Source: Nitrospirota bacterium | GTDB lineage: Bacteria; Nitrospirota; Nitrospiria; Nitrospirales; Nitrospiraceae | Length of the DNA stretch: 42,087 nucleotides | Direction of reading: 5' to 3' | Assembly (NCBI GenBank): GCA_026387615.1 | Contig: JAPLLI010000042.1 | Span: forward strand, 1-42,087 | Shown: positions 1-42,087 of the stretch, one piece after another | How the letters are laid out: each line of letters starts with the position of its first letter | Position numbering within the stretch: position 1 is the first letter of the stretch | Notes under the pieces: generated by a model | Told to the model about the DNA's origin: nothing | The model's database searches: none | The model's input: the letters and a program-made list of their open reading frames with translations, nothing else | Made by a program: the position numbers and the translations under genes

Positions 1-140
1 GCGCCCGGTCACGCCGACACGCGCGCATCCGTGGCGCAAGCGCCTGCTGCCGGAAGGAACACGACACGCGGCGGCGGGCATCACATAAACCGGACATTTC
101 TACTATGGGAGAAAGAGGACATTTCTACTGTGGTTTGACA
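1..140. mobile_element. Right end of an insertion sequence (IS21-like terminal repeats)
   Basis: Two direct copies of a 13-nt word (GGACATTTCTACT) lie at 92-104 and 117-129, 25 nt apart. They are followed by TTTGACA ending at 140. Repeated words of this kind inside a terminus ending in ...CA are typical of IS21-like elements. The 3' end of a coding frame stops at 86-88, just before them. The body of the element lies left of the window. The family assignment is inference; the repeated terminal words are directly visible. Confidence 0.5.
2..88 (+). CDS. Transposase C-terminal fragment (partial, cut by window edge)
   Basis: An open frame enters from the left edge and encodes 28 residues rich in Arg and Pro (contains HPWRKRLLPEG) before TAA at 86-88. 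Its position directly against the repeated IS terminus suggests it is the tail of a transposase or IS-encoded protein. Too little is present to identify the family from the protein alone. Confidence 0.4.
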   Translation, partial: RPVTPTRAHPWRKRLLPEGTRHAAAGIT

Positions 141-243
141 CAGACCGTCGCGAGTTCTTGACAGGCGTGAAAAAGGAGTGCAGTCTGTCCGCTTCCTTGT
201 ACCGAAGCCAAGACTATTCACTATTATTTCCCAGGAGGTGCCT

Positions 244-543
244 ATGCAGAAGTTGATGATTGCGGCGTTGACCGCATTGTGTCTGGCCGGGGTCAGTTCG
301 CTGGTCATGGCCGATGAAGCCATCAAGGGCGAGATCGGGACGATGAAGTCCGAGGTCGCGGTTGAAAAAGAGTCAGTGAAAGCCGACTCGAAGGGCAAGA
401 AGAAGGCCCACAAAAAGAAGATGAAGTCGAAGCGTCACGCGGCGAAGGGCAAGATGAAAGCGCAAAAAGAGGAAGCGCCGGTCGCCGCTCCAGCGGCTCC
501 GGCTCCTGCAGCCCCAGCCGCGGCTCCAGCCGCAGGCCACTAA
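244..543 (+). CDS. Secreted Lys/Ala/Pro-rich small protein
   Basis: This 99-aa protein has no recognised catalytic family. Residues 1-23 form a signal peptide with a hydrophobic core and probable cleavage after VMA. The mature part begins with a short acidic/neutral stretch, passes into a strongly basic Lys-rich block (about residues 50-80), and ends in an Ala-Pro tail of repeated APAAP units. The start at 244 is fixed by AGGAGGTG at 233-240, five bases upstream; an in-frame extension to 178 has no ribosome site and would bury the signal peptide. The composition suggests a periplasmic or surface polycation that binds nucleic acid, anionic lipid or polysaccharide, but that is inference. A 17-bp hairpin follows the stop. 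The upstream neighbour is an IS end about 100 bp away. Confidence 0.8.
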   Translation: MQKLMIAALTALCLAGVSSLVMADEAIKGEIGTMKSEVAVEKESVKADSKGKKKAHKKKMKSKRHAAKGKMKAQKEEAPVAAPAAPAPAAPAAAPAAGH

Positions 544-568
544 GCTCGCGTAGTCGCGTCAGTCTTGT

Positions 569-610
569 GCACGGCCCCCGGGAGGCTTTCCTCCCGGGGG
601 CCGTGCTTAT
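569..610 (+). terminator. Strong hairpin terminator after the Lys/Ala-rich gene
   Basis: The arms at 569-585 and 590-606 are perfectly complementary over 17 bp (GC-rich core) with a CTTT loop. Only a short TTAT follows, so the T-tract is weak; termination is likely but may be partial. It sits 25 bases after the stop codon at 543. Confidence 0.75.
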
Positions 611-631
611 GTGAGGAGCCTCTTCCCTTGC

Positions 632-660
632 TTGTTCCCTCAGAGCCCGTTTGCTAGGAT
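632..660 (+). promoter_or_regulatory. Probable sigma-70 promoter of exonuclease III
   Basis: TTGTTC (632-637), a 17-nt spacer and TAGGAT (655-660), with TGC just before the -10 (extended -10 form). It lies 30 bases upstream of the ATG at 691 and just after the preceding terminator. Confidence 0.5.
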
Positions 661-690
661 GCGCCGCCTGAATATCCAAGGGGTCTTTGC

Positions 691-1464
691 ATGAAAATCG
701 CCACGTTCAACGTCAATTCGCTCCGCAAACGTTTGCCCATCGTGCTGGACTGGCTGGCTCAGCAGAAGCCCGACGTGCTGTGCCTTCAGGAAACCAAGGT
801 TCAGGATAGCGAGTGTCCGCTGCTGGCCCTGGCGGAATCCGGGTACGAAATCACGTATCGGGGGATGAAGTCCTATAACGGGGTTGCGATTTTGAGCCGG
901 GAGAAACCGGAGGCAGTGGCTTATGGGTTCGATGACGGAGGCGATGTGGAGGACGCGCGGCTCCTGCGCGTGGTGATCAAGGGGATTCCGATCATCAACA
1001 CCTACGTGCCGCAGGGCTTCGAGATCGATTCACCCAAGTATCAATATAAGCTGGGCTGGTACGACCGGCTCCGCAAGTATTTCGAGAAGCATTTGTCGCC
1101 GGACAAACCGGCCATCTGGTGCGGCGACATGAACGTCGCGCCACGGCCGATGGACGTGCACAGCCCTGAAAAACATCTCAAGCATGTCTGTTACCACGAG
1201 GATGCGCGGCGGGCTTATGAGAAGACAGTGGCCTGGGGATTTCAGGACGTGTTCGTGAAGCTCTATCCGGACCGGCAGCAATATACGTTTTGGGATTACC
1301 GGGCTCCGGCATCGTTGGAAGCGAATCGAGGCTGGCGCATCGACCATATTTTGGCAACGGCCCCGCTGGCGGAGCACTGTGTCAGAGTAGAAGTGGACGT
1401 CGAGCCGCGGCGAGCGAAAGACCCCTCAGATCATACATTCTTATGGGCGGAGTTTTCGGTCTAA
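691..1464 (+). CDS. xth: Exodeoxyribonuclease III (AP endonuclease)
   Basis: This 257-aa enzyme of the EEP (exonuclease-endonuclease-phosphatase) fold cleaves the backbone 5' of abasic sites and removes 3' blocking groups in base excision repair. The active-site set is visible: N7 in FNVNSLR, E34 in LQETK, the GDMN block with D146 and N148, the WRIDHI motif near residue 218, and the terminal D247-H248 in SDHTF. The length matches the Xth family (about 255-270 aa). The ATG at 691 has an AAGGGG ribosome site and a promoter at 632-660. It is monocistronic, with a terminator upstream and a convergent small gene downstream. Confidence 0.95.
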   Translation: MKIATFNVNSLRKRLPIVLDWLAQQKPDVLCLQETKVQDSECPLLALAESGYEITYRGMKSYNGVAILSREKPEAVAYGFDDGGDVEDARLLRVVIKGIPIINTYVPQGFEIDSPKYQYKLGWYDRLRKYFEKHLSPDKPAIWCGDMNVAPRPMDVHSPEKHLKHVCYHEDARRAYEKTVAWGFQDVFVKLYPDRQQYTFWDYRAPASLEANRGWRIDHILATAPLAEHCVRVEVDVEPRRAKDPSDHTFLWAEFSV

Positions 1465-1555
1465 CCACGAGCGCGACGTCCACGTCTGCTCAATTCGGTT
1501 GGTTCGGCAAGTCGTCCGTTCCAACCGAACTGATCCATGATGTCGAACAAACCAG

Positions 1556-1726
1556 TTATGCCGCATCCAGAGCCGGTTGCTTCGCACGCAGCGAAGTGAC
1601 GCGATTCTGTGCGATGAGCGGATCCAGGACTAGGCCGCAATTGAGACAGCGGAGCACGGCCACGTCCTGCGAGAAATCCGGTCGCGACTCTTTCACCATC
1701 AGCCCATTGCATTTTTTACAGGTCAT
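1556..1726 (-). CDS. 56-aa zinc-ribbon protein
   Basis: The reverse strand encodes a 56-aa protein with two knuckles, CKKC at residues 3-6 and CLNC at 27-30, spaced as in a treble-clef or zinc-ribbon fold that would bind one Zn ion. The tail (about 31-56) is neutral to basic. A strong AGGAGGTGGAG ribosome site lies about seven bases before the ATG at 1726, which, with the ordered cysteines, makes this a convincing gene despite its size. The function is unknown; such mini zinc ribbons often act as nucleic-acid or protein adaptors, which is family-level inference. It converges on exonuclease III, whose stop is at 1464. Confidence 0.8.
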   Translation of the reverse strand: MTCKKCNGLMVKESRPDFSQDVAVLRCLNCGLVLDPLIAQNRVTSLRAKQPALDAA

Positions 1727-1983
1727 CGTCTCCACCTCCTGCGGTCATCTATTCCAGTATCGATGAAACGGCCATGCACGAGGCAGACTGTAGCATTGCA
1801 AGATTAACGGGGTGTTAACTGGCAGTTAAAACCCTCTAATGTCCGGAAGTGAGGCACGGCAGGCTCGCCGGGGAATTCAGTCGCTCCGTGCCAGGCCCGA
1901 TCTTGCCGGTCAGAAGCTTTCTGCAACGTCGGATGCTTTCCCTCGGGGAATCGGTTATTCTGCGCGGCCCACACGAGACCAAT

Positions 1984-3276
1984 ATGCTGGCACCACAACG
2001 CTGGATTCCGCTCCCGCTCTATACGCAAGTGCTCATCGCCGTGGCCTGCGGGGCGTTGCTCGGAGCCATCTTCGGTCAGGAGTCCTATCTGGGCGGTCTG
2101 CGTAACGAGCATCTGGGGCGGATCGGCCTGCTCGTCGTCACGCTGCTCAAGACGCTCGCTATCCCGCTCATCTTCTTTGCGATCCTCGACGCGCTCATCC
2201 GCACCAGCCTCCCGCTGCGTCAGGGGGCCAAGTTGCTGGTCATCTGTTTCGTCAACGTTTCCGTCGCCATGACGATCGGTCTCGTGATCATGAACACCTG
2301 GCAGCCGGGCCGGGCCTGGGTCGGCCACGTCGACGAGTTGCTGCACCTCGTGCCGGGCTCCGCGCCATCGGCGGGCCAGCTCTCGGCAGTGCAGACCGGG
2401 GCACAAAGCCCGTTTGAGTACCTCGCGTCCTATATTCCCCGCACCATCATGGCGCCGTTTTCCAGCAGCAACATCATTGGCGTCGTCCTCCTCGCCCTGG
2501 TCCTTGGCGCCACGCTTCGCCGTCTGCGGGGAGCGGCCAAGCAGGGGAGTGGGGTGGTCCATGTGTTGGTGGGCAGCATCGAGCGAGTCTATGGTTGGCT
2601 CGTGCAGATGCTCGGGTGGATCATTCTCGCGGTGCCGCTCGCCGTCTTCGGCGTCGTCGCGCAGGTCGTCGGCAAGGCGGGCATCGGTGTCTTCACCGTC
2701 CTCTGGATCTTTCTCGCCGCCATGCTCCTGGGGCTTGCCGTCCATGCGCTCGTCTACTATCCGCTCGTCGCCTGGCTGGTGGGGAAGAAGTCGCCGAAGG
2801 TCTACCTGGGGCAGGGGGCCGACGCGATCATGACCGCCATGTCCTGCAACAGCAGCCTCGCCACCGTGCCGGTCACGCTCCGGTGCCTTGAGCGCATGAA
2901 CGTTTCGCCGCAATCGTCGCGTCTCGCCGCCTGTATCGGCACGAACCTCAACAATGACGGCGTCACCCTCTACGAGGCGATGGCCGCGCTTTTTCTCGCT
3001 CAGGCGCTGGGGTTCGACCTGCCGATGGCGAATCAGATCTTGATCGTGGTCGCCTCGATCATTGCGGGGGCTGGCGTGGCCGGCATTCCAGAAGCCGGGC
3101 TGATCGTGTTGCCGCTCGTCCTTTCAGCCGCGGGTCTGCCGGCCCATGTCATCGTCGCAGCCATTCCCCTCATCATGACCGTGGATTGGATCATCGCGCG
3201 AGCCCGCTCCGGCGTGAACGTCATGAGCGACATGCTCGTCGCCATTCTCCTCGATACGGGTCGTCGCGTTGGGTGA
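1984..3276 (+). CDS. Dicarboxylate/amino-acid:cation symporter (DAACS/GltP-like)
   Basis: This 430-aa multi-pass membrane carrier couples Na+ or H+ to uptake of dicarboxylates or acidic amino acids. Visible family signatures are a serine-rich hairpin (CNSSLATVP), an NMDG-type motif written here as NLNNDGVTLYE, the second hairpin (AGVAGIPEAGL) and a C-terminal D...R...NVMSD helix. In the NMDG motif the usual Met, which contributes to sodium coordination in homologues, is Asn; substrate or ion use may therefore differ. The start at 1984 is chosen because the first membrane helix begins ten residues later; in-frame starts at 1933 and 1849 would add an unstructured leader. No ribosome site precedes 1984, so the exact start is uncertain. 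Confidence 0.85.
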   Translation: MLAPQRWIPLPLYTQVLIAVACGALLGAIFGQESYLGGLRNEHLGRIGLLVVTLLKTLAIPLIFFAILDALIRTSLPLRQGAKLLVICFVNVSVAMTIGLVIMNTWQPGRAWVGHVDELLHLVPGSAPSAGQLSAVQTGAQSPFEYLASYIPRTIMAPFSSSNIIGVVLLALVLGATLRRLRGAAKQGSGVVHVLVGSIERVYGWLVQMLGWIILAVPLAVFGVVAQVVGKAGIGVFTVLWIFLAAMLLGLAVHALVYYPLVAWLVGKKSPKVYLGQGADAIMTAMSCNSSLATVPVTLRCLERMNVSPQSSRLAACIGTNLNNDGVTLYEAMAALFLAQALGFDLPMANQILIVVASIIAGAGVAGIPEAGLIVLPLVLSAAGLPAHVIVAAIPLIMTVDWIIARARSGVNVMSDMLVAILLDTGRRVG

Positions 3277-3440
3277 TCTGGTTTCTCTCGTGGGTGTCCT
3301 TCCGGGGACCGTGACCGTTGGTCCTGTATGTAGAGCCGGACGGCCTGCGGACAGAGCGGGAACCGTTCGTGAGCAGGGGGACCGACGGTTCACGGAATTC
3401 CACAGAGTTTTTTTACTATTCTGTTAGAGGAGGTGTTGCG

Positions 3441-4241
3441 ATGCCAGGAATGGATTCCCTCATAGGATATGTCATCCACTACGGGTTTCAAGTGCTGGGC
3501 GCGGCGATCGTGTTTGGGGCTGGGGTGCTGGTCGCCCGCTGGGTTGGCAAGCTGACGCAGCAGTGGCTCGAGCACCAGGACATGGAGCCGCCAGTCCGGA
3601 TGTTGTTGGCCAAGGCCGTGCAGATCGTGATTCTGCTCTTTGCCACTATGGCATCGCTGGGTCAGTTGGGCGTCCAGATTGCACCGCTGCTCGCCGGCAT
3701 CGGTGTGGCCGGCCTCGGCGTCGGGTTGGCCTTGCAAGGCGTGTTGAGCAACCTGGTGGCCGGGCTCTCGATTATTTTCACTAAACCCTATCGGGTGGGG
3801 GAACAGATCTCGCTCCTGGGTGTGCAGGGGGACGTCGTCGCCATCGGGATCTTTTCGACGACGCTCCTGCATCCCGATCGTTCAAGCATCGTCATTCCCA
3901 ACCGCAAAATCGTGGGGGAGATCCTGCATAATTTCGGAACCATCCGCCAGCTCCATCTCCAAGTCGGCGTGGCCTATCGCACGAACCTGAGTGAGGCGCT
4001 GGCGCTCGTGCGAGAGATCCTGGTTCAGAATCCCGGCGTCCTCACGGATCCCGCCCCTCTGGTGGGAGTTTCCCAACTGGGCGATTCTGCTATCACGATC
4101 TCCATTGCACCCTGGACGTCGGCCGTCAACGTCGCGAGGGTTCAAGGGGAATTGAACCAAGCCATCGTCGAACGGTTCCTGGCGGCACAGATTGAGATTC
4201 CCTTTCCGCAACATGAAGTCCGGATGCTTTCGACGGTCTAA
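3441..4241 (+). CDS. mscS: MscS-family small-conductance mechanosensitive channel
   Basis: A 266-aa inner-membrane channel that opens under membrane tension to release solutes during hypo-osmotic shock. Three membrane segments are seen (about residues 12-34, 55-78 and 82-112). The last is the Gly/Ala-rich pore helix (GIGVAGLGVGLALQGVLSN) diagnostic of MscS. It is followed by the beta domain (PYRVGEQI, IPNRKIVG) and the mixed C-terminal domain. The length is close to E. coli MscS (286 aa). The start at 3441 is set by AGAGGAGGT at 3426-3433; a longer frame from 3318 has no ribosome site. It is probably transcribed alone, about 160 bp after the symporter gene. Confidence 0.93.
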   Translation: MPGMDSLIGYVIHYGFQVLGAAIVFGAGVLVARWVGKLTQQWLEHQDMEPPVRMLLAKAVQIVILLFATMASLGQLGVQIAPLLAGIGVAGLGVGLALQGVLSNLVAGLSIIFTKPYRVGEQISLLGVQGDVVAIGIFSTTLLHPDRSSIVIPNRKIVGEILHNFGTIRQLHLQVGVAYRTNLSEALALVREILVQNPGVLTDPAPLVGVSQLGDSAITISIAPWTSAVNVARVQGELNQAIVERFLAAQIEIPFPQHEVRMLSTV

Positions 4242-4416
4242 TCGAGGCATAAGGATCGGGGGTCTCTTCTCGCTGGAGCGATTAGATCGAAGACGGGCGC
4301 AAGGAGGGTCTGTTCGGTTGGGGAGAAGGGGAAAACGATCATAAAGGGGGGTGAGCGGGGGGCTTGTCCTCCCTCCCTAAGTGGGCTTTCAGGCGGATAA
4401 TTTTGCAACTCGTTGA

Positions 4417-4491
4417 TTATATGGAAATATTCGTTCTTCTTTCGTGGGATTGTTCATGATATGATTTACGGGCTGCTTTCTTGGTCGCCAT
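4417..4491 (-). CDS. 24-aa basic peptide, divergent MATKKAA copy
   Basis: A 24-codon reverse frame starts with the same seven residues (MATKKAA) as the KA-repeat peptide at 4875-4949 and has exactly the same length, but its remainder (RKSYHEQSHERRTNISI) is not a Lys/Ala repeat. A GGGGGAG ribosome site precedes the ATG at 4491. It could be a real diverged paralogue or a decayed copy. Confidence is low because of its size. Confidence 0.35.
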   Translation of the reverse strand: MATKKAARKSYHEQSHERRTNISI

Positions 4492-4518
4492 GGGCTCTCC
4501 CCCGGCGTAGAGAAAGTC

Positions 4519-4554
4519 GGGGAGGTGATGTGGCCATCACCTCCCCATTTTTTT
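4519..4554 (+). terminator. Rho-independent terminator (plus strand)
   Basis: A perfect 12-bp stem with arms at 4519-4530 and 4535-4546, a TGGC loop, then A and seven T residues (4548-4554). It is a canonical terminator for transcripts coming from the left, probably mscS, although it lies 280 bases past that stop. On the reverse strand it lies just upstream of the 24-aa gene at 4417-4491. Confidence 0.85.
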
Positions 4555-4874
4555 GCCTGCTGGCCATCTTATTTCGGTAATCGTACCCTGCCGTTATCTG
4601 CTTCTGCATGGGTTGAGTTCGGATCTGGACCGCGAACGCGTGGCTCTCTCAGGACAAACTTGTCCGTCCTGTACCGATGAAGATCTGGTTGTGGAATACA
4701 GGGTCTGTCTCGTGACAGATGATCGCTCGGATAGTAGAGCGTCTCAAAAATTCTGCGGGTGAATATGTTGCTTGGTCGCCGTCTGTGACGTCTGTGAGCT
4801 GCGGCGTTGGTCGGAGGGATATCGAGAGAGAGGGAAGGTGAGGAGGCGACGTGGCCGCCGCCCCCTCAATGGCA
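4555..4874. other. Intergenic stretch without a supported gene
   Basis: A plus-strand frame here (4553-4762, TTG start) contains one CPSC pair but no ribosome site, and it begins inside the terminator T-tract. An imperfect 9-bp inverted repeat (GAGGGGGCG against CGCCTCCTC, reverse strand) lies just after the stop of the 24-aa KA gene and could be a weak terminator without a T-run. I see nothing else. Confidence 0.4.
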
Positions 4875-4949
4875 CTACTTCTTCTTCTTGGCCGCCTTCT
4901 TCGCTGGCTTCTTCGCGACCGCCTTCTTCGCTGCTTTCTTCGTTGCCAT
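4875..4949 (-). CDS. 24-aa Lys/Ala-repeat (histone H1-like) peptide
   Basis: The reverse frame encodes a 24-residue peptide made almost only of Lys and Ala, with one Thr, one Val and one Pro (MATKKAAKKAVAKKPAKKAA, then four Lys). The KKA/AKKP pattern is that of the C-terminal tail of eukaryotic H1 and of bacterial H1-like proteins, which bind DNA non-specifically. A GTGGAG ribosome site lies about six bases before the ATG at 4949, and a TACAAT box lies on the same strand at 5001-4996. It is far shorter than the usual bacterial H1-like proteins, so it may be a peptide acting alone or with a partner. Nucleoid association is inference. Confidence 0.6.
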   Translation of the reverse strand: MATKKAAKKAVAKKPAKKAAKKKK

Positions 4950-5264
4950 GAAATCTCCACCCCCCTTCGATGTCAAAATGTGAATTGCTGTGTGTATTGT
5001 ATATCAGAGTTTGAGCAGCGAGTAAAATTTTGTTTGCGAGATTTCTTCGGTGGGCATGAGCGACATAGACCCGCATCCTCTCGCGATGGAAAAAGTGTAG
5101 GGGTTTTGAAACCGTAGAAAGAACAGGAACGGGATCGAGGGGGCCTCTTCTCCTCGCGTTCTCGCCAGCCGCGTCGTTGATTGAATTGTAGGCCAGTTGC
5201 CGTGATACTCTCTGTCGGGTTGCTGGGTGCGACGGGATCGTTGAACAGGAGCGGTGGCAGATTC
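4950..5264. other. Divergent intergenic region with a reverse-strand -10 box
   Basis: This lies between the KA-repeat peptide (reverse) and the flavoprotein (forward). A TACAAT -10-like box for the reverse gene is at 4996-5001. The rest shows no supported gene; the forward frame open from 5181 is the likely untranslated leader of the flavoprotein. Confidence 0.4.
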
Positions 5265-6554
5265 GTGGAAGAGGCACCAGTCGATATCTGTATTGTCGGA
5301 GCCGGGGCTGCGGGCCTGGCTGCTGGTATCTTTGCAGGAGAGGGGGCGGCGGAGACGGGCCTCTCCTGCCAGGTTGTGCTTCTCGACGGGGCCAAGACCC
5401 TCGGAGCCAAGATCCTCGTCTCAGGCGGCGGTCGCTGCAATGTCACGCACGACGTCGTGACGCCGACAGACTTTTTTGGCAATCGCCACATTATCAAAAA
5501 TGTCCTTGCGGCCTTTCCAGTCCAGGCCACGATCGACTGGTTTGCCTCACTGGGTGCGGATCTTACGTGTGAAGAAACCGGCAAGCTGTTTCCCGTGACG
5601 GACAAGGCGCGGACGGTTCTGACGGCGCTCGTCAATCGTTGCCAGGAGCTGGGCCTGGTCATCCGTCCGGATCATCGCGTGACGGACATTGTCCGCCTCA
5701 CTGGCGCGGAGTCCGGTTTCCTCATTCACCATACCCATGGAACCCTGCAAGCCAAGAAGGTCATTTTGGCCACCGGTGGCCGCTCCCTTCCCAAAACGGG
5801 GAGCGACGGATTCGGGTATGAGCTGGCCCGGCGTCTGGGCCATCACGTCAGCGCGACCAGTCCGGCCCTGGCTCCGTTGGTTCTGGACGAGACCCTGTTC
5901 CATAAAGATCTTTCGGGCATTTCACAGGAAGTGGAGCTGACGACGACGGTGAACGGCTCGGTCGTGGACCGAAGGACCGGTAGTTTGCTCTGGACCCATT
6001 TCGGCATCAGTGGCCCGGTCGTGATGGATGCCAGCCGTTTTTGGGCAAGCGCGCAGGAAGCGGGCCAGCCGGTTGATCTATGTGTGAATTTCCTGCCGGC
6101 GCTGACCCAGGAGTCGGCCCGCCAATGGTTCATGGAGCAAGCAGCTAGGGCGCCCCGTCGCTCCCTGACCAAGACCCTGGCGCATCTGGCCACGGAACGA
6201 TTCGCCGAATCCTTCTGCCGTTATGTCGGGATCAACGGACAGACGGCCATGGCCCAACTGCCGCGGAAGGATCGGGATCGCCTGTTGGTGGCGCTCACGA
6301 AGTTTCGGCTTCCGGTGCAGCAGGATCGGGGCTGGAACTATGCGGAGGTTACGGCTGGAGGTGTGCCCCTGGAGGAAGTCAATTTTCGTACGATGGAATC
6401 GAAGCTGGTGCCGGGCCTGTATTTGGCGGGTGAAATCCTCGATTGCGATGGGCGGATCGGGGGCTTCAACTTTCAATGGGCCTGGGCCACGGGATGGCTC
6501 GCCGGGAAGGCGAGCACGAGACCTGTTTCGAGTGATGAGAAGGCTCGCCCATGA
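5265..6554 (+). CDS. HI0933/BaiN-type FAD-dependent oxidoreductase
   Basis: This 429-aa flavoprotein of the HI0933/BaiN/RdsA family is predicted to use FAD and probably NAD(P)H; the substrate is unknown in most members. Visible motifs are the dinucleotide-binding GAGAAGLAAG near the N-terminus, the family signature KILVSGGGRCNVTH, an ATGGRSLPKTGSDG block in the middle, THFGISGPV, and the C-terminal flavin motif GLYLAGEILDCDGRIGG followed by FNFQWAWATG. The start is placed at GTG 5265 because the Rossmann strand begins there; the frame is open back to TTG 5181 without a good ribosome site, so the start is uncertain. The next gene starts 134 bp later on the same strand. Confidence 0.9.
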   Translation: MEEAPVDICIVGAGAAGLAAGIFAGEGAAETGLSCQVVLLDGAKTLGAKILVSGGGRCNVTHDVVTPTDFFGNRHIIKNVLAAFPVQATIDWFASLGADLTCEETGKLFPVTDKARTVLTALVNRCQELGLVIRPDHRVTDIVRLTGAESGFLIHHTHGTLQAKKVILATGGRSLPKTGSDGFGYELARRLGHHVSATSPALAPLVLDETLFHKDLSGISQEVELTTTVNGSVVDRRTGSLLWTHFGISGPVVMDASRFWASAQEAGQPVDLCVNFLPALTQESARQWFMEQAARAPRRSLTKTLAHLATERFAESFCRYVGINGQTAMAQLPRKDRDRLLVALTKFRLPVQQDRGWNYAEVTAGGVPLEEVNFRTMESKLVPGLYLAGEILDCDGRIGGFNFQWAWATGWLAGKASTRPVSSDEKARP

Positions 6555-6688
6555 ACGGCCCCTGTCTTTTACCGGGGTGGGTGCAGGGAACCGGTGTTTT
6601 CTTGACAGAGTGGGGGAGATCATCTATCCGTGGACAGGAAGGCTGGTATGTCGAATCATCCGAGCGGGGGGCAGAGGGACTAGATGAG

Positions 6689-7204
6689 ATGGGACGTATA
6701 TTAAGCTGTCCGCGGTGCAAAAAAGATGGCCCCTTGCGGTCCCATCCGCAATCGCTCGGGGAGCATCTCGCCGCCCTTCTTTTCGTGGCGCCTTTTCGCT
6801 GCCGTTCGTGTAGTCACCGCTTTCTGGCGTCCCGTTTATGGCTGGACCATTCCACGCATCCGACCGATCGCCGCGAGCATCTCCGCATTCCTGTGCGCTT
6901 CGTTCTCTCCTTCTCCGGGGACAAGGTCCGGGGTGAGGGAACGGTGCTGGACCTCTCGATGGGCGGCTGTATGATCAAGAGCGAGGCCTTGGTTCACGTA
7001 GACGATATTTTCTATCTGCAACTGGCGCTCGGTGAAGATGAAGCCCCCCTTGAAGTGGCCGCCATGGTTCGTGGGGTGACGGCACGCGGTATCGCCTTCA
7101 AATTTCTTCGAGCCGCCCAGGAGGACAAGCGCTTGTTTGCCTTCGTCCAGGCGCAGGTCGAGCATTCCGGTAAATCCTCGCAGCACACCATCGTCGCCGC
7201 CTGA
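6689..7204 (+). CDS. Zinc-ribbon plus PilZ domain protein
   Basis: A 171-aa protein. Residues 1-50 hold two cysteine pairs (CPRCKKDG and CRSC) forming a zinc ribbon. Residues about 60-160 are a PilZ domain with the c-di-GMP-binding elements RREHLR (an RxxxR) and DLSMGG (DxSxxG). It is therefore a likely c-di-GMP receptor; the zinc ribbon may be the output or partner interface, but the target process is unknown. The ATG at 6689 is preferred because the first zinc knuckle follows at once and GAGGG lies about ten bases upstream. An in-frame start at 6551, overlapping the flavoprotein stop, would add 46 low-complexity residues. Confidence 0.85.
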   Translation: MGRILSCPRCKKDGPLRSHPQSLGEHLAALLFVAPFRCRSCSHRFLASRLWLDHSTHPTDRREHLRIPVRFVLSFSGDKVRGEGTVLDLSMGGCMIKSEALVHVDDIFYLQLALGEDEAPLEVAAMVRGVTARGIAFKFLRAAQEDKRLFAFVQAQVEHSGKSSQHTIVAA

Positions 7205-7290
7205 GCCGGCCGGCCTGTGACCTGTACATCGTGAACCATGAAAGGCGTCTGAGGCAGAGCGTCCGGCAGCCCTGCATGTTCAGCATCCTG

Positions 7291-7596
7291 TTAACCCGGC
7301 GTTTCCCAGGCAGAATGAAGGGGATGGTCGTTGATCAGCTCCTCATGAGCGGCGAGATCATAGGGTTCTATGGCGAGCTCCTGCTCTTTGAGCGGTTCCG
7401 GGCAGGCGGGGGAACAGAGGTAGGCGCGATAGGATTCCGCCTTCTCCTGTGTGGCGAAGCGGCAGAGTCCATATTCCGGCATGCCGGACGAGGGATGCCA
7501 AAAAGCCAGTTCAATGGCACTCCCCTGATAGATGCCCAGGGTGCGGTGTCGGATCTGAAATCCGCCGGGCAAATGTGAAGAAGGTTCAAGCGACAT
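7291..7596 (-). CDS. Hypothetical protein, 101 aa
   Basis: I do not recognise this protein. It is a soluble 101-aa polypeptide with no signal peptide or membrane segment. A central region (about residues 25-60) contains aromatic residues and a GLCRFATQEKAESYRAYLC element with two of its cysteines, a third following in SPAC. Coding composition is protein-like throughout, and GGAGG lies about 11 bases before the ATG at 7596. A longer frame (to 7731) overlaps the start of lemA and is unlikely. It is divergent from lemA (ATG 7691), so the 94-bp gap must hold both promoters. Confidence 0.6.
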   Translation of the reverse strand: MSLEPSSHLPGGFQIRHRTLGIYQGSAIELAFWHPSSGMPEYGLCRFATQEKAESYRAYLCSPACPEPLKEQELAIEPYDLAAHEELINDHPLHSAWETPG

Positions 7597-7690
7597 CGGA
7601 CGTTCTGCCTCCGTATCATATTGGTAATTCTCATGATAGCATGATCGATATTCTGCGTTATAGCGCCGCGTATGTTGAAGGAGGACGACC

Positions 7691-8290
7691 ATGGGTAGTC
7701 GCATCTCGATATTCGCCACTCTCGCCATCACTGTTGTGTTCGCCGGCCTTTCAGGCTGCGGCTACAACGATCTTCAGGGGTTAGACGAAGACACCAAGGC
7801 CGCCTGGAGCGAAGTGGTCAATCAGTATCAGCGGCGGGCCGATCTGATCACGAACCTGGTGGCCACCGTCAAAGGCTATGCGGCACATGAGCAGGAGACG
7901 CTCGAAGGGGTCGTGCAGGCGCGTGCGCAAGCCACGGGGATTCAAGTGACGCCTGACACGTTAAAAGACCCAGCTGCGTTTGAGCAGTTTCAGAAGGCGC
8001 AAGCCAGCCTCACCACGTCGTTAGGGCGCCTCATCGCCATCGCAGAGAATTACCCGAATTTAAAGGCGGACCAGAACTTTCGTGATCTTCAGAGTCAACT
8101 CGAAGGGACGGAGAATCGCATTGCCGTCGCGCGCAAGCGCTATATCGAGAAAGTGGCGGAATATAACAAAGGCGTTCGTTACTTCCCCACGAACCTGACG
8201 GCCAAGTTCCTCCTCCATCTGGAAGAGAAGCCGAACTTTACCGTGGCGGATGAGAAGGCTGTGGCCAAGCCGCCAGAGGTGAAATTTTAG
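7691..8290 (+). CDS. lemA: LemA-family lipoprotein
   Basis: A 199-aa LemA-family protein. The N-terminus has a lipoprotein signal with lipobox LSGC (Cys about residue 23), so it is probably membrane-anchored in the periplasm. The LemA domain is recognisable by the long helices around LDEDTKAAWSEVVNQYQRRA and by the YNKGVRYFPTNL segment near the C-terminus. The GAAGGAGGACGACC ribosome site directly precedes the ATG. Family members are commonly encoded beside TPM-domain proteins, as here (two TPM genes follow). The biochemical role of the pair is not settled. Confidence 0.92.
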   Translation: MGSRISIFATLAITVVFAGLSGCGYNDLQGLDEDTKAAWSEVVNQYQRRADLITNLVATVKGYAAHEQETLEGVVQARAQATGIQVTPDTLKDPAAFEQFQKAQASLTTSLGRLIAIAENYPNLKADQNFRDLQSQLEGTENRIAVARKRYIEKVAEYNKGVRYFPTNLTAKFLLHLEEKPNFTVADEKAVAKPPEVKF

Positions 8291-8291
8291 C

Positions 8292-8545
8292 AGGATGCTG
8301 AAAAATCCTGCCAGCAGGGGGGAGATGGCCCGATGAGTCCCCTGTGCTCGCGCAACGCGCGCCCTCGGACGGGTGAGGAGGGGAGCAGCCAGGCACCCTC
8401 CTTGCTCGCAGAACGCGCACGATGAAACGGTGCTCGTTCGATGCGCGCAGTAGAGGGCAACCTTGGCCACTCCCCTGAAGGGATATGGCGGGAGGGACGG
8501 GGAGCCCTCGTGGGACGCGCGCAGAGGGGGACTTATCGGGCCATC
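8292..8545. repeat. Large palindromic intergenic repeat between lemA and the TPM gene
   Basis: Outer arms at 8324-8342 and 8527-8545 match as a 19-nt inverted repeat with one mismatch. The element starts right after the lemA stop with AGGATGCTGAAAAATCCT and contains inner words such as CGCAGAACGCGCACGATG and GTTCGATGCGCGCAG (8402-8452). It carries no ribosome site or protein-like frame. It resembles palindromic repeats I associate with Nitrospira genomes; the family name is not established here. It separates genes that otherwise look like one operon. Confidence 0.6.
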
Positions 8546-8618
8546 AGCGCAACGTAACCCAACAATCGTAGAAGACCATCGCTTCTGTGGCTTTGCCGGA
8601 TGGCTGATTGGATCGAGG

Positions 8619-9509
8619 TTGAAGAACAGAATTCGACAGCAGTCTGTTGGTTTCATCCTTGCTTGTATCTTGTCTCTAGTCTCGGCCCTCACCTCTCCGT
8701 CCTTCGCGCTCGATGTGCCTGCACTCACGGGCCACATCGTGGATCTGGCGCAGGTGTTGCCGGCCGATGTCGCAACCTCTCTCACCAATGATCTTGAAGC
8801 CCACGAGACGAAAACCAGCAATCAAGTTGCCGTCCTGATTCTGCCCTCACTTGACGGCGAACCGATCGAGTCCTTTTCTCATCGCGTCGGCACGACCTGG
8901 AAGCTTGGGCAGAAGGGGACCGATAACGGCGTGCTATTGCTCATCGCTCTGCGCGAGCGCAAGGTCCGTATCGAAGTGGGCTATGGCCTCGAAGGCACCT
9001 TGACGGACCTCCGCACCGCCCACATCATTCGACAGGAGATCGTGCCGCGGTTTCGAAGCGGAGATCTGTCGGGCGGTATCGCCGCCGGGGTCCGGGCCAT
9101 TCTGGGCACGATCGAAGGCACGTATCAGGCAGAAGACGTGTTGTCAGGTCACGCTCGTTCAGGCCAGGAACCGACCGGCTTGCAGTTTTTGATTGTGGGG
9201 ATCGTGGTCGGAACTTTGGCCGGCCTCATTCTGAGCCATGGCCTGCAACGTACCCGCGCGCTACTTGGAGGTTTGCTCGCCTTCTTCGTCGCGCAGTCCG
9301 CGGGCGTGGGGCTGGGTCTTGTGGCAGCCGGCGTGACGGCTTTGTTACTGTGGCTGATCCTGCTAGCGAGCCGGGGCCAGGGCGGCGGGTGGGGCGAGGG
9401 GTTCATGATGGGACCGGGCGGCGGGTTCGGCGGTTCATTTGGCGGAGGCGGAGGATTCAGTGGCGGGGGCGGCGACTTCGGCGGAGGCGGCGCCTCGGGA
9501 GATTGGTAG
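8619..9509 (+). CDS. TPM-domain (YgcG-like) secreted protein with Gly-rich tail
   Basis: A 296-aa protein with a signal peptide (about 1-30, basic KNRIR start, cleavage after SFA), a TPM domain (about 32-165; VDLAQVLP, QVAVLILPSLDGEPIE, DNGVLLLIALRERKVRIEVG, YGLEGTLTD), membrane helices at about 190-245, and a low-complexity Gly-rich tail of GGGF repeats. TPM proteins include phosphatase-like and photosystem-maintenance proteins; the substrate here is unknown. TTG 8619 is chosen as the start because it gives a perfect signal peptide and lies after the palindromic repeat; the frame is open back to 8463 through that repeat. The stop abuts the next TPM gene. Confidence 0.87.
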   Translation: MKNRIRQQSVGFILACILSLVSALTSPSFALDVPALTGHIVDLAQVLPADVATSLTNDLEAHETKTSNQVAVLILPSLDGEPIESFSHRVGTTWKLGQKGTDNGVLLLIALRERKVRIEVGYGLEGTLTDLRTAHIIRQEIVPRFRSGDLSGGIAAGVRAILGTIEGTYQAEDVLSGHARSGQEPTGLQFLIVGIVVGTLAGLILSHGLQRTRALLGGLLAFFVAQSAGVGLGLVAAGVTALLLWLILLASRGQGGGWGEGFMMGPGGGFGGSFGGGGGFSGGGGDFGGGGASGDW

Positions 9510-10157
9510 ATGAAACAGTTCACGGACGCAGAGCGGGAACGGATTAGACAGGCGGTTCAAGAGGCTGAGTTGGCCACGAAGGGCGAGATTGTGCCGATGA
9601 TCGTCCCGGCCTCGGCCCTGTATCGCGAAGCAGGCTATCGAACGGGGCTCATTTTTGCCCTGCTGGCGCTGGCGCTCTTCCTGACGGCGGAGCGCGACTG
9701 GCTGTCCTGGGGCTGGCATGCGGGCAATGCTGGCTGGCTGCTGTTGGCAGTCGTGATCGCCTATGGGCTTGGGCAATGGCTTGGCAGGATTCCGCTGGTC
9801 ATCCGTCTCGTCACGTCCCGCGAGCGGCTGGCGCACAAAGTGGCCCTGCGCGCCGAGCAGGCTTTCTACAAACATGGGCTACACCACACGCAAGGTCGTA
9901 CGGGCGTCCTGATTCTCGTGTCGTTGCTGGAACGGCGGGTGCATGTTCTGGCGGATAAGGGCCTCAACGACCGTGTCCCGGCCGGTACATGGGAGGGACT
10001 GGTCGAGGGGATCACCGAGGGCATCAGAGCCGGACAAGCGATCGATTCCCTCTGTGCGGCGATTGCGACATGTGGAGTCCTTCTCGCGCAGGTCAGTCCT
10101 GCCGGTTCCGGCGACAACCCCAACGAATTGTCCGATTCGTTGATTCAGGAATCATAA
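9510..10157 (+). CDS. TPM-domain membrane protein
   Basis: A 215-aa protein whose ATG directly follows the stop of the preceding TPM gene, so translation is probably coupled. It opens with a short TPM-like segment (FTDAERERIRQAVQEAE, then TKGEIVPMIV), has two membrane helices (about 44-60 and 68-88), and then the remainder of a TPM domain (LERRVHVLADKGLND, about 130-150). The domain is thus interrupted by the membrane hairpin. With lemA and the Gly-rich TPM protein it forms a three-gene membrane-associated unit. The molecular function is unknown. Confidence 0.85.
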   Translation: MKQFTDAERERIRQAVQEAELATKGEIVPMIVPASALYREAGYRTGLIFALLALALFLTAERDWLSWGWHAGNAGWLLLAVVIAYGLGQWLGRIPLVIRLVTSRERLAHKVALRAEQAFYKHGLHHTQGRTGVLILVSLLERRVHVLADKGLNDRVPAGTWEGLVEGITEGIRAGQAIDSLCAAIATCGVLLAQVSPAGSGDNPNELSDSLIQES

Positions 10158-10170
10158 TCATCGGCTTGAT

Positions 10171-10199
10171 AGACTGCCCGTCGTCGTTCCGCTAGAATC
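10171..10199 (+). promoter_or_regulatory. Promoter of murJ, probably leaderless
   Basis: TAGACT (10171-10176), a 17-nt spacer and TAGAAT (10194-10199). The murJ ATG is at 10207, only seven bases past the -10, and no ribosome site fits in that space. Transcription would start at or next to the ATG. Confidence 0.5.
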
Positions 10200-10206
10200 C
10201 CGATCC

Positions 10207-11823
10207 ATGGCCGATCCTACGGTGGTGTCCCCAGCTCCCATGACTGCGCAGGACGAGACTCGCTCGGTGGTCAAAGCGGCCGGCGTGATCGGCCTGGCTA
10301 CCTTCTCCAGCCGCATCCTCGGGTTCATCCGCGATATGGTCTTGGCGGGCCTGTTTGGCGCGACGCCAGCGGCAGATGCCTTTTTCGTCGCCTATCGCGT
10401 GCCCAATCTGCTGCGCGAGTTATTTGCGGAAGGATCGATGTCCTCCGCCTTCATTCCGGTCTTCACGGAATATCAAACGCTGAAATCAAAACGAGACGCG
10501 TGGGAACTGGCAAGCGCCGTGTTTACCACTCTGCTCACAATCGTGACCGGCATCACGATTCTGGGTATTGTCGGCGCCTCCGGAATCGTCTGGCTTCTGG
10601 CGCCGGGGTTTCATGAGGATCCGGCGAAGCTGGGCATGACCTCGTTGCTCACGCAGATCATGTTCCCCTATCTGATCTTTATCAGCCTGGCCGCCCTGGC
10701 CATGGGTATTTTAAATTCCATGCGCGCCTTCGCGGCGCCGGCTTTCTCGCCGGTGTTCTTCAATATCGTGATTATTGGTTGTGCGTGGTTTCTGTCGCCT
10801 GTGATGTCGGAGCCCATTCTTGGCGTGGCGATCGGGGTCGTGGCGGGAGGGATGGCGCAGTTTGCCATGCAGTTGCCGGGTTTGCAGCGGCGCGGCATGT
10901 TGTTCGGATTCCGGTTCGAGCCGGGCCATCCTGGCGTGAGGAGGATCGGCCGGCTGATGGTGCCCTCGCTCCTCGGCCTCTCCGTGACGCAGATCAACAT
11001 TACCGTCAGTACGATCCTCGCATCGTTCTTTGCGGGCGGGCCGACCTATCTTTTTTACGGGATGCGGTTGATTCAGTTTCCGCTCGGAATTTTCGGCGTG
11101 GCATTGGCCACAGCCATTTTGCCGACCCTCTCGGCGCAGGCGGCGCGCGGGGCCCTGGATGAATTGCGCACGACGGTGGGCTTCGGGCTGCGCATGATCC
11201 TCTTCATCATCCTGCCGGCGATGCTGGGCCTGATTCTTTTGCGTCAGCCGATCGTCCATCTGTTCTTTGAGCACGGGACCTTTACCTCGCACGATACGGC
11301 CGAGACAGCCTTGGCGGTACTGTGTTATGCCGTCGGCCTCTGGGCCTTTGGAGGCGTCCGCATCATTGTGTCGGCCTTCTACTCGCTGCAAGACACGCGG
11401 ACGCCGGCCATTGCCGCGGCGATCGCCGTGGCATCCAACCTCGCCTTCTCGCTTTTGCTGATGGCCTCGCTTGGCGCGGCCGGTCTGGCTCTGGCCACGG
11501 CTCTGGCGGCGATGGTGAACGGAGGCATCCTGGTCGCGGTGTTGCATCGCCGGTTGGGCGGCATCGAGTGGGGCTCTGTGGGCCGGTCGTCGCTGCGGGT
11601 GCTTGTCGCCTCCGTGCCCCTGGTCCTGGTCTGTGCCTGGGTGGCAGCGGCGCAGATCTGGACTCATCCCGGTGAATGGACGGCGAAGTCGGTCATGCTG
11701 TTCGTGGCGATCGGAATGAGCGTGAGCGGCTATCTGGGCGTCCATGTCTTGTTGGGGTCAGAGGAGCTCGGTTTAGTATGGGGCATGGTGCGGAAGAAAC
11801 TGGGCCGAGTCATCGGCCGGTGA
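10207..11823 (+). CDS. murJ: Lipid II flippase MurJ (MviN)
   Basis: A 538-aa polytopic inner-membrane protein of the MOP superfamily that flips lipid II across the membrane for peptidoglycan synthesis. The N-terminus carries the family block (SRILGFIRDMVLAGLFG, then ADAFFVAYRVPNLLRELFAEGSMSSAF), with about fourteen hydrophobic helices to the C-terminus. The length matches MurJ (510-550 aa). There is no ribosome site; a TAGAAT box seven bases upstream suggests a leaderless mRNA. ogt follows eight bases after the stop and is probably co-transcribed. Confidence 0.95.
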   Translation: MADPTVVSPAPMTAQDETRSVVKAAGVIGLATFSSRILGFIRDMVLAGLFGATPAADAFFVAYRVPNLLRELFAEGSMSSAFIPVFTEYQTLKSKRDAWELASAVFTTLLTIVTGITILGIVGASGIVWLLAPGFHEDPAKLGMTSLLTQIMFPYLIFISLAALAMGILNSMRAFAAPAFSPVFFNIVIIGCAWFLSPVMSEPILGVAIGVVAGGMAQFAMQLPGLQRRGMLFGFRFEPGHPGVRRIGRLMVPSLLGLSVTQINITVSTILASFFAGGPTYLFYGMRLIQFPLGIFGVALATAILPTLSAQAARGALDELRTTVGFGLRMILFIILPAMLGLILLRQPIVHLFFEHGTFTSHDTAETALAVLCYAVGLWAFGGVRIIVSAFYSLQDTRTPAIAAAIAVASNLAFSLLLMASLGAAGLALATALAAMVNGGILVAVLHRRLGGIEWGSVGRSSLRVLVASVPLVLVCAWVAAAQIWTHPGEWTAKSVMLFVAIGMSVSGYLGVHVLLGSEELGLVWGMVRKKLGRVIGR

Positions 11824-11831
11824 GGTCACTC

Positions 11832-12389
11832 ATGCGGCGGGGGATTATTTTCAAATCGCCATGGGGCTGGATGGCCCTGTCAGAAACGGCGAAGGGAATC
11901 GATGCCCTGGTGTTGCCGAAGACCTCGCGCCGGGCCGTGCTGTCCGAGCTGCGAGCAGGCTCGATCGCATTGCTGGGCGAGCAGGCCTCTCCACGATTGC
12001 GGGAGGCGCAGGCGCAATTGACCGACTATCTGGCGGGAACACGAACATCGTTCGATTTGCCGTTGGACCTGTCACGAGGGACCGGTTTTCAGCGGAAGGT
12101 TTGGCAAGCCCTTCGCCTGGTCTCCTATGGCAGGCTTCGATCCTATCAATGGGTGGCCCTCCGCGTGGGAGGGAGCCACTATGCCCGCGCCGTCGGCAAT
12201 GCCGTGGGAGCGAATCCGGTGCCGATCGTGATTCCGTGCCATCGGATCGTGGCGCATGATGGATCGCTCGGTGGATTCTCCGGCGGCTTGCCCACGAAAC
12301 GAAAACTGCTCACCCTCGAAGGGACTCTGGCGCAACTGAGACCGGCAAAAACTGATCGACGCTCAAGTCTGTCTTGTGAAGACCGATAG
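11832..12389 (+). CDS. ogt: Methylated-DNA-protein-cysteine methyltransferase
   Basis: A 185-aa suicide repair protein that transfers alkyl groups from O6-alkylguanine to its own Cys. The active site is IPCHRIV (Cys about residue 136), preceded by the helix-turn-helix region with the RAVGNAVGANP block and followed by GSLGGFSGGLPTKRKLL. The N-terminal half is the poorly conserved RNase-H-like domain; there is no Ada Zn domain. The start at 11832 has GAGG at 11822-11825, overlapping the murJ stop. A longer frame back to 11676 lies inside murJ and is not needed. Confidence 0.93.
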   Translation: MRRGIIFKSPWGWMALSETAKGIDALVLPKTSRRAVLSELRAGSIALLGEQASPRLREAQAQLTDYLAGTRTSFDLPLDLSRGTGFQRKVWQALRLVSYGRLRSYQWVALRVGGSHYARAVGNAVGANPVPIVIPCHRIVAHDGSLGGFSGGLPTKRKLLTLEGTLAQLRPAKTDRRSSLSCEDR

Positions 12390-12427
12390 AAGCATCAGGG
12401 GGAGCGATCGGCAAGTCGAGCCACATC

Positions 12428-12436
12428 TGCTATAAT
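12428..12436 (+). promoter_or_regulatory. Extended -10 promoter (TGCTATAAT)
   Basis: A perfect TATAAT at 12431-12436 preceded by TGC gives the extended -10 form. It lies 32 bases before the ATG at 12469. There is no clear -35, as is common for extended -10 promoters. Confidence 0.55.
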
Positions 12437-12468
12437 CACACCGTCTTCCGAAGATGTGAGAGGTGGAA

Positions 12469-13035
12469 ATGGGAACGCACGTTTCGCCACGGCATCCGCT
12501 TCGTCAGTTATTCGGCAGCCTGACCGAGAAAAGTTTCACGGAACATCTCGGGTGGCCCGACCCCAACGTCACGAACTACGTCTCCAATCTTCTCGTCGAC
12601 TTCACCCATACGGACCATCTGTACAAGATTAAGGATCAGCAAGACCGGCCGGTGGATACGGTCGTGGACCTCTTGTTTGAATCGGAAGTGTTGTTCGGCG
12701 CCCAGTCGATGGATCGGGAGCGGGACGTGCATCAGCACATCGGCGATTTTACGCTCTTCATGGCGGGTCTGTTCCCGGAATATCTGCGCCGCCTCAAGAC
12801 GAGCGGACTGATCTACCATAAGGATTTTCTCGTGGACTATATGAAGACGGGAAAGCGTTCCTATGGGATTGTCGCGCAAATGGCGGATAGCCCGTCAGGA
12901 GAAGAGCCCCCTCTGTTCCGGACCCTCTCCGACAACTTCGAGCTCTGCGTCACCGGTCTGGGGTTCGTGCGGTCAGATCTGGATCGTCTGAAAGATCCGG
13001 CATACCGGCAGGCCCGGGAGCTGCTTCTCAATTGA
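12469..13035 (+). CDS. Conserved-looking hypothetical protein, 188 aa
   Basis: I do not recognise a family. The 188-aa protein is soluble and mostly helical by composition, with an N-terminal segment around PLRQLFGSLTEKSF, an acidic middle, and aromatic and charged residues around HIGDFTLFMAGLFPEYLRRL. It has no signal peptide. The ATG at 12469 has AGAGG at the right distance, while the GTG two codons earlier overlaps that site. It has its own extended -10 promoter, and its stop overlaps the start of the isoaspartyl peptidase gene (TTGA), so the two are translationally coupled. A shared pathway is possible but not shown. Confidence 0.75.
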   Translation: MGTHVSPRHPLRQLFGSLTEKSFTEHLGWPDPNVTNYVSNLLVDFTHTDHLYKIKDQQDRPVDTVVDLLFESEVLFGAQSMDRERDVHQHIGDFTLFMAGLFPEYLRRLKTSGLIYHKDFLVDYMKTGKRSYGIVAQMADSPSGEEPPLFRTLSDNFELCVTGLGFVRSDLDRLKDPAYRQARELLLN

Positions 13036-13961
13036 TCAGCTCCCGTCCCGTCATTCTTGCCCACGGAGGCGCCGGGTCCAAACGGTTGACGCCGGCGCAG
13101 GCCACCTGCCTGGCCGATGCCTTGGTCATCGGCTATGCCATCCTGGAGCAGGGAGGCTCTGCCGTCATCGCCGTCGAATGTACGATCGGTCTCCTGGAAC
13201 AATCGGGTCTGTTCAATGCCGGTCGCGGCGCGAATCGTCAGCTGGACGGGGTGCAGCGGATGGACGCCTCGATCATGGAGGGGGAGCGCCTCGAAGCCGG
13301 AGCGGTTGCCTCAATCGAAGGGATTCTGCATCCGATTACGGCGGCTCGCCTGGTCATGGAAGAGACAGATCATGTCTTGCTCGTGGGACCCCAGGCCACG
13401 ACGTTTGCGCAGCATTATCAATTGGCACCGCTTTCTGGGGCGCGTTCACCTCGCCGGCATGCCGGTCGTTCTCCTGTCTCCGCTGCGGCCGCCAGGACGA
13501 TCGCGCTATATCGAGCGATGTTGAAATCGAAGCGGCCACAGAAAGATCTACATGGGACTGTTGGCGCAGTCGCGCTGGATCATTGTGGGACGGTGGCGGC
13601 AGGGGCCTCGACGGGAGGCGTTGACTCGATGTTGCCGGGGCGGGTGGGGGACAGTCCGCTCATCGGCTGCGGAGTCTACGCGGATAATCAGAGCGGCGCC
13701 GTGTCGATGACCGGTATCGGCGAAGGCATCATTCGTCTGGTGATGGCCAAGACCATCTGCGATCGTCTGGCGAGGGGGACGAGCCCTGCGGTCGCGGCTC
13801 GACAGGTGTTGCGCCTGCTCCTGTCTCGAATCAGCGGCTCAGCCGGGGCCTTAGTCCTTGCGCCGGACGGGCGATTTGTCATCCGGCATGTGACACCTCA
13901 TATGGCCGCCGGTTGGTGGAAGGGGATCGGTCGGCCGACTGTTCGAGATCGATTTCCCTGA
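13032..13961 (+). CDS. Isoaspartyl peptidase / L-asparaginase (Ntn hydrolase)
   Basis: A 309-aa type 2 asparaginase-fold enzyme. Members self-cleave before a Thr that becomes the N-terminal nucleophile, then hydrolyse isoaspartyl dipeptides or asparagine. Visible are HGGAG at the N-terminus, NAGRGANRQLDG, the cleavage site with HGTVGAVALD (Thr about residue 178), GASTGGVDSMLPGRVGDSP, and the ISGSAGALVL end. The TTG start overlaps the preceding stop codon. The sequence upstream of the Thr is Arg/Pro-rich, as expected for the variable linker. It converges with mtgA with only 43 bp between the stops. Confidence 0.9.
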   Translation: MISSRPVILAHGGAGSKRLTPAQATCLADALVIGYAILEQGGSAVIAVECTIGLLEQSGLFNAGRGANRQLDGVQRMDASIMEGERLEAGAVASIEGILHPITAARLVMEETDHVLLVGPQATTFAQHYQLAPLSGARSPRRHAGRSPVSAAAARTIALYRAMLKSKRPQKDLHGTVGAVALDHCGTVAAGASTGGVDSMLPGRVGDSPLIGCGVYADNQSGAVSMTGIGEGIIRLVMAKTICDRLARGTSPAVAARQVLRLLLSRISGSAGALVLAPDGRFVIRHVTPHMAAGWWKGIGRPTVRDRFP

Positions 13962-14004
13962 AAGGTTTGCTGCTTACCGGCCATAGCTGCGACCATCGGG
14001 TCTG

Positions 14005-14733
14005 TTACGGGGCGGGACGGGTAGCTCTCCGAGTGATCAGGTTGAGGATCCGGTCGTGGCGGCGAGTCAGGGCGGGCGTTTTCCGTATCGGGTCGTAGCG
14101 GCGCGGCGACGGCAGGATGGCTGCCAGCCAGGCCGCCTCGTCGGCTGTCAGATCCTGGGCGGACTTCTTGAAGTGATGGCGGGCCGCCGCTTCCGCGCCA
14201 TACACGCCCTCTCCCCATTCGGCAACGTTGAGATAGAGCTCGAGAATGCGCTCCTTCGTAAGCTGATGTTCGAGGGCGCGTGTGATCAGGGCTTCCCGTG
14301 CTTTTCGAAATAACGACCGATCGGATGAGAGATAGAGATTTTTGGCCAGCTGTTGCGTAATGGTGCTCCCGCCGCGTTTCAGCTCTCCGGCCTCAAGGTT
14401 ATACTTGGCGGCGTTCTTGATCCCTTCCCAGTCGAATCCTTCATGCGTAAAGAACGCGGCATCTTCCGCTGCCACAACCGCCTGGCGGAGGTGGGACGAG
14501 ATGCGTGAGAGCGGGACCCACACCCATTGACGTCCGACGGCGTGGCCTTGTGCCTCCGCCTGGGTCTGCCGCGCAGCCATCAGGGCTGTTACGGTGGGAT
14601 TGGTCGTGCGTAAGGTCGAAACGTTCGGCATGGTGAGCAGCCAGACGAACAGGATCGCTCCGATCGGGAGGCCGAGACCGATAATGAGGAAGGCCGCCAG
14701 GCGGTGGCGGGATTGTGAGGTTGACTTCCGCAT
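14005..14733 (-). CDS. mtgA: Monofunctional peptidoglycan glycosyltransferase
   Basis: A 242-aa GT51 enzyme that polymerises lipid II into glycan strands. One N-terminal membrane anchor (about 13-35) is followed by the GT51 motifs: the catalytic-Glu motif EDAAFFTHEGFDW, then GGSTITQQLAKNLYL, then RKAREALITRALEHQLTKERILELYLN and GVYGAEAAARHHF. There is no transpeptidase domain, so this is the monofunctional form. The length matches MtgA. It is divergent from engB (ATG 14808). With murJ it gives this region a cell-wall theme. Confidence 0.95.
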   Translation of the reverse strand: MRKSTSQSRHRLAAFLIIGLGLPIGAILFVWLLTMPNVSTLRTTNPTVTALMAARQTQAEAQGHAVGRQWVWVPLSRISSHLRQAVVAAEDAAFFTHEGFDWEGIKNAAKYNLEAGELKRGGSTITQQLAKNLYLSSDRSLFRKAREALITRALEHQLTKERILELYLNVAEWGEGVYGAEAAARHHFKKSAQDLTADEAAWLAAILPSPRRYDPIRKTPALTRRHDRILNLITRRATRPAP

Positions 14734-14807
14734 TAGAGGCTGCGTATCACAGAGGCGATGCGGTCTTGGGTTAATAACATGCTGTTCAATCGGTGGATGG
14801 GTAGGGT

Positions 14808-15404
14808 ATGAAAATTCTCAAGGCAGAGTTTATCAGAAGTTGTGCAGGGCCAGAACAGTTTCTGCGAGGTGAGCTTCCGGAAGTCGCCTTCATCGGGCGG
14901 TCGAACGTCGGCAAATCCTCGCTCATCAACTCCCTTCTGCAGCGCAAGGGGCTGGCCAAGGTGAGCCGCACCCCGGGAAAGACCCGCTTGGTCAACCTGT
15001 TTGAGGTCACCAGCGACGATCCGGGGTTGGCGCGATTCGTTCTGGTGGATTTGCCGGGGTATGGATATGCCCGGGTGTCGAAATCGTTGCGGGCGGAGTG
15101 GGCCCCGTTGATCGAACAGTATCTTGACGGTAGCGAACAGCTGCGCGCCGTGGTGGTTCTGGTGGAAAGCCGGGTGTTGAGCGAGCAGGATCGGGAGACG
15201 ATCGCCTGGCTGTTGTCCGTCGGACGCCCGCCCATTGTGGTGGCGACCAAAGTCGATAAGTTAAAAATGAGCGAGCGAATCAGCGCGCTTCGCCGGTTGC
15301 AGGAAGGCCTGGGGTTGGACGAAGCGCTGATTCCTTACTCTTCGTCGACGGGCGAGGGGCGGGACCGGTTGTGGGGAGCGCTGAAAGAGCGGATTCAAAC
15401 TTGA
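14808..15404 (+). CDS. engB: Ribosome biogenesis GTPase EngB/YsxC
   Basis: A 198-aa TRAFAC-class GTPase needed for 50S subunit assembly. G1 is GRSNVGKSS (about residue 30), G2 includes the SRTPGKTR threonine, G3 is DLPGYGYARVSK, and G4 is TKVDKL. The length is typical (about 195-210 aa). The ribosome site is weak. Its last 125 bases are antisense to the 3' end of the convergent surA-like gene, an unusually deep convergent overlap for two real genes. Confidence 0.95.
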   Translation: MKILKAEFIRSCAGPEQFLRGELPEVAFIGRSNVGKSSLINSLLQRKGLAKVSRTPGKTRLVNLFEVTSDDPGLARFVLVDLPGYGYARVSKSLRAEWAPLIEQYLDGSEQLRAVVVLVESRVLSEQDRETIAWLLSVGRPPIVVATKVDKLKMSERISALRRLQEGLGLDEALIPYSSSTGEGRDRLWGALKERIQT

Positions 15405-16356
15405 TCTCGATATAGGCTTTGTTCTTGAGGTCTGCCAGCCACTCTTGAAAGACGTCCTCGCTTTTTCGTTGGAAGACGAGTCCCTGGATTTCAATGCGGA
15501 CCTCCTCAAGCGGCCGAAACTGTTTCGGTTGTTTGTCTTCCAGGTGAACGATATGGAAGCCCTCGGGCGTTTCGATCGTATCGGAGATGCCGCCCGGCAC
15601 GAGCTTCGCGATGGCTCGTTCAATGCCCGGCAAGAGTTCTCCCTGCCGCACCAGGCCGAGTCGCCCTCCGTGTGAGGCGGTCGGTCCATCGGAAAAGCGC
15701 AGCGCCAGATCTTCAAAGGACTCCCCGCGTTTGAGCAGAGCCGTGATCTCCGCTACTTTGGCCTTGGCCTCAGCCGTATCCTCAGGTGAGCGAGGCTTGA
15801 TCAAAATCTGGCTGAGCGTGTATTCCTCCGGGAGCGCAAACCGGTCGCGGTGCTCCTGGAAGTAGCGTTTGATGTCGGAGTCTGAGACCATGACCCCGCT
15901 CCGTACCTCCCGGTCGACGACCTTGAGTAGCGTGAGTTGTTCCCGGACATTTTTGAGGTTGGCCGGGTTCGTCTCGTCGATCTTTTCCCCCTGTTGTTTC
16001 ATCTGTTGCAGCGCTTGCCGGACCTCCTGGTCGGTCACGTCGATGCCTCTAGCTTTGGCTTCCTGGAGCTGTAACGTACGCTCGATCATCGACGTCAGCG
16101 CCATGAATTCCGCCGTCTTGAGCCGGCGCGTGAGGGCCTCTCCGCGATATTCCTTTTGAATCCGTGCTCGCTCCGGGGCCAGGTCCCGTTTGATCTCGGA
16201 CAGCATGATGAGGTCCGAGTTGACGATCGCGACGATCCGGTCTTGCATTTGCGCCGCGGAAAGAAGCGAGGCCTGCGCGATCAGCACGAGCAGGAAGACG
16301 ACCATGCGTGACAGTCGGGACAAGGTCATGGTGATGAGTGGACGGAGCATAATCAT
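15280..16356 (-). CDS. SurA-like periplasmic chaperone / parvulin PPIase
   Basis: A protein of about 358 aa with an N-terminal signal segment (hydrophobic run FLLVLIAQASLLSA), a SurA N-terminal chaperone domain (DRIVAIVNSDLIMLSEIKRD), and a parvulin domain (about 180-275) with the signature FSDGPTASHGGRLGLVRQGEL. It would escort outer-membrane proteins through the periplasm and isomerise prolyl bonds. It is shorter than E. coli SurA, having one parvulin repeat. Several Met codons (16356, 16350, 16329, 16305) are possible starts and none has a strong ribosome site. The last 40 residues, Pro/Thr/Ser-rich, are encoded antisense to engB. It is the last gene of the rfaE2-mfd-ppiC unit. Confidence 0.88.
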   Translation of the reverse strand: MIMLRPLITMTLSRLSRMVVFLLVLIAQASLLSAAQMQDRIVAIVNSDLIMLSEIKRDLAPERARIQKEYRGEALTRRLKTAEFMALTSMIERTLQLQEAKARGIDVTDQEVRQALQQMKQQGEKIDETNPANLKNVREQLTLLKVVDREVRSGVMVSDSDIKRYFQEHRDRFALPEEYTLSQILIKPRSPEDTAEAKAKVAEITALLKRGESFEDLALRFSDGPTASHGGRLGLVRQGELLPGIERAIAKLVPGGISDTIETPEGFHIVHLEDKQPKQFRPLEEVRIEIQGLVFQRKSEDVFQEWLADLKNKAYIEIKFESALSALPTTGPAPRPSTKSKESALRPTPGLPATGEAR

Positions 16357-16478
16357 GGTTCTGAGTCTCGCGGACTGCGCCGGACAAGATCGGGCAGTCG
16401 ATGAAATGCTGGAGGGATTGTACACGAATTGTGGCTGACGTGAGGAGTTTGCGTGAGGGGCCTGCCGAGCCGGGAGAC

Positions 16479-17378
16479 TCAGCGCGTGCCGACGTCGTCG
16501 GCGACATAGCGTGAAGCCTCGGCCAGGCGAATGATGGCCTTTGCGCGGATGTCGGCGATCACATCCTCAAAGCGCTTTCGGCGCTTTTCGTTGAGCAGTT
16601 CTTGTCGGAGGCGTTCCCGAATGGCCAGGTCCGCCTGCACCATTTCCTTGTCGAGGGCGGTGACCCTGACGAGATAGTACCCGGCATCCGTCTTGATCGG
16701 CGCACTGACGGTTCCGGGTTTGAGGGTGCGCACGACCGTGTCGATTTCCGGGAGGGTGGCGTCTTTGCGGTAGGGGCCGAGATCGCCTCCGTTGGCTTTG
16801 GTCTTGCCGTCGAGGGAATAGCGCTGGGCCAGCTTCGCAAAGTCTCCTCCCCGGTTGATCTGGGCCTCGAGATCTTTTGCGGCAGCAAGGCTGGGGAGCA
16901 GCATCTGCGAGACCTGGACCTTCAATGAGGTCAGGAGTTCGTCGGCATGTTTTTCGTAGAAAGCATCCAACTCGCCCTGGGAGAGTTCGATCGTCGCTTT
17001 GATCCGGTCCTTGAGGAGTTCGTCAAGAATGAGTTGCTCCCGGTAGCGCTGTGCCCGATCCCGGATGACGTCGTTCTGGTCGAGTCCCTGTCTGCGCGCT
17101 TCCTGCATGAGCAGTTCGCGGGTGATGAGTTCGTCGAGGAAACGGCGCCGCCCCCCTTCTTTCTCGTAGCGGGCTCTGGTGGCATCGGACAGTTCCGCCC
17201 AGCGGACTTCGAATTCGTTCTGCGTGATCTGTCGGCCGTTCACGAGGGCGAGCACGCCTTCTTCCGGCGGAGGCGCGCAGCTGGTGAGGAGCAGGAGGCT
17301 GCCGCCGCCGGCAGCGGCCAGTAGAGCGAAAAGGCGGACGGCCATGAATTGTCTAGGTCGATTGGATGGTCGAGTCAT
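16479..17378 (-). CDS. Parvulin-type peptidylprolyl isomerase lipoprotein
   Basis: A 299-aa PpiC/SurA-type protein. The N-terminus has a lipoprotein signal ending in the lipobox LLTSC (Cys about residue 34), so it is membrane-anchored in the periplasm. A SurA-like N domain (LALVNGRQITQNEFEVRW) is followed by the parvulin domain (about 150-245; FAKLAQRYSLDGKTKANGGD, then LGPYRKDATLPEID, and AGYYLVRVTA). It forms a tandem with the surA-like gene just downstream, suggesting a two-step periplasmic folding pathway. The ATG at 17378 is taken; ATG 17345 is also possible. The mfd stop lies 17 bases upstream. Confidence 0.9.
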   Translation of the reverse strand: MTRPSNRPRQFMAVRLFALLAAAGGGSLLLLTSCAPPPEEGVLALVNGRQITQNEFEVRWAELSDATRARYEKEGGRRRFLDELITRELLMQEARRQGLDQNDVIRDRAQRYREQLILDELLKDRIKATIELSQGELDAFYEKHADELLTSLKVQVSQMLLPSLAAAKDLEAQINRGGDFAKLAQRYSLDGKTKANGGDLGPYRKDATLPEIDTVVRTLKPGTVSAPIKTDAGYYLVRVTALDKEMVQADLAIRERLRQELLNEKRRKRFEDVIADIRAKAIIRLAEASRYVADDVGTR

Positions 17379-17395
17379 AGGTGCGCGAAACCTTG

Positions 17396-20300
17396 TTAGC
17401 GAGACGAGTGCGGAGACATCGTTGTGTTGGTATCACAGACTCCCAGGCTTTGCAAGGTTGCGGTGAGTTCTTGAAAGATGGAAGGCCAGTCTTGATGCGG
17501 CATTTGGAGCTCAAATGCGAGGGGGGACAGGAAGCAAATCCGCTTTTTGTACCGGTCCATCAGTTTGTGAATCGCCTGGCTGGCGACCCGGCTCTTGGCG
17601 TCGAGGGTGACGACGACGGAGTGGGGCTTGAGCTCGATCGACGCCAGGCGCAAGGCTTTGGCCTGGAGCCGTACCTGCATGACCTCAAAGAGCCGTTCGA
17701 CGGAATCCGGGGCCAGTCCGTATCGGTCCTGCATTTCACCATGCAGCAGAGCGAGGTCGCCGACTTGGGCGCAGGAGGAGAGCCGTTTATAAAATGAGAG
17801 GCGCTGGTGAGGATCGGCGATGTATTCATCCGGGATGAAGGCGGAGATGTTGAGCCGGAGCACCGGCTCCGGTTCTTCTTCGACCACCTGGCCTTTGAGG
17901 CGCTGGACGGCCTGTTCCACCATCTGCATGTAGAGGTCGAGTCCGATCGCGGCGATATGACCCGATTGCTGCTTCCCGAGGAGGTTGCCGGCGCCGCGGA
18001 TTTCCATGTCGGCCGCGGCGATGCGAAAGCCGGCCCCCAGCTCGGTAAATTGCTGAATGGCCGTCAGGCGTTTCTGGGCATCTTCGCTCAGTTGTCCCTC
18101 GTCCGGCACCAGGAAGTAGGCGTAAGCTTGGTCGCCGCTCCGGCCCACGCGCCCGCGCAGCTGGTACAACTGCGCGAGGCCGAACATGTCGGCGCGATTG
18201 ATGATGATGGTGTTGGCCGTGGGGACATCGATGCCCGATTGGATAATGGCCGAGGCGATCAGGATATCCGCCTCCCGGCGAAAGAATTTCAGCATGACCG
18301 CTTCGAGCGGTTTGGCGTTCATCTGCCCATGGGCCATTACGATGCGCGCGTCGGGCACCAGTTGGTGAAGCCAGGCGCCCGTTTTCTCCATCGTTTCAAC
18401 CCGGTTATGGACGAAGTAGACCTGCCCGCCCCGCCCGAGTTCACGCAGGATCGCTTCCCGGACGAGTTTGTCGCTGGATCGGACGACCTGGGTGCGAATG
18501 GCCAGGCGGCCGGCCGGAGGCGTCTCGATGATCGAGAGATCTCGTACGCTGGCCATGGCCATCTGCAACGTGCGTGGAATGGGAGTGGCCGTGAGGGTCA
18601 AGACGTCGATTTGGGTGCGGAGTTGTTTTAAGCGTTCCTTGTGTTTCACCCCGAACCATTGTTCCTCATCGATAATCACGAGCCCCAGGTCCCGGAACAC
18701 GACATCTTTCTGGATGAGCCGGTGAGTCCCGATCACTACATCCACGTCGCCGCTTGCCACATCTTTGAGAATGGCTTTGGCTTCCTTCGGCGATTGGAAA
18801 CGGGAGAGGAGGGCCACGCGAGCCGGGAAGGGCGCGAATCGTTCCGAGAAGTTGTCGTAGTGCTGGTGGGCCAAGAGGGTGGTGGGGACGAGCACGGCCA
18901 CCTGGCGATTGGCTTCCACTGCCTTGAAGGCGGCCCGCATCGCCACTTCCGTTTTTCCGTACCCCACGTCGCCGCAGACCAGGCGGTCCATCGGCTTATT
19001 GGATTCCATGTCGCGGGTAATGTCTTCAATCGCCTTGAGTTGATCCGCCGTTTCTTCATATTCAAAGGCGGCTTCGAACTCGTGGTACATGGTGCTGTCG
19101 AACCCATAGGCATTGCGCGTCACGAGTTCGCGGTTGGCGTAGAGATCGACCAGTTCGTGCGCCATCTCCTCGATGTCCTTCTTGACGCGCGCGGTCGTTT
19201 TGGCCCAGTTGGTGCCGCCTAACCGTTCTAAGCGAGGTCCATGGCCCTCCGCCCCGCTATAGCGCTGCACATGGCTGAGCTTCTCCAGCGGCACATAGAG
19301 CTTGTCGCCCCCGGCGAATTCCAGGATCAAGTAATCACTGTCGAAATCCTGCACGGAGAGGCGTTTCAGCCCTTGATAGCGGGCGATGCCATGTTGGACA
19401 TGGACGACATAGTCGCCCACGTTGAGATCTTCCAGGGAGGAAAGGAACGTGGCGGCTTTACTTTTGGCCTGCGGCTTGTGGCGCGCGCCTTTGGCGAACA
19501 GTTCTTCTTCCGTCAGTACGGCTACACGTAAATCCGGTGCGAGAAATCCCGCGGACAGATCGCCCTGTAAGACGTAAAAGGGGGCTTTGGTTTTACCCGA
19601 GGAGGTCCAGGTTCCCGTGGTCCATTCCATCGCCGGCACATCGTGTTCGCGCAAGAGCGCCAGCAAGCGAGCCACTTGGCCCTGACTCCTCGCGACGAGG
19701 ACGACGCGGCAGTCTTCTCGTAGGCGATCCATGATGGCCAGGGTCTGGCTGAAGGGCATCCCGCGGGCTCCGAGGCCGGCGCTGGCCGGGGCCTGGGCCG
19801 GAAAGGCTTGAACCGGATTCCAGGAGGCATCGCTTTCGGTGAGCGGTTCCAGCGCGAGGGTGGGCCAGCCCTGCGTATGTTCCACCAGCTCAGGCCAGGC
19901 GAGAAACAGCCGTTCCGGTGACGGGTAGGGGACGGTGGTTTCCCGATCGGCATGGCGGAGGTAGCCGTCGTCGATTTTGCTCCAGAGGTCTGCACAGGCT
20001 CCGGTCAAGGCAGAAGGCTGATCCAGGACGAGGAGGGGCTGCTCGGTAAAATAATCGAAGAGGGTCTCCATGGCGGGATAGAGATCCGGCGCGCGCCACT
20101 CTGCATCAGCGGGAATGGGGGCGAGGGCATCCGGCGAATCCTCCGCCCGCAGATATTCACGCGCGGGCAGGACCACCGCGCGATCCAGTTTCGCGGTGGA
20201 TTTTTGCGTGGCGGGATCGAAGAGGCGGAGGGAGTCGATCGTTTCGCCCAGAAATTCGACACGCAGCGGCTCGGCATAGGCCGTTGAAAAGATATCCACA

Positions 20301-20869
20301 ATGCCGCCACGAATACTGAACTCGCCGGGGATTTCCACCACCGAGACCCGGCGGTAGCCGAGACGCAAGAGCCTGCTGGTGAGAACCTCCCGCTCGATCG
20401 TCCCGCCCCGTTTAAATTGCAGGGTGGTGCCGGTGAAAGCTTCGACGGGCAACAGTCGTTGCATCAGGGCCGCGATGGAGGTGACCAGACAGGTCTGGGG
20501 CGCGGTGCGGATGTGATGCAGGGTATTCATCCGGCGCGCGATCAGACTGACATGGGGGGCGCTGCTCTCGTAGGGCAGGGTTTCCCATCGCGGGAAGAGG
20601 GCGAGGGGCGCCGTCGACAGGCCGACGAGGTCATGGAAAAAATGGAGATCGTCGAAGAGCCGTTCGGCGGCCTCATCCGATCCCGTGACGATCAGCCAGG
20701 AACGGTTGCCCAGTTTGCCCGACTGAGGCTGCATGAGCGTGGTGAGGGCGAGGCCGGACGTGGAGCCGTGCAAGCCGGTGACAGAGGGACGCCCCGCCTT
20801 GGCTGCCAAGGCGGCAGCGACAGGCACGAACCATTGGGATGCTGTAGGGGGATGGATAATATCGGACAC
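17396..20869 (-). CDS. mfd: Transcription-repair coupling factor
   Basis: An 1157-aa DNA translocase that removes stalled RNA polymerase and recruits UvrA. It shows the UvrB-like N-terminal module, the RNA-polymerase interaction domain (about 480-550; NVGDYVVHVQHGIARYQGL), the superfamily 2 motor with Walker A GDVGYGKTEVAMRAAF (about 633) and motif II DEEQ (about 735), motif VI QLRGRVGRSGDQAYAY, and the C-terminal TRCF domain. The length matches Mfd (about 1150 aa). The start is GTG at 20869, nine bases after the rfaE2 stop, so it is co-transcribed with heptose and periplasmic-folding genes. Confidence 0.96.
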   Translation of the reverse strand: MSDIIHPPTASQWFVPVAAALAAKAGRPSVTGLHGSTSGLALTTLMQPQSGKLGNRSWLIVTGSDEAAERLFDDLHFFHDLVGLSTAPLALFPRWETLPYESSAPHVSLIARRMNTLHHIRTAPQTCLVTSIAALMQRLLPVEAFTGTTLQFKRGGTIEREVLTSRLLRLGYRRVSVVEIPGEFSIRGGIVDIFSTAYAEPLRVEFLGETIDSLRLFDPATQKSTAKLDRAVVLPAREYLRAEDSPDALAPIPADAEWRAPDLYPAMETLFDYFTEQPLLVLDQPSALTGACADLWSKIDDGYLRHADRETTVPYPSPERLFLAWPELVEHTQGWPTLALEPLTESDASWNPVQAFPAQAPASAGLGARGMPFSQTLAIMDRLREDCRVVLVARSQGQVARLLALLREHDVPAMEWTTGTWTSSGKTKAPFYVLQGDLSAGFLAPDLRVAVLTEEELFAKGARHKPQAKSKAATFLSSLEDLNVGDYVVHVQHGIARYQGLKRLSVQDFDSDYLILEFAGGDKLYVPLEKLSHVQRYSGAEGHGPRLERLGGTNWAKTTARVKKDIEEMAHELVDLYANRELVTRNAYGFDSTMYHEFEAAFEYEETADQLKAIEDITRDMESNKPMDRLVCGDVGYGKTEVAMRAAFKAVEANRQVAVLVPTTLLAHQHYDNFSERFAPFPARVALLSRFQSPKEAKAILKDVASGDVDVVIGTHRLIQKDVVFRDLGLVIIDEEQWFGVKHKERLKQLRTQIDVLTLTATPIPRTLQMAMASVRDLSIIETPPAGRLAIRTQVVRSSDKLVREAILRELGRGGQVYFVHNRVETMEKTGAWLHQLVPDARIVMAHGQMNAKPLEAVMLKFFRREADILIASAIIQSGIDVPTANTIIINRADMFGLAQLYQLRGRVGRSGDQAYAYFLVPDEGQLSEDAQKRLTAIQQFTELGAGFRIAAADMEIRGAGNLLGKQQSGHIAAIGLDLYMQMVEQAVQRLKGQVVEEEPEPVLRLNISAFIPDEYIADPHQRLSFYKRLSSCAQVGDLALLHGEMQDRYGLAPDSVERLFEVMQVRLQAKALRLASIELKPHSVVVTLDAKSRVASQAIHKLMDRYKKRICFLSPLAFELQMPHQDWPSIFQELTATLQSLGVCDTNTTMSPHSSR

Positions 20870-20878
20870 TGCTATGGC

Positions 20879-21361
20879 TTATGTGGTGGTTGAGCGAATA
20901 CGTTGGATTAATGATGTAGTGGACATGCCCGGGACCAAGGGAATGGTGCGAACGACTCCGCCGCGCGCTTCGACGATGTCGCGCCCGACGATTCGTTCTA
21001 CCGCCCAGTCTCCGCCTTTGACAAGGATATCAGGCTGCAGGGCGGCGATCAGGTCCTGGGGGTCCGGTTCGTTGAACAGGATCACATAATCGACCGAGCC
21101 GAGCGCCGCGACGACTTCAGCCCGCTGAGCGTCCGGGACGATCGGCCGGTCCGGCGCTTTGTTCAAGCTCCTGACAGAGGCGTCACTATTGATGGCGACG
21201 ACCAGCAGGTCGCCGAGGTCCTTCGCGGCCTGGAGGTAGCGTGTATGGCCGACGTGCATGAGATCGAAGCAGCCGTTCGTGAACACGATGCGCTTGCCAG
21301 CCAGCCTGTGAGCCTGCAACAGCGAGGCGAGTTCTTGGCGTTGTTTTACTTTCGAGAGCAT
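20879..21361 (-). CDS. rfaE2: D-glycero-beta-D-manno-heptose 1-phosphate adenylyltransferase
   Basis: A 160-aa nucleotidyltransferase that activates heptose 1-phosphate with ATP to ADP-heptose, a precursor of LPS core. The signature FTNGCFDLMHVGHTRYL contains the HxGH (HVGH) catalytic motif; the C-terminal part has VKGGDWAVERIVGRD. It is the stand-alone HldE C-domain form, without a fused kinase. ATG 21361 is chosen (GGAAACG upstream); a GTG at 21376 would add five residues. A good promoter lies at 21391-21419. gmhA, for the first step of the same pathway, is 9 kb away. Confidence 0.93.
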   Translation of the reverse strand: MLSKVKQRQELASLLQAHRLAGKRIVFTNGCFDLMHVGHTRYLQAAKDLGDLLVVAINSDASVRSLNKAPDRPIVPDAQRAEVVAALGSVDYVILFNEPDPQDLIAALQPDILVKGGDWAVERIVGRDIVEARGGVVRTIPLVPGMSTTSLIQRIRSTTT

Positions 21362-21390
21362 CAGAGGCGTTTCCACTTTGAACGAGTTGC

Positions 21391-21419
21391 ATCATAGGGA
21401 GATGAAGCCTCCGAATCAA
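21391..21419 (-). promoter_or_regulatory. Promoter of the rfaE2-mfd-ppiC-surA unit
   Basis: On the reverse strand, TTGATT (21419-21414), a 17-nt spacer and TATGAT (21396-21391). This places transcription start near 21384, about 23 bases before the ATG at 21361. Confidence 0.6.
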
Positions 21420-21832
21420 TGGCCGGCCGTTTCATAGGGGTGTCCGTCGAGAGGGACGGTGTGGTTCCCCCGGTCATCACGAGGGGGCCGCCGCGACAGC
21501 CGGGTGGCGCAAAATCCCCCGAATAAGTTCTTCGCCTTACGTTGTGCGTCGGTTTTTTCCGGTCAGTGCTCCTCGCCCTCTCAGCCCAGAAGGCCAGGCA
21601 GGCGAGACGATCCTGCCTCCATCGGAACGGTGACAGGTTAGAGCATGCCATGATCTAGGGTTTTCACTCAAGGGTTTTCTAAAGTTCCTACAGGAATGAG
21701 CCGACCTAGACAGGAGGGCATAGAGTCATCTGGGCCTGCTCTCGCGAAGAATAGTCGTGGGAAGGCGTCGCGGACCTGCCAGGAACGACGTGGGCTCGGT
21801 GTCGGGCATTCGTGGAGAAAGAAGGAACGCCT
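21420..21832. other. Intergenic region upstream of hybrid kinase A
   Basis: About 410 bases between the divergent rfaE2 promoter and kinase A. Frames on the reverse strand (to about 21651) have no ribosome site and biased composition. A G/C-rich inverted segment (CCCCCGG...) lies around 21470-21520. I found no RNA gene or clear promoter for the kinase. Confidence 0.4.
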
Positions 21833-24800
21833 GTGTTGGAGACCCAGCCCTTCAATGCATCGATGAGTGATCGGAGGGGCCGAAGGCCCTATCGAGCCCG
21901 ATTCCTGTTGATCGTGCTGATGACGGTGGGCACGCTGATCGTGGGCATGGTTGGCCTCGTGCTGCTCAAACAGCGTTTCATCTCGGCGTCCGGCGAAGCG
22001 GTCGCGGTGGTGGCGGCAGATATTGCAGACAGTCTCGATCTGTTCATGGTTGAGCGGTACGGGGATATTCAGATTCTCGCGGATGTGGCGAGCCCCGAGG
22101 TGAACAGTGGATCAAGGCAGGGCGCGCTCTTTGCGACGGTCAAGCGCGCCTATCCCTCCTATTTGTGGATTGGCGTGGCCAATGCGGATGGACGGATTGT
22201 GGACGCCTTAGATCGAGCGACCGTGAATAGGAACGTCAGAAACGAGAGTTGGTTTGAGGAAGCCAGAAAGACCAGGGCCATTCACCTTGGCGACGTGTCC
22301 CCAGACCGCCTCATCGGGGGACTCGACGCGGTATCGTTCAGCAAGTCACTGTTTGCACGGTCTGATCACGGTCGGCCCGGCGACTTCCTTGGTGTCGTGA
22401 CGACGCGGGTTGGGCTTCCGGCCTTGGAAGAAGTGGTCACGAGAGCGATTCGGACCTTTCAGGATGGACGAAGGGTCTGGGGCACCGTGGAATATCAGGT
22501 GCTGCGAAGTGATGGCCAGGTGTTCATCGACTCAAACCTGTCGCACCAGGGGCACGTGAATCTCGCGCAGGCCGGGTTGCCGTCCGCAGCACTGAGTGCG
22601 TTAGGTCAGTCAGGCTATATCGAAGAAGAGCATTGGCGCCGGCATGTGCCGGTACTGACCGGGTACGGGCGGACGAAGGGCCGTCGCGAGTATGACGGGT
22701 TCGGGTGGACTGTCTTGATTCGTGTCGATCGGAGCGACATTCTCGATCCGATCCTGGGCCTGCTGTGGAAAATCGGGCTGACGGGAGGCCTCGTTGTCGT
22801 GCCGCTCATCTCGATGTTGTTCTGGACGACCTGGCGTGTGCAGCGGGAGTGGTCTCATGCGCAGCAGGAGACGGACCTGGCTCTCGCAAACGAACGGCAT
22901 TTGCAAGCGATTCTCACCACGATTCCCGAATGTGTGATGCTGGTGAGCCGGGAAGGTGTGGTGCGCGATGTGAACCCGGCCGCCTGTACCCTGTTCGATG
23001 TGCAGGAAGGGGCCGAGTTGATCGGTAAGCCGGTTGTCCAATTAATCTGCCTCGAAAACTTCGCCGCATTTCAAGAGATCGATCAGCATGTCTGTGTTTG
23101 TGAGGGACGGCTTTTGCAATGTGAGGTGTCCCAGTTGCCGGCGGTGCGGCGCTGGGTGGAAGTGACGGGCTCCTGTCTGCGCGATGGCCAGGGCGCCCCG
23201 CGGGAGTACCTCTACGTCCTGCGGGATCTCACCGAGCAGAAGCGGGCGGAATGGCGGATTCGAGGGCAGCACGAGGTGACGCAGGTTCTGGCGGAGTCTG
23301 ATTCGCTGGCCGAGGCAGCGCTCAGGCTCCTTCGTTCGATCGGGACCGGCCTCGATTGGTCGGTCGGCGCCTTGTGGGAAATAGATCGTACGGGCGGCGC
23401 GCTTCGATGCACGGAGATGTGGGAATGCATGCCCGATACCATGGTTCCGTTTGTTGAGTTGAGTTTTAACGTGAGTTTTGCTCCTGGCATCGGTCTTCCG
23501 GGGCGGGTCTGGACCAGTGGGCAGGTCCTGTGGATTGCTGATGTGGAGCAAGACGAAAACTTCCCTCGGGCGGCGAAGGCCGTCAACGATGGTCTGCATG
23601 GCGCCGTGGCGTTTCCGATTTTCCATGACGGCAAGATTCTAGGGGTTATGGAGTTCTTCAGCCCGATGGTCCGGTATCCGGACAACGACACGTTGAGCGC
23701 GATGAGCGCGTTCGGCATTCAGATTGGCGCGTTCGCGCACCGTAAACAGGCACAAGAGCGCGAAGTGAGTTTCGGCCGCATTCTGGATGACATGCTGAAC
23801 GAGATCTACTTGTTTGACGCGGAGAGTCTGTGCTTTTTGCACGTGAATCGCGGCGCGCAGACCAACCTCGGCTATAGCAAAGAGGAGTTACTGGAACGGA
23901 CCCCGCTGGACCTCATGCCGGAGTTTACCGGCCAATCTTTTGCAACCTTGATCCAATATTTATATCGCGGTGAGCGGCCTTCGCTGCAGTTTACCGCCGT
24001 GCATCGGCGCAAGGACGGGTCGACGTATCCGGTGCGCGTCCACCTGCAATGCAGCTTATTTGGCGGTCACCCGACCTTTGTGTCGGTCGTGCTGGACATG
24101 ACGGAGCAGTATCGGGCGGAGCAGCAGCGGTCGGCGCAATATGCGGTGACGCGGGTGCTGGCCGATGCCTCGACGATCGAGGAGGCCATGACGGGTGTGC
24201 TGGAGGCGATTGGCAGTAGTTTGAATTGGGACCTGGGTCTCCTGTGGCAGGTTAATCGCCAGAGTTATCTGCTCAAGTCAGGCCATCTTTGGAGGAAGGC
24301 GCCGGATCTCTGTCCGAACATGGTAGAGGTCAGCCAGCAGGAGACTCTCGCGTTCGGCATCGAGCTTCCCGGGCGTGTCTGGGCGACAGAGGACGTATGC
24401 TGGATTTCCGATCTCGCGAAGGAGACGGCCTGTCTCCGTCAAGCGGCGGCGGAACAGGATGGTTTGCGCGGCGCTTATGCATTTCCCATCTGGTTGCGAG
24501 GAGATGTCTGTGCCGTCATGGAGTTCTTTTGCCGTGAGTCGCCGACGCAAGAAACGAATCTATTGCTCCTGTTGGCCGAGATTGGCAAGCAGGTCGGGCT
24601 CTTCATGGAGCGGGTCGAGGTCGAGTCGGCATTCCACGAGAACGAGGCACGGACCAGGCTGATGATCGATACGGCGCTGGACGGGGTCATTACGATGGAT
24701 GCCGAAGGTCTGATCAGGGAATGGAATAAACAGGCCGAGGTGATGTTCGGCTGGTCTCGCCAGGAGGCCGTGGGGCGGGTCTTGTCAGACACGATCATTC

Positions 24801-26797
24801 CTGAACCCTATCGAGCCGCGCACGAACAAGGACTGAAACGGTATGTCGAGTCGGGGCAGGGGGCCGTCGTGAATAAGCTGTTGGAGGTGACGGCGATACA
24901 TCGTGACGGCCATGAATTCCCCGTGGAAATCGCCATTGCGCCCCTTCGGTTCAATGGAGGAAACATCTTCAGCGCATTTATCCGCGATATTTCCGCCCGT
25001 AAAAATGCGGAGAGGTCGCAGACTGCCTATGCGCAGAAACTTGAGCAGATCAATCAGGACCTGGATTGCGCTCTCGTCCAGGCGCAAGCCGCCACGGAAG
25101 CCAAGTCGGCGTTCTTGGCAACCATGAGCCATGAAATCCGCACTCCGATGAACGGGGTGATCGGCATGACCGGTCTGTTGCTGGAGACCGACCTCAGCCA
25201 GGAACAACGGGAATATGCGGCCATGGTTCGCAGCAGCGGGGAGCATCTTCTGACGATCATCAACGACATTCTCGATTTTTCAAAAGTCGAAGCGGGCAAG
25301 CTCAGCTTGGAGATCATCGACTTCGACCTTCGTAGCGCGATGGAGGAATGTCTCGACCTGTTCAGCGAACGGGCCTCGACGAAGGGGCTCAACCTGGCCT
25401 GTTTGTTTCATGCGGAGGTGCCGACGGCCTTGCGGGGGGACCCGGGCCGGCTGCGCCAGATCGTGACGAATCTGATCGGCAACGCGATCAAGTTCACCAA
25501 AGAGGGGGATGTGGCCCTGCATGTAGGTCTGGTGGAGGCGGGGCCGGAACAGGTGGTGGTGCGCTTTGAGATTGCGGATAACGGGATCGGGATCGCGCCT
25601 GAAGCCTGCGCGAACCTGTTCCAGTCCTTCAGTCAGGCCGATGCTTCGATGGCGCGCAAGTACGGGGGCACCGGGTTGGGCCTCGCCATTTCGAAGCGCC
25701 TTGTCGAGTTGATGGGTGGTACGATCGGGGTGGAGAGTGAACCGGGTCAGGGGAGCCGCTTCTGGTTCACCATTCCTCTGGAGCCCCAGCCCATAGCCTA
25801 CCAGGCGCCTTTGCCCGAGCTCAGCGATCTGCGGGGTCTGCACGTGTTGGTGGTGGATGATCGGGAGATCAACCGGCGCGTGTTCGAACTGAATCTGTTG
25901 AAATGGGGGATTCATAGCACGCTCGCCGAGAGCGGGGAGGCCGCGTTAGGGCTAATGCGCGAGCAAGTCCTGAAGGGCCTTCCCTATGATGTGGCGATCA
26001 TCGATTCGGACATGGCGGGGATGAACGGCCTGCAAGTGGCCCGGGCGATCCAGGCAGACCCGGCTTTGCGCAGCACGCGCCTGGTGTTGTTGAGCGCGGC
26101 CGGGCTACGGGGCGATGCGAAGGCAGCGGAAGCGGCCGGCATGGCGGGGTATTTGACGAAGCCGGTGCGGGAGTCGCAGCTCTACGACTGTTTAGCTGCG
26201 GTCATGAGGCGGCATCAAGGCCAGCCGGGCGTCGATGATGCAGGACAAGCCGGGCTCTCAGGCCAGGGGCTGGTGACGCGCCACATCCTGGCCGAAGCGA
26301 AACGGAAAACCGGCATCCGGTTGTTACTGGCCGAAGACAGCATCATCAACCAGAAAGTGGCCGTTCACATGTTGGAAAAGATGGGCTACCGTGTGGATGT
26401 GGTCGCCAACGGAGTAGAGGTGATGGAGGTGACGGCCTGGATCACCTATTCCGCCGTGTTGATGGATTGCCAGATGCCGGAGATGGACGGGTTTGAGGCG
26501 ACACGTGCGATCCGTCAACGGGAGGCGGGCTTGGCCGCAGGCGGCGGCCTGCCCGCGCCCCACCTGCCGATTATCGCCATGACCGCCAACGCCATGAAAG
26601 GCGATCGTGAACGGTGCCTGGAGTCCGGCATGGATGAATATATTTCGAAACCGGTCAAATCGCAGGATCTCGCCAAGGTCCTGGCGAGCCTGCTGGAGCC
26701 TCTCGAGACCTCCTCTCCCTCCCCATCCTCCGTCGTCGGCCGGGAGCAAGACCCTGTACGCGATGTCCGGCTGGTGAAGGTTGACGGACAGCATTGA
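21833..26797 (+). CDS. Hybrid sensor histidine kinase A (Cache-like, 3 PAS, 2 GAF, 2 receivers)
   Basis: A 1654-aa membrane sensor kinase. Order: TM1 (about 24-45); periplasmic sensor region resembling a double Cache domain (about 50-310); TM2 (313-335); PAS (356-465); GAF (477-645); PAS (645-765); GAF (768-935); PAS (941-1065); a short coiled coil; HisKA with phospho-acceptor H1100 in [11 protein letters not shown]; HATPase with intact G boxes ([20 protein letters not shown]); receiver 1 (1337-1460, Asp about 1391 in [11 protein letters not shown]); receiver 2 (1495-1620, Asp about 1545 in [11 protein letters not shown]). No HPt domain is present, so phosphate must go to an external HPt. GTG 21833 has GAAGGA upstream; GTG 21812 is an alternative. 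It is a close paralogue of the broken kinase at 33508-37570. Confidence 0.95.
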
Positions 26798-26812
26798 CAG
26801 GCATCCATGCCC

Positions 26813-26841
26813 TTGTCTGTCAAGGGAGAATTGACTACACT
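26813..26841 (+). promoter_or_regulatory. Probable promoter of the 61-aa gene
   Basis: TTGTCT (26813-26818), a 17-nt spacer and TACACT (26836-26841), 35 bases before the ATG at 26877. Confidence 0.45.
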
Positions 26842-26876
26842 GTGATGGACGAAGACGATCTGAAGGGACACCAGCC

Positions 26877-27062
26877 ATGGCCGAGAGCACGGACGAACAA
26901 AACGGAAAAGCCTATGGTCTCTATACATCCATCAGGCGATACTTTGAACCGCTCAAGCAACATTGGGATAAGTTGTCTGCCGAGGAGCGGGCCATCGTCA
27001 TTCAGGAGGTGGAAGCCTTCCTGAATTCAGTCCGTCCGTCTGACAGTTCACACCCTAACTGA
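26877..27062 (+). CDS. Small soluble helical protein, 61 aa
   Basis: I do not recognise this protein. It is 61 aa, acidic to neutral, predicted helical, with an aromatic core (YTSIRRYFEPLKQHWDKL, then EERAIVIQEVEAFL) and no signal or membrane segment. AAGGGAC lies about nine bases before the ATG, and a plausible promoter is upstream. An alternative overlapping frame at 26794 is less protein-like. It follows kinase A and converges with dinB with six bases between the stops. It could be a small regulator linked to the kinase, but nothing in the sequence shows that. Confidence 0.65.
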   Translation: MAESTDEQNGKAYGLYTSIRRYFEPLKQHWDKLSAEERAIVIQEVEAFLNSVRPSDSSHPN

Positions 27063-27068
27063 TCTTGT

Positions 27069-28217
27069 CTATTCTTCCGGAATCCCGCCGAGCCGAATCA
27101 TCCGACTGCCATATCGTTCGATTAATCCATCCAGCGCGGCGATCGCCTGATCCTGGCGCCGGGTAAAGAGGGATTCAGTCGCAGGCAGGAGACCGGAAAA
27201 CGAGAGACCGACCAGCCGATAGGCTGTCCGTGGGAGGGCCAGGCTGTGGAGCGCCGATCGGATGGCCGGCCACATGGCCGGGTCATAGTTGAGCGCTTGC
27301 CGGAACTGCTGCTGTCGTGTGGTGATCTGGAACGTGTTGTCTTTCAGTTTGACGGTGAACGATCCTGCCGCCAGGCCCTGCAAGCGCAGGTCATGCGCCA
27401 AGGTGCCGAGAAAACTTCGAATCGTTTCTTCCAGAACAGCCAGATCACTGGTGTCGTGCTCGAACGTCGTTTCATGCCCGAGGCTTTTGGATTCCCGATC
27501 GGCGACGACCGGATCGTGATCGACTCCCCGCGCCACTTCCTGCCAGGCGAGAAGCCGATGGCCCCATCGCTGTCGCAGAAACGGCTCGTGCCGAGGATCC
27601 AGCAGGTCGCTGACATAGTGAATGCTGAGCGCATGCAACAGGGCCGCGGACTTGGGTCCGATGCCCGGCAGGTCGCGCACGGGCCTCGGCGCGAGAAACG
27701 ACGCTTCGGTTCCCGGTTCGATCACCGCCAGCCCGTCAGGCTTATGCGCATCCGCTGCGACCTTCGCCACAGTTTTTCCGCTGGCCAGGGCCACCGTGCA
27801 ACGGAGCCCCGTGGCCTCGAAGATTGCTTCCTTCACGCATCGGCCCAGTCGGGACGGGTCTGGATAGAGCGACTGCATGTCCGTCGTCTCCGCATAAAAC
27901 TCGTCGATGCTGGTCCATTCGGTGACGGGGAGCAGGCGGCTGATGACGGCCTGCATCTGTTCATGGAGCCGTTGATAGAGCAGCCGGTCTGGTGGGACGA
28001 GCATGAGCTGGGGGCAGAGGCGTGTGGCTTCACCGGTCGGCATGGCCGAACGGACGCCGAAGGCACGGGCCTCGTAACTTGCGGCTGCGATGATGCCGCG
28101 CGGGGAGGATCCTCCGACCGCCACCGGTTTGCCTGCAAGGCTGGGGTCTGCCAGGACGGCTGCCGAGGCGAACATGGCATCGATGTCCCCGAACAGGATC
28201 TGGCGAGACCAGCGCAT
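27069..28217 (-). CDS. dinB: DNA polymerase IV (Y-family)
   Basis: A 382-aa translesion polymerase. The catalytic acidic residues are visible: D11 and D13 in GDIDAMFASA, and D105-E106 in TSIDEFY. The steric-gate Phe (F16) that excludes ribonucleotides is kept, but the residue before it is Met instead of the usual Phe. A helix-hairpin-helix (RDLPGIGPKSAALL) lies at about 180 and the little-finger domain follows. The C-terminus ends GGIPEE without an obvious clamp-binding QxxLxL motif. ACGGAGAT precedes the ATG. No SOS-type palindrome is evident; instead a heptad CGT repeat starts 11 bases upstream of the start codon. Confidence 0.92.
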   Translation of the reverse strand: MRWSRQILFGDIDAMFASAAVLADPSLAGKPVAVGGSSPRGIIAAASYEARAFGVRSAMPTGEATRLCPQLMLVPPDRLLYQRLHEQMQAVISRLLPVTEWTSIDEFYAETTDMQSLYPDPSRLGRCVKEAIFEATGLRCTVALASGKTVAKVAADAHKPDGLAVIEPGTEASFLAPRPVRDLPGIGPKSAALLHALSIHYVSDLLDPRHEPFLRQRWGHRLLAWQEVARGVDHDPVVADRESKSLGHETTFEHDTSDLAVLEETIRSFLGTLAHDLRLQGLAAGSFTVKLKDNTFQITTRQQQFRQALNYDPAMWPAIRSALHSLALPRTAYRLVGLSFSGLLPATESLFTRRQDQAIAALDGLIERYGSRMIRLGGIPEE

Positions 28218-28227
28218 GGATTATCTC

Positions 28228-28395
28228 CGTCGTTCGTGAAGCGTCGTTCGTCTCTCGTTCCCGAAAAGAGCGTATAGCCAATAGCGTATGGTTCGGAACG
28301 AAGAGAGGGAGGGAGGATTATTGCTCCCAGCTATACGCCATTTGCCATATGCTCTTCTCCTAGATGAGATACGTTTCACGAGATACGCTTCACGG
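28228..28395. repeat. Heptad-CGT inverted repeat element A
   Basis: The left arm (28228-28262) reads as CGT, CGTTCGT, GAAGCGT, CGTTCGT, CTCTCGT, a strict 7-nt rhythm. The right arm (28364-28395), on the reverse strand, reads GAAGCGT, ATCTCGT, GAAACGT, ATCTC. Between the arms are a second pair of inverted words (AAGAGCGTATAGCCAATAGC at 28266 onward and its diverged complement at 28331-28357). It lies between dinB and the SprT-like gene and touches the dinB ribosome site. It contains no gene. Confidence 0.7.
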
Positions 28396-28422
28396 TCTTT
28401 GCGTTGGAGGCCGCCGCATCCG

Positions 28423-29049
28423 TTAAATCGTAAAGGACAATTGACCTGGCGGCAAGGGTGCAGGAGGCTCGTGCTGGAGCTGGCCTACTGACTCCAATTC
28501 CTGCAGGGAGCCCCGGCAGATGCCGCAATGGTGGCGCCGGGGCTGAATCGTCCGTCGCTGGCGCCGATACACGTGGCCGCATTGCCGGCAGCGCCAGGCA
28601 AATCGTGTCAGCGCGAGTACTTCTGTTCGCAGCGAATGGTAGAGGGTGATGGCCAGGGTACCGTCCCGGTTGATGTCGGCCATTTTGCGGAGAAAGTCTG
28701 CTCCATGATTCGGTCGCCGCTTCAGGATATCGAATTGCCATTGATGAATCATTTCGTGCGCCAGCGTATTCAGGATCTCCTGCTCGCCGTACTCGCTCGT
28801 GTGCGTGGCTTGCTGGAGCAAGGGCAGGGACAGGCGAATTTCGCGTGTCGTCGGTGGGCGAAGGCCATCCTGATCCAGTCGCGGCCTCGGTCCACGACGA
28901 CTGACGAACAGGCCGACCGAGGAGGTGAGCCGGCGGCTCCAGGTGAGATCGATGGGAGGCAGCAGGCCAGCGAAATAGCGGCCATTCAGATCGTGCCACA
29001 TCTGGGTCAGATGTTGTGCCGTGACGGGTGGGGCTTGGCGTGGAGCCAT
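28423..29049 (-). CDS. SprT-like zinc metalloprotease-family protein
   Basis: A 208-aa SprT-family protein. The zincin motif HEMIHQWQ gives H98, E99 and H102, with a likely third ligand H115 in RRPNHGADF. A C-terminal zinc ribbon uses C154, C157, C175 and C178 (CRQC and CGIC). This layout is shared with bacterial SprT and eukaryotic SPRTN/ACRC-type proteases that act on DNA-protein crosslinks, so a role in protein-damage repair on DNA is a reasonable inference, supported weakly by the adjacent dinB. The ATG at 29049 lacks a strong ribosome site. The DHS-like gene upstream ends at 29060, ten bases away, suggesting co-transcription. Confidence 0.88.
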   Translation of the reverse strand: MAPRQAPPVTAQHLTQMWHDLNGRYFAGLLPPIDLTWSRRLTSSVGLFVSRRGPRPRLDQDGLRPPTTREIRLSLPLLQQATHTSEYGEQEILNTLAHEMIHQWQFDILKRRPNHGADFLRKMADINRDGTLAITLYHSLRTEVLALTRFAWRCRQCGHVYRRQRRTIQPRRHHCGICRGSLQELESVGQLQHEPPAPLPPGQLSFTI

Positions 29050-29059
29050 AGGACGCGGG

Positions 29060-29986
29060 TTACCCCAATTCTTCGTGGACCGCCGCCGCCAGCAACGGCA
29101 CCATGATTTCGTGGTGGCCGATGAGGGAGTAGCCTTTCCCGCCCTTTTGGGTCGGTCGCCGCACCACGTTGGTGAGGGGGCGGTAGTGAGCCATGAAGTC
29201 CATGTTGACGGTCGTAATATTGGTCAGTTCATGACCGAGGTTCCGTCCCAGCGACACGGCCTTGAGGAAGACCTCCGGTAAAATGACGGCGGAGCCGAGA
29301 TTGAGATACACGCCCCCCTCCATTCCGGAGACGACGGCGGCCAGCCGTCGAAAGTCCAGCAGCGAGGTTGCGCCAATGGCGGCTCCATCTGCGGCAGGAT
29401 GCATATGGATGATGTCGGTGCCGATGGCCACATGCACGGTCACGGGAATGCCGAGTTTCGCGCCGGTCGCCAGGATGCTCGTCTCGCGATGGGGGAATTG
29501 TCCCTCGCGCCGGTTGATGTAGTGCCCGACGGATTCGCCGAGCCCCTCGCGATCATGAGACCCGCGAACGATCGCTTCGTTCAGCATGCGGCCGGTTTCT
29601 TCCGCCATCCCGAAACGGCCCTCGTCGATTTCCGCATCGACTTCCTCGGACGTATGGCCCATGAGCGCCAATTCGAAATCGTGAATGATGCCGGCCCCGT
29701 TCATGGCCACCGCCGAGACGATCCCCTGCTGCATGAGGTCCACGATAATCGGGCTCAATCCGACTTTGATGACATGGGCGCCGATGCCCAGGATGACCGG
29801 TTTGCCTCTGCGATGGGATTTTGCGATGGCTTTGGCGACGGCGCGCAAGGTGGTGACGCCGAGGATGTCCGGTAGGGAATGGTAGAACTGGGTGAAGCTG
29901 CCTCCGCGCTTCCAGGGGCTGGCAAAGTCGGAGACGCGGACTTTGCTGTGCCGTTTCTTGAGCGGATAGGTCGTGAGATCTGTCAC
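29060..29986 (-). CDS. Deoxyhypusine-synthase-like protein
   Basis: A protein of about 308 aa that resembles bacterial deoxyhypusine-synthase-like proteins (NAD-binding Rossmann-type fold). Visible blocks are GIGAHVIKVGLSPIIVDLMQ, NGAGIIHDFELALMGHTSE, GRFGMAEETGRMLNEAI, ETSILATGAKLGIPVTVHV, GTDIIHMHPAADGAAIGA, and GGVYLNLGSAVILPEVFLKA. True deoxyhypusine synthase modifies eIF5A, which bacteria lack, so the bacterial substrate is unknown. GTG 29986 is the most upstream sensible start after the gmhA stop; no ribosome site is clear. It lies between gmhA and the SprT-like gene in one reverse-strand run. Confidence 0.6.
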   Translation of the reverse strand: MTDLTTYPLKKRHSKVRVSDFASPWKRGGSFTQFYHSLPDILGVTTLRAVAKAIAKSHRRGKPVILGIGAHVIKVGLSPIIVDLMQQGIVSAVAMNGAGIIHDFELALMGHTSEEVDAEIDEGRFGMAEETGRMLNEAIVRGSHDREGLGESVGHYINRREGQFPHRETSILATGAKLGIPVTVHVAIGTDIIHMHPAADGAAIGATSLLDFRRLAAVVSGMEGGVYLNLGSAVILPEVFLKAVSLGRNLGHELTNITTVNMDFMAHYRPLTNVVRRPTQKGGKGYSLIGHHEIMVPLLAAAVHEELG

Positions 29987-30035
29987 GTTGATCGGGGGGA
30001 TTAGGCGCGGGGTCGTAACGGGAGGCCGTTGCCGG

Positions 30036-30614
30036 TCAGGAGATTTTGCCAAGGAGTTGCTCCTCGATGAGTTCACACAGGACGTGGCCGAGTGTGATGT
30101 GACTTTCTTGAATGCGGGCTGTGACCGCCGAGGGGACGACAAAGGGATAGTCCACCAGACCGGCCAGTTTCCCGCCGGTTCCACCGGTCCAGCCGATGGT
30201 GATGAGGCCACAAGCCTTCGCCGCGTCCACGCCCTTTAAGACGTTGGGGGAGTTGCCGCTGGTGCTGATGGCGATGGCGACGTCGCCTTTCTGGCCATGG
30301 GCGCGGACCTGTCGGGCAAAGAGTTCGTCGTACCCGTAATCGTTGGCGATGCAGGTGATGGCGGCAATGTCGGTGGCCAGGGCGAGAGCCGGGAGCGGCG
30401 CCCGCTCGCGCTTATAGCGGCCGACGAACTCGGCGGCGAGATGGGCTGCATCCGTGGCGCTGCCTCCGTTGCCGAAGAGCAACACTTTATGTCCCTCGCG
30501 AAAGGCGGCAACCATCAGTGTTGCGACCTGCACGATGCGATCGGCATGGTCGCGCGCGAACTGTTGCTTGACGGTCGCGCTTTCGGCAAAGGCGCTGAGG
30601 GCAAGTTCTTTCAT
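30036..30614 (-). CDS. gmhA: Sedoheptulose-7-phosphate isomerase
   Basis: A 192-aa SIS-domain enzyme converting sedoheptulose 7-phosphate to D-glycero-D-manno-heptose 7-phosphate, the first step of ADP-heptose synthesis. Motifs include FGNGGSATDAAHLAAEFVGR, the phosphosugar loop STSGNSPNV, and the C-terminal HITLGHVLCELIE with metal-binding His residues. The length is typical. A near-perfect promoter lies at 30621-30649 with only six bases between the -10 and the ATG, so the mRNA is probably leaderless. rfaE2, for a later step of the pathway, is elsewhere in the window. Confidence 0.95.
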   Translation of the reverse strand: MKELALSAFAESATVKQQFARDHADRIVQVATLMVAAFREGHKVLLFGNGGSATDAAHLAAEFVGRYKRERAPLPALALATDIAAITCIANDYGYDELFARQVRAHGQKGDVAIAISTSGNSPNVLKGVDAAKACGLITIGWTGGTGGKLAGLVDYPFVVPSAVTARIQESHITLGHVLCELIEEQLLGKIS

Positions 30615-30620
30615 GGGGCG

Positions 30621-30649
30621 ATTCTAGGCAACCGGCTGCCACCTGTCAA
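30621..30649 (-). promoter_or_regulatory. Promoter of gmhA, probably leaderless
   Basis: On the reverse strand, consensus TTGACA (30649-30644), a 17-nt spacer and TAGAAT (30626-30621), then six bases to the ATG at 30614. There is no room for a ribosome site. Confidence 0.75.
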
Positions 30650-30682
30650 ACGCGATCAGTCGGAGGGTTTGTGCGTGGCCTA

Positions 30683-30691
30683 TGGTATAGT
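30683..30691 (+). promoter_or_regulatory. Extended -10 promoter of the CARF gene, probably leaderless
   Basis: TGGTATAGT, with TATAGT at 30686-30691. The ATG of the CARF gene is at 30701, nine bases later, with no ribosome site between. No -35 is evident. It is divergent from the gmhA promoter, 40 bp away. Confidence 0.5.
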
Positions 30692-30700
30692 TCGCGCGAA

Positions 30701-31957
30701 ATGGCACAAGACCAACCAGTCAAAGCATTAGTGATCGCGCTCACCGACCATGCGGCGGCGGCGATCTATTCCATCAATCGTCTGCAGCCAGATTCCCTCT
30801 GCTTCGTGTTGCCGGCCGGGGCGAAAGCGCTGGTGGAGTCCGACGTTCAGCCGAAGATCGCACAGATGCCCAGGCGGTGGGATTGGATCCTACTGGAGGA
30901 GACGGGCGAATTCGTCGGCTGTTATCGGGCGCTGACGCATACGCTTCCGGAGATGTTGCGGACCTGGGATGTGCAGCCGGGCGAGCTGGTCGTCGATGTG
31001 ACCGGGGCCACTCCTGCCATGGCCGGCGCCCTGACGTTGGCGACCCTGTCCCATAGTTCGCGAATCGTGTCGCTCGTGCCGGCGCGAGAGGGGCAGGACG
31101 AGGATCGAATCGATATCGCGGGGAAGCCGTTCCTCTGGACGCAGGGGAATCCCTGGGATGAGGCCGCCTCCGTTTCGCGCCGCGAGGGTTGCGACCTGTT
31201 CAATCGGGGACTATTTGCCGCGTCGGCGAAGCTGTTCCGTGAAGTCGAAGCCAGGGTGAGCGGCGGGCAGAAGCCCCTGTATCGGGCCTTTGCGGACCTG
31301 GCCGATGGGTACGATCTGTGGGAGCGGTTTCACTATCGCCAGGCCTGGGAAAAACTGAAGAATGCCGTGAAGGCCTTCGACATGGCGTTGGTCTGGGGTG
31401 GCCCGCAAGGACTCAAAGCGGTTCTTCCGTTGATTAAAGCGAACGCGGGATTTCTGGAACGGCTGGTCCTCGATCCTGCTCCCGTGAAAGACCTGCAGGC
31501 CCTTGATGTGTTGGCCCATGCCGGTCGACGTCTGCATGGCATGCATGATTCGGAAACCGCCATGGTCTCGTTGGTTCGCGCGCTCGAAGCCTTTGCCCAA
31601 CGGCAACTGTTCACCCGGTACCAGATCAAAACCTGGGACGTGCAGCCGGAGCAATTGCCGCAGGCGCTGCAAGAAACCTGTCGATCCTGTTGGTTGGAAG
31701 ACCTTGACGGCAAGTACAAGCTACCTGTGCAGGCGCAGTTCCGTGCGCTGGCCGGGTTAGGCGATCAGATGGGCCAAGCCTTTCTCCGCGAGTGGCCGAC
31801 GATGAAACCGCTGCTCGACGCCGCCAATCAGGCCATCCTCGGCCATGGCTTCGAGCCGGTCAAATCCGAACGGGTGCAGCAGCTCTACGATGTCGTCGTT
31901 AGGCTAGCCGGCGTTAACGTCACGTCGTTGCCGAAGTTTCCGACGCTGAACGTTTGA
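30701..31957 (+). CDS. CARF-domain protein, TIGR02710-like, with degenerate HEPN-like C-terminus
   Basis: A 418-aa protein I assign to the TIGR02710 group of CRISPR-associated CARF proteins. The N-terminal half (about 1-150) is Rossmann-like, with the ligand-loop motif VDVTGATPAMAGALTLA expected to bind a cyclic oligonucleotide. The C-terminal half is helical; near its end ANQAILGHG (residues 375-383) matches the position where relatives, as I recall them, have an RNxSxLxHG (Rx6H) HEPN RNase motif, but the Arg is Ala375 here. That suggests lost or altered RNase activity (inference). No CRISPR array or cas gene lies within the window. The start is ATG 30701, next to an extended -10 box; GTG 30671 is the alternative. 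Confidence 0.65.
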   Translation: MAQDQPVKALVIALTDHAAAAIYSINRLQPDSLCFVLPAGAKALVESDVQPKIAQMPRRWDWILLEETGEFVGCYRALTHTLPEMLRTWDVQPGELVVDVTGATPAMAGALTLATLSHSSRIVSLVPAREGQDEDRIDIAGKPFLWTQGNPWDEAASVSRREGCDLFNRGLFAASAKLFREVEARVSGGQKPLYRAFADLADGYDLWERFHYRQAWEKLKNAVKAFDMALVWGGPQGLKAVLPLIKANAGFLERLVLDPAPVKDLQALDVLAHAGRRLHGMHDSETAMVSLVRALEAFAQRQLFTRYQIKTWDVQPEQLPQALQETCRSCWLEDLDGKYKLPVQAQFRALAGLGDQMGQAFLREWPTMKPLLDAANQAILGHGFEPVKSERVQQLYDVVVRLAGVNVTSLPKFPTLNV

Positions 31958-31960
31958 AGA

Positions 31961-31992
31961 GCGTCGTTCGTGAAGCGTGAAGCGTATCTCGC
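31961..31992. repeat. Heptad-CGT array B (left flank of the four-helix-bundle gene)
   Basis: Words in register: GCGT, CGTTCGT, GAAGCGT, GAAGCGT, ATCTCG. It starts three bases after the CARF stop codon and lies in inverted orientation to array C beyond the next gene. Confidence 0.7.
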
Positions 31993-32016
31993 TGGAAGGC
32001 GAATCGGTGCAGCGAC

Positions 32017-32373
32017 ATGGACAAGATACGAAACTTTCGTGATCTTGAAGTGTGGAAGCTAGGCAAGGGAATTGTGCTCGACGTATATCAATTGACCAAG
32101 GGTTTTCCTCAAGAAGAACTCTATGGGTTGGTTTCGCAAATGCGCCGAGCCGCCGTGTCAATCGCGGCGAACATCGCGGAGGGGTTCAATCGAAAGCATA
32201 ATGCAGAGTATCGCCAGTTTTTGTATATCGCGCTGGGCTCCTGCGCAGAACTGGAGACCCACATTGAAATTGCTCATGATCTGGGGTTCATTACGGGAGA
32301 CTGGCAGGGTAATCTTTTAGAGAAGCTTGACCACGAATCGAAGATGCTCAGAAACCTCATCAAGCGTCTTTAG
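32017..32373 (+). CDS. Four-helix-bundle protein (23S rRNA intervening-sequence protein family)
   Basis: A 118-aa protein of the S23/IVP four-helix-bundle family. The family pattern is clear: FRDLEVWKLGKGIVLDVYQL, then PQEELYGLVSQMRRAAVSIA, ANIAEGFNRKHNAEYRQFL, and an LGSCAELETHIEIA helix. Relatives are encoded in insertions within 23S rRNA genes, and the same fold is used by Avd proteins of diversity-generating retroelements; isolated copies of unknown role are common. Here it stands alone, flanked by inverted heptad-CGT arrays B (31961-31992) and C (32373-32406), which makes it look like cargo of a small cassette. No strong ribosome site precedes the ATG. Confidence 0.88.
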   Translation: MDKIRNFRDLEVWKLGKGIVLDVYQLTKGFPQEELYGLVSQMRRAAVSIAANIAEGFNRKHNAEYRQFLYIALGSCAELETHIEIAHDLGFITGDWQGNLLEKLDHESKMLRNLIKRL

Positions 32374-32406
32374 CGAACGACGCTTCACGAGATACGAACG
32401 ACGAGC
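32373..32406. repeat. Heptad-CGT array C (right flank of the four-helix-bundle gene)
   Basis: On the reverse strand: GCTCGT, CGTTCGT, ATCTCGT, GAAGCGT, CGTTCGC. It begins at the last base of the four-helix-bundle stop codon and ends four bases before the ybgC ATG. Confidence 0.7.
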
Positions 32407-32410
32407 TTTC

Positions 32411-32809
32411 ATGGAAGTTAGAATCTACTACGAAGACACCGACTGCGGCGGGGTGGTGTATTACGCCAATTATCTCAAATATTTCGAGCGAGCGCGGACG
32501 CAGTATCTCGAGGCGCGAGGGCTGTCGGTGGCCGGGCTCATGACGGAAGGCTCGGTGTTCGTGGTCGTGCGGGCAGAATTGGACTACCGATCTCCCGCCC
32601 GTTATGGCGAGACGCTGGTCGTCGAAACGGTCGTCTCCGAAGTGACGGCCGCCTCGTTCACGTTTTCGCATGTGATTCGAGAACGGGAGAGCCAGCGTGT
32701 GGTGGTGGAAGGCTCGGCCCGTCTGGCGGCCACAGACGGCAATGGCAAAGTGACGCGCCTCGACAAGGCGATGGTTGCCGCGCTACAGTCCGGCGCGCGC
32801 TCTGCTTGA
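32411..32809 (+). CDS. ybgC: YbgC-type acyl-CoA thioesterase
   Basis: A 132-aa hot-dog-fold thioesterase of the 4HBT family, linked in other bacteria to the Tol-Pal envelope system and phospholipid metabolism. The signature YYEDTDCGGVVYYANYLKYF near the N-terminus contains the catalytic Asp. The length is typical (about 130 aa). The start at 32411 is chosen because the conserved domain begins there; the frame is open to 32327 through array C. No tol genes are in the window. Heptad arrays touch both ends of the gene. Confidence 0.93.
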   Translation: MEVRIYYEDTDCGGVVYYANYLKYFERARTQYLEARGLSVAGLMTEGSVFVVVRAELDYRSPARYGETLVVETVVSEVTAASFTFSHVIRERESQRVVVEGSARLAATDGNGKVTRLDKAMVAALQSGARSA

Positions 32810-32810
32810 G

Positions 32811-32902
32811 CGCCGTCGTTCGTGACGCGTGAAGCGCACGACGGAAGCAGCCGTCATGTTTTTCGAGATACGAGAGACGCTTCACGAGAGACGTGTGAAA
32901 CG
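32811..32902. repeat. Heptad-CGT inverted repeat element D
   Basis: The left arm (32811-32840) reads CGCCGT, CGTTCGT, GACGCGT, GAAGCGC. The right arm (32863-32902), on the reverse strand, reads CTCTCGT, GAAGCGT, CTCTCGT, ATCTCG. A 22-nt centre separates them, so the element can fold as one long hairpin. It starts two bases after the ybgC stop and ends just before the ribosome site of the 37-aa gene. Confidence 0.7.
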
Positions 32903-32915
32903 AAGGAGTCATTAA

Positions 32916-33029
32916 ATGGACAAACTCGGAACCTGGCTTGCCGTCACCGGCGTGGCGATCGGCTTTATCGTCCTCGGATGGTTGTTGTTTTCTGATAATC
33001 CGCCCGCAAAGAACAAAAAGAAGCCGTAA
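32916..33029 (+). CDS. 37-aa single-pass membrane peptide
   Basis: A 37-residue peptide: a short N-terminal segment (MDKLGTW), one membrane helix (about 8-25, LAVTGVAIGFIVLGWLLF), then a hydrophilic Pro/Lys tail ending KNKKKP that should remain in the cytoplasm. AAGGAG (32903-32908) lies seven bases before the ATG. The clean amphipathy and ribosome site support a real small membrane protein; its function is unknown. It lies immediately downstream of repeat element D and is followed by a gene-free region. Confidence 0.7.
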   Translation: MDKLGTWLAVTGVAIGFIVLGWLLFSDNPPAKNKKKP

Positions 33030-33507
33030 CTCACCAGCGAACTGTTCGCCTCACATCCGTTTTCACCCTCACCAGCGTTGTGCCGCGCTCGGCGCGTACC
33101 TGTGCGGCCGGCTGCGCGCGCGGTTCCATTTTTTGAGATCCTGTTGCCACGCAGAGCGGAACCCACCTTTTTTTGATAAGTCCTGTCTGATGGCTCACGC
33201 AATCAGAGGCCTCGTTGCCGGGGGTCGAAGCCATGACTTGTCGTAGATTCGTGTTCCTATTGGTTAGGGTGCCGCGAGTCATGCGCAGCGTGGCGTCACT
33301 GTGGGGAATGGGACTTCTGGATCGATGCTTGCATGGCAGGGCTAGTAGGGGTTGAGGGAGGTCGTTCTCCTCGGTTACGCCTCAAGTTATCTCAAGGTCA
33401 AGCCGAGTTAGTTAGGAATGCACAGGATGAATAGGGTCCCGTTGCTTGAATGAATCGAGCCGGGAGCCGGCTTCTTGCCTGCGCATCAAGTCATGGAGCG
33501 TCCTCGC
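33030..33507. other. Gene-free region upstream of kinase B
   Basis: About 480 bases with no supported reading frame. It contains short T-runs (after 33130 and 33170, the latter TTTTTTT behind GGAACCCACC) that may end transcripts from the small membrane gene, but no perfect hairpin. No tRNA-like or small-RNA fold is convincing by eye. Confidence 0.4.
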
Positions 33508-36541
<3,034 letters not shown>

Positions 36542-36552
<11 letters not shown>

Positions 36553-37570
36553 GTTGGGTCAGGGGAGCCGTTTCTGGTTCACCGTTCCCCTGGAGCCCCA
36601 GCCGGTGGCCCATCGGGCGCCTGCGCTGGAGCCGAGCGATCTGCGCGGCCTGCACGTGCTGGTGGTGGATGACCGGGAGATCAACCGACGCGTGTTCGAA
36701 CTGTATTTGCTGAAATGGGGGCTTCACAGCACGCTCGCGGAGAGCGGGGAAGTCGCGTTACAACTGATGCGCGAGGCCGTCGCACAAGGCATTCCTTATG
36801 ACATGGCCATCATCGATTCAGATATGGCAGGTATGAACGGGCTGCAAGTGGCCCAGGCGATCTACGCAGGCCCGGCCTTGAGAAGCACTCGCATGGTGCT
36901 ATTAAGCTCTGCCGGGCGGCGCGGCGATGCGAAGGCCGCTGAGGCGGCTGGCGTCGCGGGGTATTTGACGAAGCCGGTACGGGAGTCGCATCTCCACGAT
37001 TGTTTAGCCGCGGTCATGGGGTTGCGTCGAGGCCAGCCTGGATCTGGCGGCGCCGGCGCCGTTGGGGCACCAGGTCAGGGGCTGGTGACGCGTCATGTTT
37101 TGGCCGAAGCGAAACGGAAAACCGGCATCCGGTTGTTGCTGGCCGAAGATAATGTCGCCAACCAGAAAGTGGCGATTTATATGTTGGAAAAGATGGGCTA
37201 CCGTGTGGATGTGGTTGCGAACGGGATGGAGGCGCTGGAAGCGACGGCCCGGATCGCCTATTCCGCCGTCTTGATGGATTGTCAGATGCCGGAGATGGAT
37301 GGGTTTGCGGCGACACGTGCGATTCGTCTGCGGGAGGCGGGCCTCGGAACGGGTGACGGATATTCGCCTGCGCTGCGCCTGCCGATTATCGCCATGACCG
37401 CCAACGCGATGAAGGGCGATCGTGAACGCTGTTTGGAGACCGGTATGGACGAGTATATTTCGAAACCAGTTAAGCCGCAGGATCTCGCCCAAGTTCTGGC
37501 GAGTCTGCTGGAGCCTTTCGAGGTTCCTCATTCTTCCGCTCCGTCATCGGCTGAAAGAAGGGCTCATTAA
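36542..37570 (+). CDS. Two-receiver protein, detached C-terminal part of kinase B
   Basis: This frame carries the end of the ATPase domain ([16 protein letters not shown]) and two intact receiver domains: receiver 1 ([17 protein letters not shown], phospho-Asp in [11 protein letters not shown]) and receiver 2 (RLLLAEDNVANQKVAIYMLE, phospho-Asp in [11 protein letters not shown], Lys in YISKPVKPQDL). A GTG at 36542 overlaps the TGA of the upstream part (36550-36552), so a separate protein of about 342 aa could be made by coupled initiation. Otherwise this is the untranslated remainder of a pseudogene. It is about 91 bp from the convergent CBS gene. Confidence 0.7.
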
Positions 37571-37661
37571 GCGATCGTTGGTTTCTCTGATCGATGGAGC
37601 GCGCGAGTGCCCCTGCCGGCCCGCGAAGACGTTTGGCTGGGGCGACGCGGAGAAGCCACTC

Positions 37662-38460
37662 CTATTTGTGTTTGAGCTCCTCTAGCTTCTTGAGTTCTTG
37701 TTCCAACAGTTGATGCTGACGCTCGAGGTCCTTGGGTTCGTAATATTGCGGGTCGTAGCGAAAGATCGCGCCGACAAAATAGCGTGTCGCCAACATGGCC
37801 AGTGCTCCGAGGATCGAGAGCAGCACGACGATCAGGATCCAGGAACGATTGCGGCCGCGCCAGGATGTCGGAGTATGGCGGGGGGGGGCGGAGATGGCGA
37901 CGCGTGATCGGGATCACCACCGTCGATCGAGCAATCTGCTCGACCGTCCCGGAAAATGAAAACGCTGCTGGTCGAGGAGAGCCTTCTGTTGTAGCCTGGT
38001 GCCCTTCTTCGGGCAACGGCGGTGGTAGCGGTCCATTCCCGAGGCGCAATTGTCGTTGGACAATGTTGCTGAGTTCAGGCTGTCCGTCGAGCCCGAGCAT
38101 GATGATGTCATCCAGGGTCAGGATCGATACCAGCCTGCCTTCTTCATCGACGATCGGTAAACGGCGGATGCCATGGAGGCTCATGAGTTCGATGGCAATG
38201 CGGAGTTCCTGGTTTCGAGGGACCGTCACGGGCGGGGCTGACATGATATCGCGGACCAGGACGGTGTTGCTCTCCAGCCCGGCCGCCATGACCCGAGCCA
38301 CTAAATCACGATCCGTCAAGATCCCGACCGGCTTCTTCTCTTCCACCACGATCACATCGCCCACCCTCTGCGTCACCATGAGGGTCGCTACCTCGCAGGC
38401 CAAAGCCTCCGGCGTGACCGTGTAGACCGTCATCGTCAACCCCTGTGCGTCAATGCTCAT
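37662..38460 (-). CDS. CBS-pair protein with C-terminal membrane helix, frameshifted at C9
   Basis: The first 190 residues contain two CBS domains (about 10-62 and 70-125; GDVIVVEEKKPVGILTDRDL, then HGIRRLPIVDEEGRLVSILT), which usually bind adenosine nucleotides. After VVIPITRR a run of nine C (9 G at 37880-37888 on the plus strand) shifts the frame. With eight C the frame continues into a membrane helix (SWILIVVLLSILGALAMLAT), the segment FRYDPQYYEPKDLE, and a coiled coil (QLLEQELKKLEELKHK) ending at 37662, giving 265 aa. As written, the CBS frame instead runs out-of-phase to 37567. The ATG at 38460 follows a weak ACGGGG site. Confidence 0.8.
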
Positions 38461-38539
38461 GTTGGACCCCGTTTCATCGGAGGTATCCTGCCAGGGTTGG
38501 CGATTGAAGTCCAAGGATGTTTTGTTGGTATTGTGATGA

Positions 38540-39145
38540 CTAGGAGTGGGGTTTCGCGAAGCCTTCCATCCGGAGCCTTTCCGCGACATTCTGCCCATCC
38601 ACGAAGACATCGGCCACGAGGCGATTGTAGACATCTCGCCCATGAGGGACGATGTGGACCAGCCCGTTGTGCAGCAACTCTTCCAGCCGTAGCTTGGCTG
38701 CCGGTCCGCCTGGCTCGCTCAGTTCCGGCGTGTCGATGCCTTTGAGTCTGACTCGCTCGGCTCCGTAGTGAAAGGTGTCGCCATCGACCACGTAGATTTG
38801 CCGTCCGTCGACCGTGCGCTCTGCTCCGCCGAGTCGCGCGAAGCTTTGCCGCCGAAGCAGCGATTGCAAGCTTCGGCTAGGGGATCGGCGCAATCCGTTG
38901 CGTCTCTTGTGAGGATGGAGTCCCTTTTCACGGTGCAGCCGGTGGGGATGGATGGTGCTCCCCGCTTGGGGGGCTGGTTTCCGGCAGAGATCACAAGAGG
39001 GGCGAAGTTCCGATTCTGGTGCACCGGGCCTTGTGGACAAGGATGAGGGCGGGGCCGTTGATGGTTGGGCCAAGATTTGAGGGGAACAGATCAGGATAAA
39101 GCCGATAGCGACATATGCAGCAAAGGGGGCTCGATTTTGCGTCAT
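38540..39145 (-). CDS. Secreted staphylococcal-nuclease-like (SNase) protein
   Basis: A 201-aa protein with a signal peptide (1-26, cleavage after ILA), a long Pro/Arg/His-rich middle with two cysteines (SCDLCRK), and a C-terminal SNase domain (about 115-201) with VVDGDTFHYGAERVRLKGID, TPELSEPGG and the GRDVYNRLVADVFVDGQNV block. Metal-binding Asp and Arg positions of the thermonuclease family are recognisable. The domain is compact and ends shortly after the last motif. The start at 39145 (GAGG upstream) gives the signal peptide; the frame is open to 39310. It probably degrades nucleic acid outside the cytoplasm. Confidence 0.85.
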   Translation of the reverse strand: MTQNRAPFAAYVAIGFILICSPQILAQPSTAPPSSLSTRPGAPESELRPSCDLCRKPAPQAGSTIHPHRLHREKGLHPHKRRNGLRRSPSRSLQSLLRRQSFARLGGAERTVDGRQIYVVDGDTFHYGAERVRLKGIDTPELSEPGGPAAKLRLEELLHNGLVHIVPHGRDVYNRLVADVFVDGQNVAERLRMEGFAKPHS

Positions 39146-39348
39146 GATCCTCGCGGAAAAGCACAGTCCATGCCAGAGCGGTCGGTTGACAACGGAAAAA
39201 GCCGCATGCTGGAATGACGCTCGTTGTAGGGGCTTAGGGCTGATGGTGCCTAGCAAGAACTCAACGGGTCGCCACGGGCTCCAGCGTTCGTGTTGCTCGC
39301 CATCCGCCATTCGTTCGTTGGCCGGTCTACGATTTACGGAGGATTTTC

Positions 39349-39579
39349 ATGGACATGATGGGACGTGTGGGGCTGATCGAGGTGCCGATCTTGATCGCAC
39401 CGGATCTAAAGGTCTGGATGGATCGCATGATCAAGGAGGGCAAGATTGCCATTCCTCCTGGCGGGACGCTGGAAAAAGGCTCGCTCTATTCAATGTTTAT
39501 CCGCATGCTCCTGCATAACGCGATGGAAGAGCAGAAGCGGCAGGAAGTGTTGGATATGGAGGACGAGGACGACGAATAA
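39349..39579 (+). CDS. Small acidic-tail hypothetical protein, 76 aa
   Basis: A 76-aa protein with no recognised family. It begins MDMMGRVGLIEVP, contains an amphipathic helix (about 18-32) and a second helix with many Met (LYSMFIRMLLHNAMEEQKR), and ends in an acidic tail (DMEDEDDE). ACGGAGG lies seven bases before the ATG. It may bind a partner through the acidic tail. It is divergent from the SNase gene and followed directly by a palindromic repeat. Confidence 0.75.
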   Translation: MDMMGRVGLIEVPILIAPDLKVWMDRMIKEGKIAIPPGGTLEKGSLYSMFIRMLLHNAMEEQKRQEVLDMEDEDDE

Positions 39580-39706
39580 GGAAGCTGTTGAAAACGGCCG
39601 CCAGCATCGTTCTCGCCTCGAAAGCAACCTCAACGTAGCCAGGGGCTACGCCTCCGGTGCTTTCTTCGGCTGCGGCCTTGCTGGACGGCCGTTTTGAACA
39701 GCTTCC
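39580..39706. repeat. Palindromic intergenic repeat (REP-like)
   Basis: Outer arms 39580-39605 and 39680-39706 are complementary with one mismatch and one bulge. Inside, CGTAGCC (39634-39640) pairs with GGCTACG (39644-39650), and GAAAGCA pairs with TGCTTTC. The whole can fold as a cruciform of about 127 nt. It starts at the base after the stop codon of the 76-aa gene. It resembles repeats I associate with Nitrospira genomes and may also stop transcription. Confidence 0.75.
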
Positions 39707-39739
39707 CGGGTTGGAGTTTTGCAGGGGAACCGTTTCGCT

Positions 39740-39776
39740 CAAGGGCTCAACGTATGTAACGTACGTTGAGCCCTTG
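39740..39776. repeat. 15-bp palindrome
   Basis: CAAGGGCTCAACGTA (39740-39754) and its exact complement (39762-39776) around a seven-base loop. There is no T-run on either side, so it is a hairpin or REP-like unit rather than a classic terminator. It lies between convergent genes. Confidence 0.7.
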
Positions 39777-39827
39777 GGCTATCTGTGACTTTGCTGTATC
39801 TGAAACGATTAAAGTTTGTATCCCGCA

Positions 39828-39856
39828 GGATACGAGAGACGCTTCACGAACGACGC
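39828..39856. repeat. Heptad-CGT array E (single arm)
   Basis: On the reverse strand: GCGT, CGTTCGT, GAAGCGT, CTCTCGT, ATCC. It ends two bases from the hemL stop codon. No partner arm is seen nearby. Confidence 0.65.
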
Positions 39857-39858
39857 GA

Positions 39859-41142
39859 TTAAAGGCTCTTGAATGCGGAATGAGCGGCTTTGATCGTGGC
39901 TTCGATGTCGTGGGTTGAGTGAGCGGTCGAGAGGAAGGCTGCTTCGAATTGCGAGGGAGCCAGGTAGACGCCCTGCTCCAGCATCTTGTGGAAAAAATGC
40001 CCGTAGCGTTTCGTATTCGCCTGCTTCACGCTATTCCAGTCGGTCGCCGGACCGGACATAAAGAACGAGGTGAGCATGGAGCCCACGCGCGTTTGCGTGA
40101 GCGGCACGCCGGCTTTTTTGGCTGCGGCACCAATGCCTTGGGCCAAGGCTGCCGATTTGTCTTCCAGTTTTTTGTAGACTCCGCGGGCCTTGAGCTGTTT
40201 GAGCGTTTCAATGCCGGCGGACACGGCCAAGGGATTGCCCGATAAGGTGCCAGCCTGATAGACCGGCCCGGAGGGCGCGATCAGATCCATGATCTCTTTC
40301 CGTCCTCCGTAGGCTCCGACCGGCAGGCCTCCGCCGATGATTTTCCCCAGCACCGTCAGATCCGGCGTAATACCGTAGAGCGTTTGAGCCCCGCCATAGG
40401 CGACGCGAAAGCCGGAAATCACTTCGTCGAAAATCAGCAGGATATCGTGTTCTGCGGTCAGCCGACGGAGCGAGCGCAGAAAGTCCGGCGCAGGCGGCAC
40501 GACGCCCATGTTGCCCGCGACCGGCTCCAGAATGATGCAGGCCAACGAGCCCCGCTGTTCCTTGATGATCTGTTGCACCGCCCGGATGTCGTTGTAGGGG
40601 ACGGTCAGGGTGTGTTTCGCAAAATCGACCGGAACGCCCAGCGAGTCGGGAATCCCTAACGTGGCCAGACCGGAACCGGCTTTCGCCAGCAAATAATCGC
40701 TGTGGCCGTGATAGCAGCCTTCAAACTTGAGAATGTTGTCCCGTTTCGTAAACCCACGGGCCACGCGAATCGCGCTCATGACGGCTTCGGTGCCGGAACT
40801 GACCAGCCGGACCTTCTCCATCGAGGGGAAGGCCTGGTTGATCATGCGGGCGAGGGTGACTTCCAGTTCGGTCGGCGCGCCGTAGCTCGTGCCGTTCGCG
40901 GCAGCTTTCTTGATGGCGTTGATGATGGCCGGGGCTGCATGGCCCAAAATCATCGGGCCCCATGACAGGATATAGTCGATGTAGCTGTTCCCGTCGACGT
41001 CGTAGAGGCGAGCGCCTTTGGCGCGTTTGATGAACCGGGGTTGGCCTCCGACAGAGCGGAAGGCCCGCACCGGACTATTCACCCCTCCGGGAATCAACTG
41101 CTGGGCGTCGGCAAATAGTTTGGCGGAACGAGTCGTTTTCAT
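39859..41142 (-). CDS. hemL: Glutamate-1-semialdehyde 2,1-aminomutase
   Basis: A 427-aa PLP enzyme converting glutamate 1-semialdehyde to 5-aminolevulinate in the C5 haem pathway. The PLP lysine is K267 in [17 protein letters not shown]; other motifs are [36 protein letters not shown] and FDEVISGFR. The length and lysine position match the family. ATG 41142 is chosen; an in-frame ATG at 41163 would include the promoter. The -10 box lies 11 bases before this ATG with no ribosome site, suggesting a leaderless or very short leader mRNA. Confidence 0.96.
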
Positions 41143-41153
41143 AATGGGGGCGC

Positions 41154-41182
41154 ACAGTACCATGCAGCGGGTTGTTGGTCAA
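41154..41182 (-). promoter_or_regulatory. Promoter of hemL
   Basis: On the reverse strand, TTGACC (41182-41177), a 17-nt spacer and TACTGT (41159-41154), with the ATG at 41142, 11 bases later. Only about five bases of leader are possible. Confidence 0.65.
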
Positions 41183-41200
41183 GAAACCACAGTCGGAAAA

Positions 41201-41270
41201 CGCTGAGCAGTGAGCGATGAACGATGAAGGGCAAAAGGACCGAAACTCAGCGCTCTGCGTTTATCGTTCA
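41201..41270. repeat. Interleaved inverted words between hemL and barstar
   Basis: CGCTGAG (41201-41207) pairs with CTCAGCG (41246-41252), and TGAACGAT (41218-41225) pairs with ATCGTTCA (41263-41270). The nested arms cannot all pair at once. The region is short and non-coding, apart from the last three bases, which are the barstar stop codon. Confidence 0.4.
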
Positions 41271-41798
41271 CAGTTTGTTTGAGGGGAGCTTGCGTGGTGC
41301 GCTTGGCTCTGCGCTGATCTCGTTCATTTCCCAGCGGGCGCGTTGGGACTTCTCCCGCTCCGATACGGCGAATAGCACGTGAAAAGGCGTCGCTCGGCGC
41401 GTCCCCATGCCGGCCTGTCCGCTTCCCCAGGCCTCTCCCGCATCGCTCAAGATCTCAAGAAACGTTTCATACTCGTCTTCGTCGTCAGGCAGGACCTGCG
41501 CCGCCTCGGTGATCAGTACAACATAGCCCTTGGCCGGCAGCCACTCCAGGTCGGCCAGACATTCTTCCAGGGCATCCCAGTTGTGGCCGAAGTAGTCCGG
41601 GAAATCCAAGGCGCGGGCAAACTCGGTCAAGAGGCCGGCGGTGGTTCGGCACTTGTTACCCTTGATGACTTTCAGTGTATAGCCGGCCGGCGCATGCACG
41701 AGGGACTCAGCTTTTTGTCCGGCTTTCACGATCAGCAAGGAGGCCCAGGGAGCCTTGGTCGACTGCAGGTAGGCTGGTAATATGAGCTTGGTTGTCAT
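41268..41798 (-). CDS. Barstar-family ribonuclease inhibitor
   Basis: A 176-aa immunity protein of the barstar family. The core (about 41-130) carries LKVIKGNKCRTTAGLLTEFA, then ARALDFPDYFGHNWDALEEC; D75 corresponds to barstar D35, and barstar D39 is replaced by Glu (E79). It should block the active site of the barnase-like enzyme encoded just upstream. The ATG overlaps the stop of that gene (ATGA), so the two are co-translated. Extra N- and C-terminal segments (about 40 and 40 residues) make it longer than the roughly 90-aa classic barstar. Confidence 0.88.
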   Translation of the reverse strand: MTTKLILPAYLQSTKAPWASLLIVKAGQKAESLVHAPAGYTLKVIKGNKCRTTAGLLTEFARALDFPDYFGHNWDALEECLADLEWLPAKGYVVLITEAAQVLPDDEDEYETFLEILSDAGEAWGSGQAGMGTRRATPFHVLFAVSEREKSQRARWEMNEISAEPSAPRKLPSNKL

Positions 41799-42087
41799 GG
41801 TCTGTTATTTAATGGCGTAAACGTGCGGTAATGGTCCCCGCTGTAGTAGGCCCTGCCGCTGTCTTGCTCGATGACGATCCGTTCCGCATCACGCGAGCGG
41901 CCTCGCATTTTTGGATTTACATCATACTCGTGATAGTGACCGGAGGGTAGGCGCCGTTCACGATTGTGAAACTCACGTCCTCCGATATAGCCTGGGAGGG
42001 GTTCCCCATGCCTGGCTTGGAGTTGGGTCAGGAGGTCCTGCGCCTTCTGAGGCGCGGTTATCGTGGGATTGACCGATTCCACCGCCT
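41795..42087 (-). CDS. Barnase-like ribonuclease (partial, cut by window edge)
   Basis: The C-terminal 97 or so residues of a microbial RNase of the barnase/N1 family. GYIGGREFHNRERRLP is followed by the catalytic Glu in HEYDV (about residue 52 counting from GTG 42082), Arg in AERIVIE (68) and His in SGDHYRTF (84), matching barnase E73, R87 and H102. The frame is still open at the window edge, so an N-terminal signal or a longer toxin part may lie outside. The stop overlaps the barstar ATG, giving a toxin-immunity pair. Confidence 0.85.
   Translation of the reverse strand, partial: AVESVNPTITAPQKAQDLLTQLQARHGEPLPGYIGGREFHNRERRLPSGHYHEYDVNPKMRGRSRDAERIVIEQDSGRAYYSGDHYRTFTPLNNRP

Follow-up and report, generated by a model that had tools for sequence, protein, structure and literature searches.

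Genes and domains at the locus

The window (the whole stretch of DNA that was analysed, 42,087 nt) holds a gene for a 418-aa protein with a CARF, a 6H and a HEPN domain. The gene, its parts and its neighbours are laid out as follows.

27069-28217, minus strand: Y-family DNA polymerase (DinB-like), near the locus
29060-30022, minus strand: GSU2086-family (deoxyhypusine-synthase-like) protein, the usual neighbour of the SIS gene
30036-30614, minus strand: SIS-domain protein (GmhA/DiaA-like), divergent from the CARF gene
30701-31957, plus strand: CARF-6H-HEPN gene, degenerate Csm6-like, 418 aa (open reading frame, profile matches)
30722-31147, plus strand: CARF-like Rossmann domain, residues 8-149 (AlphaFold model, Foldseek CARF matches)
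30740-30751, plus strand: position of CARF motif I, residues 14-17, LTDH (V-G-G-S/T in relatives), signature gone
30995-31021, plus strand: position of CARF motif II, residues 99-107, DVTGATPAM (D-x-T-G-G-T-K-x-M in relatives), Gly103 and Lys105 lost
31148-31480, plus strand: Csm6 6H linker domain, residues 150-260 (Pfam PF22205, 44 bits, cut-off 27.6)
31505-31909, plus strand: Csm6 HEPN domain, residues 269-403 (Pfam PF09670, 67.8 bits, cut-off 27)
31823-31825, plus strand: Ala375 codon, at the place of the catalytic Arg of R-X4-6-H
31844-31846, plus strand: His382 codon, the catalytic His, kept in 70 of 78 orthologs
32017-32373, plus strand: S23 / 23S rRNA-intervening-sequence four-helix protein, between the CARF gene and ybgC
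32411-32809, plus strand: YbgC/FadM-family acyl-CoA thioesterase (profile matches), co-directional and downstream of the CARF gene

There is an in-frame GTG upstream of the CARF gene at 30671; the orthologs start with ATG. Profile searches placed the protein in TIGR02710, the family to which the earlier note had related it, with a full-length match of 127.5 bits against a cut-off of 83.9, and both Csm6 Pfam domains, 6H and HEPN, scored above their cut-offs. The PADLOC model CARF1--CARF_HEPN (PDLC01812) matched residues 1-417 of the 418 with 771 bits. Structure prediction with AlphaFold gave a confident model (mean pLDDT 93.6, pTM 0.86), in which the strands of the CARF domain are predicted at residues 9-13, 32-38, 59-65, 96-99, 119-127, 136-139 and 142-149, and its best PDB matches in Foldseek were Thermus Csm6 structures (E = 5.8e-14 for 8JBC). 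A phmmer search with the single protein found nothing real among PDB sequences, but a profile built from the ortholog alignment did find Thermus Csm6, as its best match (1.6e-20). Profiles, model and fold search all give the domain order CARF, 6H, HEPN, as in TIGR02710 and Csm6-type proteins. Judged from these matches, the protein is by descent a TIGR02710/Csm6-type CARF-6H-HEPN protein.

In 46 of 50 ortholog loci, ybgC follows the CARF gene on the same strand at a distance of no more than 800 bases. In many loci only 0-21 bases separate the two genes, which from this often close spacing are perhaps co-transcribed. The SIS gene stands divergent beside the CARF gene in all 40 loci that hold both. 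The S23-type small gene was seen at its present place in about a quarter of ortholog loci (13/54), and is apparently mobile or often lost. As the earlier note had stated, there is no sign of CRISPR here: profile searches recognised no cas gene among the neighbouring genes of the CARF gene, and no array-like repeats were found within the window.

Loss of the catalytic and ligand-binding signatures

Profile alignment placed A375 on R415 and H382 on H422 of Thermus Csm6, which confirms the earlier proposal that Ala375 stands in for the catalytic Arg. This state is order-wide and not the quirk of a single genome: in 78 distinct orthologs of the Nitrospirales core clade, residue 375 is Ala in 76, Val in one, Ser in one and Arg in none, against Arg in 23 of 23 relatives compared, which include same-order paralogs beside cas genes and a close sister clade. 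In the aligned segments of 80 named loci, a set that overlaps with the first, Ala was seen in 77, Val in two and Ser in one, and within that comparison Arg375 appeared only in the sister-clade locus L127. Eight sequences of one subclade (L108, L109, L110, L111, L112, L114, L115 and L063) have Tyr, Gln or Gly instead of His382, and the position equivalent to N416 is no longer conserved (Asn in 38 of 78 core orthologs). With Arg absent from all 78 and His missing from eight, the R-X4-6-H motif of an active Csm6/Csx1 ribonuclease was not found in the core clade. In Thermus Csm6, R415A, N416A or H422A each abolish RNase activity (PMC10897365); since the natural substitution at the R415 position is also Ala, the change at residue 375 reproduces a mutation that inactivates the enzyme in the laboratory. 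The core clade forms one side of a branch with support 100 and is joined to the sister clade with support 100. This tree, which was built by a quick method without bootstrap and has distant relatives on long branches, places a single loss of Arg at the base of the core clade and a single, later loss of His in the subclade.

The loop TGATPAMAG, which the earlier note had read as a CARF-type ligand loop, does occupy the place of CARF motif II. It is a degenerate form of the family loop TGGTKxM, however, and is thus no proof of ligand binding: across the core clade GGTK has become xATP, and the motif I Gly and the lid Arg are gone. Neither motif I (G-G-S/T) nor motif II (T-x-G-T-K), as expected for cyclic oligoadenylate (cOA), is present, Gly15, Gly103, Lys105 and Arg130 having been lost. 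Altogether, eleven positions in the two domains are at least 95% conserved in relatives and kept in fewer than 10% of core sequences: G15, S38, G103, K105 and R130 in CARF, and N273, D286, R290, Y292, R375 and A381 in HEPN. In Thermus Csm6 the ligand is contacted by G58, T59 and S60 of motif I and T133, G135 and K137 of motif II, and K137A abolishes cA4 cleavage (PMC10897365). These residues for cA4 binding and cleavage are mostly lost across the whole core clade, and the K137 equivalent is Pro, Ala or Ser (Pro in the 418-aa protein). Motif II is partly kept (D99, T101 or Ser, T104, M107) and follows a pattern of the core clade's own, D-x-[T/S]-x-A-T-x-A-M; motif I is variable. Some ligand may still be bound by this residual motif II loop.

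Distribution, selection and CRISPR context

An ortholog match was found in 205 of 236 Nitrospirales genomes and in 142 of the 154 better ones, where the 205 include some partial genes at contig ends (among them G088 and G119, in which the gene is cut) and a few genomes with a cas-linked paralog as the sole match. Carriers include Nitrospira moscoviensis and Ca. N. defluvii. Other sampled families of the same class gave no match among the matches listed in the phylum search, and the frames are open throughout the matches listed. True absences occur in several small genomes (for example L219, L221 and L222), so the gene is not indispensable. In G141, G188 and G193 the CARF gene is missing and the SIS gene beside it is intact, and in G007 neither the CARF gene nor YbgC lies near the SIS gene. 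Of the CARF gene and ybgC, the 1.7-Mb genome G141 (L219, about 6210-6385) retains just the end of ybgC, next to an intact SIS gene.

Among 20 close orthologs the median dN/dS was 0.096 (CARF 0.114, 6H 0.069, HEPN 0.083) by simple Nei-Gojobori counts, at a synonymous divergence that is already high; the value of 0.083 in HEPN indicates that the dead domain is under constraint. Scaffold residues common to the core clade and its relatives are W207, R276, R293, E296, Q300, L380 and G383, and the core clade has acquired invariants of its own, including W60, D61, K310, W312, R328, Q346 and G381. Near-universal, single-copy, at one locus, with conserved neighbours and under purifying selection, the gene behaves as a core gene of Nitrospirales.

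Profile searches of the host genome (a MAG, 88.9% complete) found no Cas10 and no RAMP match, extending the lack of type III genes from the window to the genome. The host does carry Cas1, and one contig holds the subtype I-C genes cas3, cas5, cas8c, cas7, cas4 and cas1, as read from their translations; no array-like repeat was found on that contig. This I-C set (L218, contig C281, about 500-8400) sits at a contig end beside Pup-proteasome genes (ligase-like proteins and an ATPase). Across the order, a Cas10 palm domain exceeded the cut-off in 14 of 236 genomes and SMODS nucleotidyltransferases were found in 22 of 236, the host having none of the latter. Type III-bearing genomes of the order possess a separate TIGR02710 paralog with intact motifs, which in G140 and G202 is only a few kb away from cas1, and the core copy is equally dead in the Cas10-bearing genomes sampled. 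The linkage to, or co-occurrence with, Cas10 that would characterize a type III ancillary effector was not seen.

Interpretation and comparison with known systems

From the sequence evidence we consider it likely that the protein is a catalytically dead CARF-6H-HEPN member of the Csm6 family, most likely unresponsive to cOA, which was fixed before the carrier Nitrospirales families diverged and is now a non-CRISPR core gene. A non-CRISPR role had been one of the options raised in the earlier note, and the evidence supports it. Probably, this doubly degenerate Csm6 has been exapted as a dimeric binding or regulatory scaffold. The catalytic Arg was lost once, at the base of the core clade, and the His later in one subclade; what survived would be the dimeric Csm6 scaffold, serving for binding or regulation. 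In this picture the HEPN cleft would bind RNA or a partner with no cleavage, and the altered CARF pocket would either accept a different ligand or just stabilise the dimer. HEPN proteins lacking the motif have been proposed as nucleic-acid binders (PMC3710099). Gene order perhaps points to a link with the YbgC thioesterase. More tentatively, although the chance is a substantial one, a CRISPR signalling nuclease may have been domesticated prior to the diversification of Nitrospirales and turned into a housekeeping protein without catalysis, either a regulator or a sensor for a ligand outside CRISPR, with the CARF-HEPN architecture serving as a general cellular pseudoenzyme scaffold.

In a narrower form of the preferred reading, the protein would sense some other nucleotide ligand, unrelated to CRISPR, and regulate a target via the HEPN cleft. 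The motif II loop, with its own conserved pattern, does not look like drift, and CARF families such as RtcR that lack the basic residue after strand 4 have been proposed to bind other ligands (PMC4012209); the variability of motif I speaks against it, and we regard this form as possible but rather doubtful. The protein could instead be a sponge or dominant-negative buffer that binds cOA, or pairs with active Csm6, and thereby damps type III immunity. The earlier note had suggested a cyclic-nucleotide sensor or sponge as a possibility, and the Csm6 fold, the mostly conserved D99, T104 and M107 and the few genomes such as G140 and G202 whose core copy is accompanied by an intact TIGR02710 protein encoded near cas genes could be taken that way. 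Such a role is disfavoured, and we judge it quite unlikely: clade-wide, motif I has lost its Gly, motif II its Gly and Lys, and the lid its Arg, and most carriers have no known source of the ligand because they encode neither Cas10 nor a recognisable SMODS cyclase. Furthermore, in the sampled genomes that do encode Cas10 the core copy is just as dead.

Slightly less probable still is a ribonuclease that remains active with another basic residue in place of Arg375. The core protein may have some unusual RNase activity through other residues, as His382 is kept in most orthologs and R391, K369 and D373 are invariant near the motif in the core clade. Since these three already accompany the intact RN..S.LAHG of the sister clade, they are not replacements; R391 was rejected as a compensating Arg on this ground. 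In addition, the gene is kept where His382 is lost, and R415A kills the Thermus enzyme (PMC10897365). Finally, a functionless, decaying remnant carried by inertia would agree with the loss of both activity signatures and with true deletions in several small genomes, but is highly improbable given a gene matched in 205 of 236 genomes, open frames in all the matches listed, a dN/dS of about 0.1 in all three domains and new invariants such as W60, D61, K310 and W312.

CARF-HEPN proteins are usually viewed as immune effectors that are patchy and fast-moving. In Nitrospirales, an ecologically important order that is home to nitrite oxidisers and comammox bacteria, one such protein has apparently become a core gene once its catalytic and signal-binding signatures were gone. 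This would be a clean example of a CRISPR immune protein exapted for another use, and the intact sister clade allows a comparison. It also carries a warning for annotation, as most Nitrospira genomes would score a type III effector (TIGR02710) where there is actually a dead non-CRISPR homolog. The protein cluster is already in PADLOC. The literature searched, which did not include the 2020 CARF classification (Makarova et al.), held no description of its inactivation, the loss of its CARF signature or its core status in Nitrospirales, and nothing specific on a Nitrospira CARF protein.

Thermus thermophilus Csm6 (PDB 5FSH, 8JBB, 8JH1) shares the order of CARF, helical linker and HEPN, and its R-X4-6-H position aligns, at about 18% identity in the structural alignment. 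The core protein differs from it in having Ala for R415, Pro, Ala or Ser for K137, no motif I and no type III locus. Cas-linked TIGR02710 CARF-HEPN proteins (Csx1/Csm6-type), such as TTH_RS10730 beside cas1/cas10 on Thermus pTT27 and the Nitrospirales paralogs, have the same full-length domains. TTH_RS10730 is probably TTHB144. These proteins keep VGG, GGTK and RN..S.LAHG, sit among cas genes and are patchy, whereas the core protein is chromosomal, near-universal in its order and degenerate. PADLOC PDLC01812 represents the same protein cluster, whose sequences had thus been collected earlier, and the model as listed does not say whether the protein is active, a core gene or linked to CRISPR. 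The sister clade is a stand-alone TIGR02710 protein from another family of Nitrospirota (G251, G273 and G283; L117-L119) that is 37-40% identical. Like that of the core protein, its gene is remote from cas genes, and it neighbours rho, prfA and murA (read from translations in L118, with the same gene sizes in L117 and L119); unlike in the core protein, the CARF and HEPN motifs are intact. In that family all 4 genomes with clear Cas10 have the gene, against 1 of the 6 without, for ten genomes only, several of them incomplete. As the sister clade is intact, distant from cas genes and tracks Cas10, the common ancestor may already have left the cas locus while continuing to serve type III immunity in trans; the copy in Nitrospirales would then have lost both activities and been kept for another role.
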